Assembly: GCA_017998575.1 (NCBI GenBank)
Contig: JAGOCV010000053.1
Span: forward strand, 1-16,175
Source: Burkholderiaceae bacterium
GTDB lineage: Bacteria > Pseudomonadota > Gammaproteobacteria > Burkholderiales > Burkholderiaceae
Reading direction: 5' to 3'
DNA length: 16,175 bases
This document shows positions 1-16,175 of this stretch, in pieces (positions within the stretch are counted from its first letter, which is position 1; each line of letters opens with the position of its first letter). The position numbers and the translations under genes were made by a program. Below the pieces are notes generated by a model that saw only the letters and a program-made list of their open reading frames with translations, was not told where the DNA came from and searched no databases.

Positions 1-771
1 GCTGATTGCGCCATACATTGAGGGGAGTGTGGCCGCGGCCGCGGCAAGATGCGCCGCTGGCCAGACGATGGCCCCCAACTGCTCTTCATGCATGGACAGC
101 CACGCCTCGATGCGCCGCGCCCTGTCCCGACCGATAGAGGGAACACGTCGATACCAGCTCCGGCCTCGCACGCGCAGCAAGGCCAGCAGCTCCTCGAGGC
201 GCAGCACGCCGGCGCCGCGCAAGGCGGTGCTGACCGAAGCGCCCAGCCAGGCGGTCACCGGGTCTGCAGGGCCAGGAACGCGCGCCAGGCGCGGCTGCAG
301 CCAGTTCAGCGCCCTCACCCTTGCCTCCACGCTCTCAGCGGCCTCCAAGGCTGATCCATAGCGTTCCTGGTACATCTCGAGCAGCTCGCGCTCAGAGAAC
401 CCGTCGGCATCGAACTCCGCGGCGAAGTCGTCGAGCGAAGGCGCACGCGGCGTCGACACGCCTTCGTCATCCAGTTGCAGCGCCAGGCGCGCCGCAGCGG
501 CCTGCGATGCGACCGCCACATCCGCGAACCCGTCGAGCTGGGCGACCACCTCAGCGATCAGCCGCCGGTAGAGCGCCTTCGCGGTTCGCACATCGGTCTG
601 GCCATCCGGCATGTAGCGCTCTGCGGCCGCGTCGGGAGCGACGCCCTGAGCGACGGCGCGCATGAACGCGAAGTCGTGCAACCGAAGCCCCACGGCACGC
701 TCGACTTGGCCACGGCTCCCCTTGGGCCGGCCGCGCCGGCGGGGTGTGGATTTATCGTCGAGTTCGTGCAT
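1..771 (-). CDS. DUF3701-type tyrosine recombinase/integrase, N-terminal part (runs off window)
   Basis: The frame is open for 257 codons from ATG at 771 to the left edge, so only the N-terminal part is visible and the catalytic domain would lie outside. The N-terminus has an AT-hook-like basic stretch (RRRGRPKGS, residues 11-19), then a helical region with HDFAFMRAVAQGV (32-44), a pattern I associate with DUF3701 integrases. Residues about 165-230 match DUF3701 as I remember it: DPVTAWLG, LRGAGVLRLEELLALLRVRGRSW and a helix-hairpin-helix-like VPSIGRDRARRIEAWL. These proteins usually carry a C-terminal phage-integrase domain and sit in islands, so the expected role is integration and excision of this element. 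I chose 771 over the ATG at 777 because GGGAG lies 8 nt upstream of 771 but only 2 nt upstream of 777. A 12-bp inverted repeat overlaps the start. The family call is fairly sure; enzymatic activity is inferred. Confidence 0.72.
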   Translation of the reverse strand, partial: MHELDDKSTPRRRGRPKGSRGQVERAVGLRLHDFAFMRAVAQGVAPDAAAERYMPDGQTDVRTAKALYRRLIAEVVAQLDGFADVAVASQAAAARLALQLDDEGVSTPRAPSLDDFAAEFDADGFSERELLEMYQERYGSALEAAESVEARVRALNWLQPRLARVPGPADPVTAWLGASVSTALRGAGVLRLEELLALLRVRGRSWYRRVPSIGRDRARRIEAWLSMHEEQLGAIVWPAAHLAAAAATLPSMYGAIS

Positions 772-796
772 GCACATAACTCCCGTTATGTGCATG
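769..796. promoter_or_regulatory. Perfect 12-bp inverted repeat over the integrase start
   Basis: CATGCACATAAC (769-780) and GTTATGTGCATG (785-796) are perfect 12-bp inverted arms around a TCCC spacer. The dyad covers the ribosome binding site and both candidate start codons of the recombinase gene. It could be a repressor operator or an RNA hairpin hiding the ribosome binding site. A looser dyad, GTACG / CGTAC, follows at about 796-815. The function is inferred from position only. Confidence 0.6.
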
Positions 797-863
797 TACG
801 AAAAATTCGCCGTACTCGAAGTGCCGAATCGTGCATCGTTGGATTTCCTTTGCTGACAAGCAC

Positions 864-1457
864 TTACGCGCCGCGCGCCCTGCCAGCGCCTGGCGCTGCG
901 GGGCGGACGTCTGCCACGGATCGGGCAGAGCACTGGACCGTCAGAGGAACGTCGAGGTGAGACATGAGCGCGGCCATGGCCAAGACTCGGTCGTTCGGTT
1001 TGACGACGTTGGCCGGTATCGAGAGCGTCACCTTGTCGCGGACCAGGCTGACGTCCAGGTAGGGCATGCCGGTCGCGTTGAACAGCAGCGCGCCCCGCTC
1101 GCACGCGGCGTTGGCCAGCAGCCGCGCCTGCGGGGCATGGAGATGGGCCTCGATCCGCCGGATCATCTGACCCGTGGTGGGATTGAGGGCCAAACGCTGC
1201 AGGTAGGCCAGAGCCTCCTTGAGCAGGTCGAGTGTTTCCTGGTGCTTCTCTTCCGTGGTGAGTCGGAAGGTCTCGGTCGCGTCCTCTGCGGCCTGCAGCC
1301 AGTTCAAAGCCGACTGCGCATCAGTGGCCAGCGATTCGCCGAGGCCGTCTTCCCAGCGCTCGTCGCGCACGCGGCGCAGGTGCTCCAGGATCCTCGGCGG
1401 GAAGTCGGCGGAGCCACGGGGATCATGTGTGTTCATGGTGGTCACCTTGTCGTTCAT
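864..1457 (-). CDS. Hypothetical protein downstream of topB (197 aa)
   Basis: I do not recognise this family. The ATG at 1457 overlaps the topB stop (ATGA, 1454-1457), which suggests translational coupling. An internal ATG at 1436 has an AAGGTG ribosome-binding-like site 6 nt upstream and is a real alternative (190 aa). The protein looks soluble and mostly helical, with no signal peptide or membrane segment. Its middle part (about residues 45-100) is charged and helical. The last ~15 residues are Ala/Arg/Gly/Pro-rich and probably disordered. A copy of the TCCGNCGGA palindrome at 1154-1162 encodes the IRRI of its MIRRIEAH stretch. It is the last gene of the block before the 92-bp gap leading to the recombinase. 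It is clearly coding by its context, but its function is unknown. Confidence 0.6.
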   Translation of the reverse strand: MNDKVTTMNTHDPRGSADFPPRILEHLRRVRDERWEDGLGESLATDAQSALNWLQAAEDATETFRLTTEEKHQETLDLLKEALAYLQRLALNPTTGQMIRRIEAHLHAPQARLLANAACERGALLFNATGMPYLDVSLVRDKVTLSIPANVVKPNDRVLAMAALMSHLDVPLTVQCSARSVADVRPAAPGAGRARGA

Positions 1458-3664
1458 TGCGCCCACTGAAAAAGCTTGCAGCCGGGGAACTCGCTGCAGC
1501 CCCAGAACTGCTTGTCCGACTCCTTGAGGTTGCGCAGCTGCACCCTGCCCTTGCGGCACGAAGGGCACGGATCACCTGGCTTCAGCGGGCTGGCAGGCGC
1601 CGCGCGCGATCCGGCGGATGGACGCGGTGCCGGCGCGCCAGGACGGCCGCCGGCGTCCGGCAATGTCGTCTTGCACCCTGGGTAGGCAGAGCAGCCCCAG
1701 AACGCGCCTGTGGAGCCGCTACGCGGCCGCATGGGCTTGCCGCAGGCCGGACAGGCGTGGACGGGTCCCGTGGGCTCTGCGCGTGGCACCCGCGGCCGCG
1801 CCTGCGGGCGAATCTTCCCGATGAGATCCGCAAGCCACTGTCCCAGCGACCGCTCGAAGTCCTCAAGCTTCAGCGCGCCCGACTCGATCTGCATCAGCTG
1901 GTCCTCCCATAGGGCCGTGAGCACCGGATCCGCGAGGGCCGGTGCGTACTGCTCCATGGTGCCGATGAGGGCCGTACCCCTGTCGGTCGGCACGATGAAC
2001 TTCTTCTCGTTGGCGATGTACTCGCGCTTGAACAGTCCCTCGATGATCGAGCTGCGTGTTGCATCAGTCCCGATGCCGGCCTTCTCCTTCGACTGCATCA
2101 CCTTCTTGAGGCGTGGGTCGTCGATGATCTTGTCGATCGACTCCATCGCGGCCAGGAGCGTGCCTTCGGTGTAGCGCTTCGGCGGCTTCGTCTTCGTGGC
2201 TACCGTATCCGCCTTGCGATTGATGGCCTGGTCGCCCTGCGCTGCCGCCGGCATGGCGATGGGCGGGCCGTCGCCCTCGCCCTGATCCGCCGGATCGGGT
2301 TTGGACACGGCCGCGCGGGCGGCGTCCAGTTCTGCATAGGCCAGTTTCCAGCCCGGCACCGTCGTGACCTCACCCGTGGCCGTGAAGGCCTCGCCCTCGC
2401 AGGCCACGTCCATCACCGTGCGATTGAACTCGCGATCACCCAGGAACTGGGCGATGTAGCGGCGACGGATGAGGTCGTAGACCATGCGTTCCGTCGGCTT
2501 CATGTCGACCAGTTTCACGGTTGGATTGGCCGTGGGAATGATCGCGTGGTGGGCCGTGACCTTCTTGTCGTTGAAGGCGCGGCCAGGCTTGCCAGCTACA
2601 GCGCGCTCGATGAGCTTCGAGAACGCCGGATCGGTCGCGCGAAGCGCCTGCAGCACCTGTGGCACCTCTCCCGCCATGGACTCGGGCAGGTGCTCGCAGT
2701 CCGTGCGCGGATAGGTCGTGGCCTTGTGCGTCTCGTAGAGCGCCTGGCACGCATCGAGCACGGCCTGTGCCTTGAGTCCGTACCGAGCAGAGGCTTCGCG
2801 CTGCAGGGAGCCCAGGCTGTACAGCAGCGGGGCCAGCTCACGTTCGCGCGTCTTCTCGACGCGGCTGACGCGACCCGTGCGGCCGCGCACCTTCGTGGCC
2901 ACGCCGTCGACGTAGGATCGGTCGACGCAGTGGCCATCCTTGTCCAGGCGAGCAGCATCGGCCTTCCAGCGCATCGGAATCAAGGTGCCCTGCACCTCGA
3001 AGGAGGCCTGCAGCACGTAGTGCGCCTTCGGCTTGAAGTTCAGGATCTCGCGCTCGCGCCGCACGATCAGGGCGAGCACTGGCGTCTGCACGCGGCCGCA
3101 GTGCAGGACGCCGCCCTTGCCGCCGGTGCCGAACGCCGCGGTCAAGGCCATCGTCATGTTCATGCCGGCCAGCCAGTCGGCACGGGCACGGCCCATGCCG
3201 GAGAAATACAGTGGCTTCGTCTTCTGGTCAGGCAGCAGGCCAGCCAGGGCCTTGCGGATCGACGCACTGTCGAGCGCGCCGAGCCAGAGGCGGCGGATCG
3301 GTCCGCCGTATCCAGCGAGCTGCATCACCTCGCGTGCGATTACCTCGCCCTCGCGGTCTGCGTCAGTTGCAATTACCACCTCGCGGGCTTGCTTCAGCAA
3401 ACGGGCCACGACCTGGTACTGCTCCCGCGTCGACGGCTTGACGTCCATGTGCCACTGCGTCGGCACCACGGGCAGAAGGTTCAGATCCCACGACGTCAGC
3501 GCCGGCGCGTAGTGCTCAGGCTTGGCCTGCTCCAGCAGGTGGCCGATGCACCAGGTCACGGCCACGCCGTCGCCGGTCATACAGCCATTGCCGCGCTGCT
3601 TCGCGCCCACGTGCGGCGCGATGTCGCGGGCCTGAGAGGGCTTTTCGCAGATGAACAGTTTCAT
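1454..3664 (-). CDS. topB: DNA topoisomerase III (ICE-type TopB)
   Basis: This is a type IA topoisomerase that cuts and passes single DNA strands; in ICEs of this class it is thought to help decatenate or process the replicating or transferring element. The 736-aa protein starts MKLFICEKPSQA, the usual start of the TOPRIM domain, with the acidic metal-binding DADRE at residues 101-105. SGMGRARADWL (153-163) and CGRVQTP (189-195) follow. The active-site tyrosine is in TTYPRTD (Tyr318), and IGTDATR is present further on. The C-terminus has two zinc ribbons of CxxC...CxxxxxxC type (CPACG...GCSAYPGC and CPSCR...GCSEFPGC). Two TCCGNCGGA palindromes fall in its linkers (1620-1628 and 2286-2294). 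The start is fixed by MKLF and by an ATGA overlap with the upstream 69-aa ORF; the ribosome binding site is weak. The reading frame continues further upstream, but that extension lies over other genes and is not real coding. The identification is secure. Confidence 0.95.
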   Translation of the reverse strand: MKLFICEKPSQARDIAPHVGAKQRGNGCMTGDGVAVTWCIGHLLEQAKPEHYAPALTSWDLNLLPVVPTQWHMDVKPSTREQYQVVARLLKQAREVVIATDADREGEVIAREVMQLAGYGGPIRRLWLGALDSASIRKALAGLLPDQKTKPLYFSGMGRARADWLAGMNMTMALTAAFGTGGKGGVLHCGRVQTPVLALIVRREREILNFKPKAHYVLQASFEVQGTLIPMRWKADAARLDKDGHCVDRSYVDGVATKVRGRTGRVSRVEKTRERELAPLLYSLGSLQREASARYGLKAQAVLDACQALYETHKATTYPRTDCEHLPESMAGEVPQVLQALRATDPAFSKLIERAVAGKPGRAFNDKKVTAHHAIIPTANPTVKLVDMKPTERMVYDLIRRRYIAQFLGDREFNRTVMDVACEGEAFTATGEVTTVPGWKLAYAELDAARAAVSKPDPADQGEGDGPPIAMPAAAQGDQAINRKADTVATKTKPPKRYTEGTLLAAMESIDKIIDDPRLKKVMQSKEKAGIGTDATRSSIIEGLFKREYIANEKKFIVPTDRGTALIGTMEQYAPALADPVLTALWEDQLMQIESGALKLEDFERSLGQWLADLIGKIRPQARPRVPRAEPTGPVHACPACGKPMRPRSGSTGAFWGCSAYPGCKTTLPDAGGRPGAPAPRPSAGSRAAPASPLKPGDPCPSCRKGRVQLRNLKESDKQFWGCSEFPGCKLFQWAQ

Positions 3665-3870
3665 GGGGTGATCTGATGATTCGGGGCTGACGCTTGCGGC
3701 CCAACAACCAGGATCGACTTGCCGTCGACCCATAGCGACCCGTCCTCGCATTCCTCTACGACGACGAGGCCGTATGCGAGCGGAACCTCGATCCGGCGGA
3801 CGACCGGTGCTCGCACCTGGACGGGCACGACGTCGCCGCCACGCGGATCCGCCGGATCGACGTCGTTCAC
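3661..3870 (-). CDS. Small hypothetical protein between ssb and topB (69 aa)
   Basis: This short ORF starts at GTG 3870, overlapping the ssb stop (GTGA), and its TGA overlaps the topB start (ATGA). Those tight overlaps on both sides are the main reason to believe it is translated. The sequence begins VNDVDPADPRGG and continues with a beta-rich stretch, VPLAYGLVVVEECEDGSLWVDGKSILVVG, suggesting a compact beta fold. It has no membrane segment. Two copies of the TCCGNCGGA palindrome lie inside it (3792-3800 encoding RRI, and 3848-3856 encoding DPADP). I do not recognise the family. A role as an accessory to SSB or topoisomerase III is only a guess from position. Confidence 0.55.
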   Translation of the reverse strand: MNDVDPADPRGGDVVPVQVRAPVVRRIEVPLAYGLVVVEECEDGSLWVDGKSILVVGPQASAPNHQITP

Positions 3871-4283
3871 GCCGCGCTGCCTTCGGCCTGCTGCTGGCGA
3901 GCGCGCATTTCGATGCGCTCGACCCGGTTCGGCAGCAGGGCCACCTTCGCTGCGTCGCACCGCAGCTCGTAGTACGCGTTCTTGCCGGCGTTCTGGTCTT
4001 CGTCACTGGGGACGTAGACGTGCAGGTGGAGGTCTCCGACGACGAGCATGCGCATGCCTTTGCGATACAGCTGCATGACGGAATCGCCCAGTCGCTCGTT
4101 CCAGATGGTCACGGCCACGGGCTTGCTCCGCGACTCGTCCTGGTACGGGCCGTCTTCGCCATCGCGCCACACATCGCTCATCATCCGGAACTGGGTGATT
4201 CGCTTGGGGCCGTTGGCCGTCTCCACCTGCTTCTGGGTGGGACTGTCCAGCATGTTGCCGGTGACTTCTGCTTCGATTGCCAT
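3867..4283 (-). CDS. ssb: Single-stranded DNA-binding protein (ICE-encoded SSB)
   Basis: The 138-aa protein fits an OB-fold SSB. It starts MAIEAEVTGNMLDSP, then RITQFRMMSDVW and KPVAVTIWNERLGDSVMQLYRKGMRMLVVGDLHLHVYV, the usual strand-helix-strand pattern. It would coat single-stranded DNA during replication and transfer of the element. It sits two genes upstream of topB, as in PFGI-1/SPI-7-like elements. The ATG at 4283 has AGGAG 6 nt upstream. The C-terminus (RARQQQAEGSAA) lacks the acidic DDDIPF-like tail that recruits host repair and replication proteins in chromosomal SSBs, so it may not use that host interaction hub. The stop overlaps the next ORF (GTGA). In the 80-bp gap before it a weak 6-bp stem (4332-4337 / 4351-4356) has no U-run, so I do not call a terminator. 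Confidence 0.85.
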   Translation of the reverse strand: MAIEAEVTGNMLDSPTQKQVETANGPKRITQFRMMSDVWRDGEDGPYQDESRSKPVAVTIWNERLGDSVMQLYRKGMRMLVVGDLHLHVYVPSDEDQNAGKNAYYELRCDAAKVALLPNRVERIEMRARQQQAEGSAA

Positions 4284-4363
4284 TGTGATCTCCTGTTAGG
4301 TTGGCAAACTGACTCACACATCAGGTGCCACCAGGGCGCCGCCCCAGTCGGCCCTGAACTCCC

Positions 4364-4777
4364 TCAATCCGACGGATCGGATTCGCCGCCCAGGCCCAAG
4401 AAGCCCTCGCAGCGGTTCAAGCTGCCTTGCAGCAGCCGGTCGAGCACGTTGAGTTCGTCAACGCGCCGATTCATGGATACGTAGTGCCGGCGCACCGCGC
4501 CAGGCAGCAGGCCCAGGGCGGACTGCAGGTCGTCCCAGGTGGCATGGCGGTGCAGTCCTCCGGCCTTGATGCGCCACCGCAGCCGCCACGAACCCTGGTG
4601 CTCGCCGCCGCTCATGGGCAGGTGCCGCACCAGAGTGATCGGAGAGCCGGCCACGCGACTCGCCTCGAGCACCTGGGCCATCTCGACGTGCACCTTCATC
4701 TGCTGTTCGCGCAACCGCTTGCGCAGCGCCATGAACTGAGCTCGGCCCGTCAACGCGGCCAGGTCCTGGATCAGCAC
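4364..4777 (-). CDS. DUF3158-like ICE protein
   Basis: The 137-aa protein begins at GTG 4777, preceded by GAGGG at 6 nt. Helical, basic N-terminal residues (LRKRLREQQMKVHVEMAQVLEA) are followed by WRLRWRIKAGG, a HATWDDL stretch and LLPGAVRRHYVSMNRRVDELN. That pattern, and the position between a PFL_4669-family gene and ssb, fit the DUF3158 family of ICE proteins, some of which are annotated as integrase regulators. I base this on remembered family features and gene order, not on a search. The last residues, ESDPSD, are encoded by a copy of the TCCGNCGGA palindrome (4368-4376) that runs into the stop codon. The start overlaps the stop of the upstream 63-aa ORF, suggesting coupling. The biochemical role is unknown. 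Confidence 0.55.
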   Translation of the reverse strand: MLIQDLAALTGRAQFMALRKRLREQQMKVHVEMAQVLEASRVAGSPITLVRHLPMSGGEHQGSWRLRWRIKAGGLHRHATWDDLQSALGLLPGAVRRHYVSMNRRVDELNVLDRLLQGSLNRCEGFLGLGGESDPSD

Positions 4778-4962
4778 CGCACGCCCTCATCGCCGATCCG
4801 GCGGATCGAGGCTGTGGCACGACCGTCACGCCCCTTACCCTTAAAGGCTTTTGTTGTCCAAGAAGCAGTGACAAACGCCCTTCGCTTGTTGTCATCGCAT
4901 GCAATGACAAACGCCAATCCGGCGGATTGGAGGTGCTCAGAGGTGACTGCTGTCGTGGCCAT
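4771..4962 (-). CDS. Small hypothetical protein (63 aa)
   Basis: The evidence for translation is contextual. The ATG at 4962 has GGAG 5 nt upstream, the gap to the upstream gene is 13 bp, and the stop overlaps the GTG start of the DUF3158-like gene. The sequence, which includes LAFVIACDDNKRRAFVTASW and TKAFKGKGRDGRATASIRRIGDEG, matches no family I know. The DNA is packed with other signals: two TCCGNCGGA palindromes (4797-4805, 4918-4926), a 20-bp near-palindrome (4890-4909) and a direct repeat TGACAAACGCC (4869-4879, 4905-4915). The stretch could therefore instead be a regulatory or site-rich spacer that happens to be open. I rate a real peptide and a regulatory spacer as about equally likely. 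Confidence 0.45.
   Translation of the reverse strand: MATTAVTSEHLQSAGLAFVIACDDNKRRAFVTASWTTKAFKGKGRDGRATASIRRIGDEGVRC
4890..4909. promoter_or_regulatory. 20-bp near-palindrome, copy A
   Basis: This site and the one at 7667-7686 share the consensus TGTCATYGCMTGCARTGACA (17 of 20 identical), each nearly self-complementary. A half-site, GCAGTGACA, is at 4865-4873, and TGACAAACGCC is directly repeated at 4869-4879 and 4905-4915. A binding site for an element-encoded protein such as ParB or a regulator is possible but unproven. Confidence 0.5.
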
Positions 4963-4975
4963 GCGATCTCCAGCC

Positions 4976-5419
4976 CTACCGCTTTAGCCCAGGACCGCGC
5001 GGGTCTACGCTCTTGAGTTGGTCAGCCAAAACGGACCACATCAGTCGAAGCTTCTGAGGTGTGTTTTTCACGGTCCGCAGCACCTCGACGAGTCCGTCGC
5101 TATCAAGGGCCTCGACGGACCGTTGGGCAGATCGCACGGTGGGCACAAACTGCGAGCCGTACTCGCGCTGGAGCGTCTGACCCGACAGCGTGCGGGGGAT
5201 CTGGAGGCCTATCGCTCGGTGGTGGTCCATGAGTTCCCACAGAACGGTGGCTTCCACAACATGGCCCCCTCGGATGGCGAGCAGTCGAACGAAGAGCTTT
5301 GCGTCTTGCGGATTGGCTTCGCAGAACGCAGCCCAAGCCTTTTTTTCTTCGGACTCAACGTCGTTGGCGGCTTGATGCGGCATGGGCTGGACCTCTTGAG
5401 ACGCAGACTGCGGCATCAT
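4976..5419 (-). CDS. Hypothetical ICE protein (147 aa)
   Basis: I do not recognise this family. The ATG at 5419 shares one base with the stop of the upstream gene (TGATG), so translation is probably coupled. The first ~25 residues (MMPQSASQEVQPMPHQAANDVES) look disordered. The rest is soluble and helical, with LFVRLLAIRGGHVVEATVLWELMDHHRAIG, then TVRSAQRSVEALDSDGLVEVLRT. This helix-rich shape with an apparent recognition-helix-like segment would suit a small DNA-binding or replication accessory protein, but that is a guess. No signal peptide or transmembrane segment is visible. It lies between the PFL_4669-family gene and the 63-aa ORF, in the position where other elements carry small, poorly conserved genes. 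Confidence 0.65.
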   Translation of the reverse strand: MMPQSASQEVQPMPHQAANDVESEEKKAWAAFCEANPQDAKLFVRLLAIRGGHVVEATVLWELMDHHRAIGLQIPRTLSGQTLQREYGSQFVPTVRSAQRSVEALDSDGLVEVLRTVKNTPQKLRLMWSVLADQLKSVDPRGPGLKR

Positions 5420-6564
5420 CAGTCGACCAGGCCAGCCGTGTCCGCCGTGCCCGATCCGTCGGATTCGCTGGTTGCTGCAGCGTCCATCGCGCTGGCCGCT
5501 TGCTGCAGCAGCTCCCGCTCCTTCGCGCTCAGCCGTTCGTTGCGCAGCGAGTGACGCGGTGCCAGCTCGCCCGTGTACACGGACTGCGGCAGCGGGCCCA
5601 ACACCTGGCGAACTGCGGCAGCACGTTTGACGGCTGCCTCATCGGCCTGCGGCAGATAGTCCGCGCGGCTGAGAGCACGCAGGTTGTCGTTGAGGAGCAC
5701 GCGGCTGGCCCGCAGCACCATCTCGAAGAGGGAGCGGCACTGGTGCTTGATCTCGTGGAGCGTCTGCCGCACGTCGGCCTTGCTGATCAGATCCCGGCGC
5801 TCGGCCGACTTGATCACGCGCACGCAGTAGTCGAAGTTCACCATCATGTTGGAGATGGCGTAGCCATAGGGCGAGCGGTAGCCCAGGCTCACGGCCTGGG
5901 GATGCTGCGCGCCCAGCACGCTGTACTTGAGGCCGCGCGCGCGCATGTCGTCCAGCAGCTTGACGTGCTTGGCTTCGATCTGCCGCACCTTCTGCGTGAT
6001 TGCCCCAAGTCGCTGGTCGACGTCGACCAGCGTGGCATCGGCATACGGGTTGTCGCCCGAGGTCAACAGGAACAACTGCCGCAGCGCGGTGGCGGCTCGA
6101 CGTCCGCCGGGCACGCCGAAGCGCGACTCGCCTGGCGCCGGCGTGGCGCCCAGGTACAGACGCATCGCTTCGAGCGTGTGCAGCGTCATCGAGTCCTCTT
6201 CGTCGCGCTGCAGCGCGCCCATGAGCAGTACCTTGCGGGCGTGCTCGACCGGCACGTCAGCTTCTGCCGCTGCCCGAGCTTGATGCTCGGACTGCAGGCG
6301 GCGGAACTCGGTCAGGCGTTCGAGGTAGGCCTCGTAACGCGGGTACATCGGATCCGCCGGATCGGGTTCATCCAGCTGGATCAGATGTGCCACGGCCGCT
6401 GCTTCAGCCCCCAGGTCATAGCCGTCCGGGAAGACATGCTGCGGACTCGCTGCTTCAGCCGAATCCACGATCGTCGTTGCTGCTTCAGTCGTCTGACGTT
6501 CATCGGCCACCACGCCCTCCACTGGGGCAGACTTCTTGGCGGGGGATGCTTTCCGTGTTGCCAT
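5419..6564 (-). CDS. PFL_4669-family ICE protein (DUF1845/AcaB-like)
   Basis: The 381-aa protein fits the integrating-conjugative-element family PFL_4669 (TIGR03761), related to DUF1845, which has been linked to AcaB-type regulators. The matching features are SMTLHTLEAMRLYLG (125-139), LTSGDNPYADATLVDVDQRL (167-186) and YRSPYGYAISNMMVNFDYCVR (229-249), followed by a helical repeat ending around residue 290. The first ~60 residues and the last ~40 are Ala/Ser/Glu-rich and probably disordered. TCCGNCGGA palindromes encode EPDPADP (6353-6361) and part of the tail (5455-5463), so they sit outside the conserved core. AAGGAGAGG lies just upstream of the ATG at 6564. Its place between the initiator-like gene and the DUF3158-like gene is as expected for this class of element. 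Its molecular role is not established; a regulatory role is inferred from the AcaB relation. Confidence 0.78.
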   Translation of the reverse strand: MATRKASPAKKSAPVEGVVADERQTTEAATTIVDSAEAASPQHVFPDGYDLGAEAAAVAHLIQLDEPDPADPMYPRYEAYLERLTEFRRLQSEHQARAAAEADVPVEHARKVLLMGALQRDEEDSMTLHTLEAMRLYLGATPAPGESRFGVPGGRRAATALRQLFLLTSGDNPYADATLVDVDQRLGAITQKVRQIEAKHVKLLDDMRARGLKYSVLGAQHPQAVSLGYRSPYGYAISNMMVNFDYCVRVIKSAERRDLISKADVRQTLHEIKHQCRSLFEMVLRASRVLLNDNLRALSRADYLPQADEAAVKRAAAVRQVLGPLPQSVYTGELAPRHSLRNERLSAKERELLQQAASAMDAAATSESDGSGTADTAGLVD

Positions 6565-6584
6565 TTCGATTCCTCTCCTTGTGC

Positions 6585-8561
6585 TTATGGCTTGCGAATG
6601 ACGAGCGTCCGCCGGGCCGCGACGGCGACAACGAGGCCGCGCCGCGATCCGTCGGATTGCGCGTTGGGTTGAGTAGGGGTGGCGTCGGCACGCGGAGCGT
6701 TTGGCTCGGCACGCTCGATCGCCACCGCTGGCTTGCCGGCGCGCAGCGCGAACTCGTTGCGGAGCGCCTGAAGATTTCGGCGTTCCTCGGTGGTCGAGGC
6801 TGGCTTCGGCGATGGAGGCGTATGGTCAGTTCTCACACTTGCTGCGAAAACTGACCGATTGGGATCCGGCGGATCGCCGGACAGGGCGCGCTGAAGCCTG
6901 GCCTCGGCCGCGTGCTGGCCCTCACGCTGCTGGCGAACCTCGTGGGCCAGCTCCGGAACGAACCGCCCTTGCTCGGCCAACCTTGCAAGCTGTCCGAGGT
7001 AGGCGAGGGGGCTCTTCACCTGGCCGCGGCCCATTCGCCCGGCAAGCTCGTCGAGCAGCTGCTGATGCTGCTCGATGGGGAGAGCTTCGAGCAATCGCCG
7101 ACCGAGCTGCACGACCGGCTCTGCCAAGCTCTTCGGCCAAACCACCTGATCCGGCGGATTGATCGAAGGCACCACCACCACCGGAGCAACCGCGAGGTCT
7201 GCCGCGCCTGGCCGCGCGCTCGGTGTAGTAGTGGTTGTAGTCTTGTGTGTAGTCCCCTTTACCGCGCGCGCATGTAGAGGTGCGAAAAGTGACCGTTTGG
7301 AGTTCCGAAAACTAGCCGTATTGAGTGCGGAAATTGACCGTATGGGATGCGGAAACTGGCCATTTGCATGGTCACTTTTCGCAGTGTCCGGCGGATAGGC
7401 TGATTGCGGAGTGCCTGTCCGCCAATTTGGCGCAGTGCGTCCGGCGGACGCAGTTCGCCAATCTGGCGAACTGACCTCAGTTGGACAATTTGACGCAGTG
7501 GGTCCGCCGGACCCAGTTGGACAATTTGTCGTACTGCGTCCGCCGGACGCAGTTGGACGTTTTGTCGCACTCGGCTGGTTTCCACAATCTGTGGAAGTTG
7601 TCCCTGCCGGGGCAACTTCCCGGAATGTCACGGCGCTGATCCGAGCCTCCTTCGGCACCCGTGGTTTGTCATTGCCTGCAGTGACATTACCCGCGAGCTG
7701 AATCCCCTTGAGCAATTGCCCCAGCAATCCGTCGGATCGGCCGCGCTGCGCGATCGCAGCCTGCATCTTTTTGGACAGCGCGCCCAGGTCCACGCGATAG
7801 AAGGACCTGCGTCGCGGATAGGTCTGAATCGCTTCCTGCAGGATTTCAAGGCGGCATAGTTTTTGCTTCGCGTCGCGAATCTGTGACGCCCGCAAGCCGG
7901 TCTCGTCCTGCCACTGTGTTGCAGCCAGGTGAAACCAGTCGGCATCCCATCCCCCAGGTGACTGCGCACGCGCTGTGCGCTCCATCTGCGTCTTCACGAC
8001 GTTGCTCTGCAGTGCCACGGCCTTGGCCAGCAAGACGGCGACCGGGATGGCTTCCGTGACCTCTGCGAATACGCGGAAGAAAGCCAGGCTGCGGCCGAGC
8101 AGGGCCGCGATCTGAGCATGGGGGGCACGCAGGTCCAACAAGGACCATTGCACGGGCTCCTGCCGCAGCATTTGAGCGAGCTTGTGCCCCAGCACCCGCG
8201 GGTTGATTCGATAGCTGCAACGAGGCGGCATGCCCGTGCGCTGCTCTTCGATGAGGCCCAGGGCCAGGAGCTTCGTGCGTGCTGATTCCTGCTCGTGCCT
8301 GGAGAGGCCTGTCTCGTGGGTCCACTGCTCCCGGGTCTTGAAGATCCAGCCTTCCAGTCGCTCGATGTCGCTGCCACGGCGCGTCCAGTAGAGCAGCTGG
8401 GACGCGAAGAGCGCGGCCTTCACATCGCCCGTTATGCGCGCGATGTTGACGTTGTAGGCGATGGGGTACTCGCGCCCCAGAACCTGCTGGAACTGCGCGA
8501 GAAGCACCTCGCCAGGATGGACCTGCGTGCCTGGCTTTGATGTGGCGGGCGGAGTGTTCAT
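6585..8561 (-). CDS. Large winged-helix replication-initiator-like ICE protein (658 aa)
   Basis: The N-terminal half looks like two tandem winged-helix modules of the phage replication-protein type. Module 1 (about 30-125) has VKAALFASQLLYW, WIFKTREQWTHETGLSRHEQESARTKLLALGLIEEQ and a SYRIN wing strand. Module 2 (about 157-262) has AFFRVFAEVTEAIPVAVLLAKAV, TQWQDETGLRASQIRDAKQKL and FYRVDLGAL. Residues about 305-470 are low-complexity Thr/Ser/Pro/Asn/Gly with ~12-residue repeats, and this DNA carries the iteron and palindrome arrays. A helical module follows at 480-550, ending SPLAYLGQLARLAEQGRFVPE. It occupies the slot held by STY4528-like genes in related elements, but I see no clear STY4528 similarity. 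The ATG at 8561 follows the previous stop by 10 bp; no strong ribosome binding site is visible. A DNA-binding initiator or partition role is inferred. Confidence 0.68.
   Translation of the reverse strand: MNTPPATSKPGTQVHPGEVLLAQFQQVLGREYPIAYNVNIARITGDVKAALFASQLLYWTRRGSDIERLEGWIFKTREQWTHETGLSRHEQESARTKLLALGLIEEQRTGMPPRCSYRINPRVLGHKLAQMLRQEPVQWSLLDLRAPHAQIAALLGRSLAFFRVFAEVTEAIPVAVLLAKAVALQSNVVKTQMERTARAQSPGGWDADWFHLAATQWQDETGLRASQIRDAKQKLCRLEILQEAIQTYPRRRSFYRVDLGALSKKMQAAIAQRGRSDGLLGQLLKGIQLAGNVTAGNDKPRVPKEARISAVTFREVAPAGTTSTDCGNQPSATKRPTASGGRSTTNCPTGSGGPTASNCPTEVSSPDWRTASAGRTAPNWRTGTPQSAYPPDTAKSDHANGQFPHPIRSISALNTASFRNSKRSLFAPLHARAVKGTTHKTTTTTTPSARPGAADLAVAPVVVVPSINPPDQVVWPKSLAEPVVQLGRRLLEALPIEQHQQLLDELAGRMGRGQVKSPLAYLGQLARLAEQGRFVPELAHEVRQQREGQHAAEARLQRALSGDPPDPNRSVFAASVRTDHTPPSPKPASTTEERRNLQALRNEFALRAGKPAVAIERAEPNAPRADATPTQPNAQSDGSRRGLVVAVAARRTLVIRKP
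6824..6856. repeat. Inverted pair of iteron-like units
   Basis: GGTCAGTTCTCACA (6824-6837) and TGCGAAAACTGACC (6843-6856) form a 14-bp inverted repeat with two mismatches and a 5-nt spacer. The right arm is a copy of the unit repeated at 7281-7369, so this is a second, smaller site for whatever recognises that array. It lies in the C-terminal coding part of the initiator-like gene. Confidence 0.7.
7281..7383. repeat. Iteron-like array: four 22-bp units inside a 14-bp inverted repeat
   Basis: Four direct units start at 7281, 7304, 7326 and 7348 (spacing 23, 22, 22), with consensus near TGCGRAAAYTGRCCRTWT. The array ends with an inverted copy. TGCGAAAAGTGACC (7281-7294) and GGTCACTTTTCGCA (7370-7383) are perfect 14-bp inverted arms bounding the whole 103 bp. 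The stretch is visibly more AT-rich than its surroundings. A spacing of two helical turns is typical of initiator iterons. IS21-like transposon ends also carry repeats of similar sequence, so a transposon remnant is the alternative. Confidence 0.75.
7412..7575. repeat. 36-bp-period palindrome array
   Basis: CAGTTGGACAATTTG-type units start at 7478, 7514 and 7550, exactly 36 bp apart, with two diverged units before them (7412, 7451). Each period carries a perfect palindrome: GCCAATTTGGC (7421-7431), 8-bp arms at 7436-7452, 10-bp arms 7451-7460/7464-7473, 8-bp arms at 7499-7515, and 10-bp arms 7533-7542/7544-7553. On the minus strand the array encodes ~12-residue repeats (PTASGG, PTGSGG, WRTASAG) in the initiator-like protein. 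Confidence 0.75.
7580..7620. repeat. Two overlapping strong hairpins
   Basis: TTCCACA (7580-7586) and TGTGGAA (7590-7596) are perfect arms with a 3-nt loop. GGAAGTTGTCCC (7593-7604) and GGGGCAACTTCC (7609-7620) pair at 11 of 12 positions around TGCC. The two share bases 7593-7596, so they are mutually exclusive folds. GTTTCCACA (7578-7586) matches 7 of 9 positions of a DnaA box. They immediately follow the 36-bp array. Confidence 0.65.
7667..7686. promoter_or_regulatory. 20-bp near-palindrome, copy B
   Basis: This is the second copy of the near-palindrome at 4890-4909, differing at three positions. It lies inside the initiator-like gene, about 50 bp from the hairpins at 7580-7620, where it encodes the NVTAGND part of the protein. 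Confidence 0.5.
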
Positions 8562-8571
8562 CGCGCCAGGC

Positions 8572-8979
8572 TCAGTGCGCCCTGGCAGCGATGTCGCTGC
8601 ATGTGCTGGACGACGCGGCCGACTGGAGGATGCGTCGGGTCAGGCGCTCGAAGTCCACCTTGAAGTAGGTCACGCCGCCGGCGGTGCGGCTCTGCGTGAT
8701 CAGCTTCATCTCGCGCAGGGTCTTGATGGCCATGGCCTGCTCCGCCTTGGACAGCCCGCCTCGGGCCACCAACTGCTCGGCCGACAGCGCGACCCCGCCG
8801 TCGGTGAGCACGCTCTCGCGAGTCTCGTACTCCTGCAGGATGCAAGTCAGCAGCAGGCCGGCCAGCGCTGAACCTGTGAGCTCAGCGAACACGCGATGGA
8901 TGGTGATGGGGGGCGAGGCCACGAGCATGGCCAGGTCGCCATTGCGCTCCAGCTCGCCGAGCAGATCGATCTGACTCAT
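8572..8979 (-). CDS. Small winged-helix-like protein (135 aa)
   Basis: The protein resembles a single copy of the module in the next gene. ITIHRVFAELTGSALAGLLLTCILQEYE parallels AFFRVFAEVTEAIPVAVLLAKAV. A helix-turn-helix-like stretch, LSAEQLVARGGLSKAEQAMAIKTLREMKLI, ends in the wing strand TYFKVDFERLTRRIL, which parallels FYRVDLGALSKKM. It is probably a DNA-binding protein related to, and perhaps working with, the 658-aa initiator-like protein. The ATG at 8979 overlaps the stop of the 68-aa ORF (ATGA). The C-terminal ~20 residues are Ser/Ala-rich. No named family is recognised. I am confident in the ORF, moderately so in the fold. Confidence 0.65.
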   Translation of the reverse strand: MSQIDLLGELERNGDLAMLVASPPITIHRVFAELTGSALAGLLLTCILQEYETRESVLTDGGVALSAEQLVARGGLSKAEQAMAIKTLREMKLITQSRTAGGVTYFKVDFERLTRRILQSAASSSTCSDIAARAH

Positions 8980-9182
8980 GGCCTGGCCTCAGTGGCAACG
9001 AAGCGGGGCATGCACCCGTCGATCCGCTGGACCGCGCCCCGCTTCGCTAGGCTGTCCAGCATCTTCTGGATCTCGTCGATCTGCCAGGTGGGGTTCCACA
9101 GACGCATCAGCGCTGCCGCCGAAACCGGCTCGCCGAGCGTGACCATGGAGCGCAGCAGCATTGACTCGTCCAGCGTGTTCAT
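8976..9182 (-). CDS. Small hypothetical protein, possible helix-turn-helix (68 aa)
   Basis: The ORF starts at ATG 9182, overlapping the DUF2857 gene stop (ATGA), and its own stop overlaps the next start (ATGA). Coupling on both sides makes it very likely to be real. The sequence begins MNTLDESMLLRSMVTLGEPVSAAALMRLW, then a helix, QIDEIQKMLDSLAKRGAVQRI, and a short strand, MPRFVATEA. This layout (helix, helix, longer helix, wing-like hairpin) resembles a minimal winged-helix domain. A longer open frame continues upstream to about 9695 but lies entirely over the DUF2857 gene and is not used. I do not recognise a family. Confidence 0.62.
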   Translation of the reverse strand: MNTLDESMLLRSMVTLGEPVSAAALMRLWNPTWQIDEIQKMLDSLAKRGAVQRIDGCMPRFVATEARP

Positions 9183-9748
9183 GGCGCCTTGCCCTCGACG
9201 ATCAGAAACTGATAGAGGGTTGACAGCGCCAGGTCCGGGTAGACCTCGGCCAGCGTGACCCAGCGCTCCGCCTCGATCTCGTGCTCGGTTTGCAGCGACT
9301 TCCAGGTCTGCCAGATCGCCCTGCCCAACGCGTCGCCCAGCTCGATGCGCTTCGGCGACGGCGGCTTCGCGCCCAGCTCGGCGCGGTGCTGCGTGACCTC
9401 GTGCCGCGTGACCGCGAACAGCCGGTTCAGCAGGGGATAGTTCGCCTGCCGTCGGATGCAGTAGCGAAGCACTGCATTGGTCCATTCCTCTTCGTCGATC
9501 TGCCTGGCCAGAACGTGTAGCGATGAGGTGTCCACCCAGACGTCCAGGTGATCGAAGAGCACAGGCAACTCGGCCGACCGCGCGGCATTCTTGATGATGG
9601 CCTCCACCTCGGTCGGCAGGCTCAATTGCTCGAACTGCACGGACAGCTCGAGCGCGACCTGCCGCTTGATCGCGGGCGAGTTCAGGCGCGTCCATCCCTT
9701 CGCAGGGGCATCCCTTCGCGATGTGGACTCATGGGACTGCGAATCCAT
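9179..9748 (-). CDS. DUF2857 ICE protein
   Basis: The 189-aa protein fits DUF2857, a family regularly found just after parB in PFGI-1/SPI-7-type islands. Supporting features are LPVLFDHLDVWVDTSSLHVL, the helical DEEEWTNAVLRYCIRRQANYPLLNRLFAVTRHEVTQHRAELG (a likely helix-turn-helix), and a C-terminal half with AIWQTWKSL, ERWVTLAEVYPDLALSTLYQFL. It is probably a DNA-binding accessory factor; some members are described as transcriptional regulators, but the role is not well established. The ATG at 9748 has GGAGG 8 nt upstream. It follows parB after 15 bp and overlaps the next ORF (ATGA). The first ~25 residues are Ser/Lys-rich and probably disordered. The family call rests on remembered sequence pattern and on synteny. 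Confidence 0.72.
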   Translation of the reverse strand: MDSQSHESTSRRDAPAKGWTRLNSPAIKRQVALELSVQFEQLSLPTEVEAIIKNAARSAELPVLFDHLDVWVDTSSLHVLARQIDEEEWTNAVLRYCIRRQANYPLLNRLFAVTRHEVTQHRAELGAKPPSPKRIELGDALGRAIWQTWKSLQTEHEIEAERWVTLAEVYPDLALSTLYQFLIVEGKAP

Positions 9749-9763
9749 GGCTCACACCTCCAT

Positions 9764-11443
9764 TCACTTGGCGCCTTGTGCGGCGTTGAACGCACGCATG
9801 GCCTCGAGTAACCCGGAGAGGCCCATGCTGAGCGGGTGATGCGGATCGCACAGGACACGCAGGACGAACTGGGCGTCGATCAAAGTCTCGCCGCCCAAGC
9901 TCTCGGCAACGACCGTTGGCCACAGTTCCGGGTCCGATACGGCCGCGCGATAGCCGTCGGGTCCTGTGTCGGGCAGGATGGGGGCACCAGAGACGTCGAC
10001 GCGCTCCAGGAACGCATCGATGTCGTTCTCGAACTGCCCAGAGAGATTGGCGAGGAGCCACCAGCCTTGCACGGCCAGGTCTTCCGGAGCAGAGCCGAGC
10101 ACACCAGGAGCGGGCAGCTCCATGAAGAAGCCGTAGGGCAGGGCAGGTGCCGGGCGGATGTAGCTGTCGATCGCGACTACAGCGGCCACGCCGATGAGCA
10201 TGTGCATCAGCTGCTGCTGGTCGATGTCCTCGACGCCCATGCCGTCGAAGGCCGGTTGATGGCCGCTGGGGCCGTCGTCCTCGTCGTCGCTGGCACCGTC
10301 GCTGGGGTTGGCGGGCGCGCCCGTGAAAGTCTTTGGCACGAGGCCCGACGCCACGCGAAGACCGGTCGGCGATGACTCACGGAATGCAGCTGGCGTCAAC
10401 GGCGTTTGACTCGCCGCTGCAGGCGACTGATTGCCGTCAGCGCCGGCGTCGCTGTCGGGGAGGTCCGCCGGTGGCGTGTCGCCGGCGCCGCCGCCTCCGC
10501 CGGCGTCGGGAGGGCCATTGCCGAGCAGGTCGCTGAGTGCAGCGGTGCGATCGAGCTTGAGCGCTGCAAGCATCAGCTCCAGTTGGTCTGAGCTGTAGCC
10601 AAACTCCGTGGCTGCCATCGCGATGAGATGCGAATGCAGGAGTGAAGCGGTGCGGCATTGTTCACTCGCCATGCTCAGCCATTCAGCGTACGCGGGAGCG
10701 AACGTCGCTTCCTTTCGACCCTCGTGCTTGAGCCAGAGGTCGAGCAGCAGGCCGTGCTGCGGCCGCAGCACGTTGCGCACGTCGTCGCGGGTCAAGTCGA
10801 AGCGGAAGGCCTCGGGCATCTGCCCGTAGGTTTTGACGGCGAACTGGTACTGCAGCATCGTGGTGTCAGTGATGCTCGCCAGTCCTCGCTTCTTCATGGC
10901 ATCGACTGCTTCACGCGAACCCAGGTCCTGTCCCAGCTCCTTCGCCAACTCGGCCTTCAGGTCCATCACGCCGCGCGCGGTGTCCCAGAAGCACATGTCG
11001 GCGCGCTGGATGTTCTCGATGAGGTGAGCGGCCAGCAAGGCCGCGTCGCTCACGTACGTCACTTCCTGGAAGTCGGCGTACTCGAAGCGCTTGGCGATCT
11101 CAGGATCTTCATGCTTGGCCAGCTCCTGCAGGGCGCTTAGCCGCGTGCCGCCGCCTTTGGCAGTCACCCAGGCATCCTTGCCCGGGTGACGGCAGACGGC
11201 GATCATGGATTCGAGGCCCCCGTTCTTGATCGAGTCGCGGATCTCTTCGAACTTCTCGTTGGACTTGCTACGGGGGTTCTGCGCGAACTGCTGGACATCG
11301 ACGACGCGCAGTCGCCGCAGGGACGTGTACTTCTCATCTCGTGAGGCCAGTTCCTCAGGCGAGATCGCCTCGAGCGGGTTCGTCTTGTTTGTGAGCTGAT
11401 GGATAACCGCGGTGGGGATTTTCCGAGCGGACGACTTGCTCAT
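9764..11443 (-). CDS. parB: ParB-family protein, PFGI-1 ICE class
   Basis: ParB proteins bind parS sites, spread on DNA and work with ParA to segregate DNA. This 559-aa member has the N-terminal ParB/nuclease fold: NPRSK (56-60), a helix with EEIRDSIKNGGLESMIAV, GGGTRLSAL (97-105) and HLIENIQRADM (140-150). A helix-turn-helix region follows to about residue 220. The region 310-410 is a long Gly/Pro/Ala/Asp linker (for example DAGGGGGAG and DDEDDG). The C-terminal ~150 residues form a separate module (for example LMHMLIGVAAVVAIDSY and DLAVQGWWLLANLSGQF) that I do not recognise and that makes it longer than typical chromosomal ParB (~290 aa). This fits the ICE_PFGI_1 ParB class. The ATG overlaps the parA stop (ATGA), with GGAG 8 nt upstream. 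No parS is identified with certainty. Confidence 0.88.
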   Translation of the reverse strand: MSKSSARKIPTAVIHQLTNKTNPLEAISPEELASRDEKYTSLRRLRVVDVQQFAQNPRSKSNEKFEEIRDSIKNGGLESMIAVCRHPGKDAWVTAKGGGTRLSALQELAKHEDPEIAKRFEYADFQEVTYVSDAALLAAHLIENIQRADMCFWDTARGVMDLKAELAKELGQDLGSREAVDAMKKRGLASITDTTMLQYQFAVKTYGQMPEAFRFDLTRDDVRNVLRPQHGLLLDLWLKHEGRKEATFAPAYAEWLSMASEQCRTASLLHSHLIAMAATEFGYSSDQLELMLAALKLDRTAALSDLLGNGPPDAGGGGGAGDTPPADLPDSDAGADGNQSPAAASQTPLTPAAFRESSPTGLRVASGLVPKTFTGAPANPSDGASDDEDDGPSGHQPAFDGMGVEDIDQQQLMHMLIGVAAVVAIDSYIRPAPALPYGFFMELPAPGVLGSAPEDLAVQGWWLLANLSGQFENDIDAFLERVDVSGAPILPDTGPDGYRAAVSDPELWPTVVAESLGGETLIDAQFVLRVLCDPHHPLSMGLSGLLEAMRAFNAAQGAK

Positions 11444-12324
11444 GACGAGGTCTCCGATGCCTCGACGTGGTCAGCGGTGCGGCCTGGCGGCTCGTCTTTG
11501 CTCCACATGCCCTTGAGGTGAGGGGCAAGCTCGAACACGAGTTCATGCATGACCTCGTAGCCGCTCTTTTGCACGCGATCCACGCGAGGTTCATCGAATC
11601 GATGAACGGGCTGCCGCTCCAGCCGCGCATCCGGGTACGCCTTCGCCGAGGGAATGACGGTGTCCAGAAGGCGGATGTAGGGGTGGGAGCGGAACTCCTT
11701 GCGCACCTCCTCCATGAGCAGCCGCGCAGCACGCGTCCGGTCGAGCTGGTTGATGACCACGGCCAGCGGCGCGGCGCGCAGCTCGGCCGAGAAGTCCGAC
11801 ATCGCGTTGAGCGAGGACAGCATGTCCAGCGTGCCGGTGTGGAACTCCGCGACCTCCATCATCCGAGGGCACAGAGGGGTCACCAGCAGATCCGCGGCCA
11901 TGGCCGCAGAGCGCTGCAGCTCGCCCTTTGCGCCTTGGGTATCGATGACCACGAAGTCGTAGGTGTCCCGAATGATGGGCTGCCGGACCGCCCGCTTGAG
12001 CATGATCAGCCGGTCCTCTCGCTCCTTGAGCCAGGACTGAGTCGCATCCGAGATGTTCGACAGCACCACGTCGAGGCCATCGATGGTGGTGGGCGTGATG
12101 TCGCCCGCCTGGATGATCCCGCCGCGCGCGATGACCTGCGCGAGGCCGGCGGTGGGTGTGCTTGCGAGGGTGAAGTACTTGCTGAGCGACGGCTGCATGT
12201 CGGCGTCGATCGCCAGGACACGTTGCCCGAGGTCCGCGAGAAGACCGCTCAGATTGGCCGCGAGTGTGGTTTTACCGACGCCGCCTTTGGTTGCGACGAC
12301 CGCAACCACCGTTGTGTTTGGCAT
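11440..12324 (-). CDS. parA: ParA/Soj-family partition ATPase
   Basis: The 294-aa ATPase has a deviant Walker A motif, KGGVGKTT (13-20), with the signature Lys13. VLAIDADMQPSLSKYF (37-51) and a Walker B-like region, DFVVIDTQG (123-131), follow. It would form ATP-dependent gradients on DNA that position ParB-bound copies of the element, and in ICEs it supports stable maintenance after excision. GGGAG lies about 7 nt upstream of the ATG at 12324. The stop overlaps the parB start. It is the first gene of the block and faces away from purE, typical of an ICE whose parA lies nearest one attachment end. Many elements of this class carry a dnaB helicase between parA and parB; here parB follows directly. 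Identification is secure. Confidence 0.93.
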   Translation of the reverse strand: MPNTTVVAVVATKGGVGKTTLAANLSGLLADLGQRVLAIDADMQPSLSKYFTLASTPTAGLAQVIARGGIIQAGDITPTTIDGLDVVLSNISDATQSWLKEREDRLIMLKRAVRQPIIRDTYDFVVIDTQGAKGELQRSAAMAADLLVTPLCPRMMEVAEFHTGTLDMLSSLNAMSDFSAELRAAPLAVVINQLDRTRAARLLMEEVRKEFRSHPYIRLLDTVIPSAKAYPDARLERQPVHRFDEPRVDRVQKSGYEVMHELVFELAPHLKGMWSKDEPPGRTADHVEASETSS

Positions 12325-12579
12325 TGTTTTGCTCCCGAAGTGACCATGACCAGACCTTCGGGGTGCGCAAACACCAGCACTTACAGATGGGGGCTATATC
12401 GACCGCTGTGCAACAATAAGTTTCTTGATGTGCAGCAAGCCGGGAGCCCCTCGAGAAACGTCAACGGTGACGTCAATCATGTGGCTAGCTCGTAAAATTC
12501 AGGGTTCCGACCCGGACGCAATACCGGATGCGGGGCGTTATCCGGCGCGGTCGGGCCGCCTCGCGTCCCCCTCGCCACT
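12325..12579. other. Divergent gap between parA and purE; probable element-chromosome boundary region
   Basis: This 255-bp gap separates the minus-strand ICE block from plus-strand purine genes, so the attachment junction is probably here or close by. No tRNA or tRNA 3' end is visible. TAAAAT at 12493-12498 could be a -10 element for purE, but no well-spaced -35 accompanies it. A 6-bp dyad, CCGGAT / ATCCGG, lies at 12524-12529 / 12540-12545. Tandem TGACCA sequences (about 12338-12350) lie just upstream of parA. The precise att core cannot be read without the other end. Confidence 0.5.
12458..12476. promoter_or_regulatory. Direct and inverted ACGTCA motifs upstream of parA
   Basis: ACGTCAA occurs at 12458-12464 and again 12 bp on at 12470-12476. 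ACGTCA / TGACGT also form an inverted repeat around ACGG, and TGACGTCA (12468-12475) is itself palindromic. The cluster lies ~134 bp upstream of parA and ~104 bp upstream of purE. It could be a ParA/ParB operator, a parS-like site or part of the purE promoter. Function is inferred from position. Confidence 0.4.
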
Positions 12580-13077
12580 ATGACCCCCATCCTCGCAGGT
12601 GTCGTCATGGGTTCCAGTTCCGACTGGGACACCATGCAGCACGCCGTCCAGATTCTCCAGGAATTCGGCATCGCCCACGAAGCGAAGGTCGTTTCGGCCC
12701 ACCGCATGCCCGACGACATGTTCGCCTATGCCGAGAGCGCCGCCGCGCGCGGCCTGCGCGTCATCATCGCGGGCGCGGGCGGCGCGGCCCACCTGCCCGG
12801 CATGCTGGCTGCCAAGACCGCCGTGCCCGTGCTCGGCGTGCCGGTCGCCAGCCGCCACCTGCAGGGCGTCGATTCGTTGCACAGCATCGTGCAGATGCCC
12901 AAGGGCGTGCCCGTGGCCACCTTCGCCATCGGCACGGCGGGCGCCGCCAACGCGGCGCTCTTCGCCGTGGCTATGCTGGCCACCACCGATGAGCGCCTGC
13001 GCACGCAGCTGGAGACCTTCCGCGCGCGCCAGACCGAGGCCGCACGCGCGATGACGCTGCCGCCGGTGGCGACATGA
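12580..13077 (+). CDS. purE: N5-carboxyaminoimidazole ribonucleotide mutase
   Basis: PurE class I converts N5-CAIR to CAIR in purine biosynthesis in the cytoplasm, directly after the PurK step. The 165-aa length is normal. Conserved features are VMGSSSDW (9-16, phosphate binding), SAHRMPDDM with the active-site His41, [49 protein letters not shown], and the C-terminal AANAALFA. The start ATG at 12580 gives the family-typical N-terminus ([15 protein letters not shown]); no Shine-Dalgarno is obvious. The stop overlaps the purK start (ATGA), as expected for a two-gene operon. The gene is intact, so the neighbouring element has not disrupted it, though the element may have replaced the upstream regulatory DNA. 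Confidence 0.96.
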
Positions 13078-14291
13078 CCGTACATCACGCGCTGCTGCCC
13101 GGCGCCGCTGCCGAGCGGCCATCGCGCGAGATCACGCTGGGCGTGATGGGCGGCGGCCAGCTCGGCAGGATGTTCGTGCATGCGGCCCAGCAGATGGGCT
13201 TCTTCACGGCCGTGCTCGATCCCGATGCCGACAGCCCGGCCGGCCGCGTGAGCCACCACCACGTGCGCGCGGCCTACCTCGACGACGCGGGCCTGATGCA
13301 ACTGGCTCACCTGGCCGACGCCATCACCACCGAGTTCGAGAACGTGCCGGCGCCCGCGCTGGAACGGCTGGCCGCGCTGCGACCGGTGGCGCCCGGCGCG
13401 CAGGCCGTGGCCATCGCGCAGGACCGCGGGAAGGAAAAGGCGCATTTCGTCGCCTGCGGCGTGCCGTGCGCGCCGCACGCCGTCATCGAGACCGAAGCGC
13501 AACTGGCGGCCGTCGATGCCGAGCTGCTGCCCGGCATCCTCAAGACCTCGCGCCTGGGCTACGACGGCAAGGGCCAGGTGCGCGTGGCCACGCGCGAGGC
13601 GCTGGCCGTGGCCTGGCACGGCCTGGGCGGCGTGCCCTGCGTGCTCGAGCAGATGCTGCCGCTGGCGGCCGAATGCTCGGTGATCGTGGCGCGCGGGCGC
13701 GACGGCGCCATGGTGCATTACGCGCCGCAGGTCAACGAACACCAGGACGGCATCCTCGCGGTCACGCAGGCCTTCCCGGCCGATGGCGCCGGTGTGATCG
13801 ACGCCGCGCAGGCCGAGCAGGCCGTGGCCGCCACGCGCGCCATCGCCGAAGGTATCGGCTACGTCGGCGTGCTGTGTGTCGAGTTCTTCGTGCTGCGGGA
13901 CGGTCGGCTGGTCGTCAACGAAATGGCACCTCGCCCGCACAACAGCGGCCACTACACGATGGACGCCTGCGACCAGTCGCAGTTCGACCTGCAGGTGCGC
14001 GCGCTCGCCGGCTTGCCGCTGGTGCCGCCGCGCCAGCACAGCCCGGCCCTCATGCTCAACCTGCTGGGTGACCTGTGGTTCGCCGCCGGCAGCGACACAC
14101 AGCAGTCGCCGCCGTGGGATGCCGTGCTGGCGCTGCCGGGCACGCACCTGCACCTCTACGGCAAGGTCGAGGCGCGACGCGGCCGCAAGATGGGCCACCT
14201 GAACATCACGGGCGCCACACCCGAGGCCGTGCGCGCCACCGCGCGCGAGGCCGCGCGGCTGCTGGGCCTCACGGCGGCCAGCCTCGGCTGA
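13074..14291 (+). CDS. purK: N5-carboxyaminoimidazole ribonucleotide synthetase
   Basis: PurK is an ATP-grasp enzyme that uses ATP and bicarbonate to make N5-CAIR from AIR, feeding PurE. The 405-aa protein shows the N-terminal nucleotide-fold motif [12 protein letters not shown] (about 22-33). [22 protein letters not shown] and [18 protein letters not shown] follow, then the metal-binding ATP-grasp end, [10 protein letters not shown]...[15 protein letters not shown]. It is about 50 residues longer than the E. coli enzyme, partly through a 20-residue N-terminal extension. ATG 13074 overlaps the purE stop (ATGA), so the two are probably coupled. An intact chromosomal gene, with very high GC like purE and the following gene. 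Confidence 0.96.
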
Positions 14292-14316
14292 CGCGCTGGA
14301 ACCACCCCGATATCAC

Positions 14317-15315
14317 ATGCTGCTCGACGGCCGCCGCCCCGACGACATCGCCCGTGCCGCCGACCTGCTGGTGCGCGGCGAACTGGTGGCTTTCCCCACC
14401 GAGACCGTCTACGGCCTGGGCGCCAACGCGGCCGATGACGCGGCCGTCGCCAGGATCTTCGCGGCCAAGGGCCGTCCGGCCGACCACCCGCTGATCGTGC
14501 ACGTGGCGCCCGGCGCGGCGGCCGATGCGGCCGTGGCCGTGTTCGCCGACCACGTGCCCGACGCCGCGCACCGTCTCATGCAGGCCTTCTGGCCCGGCCC
14601 GCTCACGCTGATCCTGCCGCGCCGCGCGGGCGTGGGCACGGCGTCGGCCGGCGGGCAGGACTCGATCGGCCTGCGCTGCCCCTCGCACCCCGTCGCGCAG
14701 GCGCTGCTGGCCGAATGCGCGCGCCTGGGCGTGCACGGCCTCTCGGGCCCCAGCGCCAACCGTTTCGGCCGCGTGAGCCCCACCACGGCCGCGCACGTGC
14801 AGGCCGAGTTCGGCGAATCGGTGGCTGTGCTCGACGGCGGCCCGTGCGACGTCGGCATCGAATCGGCCATCGTCGACTGCACGCGCGCCGCGCCCGTGCT
14901 GCTGCGCCCCGGTGTGCTCACGCGCGCCCGCATCGAGGCCGCGCTGGGCCACCCGCTGGTGGACGACGAGAGTGCCGGCGGCGAGGCGCCGCGTGCTTCG
15001 GGAACGCTCGAATCGCATTACGCGCCCAGCGCACGCGTGCGCCTGATGGATGCCCGCTCGCTGCAGGCCGCGCTCGACGTGCTGGGCGAAGACGCGGCGC
15101 ACATCGCCGTGTGGTCGCGGGCGCTGCTGCGCAGCCGCTCGGGCAAGATCATCCGCCGGCGCATGCCCGACGACGCGCAGGCCGTGGCGCAGCAGCTGTT
15201 CGCCGTGCTGCGCGAGTTCGACGACCAGAGCGTCAAGCTGATCTGGATCGAGACGCTGCCCGACATGCCCGAGTGGGAAGGCGTGGCGGATCGCCTGCGG
15301 CGCGCAGCCGCGTAA
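14317..15315 (+). CDS. tsaC: L-threonylcarbamoyladenylate synthase (Sua5 type)
   Basis: This enzyme makes threonylcarbamoyl-AMP from threonine, bicarbonate and ATP for the universal t6A37 modification of ANN-decoding tRNAs. The YrdC domain has FPTETVYGLGAN (26-37), AAKGRPADHPL (49-59), FWPGPLTLIL (91-100) and GPSANRFGRVSPTTAAHV (144-161). At 332 aa it is longer than TsaC/YrdC and includes the Sua5 C-terminal domain, entered through the linker ASGTLESHYAPSARVRL (227-243). That makes it a Sua5/TsaC2-type protein. It starts 25 bp after purK, and the purE-purK-sua5 order fits Comamonadaceae as I know them. No strong Shine-Dalgarno precedes ATG 14317. The 103-bp gap that follows is convergent with dacB; I see no clear terminator there beyond a 6-bp dyad (15403-15408 / 15415-15420). 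Confidence 0.94.
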   Translation: MLLDGRRPDDIARAADLLVRGELVAFPTETVYGLGANAADDAAVARIFAAKGRPADHPLIVHVAPGAAADAAVAVFADHVPDAAHRLMQAFWPGPLTLILPRRAGVGTASAGGQDSIGLRCPSHPVAQALLAECARLGVHGLSGPSANRFGRVSPTTAAHVQAEFGESVAVLDGGPCDVGIESAIVDCTRAAPVLLRPGVLTRARIEAALGHPLVDDESAGGEAPRASGTLESHYAPSARVRLMDARSLQAALDVLGEDAAHIAVWSRALLRSRSGKIIRRRMPDDAQAVAQQLFAVLREFDDQSVKLIWIETLPDMPEWEGVADRLRRAAA

Positions 15316-15418
15316 GCGAGCCGGCCTTCAACCGCCTGACTGCGTTGGTTCGCCTCGCCGCGCCTCGGCACTGTCTTCGGCTTCCCGCCTTGTCATCCGG
15401 TCGAAAGCCGACTCGCTT

Positions 15419-15673
15419 TCATTCCCGTGCCGTCCAGTCCACCAGCGCATCGATCGCCGGCCGCAGCGCCGAAGCGCTGGCGCTGGGGTGGTTGGCGATG
15501 ATCACCAGCACATAGCGCCGGCCGCTGGCCGCGTGCACGTAGCCGGCCACGCCGGCCACGTCGCGCAGGCTGCCGGTCTTCAGGTGCGCCGCGCCCTGCG
15601 CACGGCTGCGGCGCGCCGTGCCGTCCACGCCTGCGATCGGCAGCGACGCGGCCAGATCCGGCATCACCGGCGA
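15419..15673 (-). CDS. dacB: D-alanyl-D-alanine carboxypeptidase (PBP4/DacB), C-terminal fragment
   Basis: The last 84 codons of a penicillin-binding protein 4-type enzyme are present. They begin at SPVMPDLAASLPIAGVDGT, include the catalytic-site KTG motif (HLKTGSLRDVAGVAGYV), and end RPAIDALVDWTARE with TGA at 15421-15419. The enzyme trims and cleaves peptidoglycan peptides in the periplasm. The rest of the gene should continue towards higher coordinates, but the reading frame there gives no PBP4-like sequence: the catalytic SxxK and SxN motifs and the signal peptide are missing. The break falls at about 15671-15674. The fragment lies convergent with the Sua5 gene, a normal chromosomal layout. 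The truncation is probably a sequence-junction artefact, not an ancient pseudogene, because the remaining part is perfectly intact. Confidence 0.88.
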   Translation of the reverse strand, partial: SPVMPDLAASLPIAGVDGTARRSRAQGAAHLKTGSLRDVAGVAGYVHAASGRRYVLVIIANHPSASASALRPAIDALVDWTARE

Positions 15674-16175
15674 CAACCTCGTGAAAGCGGTCAGCGCCAG
15701 CGAGGGGTTCATCAAGAACATGCGGAACGCCGCCACCCTGACGGCGACGGCCGCCAAGAACCTCATCGAAATTTCGGCGAACGCCCAAAAAATGGGCATT
15801 GCCGACTCCATCGACCCGCTCATCAAGGGGATGACGAGCACTAACACGCTGTTCCGGGAATCCTCCCAGCAGGTGAAGTCGTTGCTGTTCAACTCCGCCG
15901 CCGCCGTCGGCCGCATCAACGAGTTGCAGAACGGCACCATCCTCCAGTCCAAAGAGGGGATTAAGGACATGGCCCGGGGGCTGGAGAACCAGTTGAAGTT
16001 GTTCGGGGTGAGCGGCGTCGAGGCCATCGACCAGATGTCGGACGAGGCCAAGATGAAACTCAACCTGCAAATCAAGGCCGCCTTCGGGATGGAGCTGGGC
16101 GAGTTCCGCAAGACCATCGAAACCCTCAAGGAATCCGGCAAGGGACTGGCCGACCGGCTGGGCGACATCAACAAG
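15672..16175 (+). CDS. Partial unknown helical protein, phage-structural-like, across a junction
   Basis: From about 15672 the plus strand is open for 168 codons to the right edge. It encodes a helical protein rich in Lys, Ile, Asn, Gln and Met, for example SASEGFIKNMRNAATLTATA, AQKMGIADSIDPLIKGMTS and MSDEAKMKLNLQIKAAFGM. There is no start codon at the junction and no end in the window. The style resembles phage tail tape-measure or large virion structural proteins, but I cannot name a family. Codon use (many AAG, AAC, TTG, GGG, ATC) differs from the GC-extreme neighbours. It begins where dacB homology stops, inside a 5-7-base ambiguity near GGCGA, and a GATC lies ~14 bp away (15655-15658). 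The minus-strand frame here is a shadow. Confidence 0.55.

Follow-up and report, generated by a model that had tools for sequence, protein, structure and literature searches.

The window, by which we mean the whole 16,175-nt stretch of DNA analysed here, carries an ICE-type replication module on its minus strand. It comprises ParA (11440–12324), ParB (9764–11443; TIGR03764 at 100.3 bits, below its cut-off of 143.75), a DUF2857 gene (9179–9748), a small, weakly O-like winged-helix gene (8572–8979; phrog_9773, E 3.2e-7), a gene for an initiator-like protein of 658 aa (6585–8561), the adjoining AcaB/PFL_4669 gene (5419–6564; PF08900, and TIGR03761 at 118.1 bits against a cut-off of 110.7), an SSB-like ORF (3867–4283) named by its position, its reading as an ORF and the gene order in relatives, and TopB (1454–4006). 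The PFGI-1-type order of ParA, ParB, DUF2857, initiator, PFL_4669, SSB and TopB is found in the window, and this gene order is common to ICE relatives; among 119 loci with any match, many of them short, AcaB was seen in 79, ParB in 65, ParA in 58 and SSB in 34. No conjugation genes were found within the 16,175 nt, and the ICE label thus rests on the PFL_4669 model and on the gene order of the relatives. The ORFs from about 12,580 onward, which we take to be purE- and purK-like, look chromosomal.

The 658-aa protein matches the PHROGs profile phrog_9773 in two stretches (E 1.9e-34); its family name, 'replication initiation O-like', is that of PHROGs and is annotation only. In the structure model, two winged helices (residues ∼16–131 and 141–276, with 10-residue pLDDT means mostly >80) are followed by a linker, with nearly all of residues 290–469 at pLDDT <50, and by C-terminal helices at residues 481–560. 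The linker is predicted to be disordered, and the model agrees with the earlier note, made from the sequence alone, which had placed the repeats described below in the linker of a tandem winged-helix protein. The C-terminal part has a weak match to the STY4528 family (NCBIfam NF040582), at 23.9 bits far below the curated cut-off of 130, and the protein does not count as a member of that family. A sequence search of solved structures returned a single chance-level match (E 0.17), and a search of Rfam with 6400–8700 returned nothing at the gathering score. Searches of genome and viral contigs with the window protein alone returned no relatives, whereas an alignment used as the query recovered them. 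This alignment (A1) was built from 44 of 91 proteins, and 80 of 137 relatives were kept from the genome scan.

Inside the linker of the gene lie four iteron-like repeats (7281–7361, minus strand), with cores at 7348–7361, 7326–7339, 7304–7317 and 7281–7294. Four direct repeats of 22 bp had been claimed for this region; the four copies are there, albeit spaced by 22, 22 and 23 bp and imperfect, with pairwise identities of 13–16 of 22. The core pattern in its strict form, which misses the third copy, matches six times in the window against 0.56 expected, and none of 200 shuffles reaches six. The lag-22/23 score of the window linker is 14.8, compared to a maximum of 11.6 among 1000 synonymous codon shuffles. 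The codon phase changes from one core to the next (0, 1, 2 and 1), so that the protein-conserved stretch (consensus DGxFSH ... LHARA ... TTTTTT) is at least partly a DNA array read in rotating frames. An inverted copy of the core at 7370–7383 (plus strand) pairs with 7281–7294 as the perfect 14-bp inverted repeat previously described as bounding the repeats, and an outlying pair (6824–6856), absent from the earlier note, consists of a perfect core at 6843–6856 (minus strand) and an imperfect inverted copy at 6824–6837 (plus strand). The stretch is also AT-richer than its surroundings, as had been noted; its G+C content of 0.51 at 7260–7379 is the lowest of any 120-bp step in 6000–8999. At 7300, GC skew in a 3-kb profile shows no more than a local rise, and no decisive switch.

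Two further elements lie beside the iterons on the minus strand. The CTACATGCGCGCGCGG element (7262–7277) codes LHARA and falls within the best-conserved synonymous scan window (see below), and a GACTACA/ACN tract (7222–7255), which codes TTHKTTTTTT, is from its sequence a candidate opening region. Similar elements are seen in relatives, with a CTACATGCGC(A/G)CG-like element following the iterons in L001 and L004, and tracts resembling GACTACA/ACN in L001, L003 and L004.

Upstream of the iterons is a 36-bp repeat array with palindromes (7415–7585, minus strand), which is in frame with a period of 12 codons; 36-bp periods also occur in L002, L005, L006 and L007. The palindromes and strong hairpins attributed to this region are borne out. 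Seven perfect palindromes with arms of 6–10 were found in 7140–7640, all of them inside 7420–7596, the densest palindrome stretch of the window, and single-strand DNA folding of 7400–7610 gives z = -7.4, with 0 of 200 shuffles as good. One of the palindromes, TTCCACAATCTGTGGAA at 7580–7596, contains the 7/9 DnaA-box match to which the earlier note had drawn attention, but this match is no better than chance, as the window has 8 boxes with up to two mismatches where 12.9 are expected. Priming, control and partition are possible roles of the palindrome block.

The palindrome TCCGNCGGA is dispersed through the left part of the window, mostly within GATCCGNCGGATC. Its 18 copies all lie from 1154 to 7736, with the window to the right free of it, and its S form accounts for 14 copies against 0.42 expected. 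Four copies, at 7387–7547, lie in or beside the palindrome block. In the 60 relatives' loci examined it is present at most once per locus. It is similar to KorB-type operators, and is a candidate ParB site of the element.

For comparisons across relatives, 142 ORF matches were reduced to 97 by removal of near-duplicates, and then to 72 by dropping 22 with linkers of <120 nt and three without a usable winged-helix match; one locus (L102) contributes two of the 72 genes, and the linker bounds are approximate. The best linker repeat lag in the range 14–32 bp is 23 in 45 genes and 22 in eight, or 53 of the 72, where codon shuffles yield a lag of 22 or 23 in 9.6% of cases, corresponding to about seven genes. 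When lags 22 and 23 were scored against synonymous shuffles, 54 of the 72 relatives beat all 60. Neither 22 nor 23 is divisible by three, so it is the DNA itself that is selected. The relatives retain the position and spacing of the repeats, with differing sequences.

The earlier note had named homologues that lack the repeats but still function as evidence against an origin; 18 of the 72 genes fail the 22/23-bp test. These are L002, L007, L010, L030, L041, L045, L052, L106, the second ORF of L102, and nine genes of Paraburkholderia, Burkholderia and Trinickia, which are all those of the three genera among the 72. However, L010 has clear 23–24-bp repeats in a whole-gene scan, and both L002 and L007 have 36-bp arrays, so that some of the failures reflect approximate linker bounds or other periods.

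Conservation at synonymous sites was compared in six gene sets, with each gene pair measured against its own average; a further set of six near-identical genes (set A) was left out of this pair-normalised analysis. The z values assume independent codon pairs and are inflated, and it is their location, not their size, that is evidence. In five of the six sets the strongest synonymous conservation falls in the linker, where amino-acid identity is low, in agreement with the proposal that selection preserves the repeats at the DNA level as the linker protein drifts. The linker peaks are z 8.6 in the STY4528 set (seven genes; 0.91 vs 0.61), 11.6 in set B (10 genes), 5.4 in set G2 (seven genes) and 4.7 in set D (five genes). 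The window's own set, for which few close relatives were available as DNA (five genes), peaks in the linker at z 6.2 (0.81 vs 0.39), with neighbouring scan windows at 3.3–4.6; the conserved stretch, at z 3.3–6.2, runs from 7254 to 7358 and covers the iterons and the CTACATGCGCGCGCGG element. Outside the linker, peaks reach 4.5–4.6 in the window's set (ORF codons 253–273), 3.4–3.7 in set D and 3.4–3.6 in set G2. The exception is the Paraburkholderia set (nine genes), in which the linker reaches z 8.9 and the top value of 10.8 lies at ORF codons 15–28, at or before the gene start.

Among the loci of Paraburkholderia, Burkholderia and Trinickia (L008–L018 and L031), those tested fail the test for 22/23-bp repeats, yet in the nine that were aligned together the linker is strongly conserved at synonymous sites; perhaps these linkers hold another kind of cis element.

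Several relatives carry further signs of an origin in the same part of the gene. Across the 72 genes, linker sequence totalling 27,144 nt contains five TTWTNCACA boxes, and the remaining 85,605 nt of the same genes contain none. In the canonical STY4528 family, 11 of the 12 loci over the cut-off were used (L121–L131; L132, which is fragmentary and contains a stop, was excluded), and these include close relatives such as L124 and L125 and are not independent, with seven of them entering the synonymous test. All 11 have one TTWTNCACA-type DnaA box each in the linker, together with spaced TTCGGA/TCCGAA palindromes and, beyond these, a GTACNGTAC-rich stretch; for L128 the frame taken in this analysis was wrong, although the box and palindromes are present in its DNA regardless. 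In each of the 11 linkers the strongest repeat lag is 44 bp, and in 10 of them, all except L130, it exceeds the 95% shuffle value. The exact sequence TTATCCACA is present in the linkers of the five STY4528-family genes inspected for it.

Domain arrangements in the relatives connect the family to known replication proteins. In a Marinobacter plasmid protein (L134:2474–3460), the N-terminus corresponds to the winged helix of the window protein (38% over 92 residues) and the C-terminus to the C-terminal domain of lambda O (40% over 150), and 23/45-bp repeats lie between the two. In phage TRS1 an O-like gene with a 22-bp array adjoins a DnaB-like helicase gene. A DnaA_N domain is present in L002, and a DnaB_2 domain in L076.

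The lambdoid origin lies in the middle of O (PMC7466680). The lambda iterons, with annotated spacings of 20, 24 and 23 bp in mid-gene, are like those of the window, spaced 22, 22 and 23 in the linker; with lambda O as a positive control, lags of 20 and 44 exceeded the 95% shuffle value and a lag of 23 fell just short of it, which agrees with the annotated iterons. The window repeats sit between the putative DNA-binding and partner-binding parts and adjoin a candidate opening tract, as at lambda ori in the available part of its description (PMC7466680). The window differs from lambda in the pair of winged helices of its protein, in its 36-bp palindrome array and in its ICE-type module, which takes the place of a phage. 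Lambda O is tied to the window protein only through the Marinobacter chimera, as direct comparison of the two gave no significant similarity (best E 0.23). The lambda-like arrangement suggested in the earlier note draws support from the O-like profile and the chimera, albeit not from direct similarity. A second parallel is pSK41, whose origin is described, in the available part of the account, as lying centrally in rep, with four Rep boxes, binding by a winged helix and a dispensable linker (PMC5703833). No sequence relation to RepA_N proteins of the pSK41 type was apparent, and the window protein differs in having two winged helices and in belonging with the O-like families of PHROGs.

Among ICEs, a putative oriV of PFGI-1 has been placed directly upstream of PFL_4669, with four repeats of a palindrome containing TTCGGAATCCGAA, and the element is said to encode no Rep protein, according to the available portion of that account (PMC2647930). 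This oriV shares the neighbourhood of the window initiator, and we find TTCGGAATCCGAA in the linkers of the STY4528 family; in contrast to the reading proposed here, the same portion of the text does not describe the origin as lying within a gene for an initiator (PMC2647930). An iteron-like putative oriV in ICEHin1056 has been likened to those of pKLC102, SPI-7 and PAPI (PMC2258188, in part), and elements of the pKLC102-ICEclc group can replicate (PMC4489591, in part). No ICE origin embedded in its own initiator gene was found in titles and abstracts of the open-access papers searched, a scope outside which most subscription papers lie.

We conclude that the block is probably an iteron-type origin embedded in the gene that encodes its own initiator, within an ICE-type ParA-ParB-DUF2857-initiator-AcaB-SSB-TopB module. 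The best reading, by analogy, is that this putative origin would work like lambda ori with O and like pSK41 rep. The winged-helix half of the protein would bind the 22/23-bp iterons, and the bound complex would open the neighbouring GACTACA/ACN tract, as at lambda ori. The C-terminal domain would recruit host replication proteins, in keeping with the DnaA_N, DnaB_2 or lambda O C-terminal domains found at this place in some relatives. The disordered linker would then be largely the protein reading of a DNA element, and would tolerate drift. The interpretation given in the earlier note, an origin in its own initiator gene, is largely supported by these sequence comparisons.

Conservation at the DNA level does not by itself reveal function, and the repeats could instead be a cis site for the element's own proteins, acting in gene control, partition through ParB or copy control rather than at the start of replication. 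The presence in the palindrome block of TCCGNCGGA, possibly a site of ParB/KorB type, fits such a role. We nevertheless regard it as unlikely, because the O-like initiator family, the DnaA boxes in the linkers of relatives and a layout identical to that of the annotated iterons of lambda favour an origin over another binding site. It is less likely still that the ICE replicates after excision from a relaxase acting at oriT and that the embedded origin is a relic or of minor importance. The rise in copy number of ICEclc does depend on TraI and oriT1, and the available part of that report leaves alternative replication mechanisms open (PMC6561031). The relaxase route and an embedded origin are compatible with each other, and selection on the linker DNA across diverse relatives is unlike what a relic would show.

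Two other explanations concern how the repeats arose. They might simply follow from the repetitive, low-complexity sequence of the protein linker, with any selection acting on the protein, and the 36-bp array, being in frame, could by its repetition alone be explained at the protein level. The 22/23-bp copies, however, shift frame through phases 0, 1, 2 and 1 and exceed shuffles that preserve the protein, and conservation at synonymous sites coincides with low amino-acid identity, in a linker that is predicted to be disordered. For the iterons, though not for the 36-bp array, we therefore reject protein-level repetition as the cause, and give it very little credence. The block might also be what is left of an IS21-like or miniature mobile element that had inserted into the gene. 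IS21-type ends are inverted repeats reading TG...CA with inner repeats, and the inverted repeats here likewise start with TG and end with CA and have inner repeats. A match to such ends with target duplications had been named in the earlier note as grounds against an origin. On direct reading, no direct repeat that could be a target duplication is shared by the sequences just outside 7281 and 7383. The block has no match in phages and only 24-bp, chance-level matches in plasmids (E 4), and among the relatives it is position and spacing that persist, whereas the sequences differ; we reject this explanation as well, as the most improbable of those considered.

An iteron-type origin within the initiator gene would bear on a matter that is unsettled, namely the replication of excised ICEs of the PFGI-1/pKLC102 type, for which there are a repeat-based oriV proposal, an absence of any Rep seen and the relaxase/oriT route of ICEclc. 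The principle of an origin within its initiator is already known from lambda and pSK41. What appears to be new, within the literature searched, is how widely it extends among ICEs, phages and plasmids, and that an initiator and an origin are proposed for STY4528-type ICEs. We lean, by a small measure, towards a general form of this reading, in which one O-like winged-helix superfamily drives plasmid-style replication of PFGI-1/STY4528-type ICEs, with the origin (22/23-bp iterons and, in canonical members, a DnaA box) throughout in linker codons, and in which the 'missing Rep' would be the STY4528-type gene. The analysis singles out a probable initiator together with a defined target some 150–450 bp long, and ties ICEs of the PFGI-1/pKLC102 type to phage replication modules. 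It also offers a signature for origins hidden in genes of mobile elements, in the form of frame-rotating 22/23-bp repeats in a disordered linker.

We note that the small gene just upstream of the initiator, with its single winged helix and O-like kin, is a possible regulator or accessory initiator.
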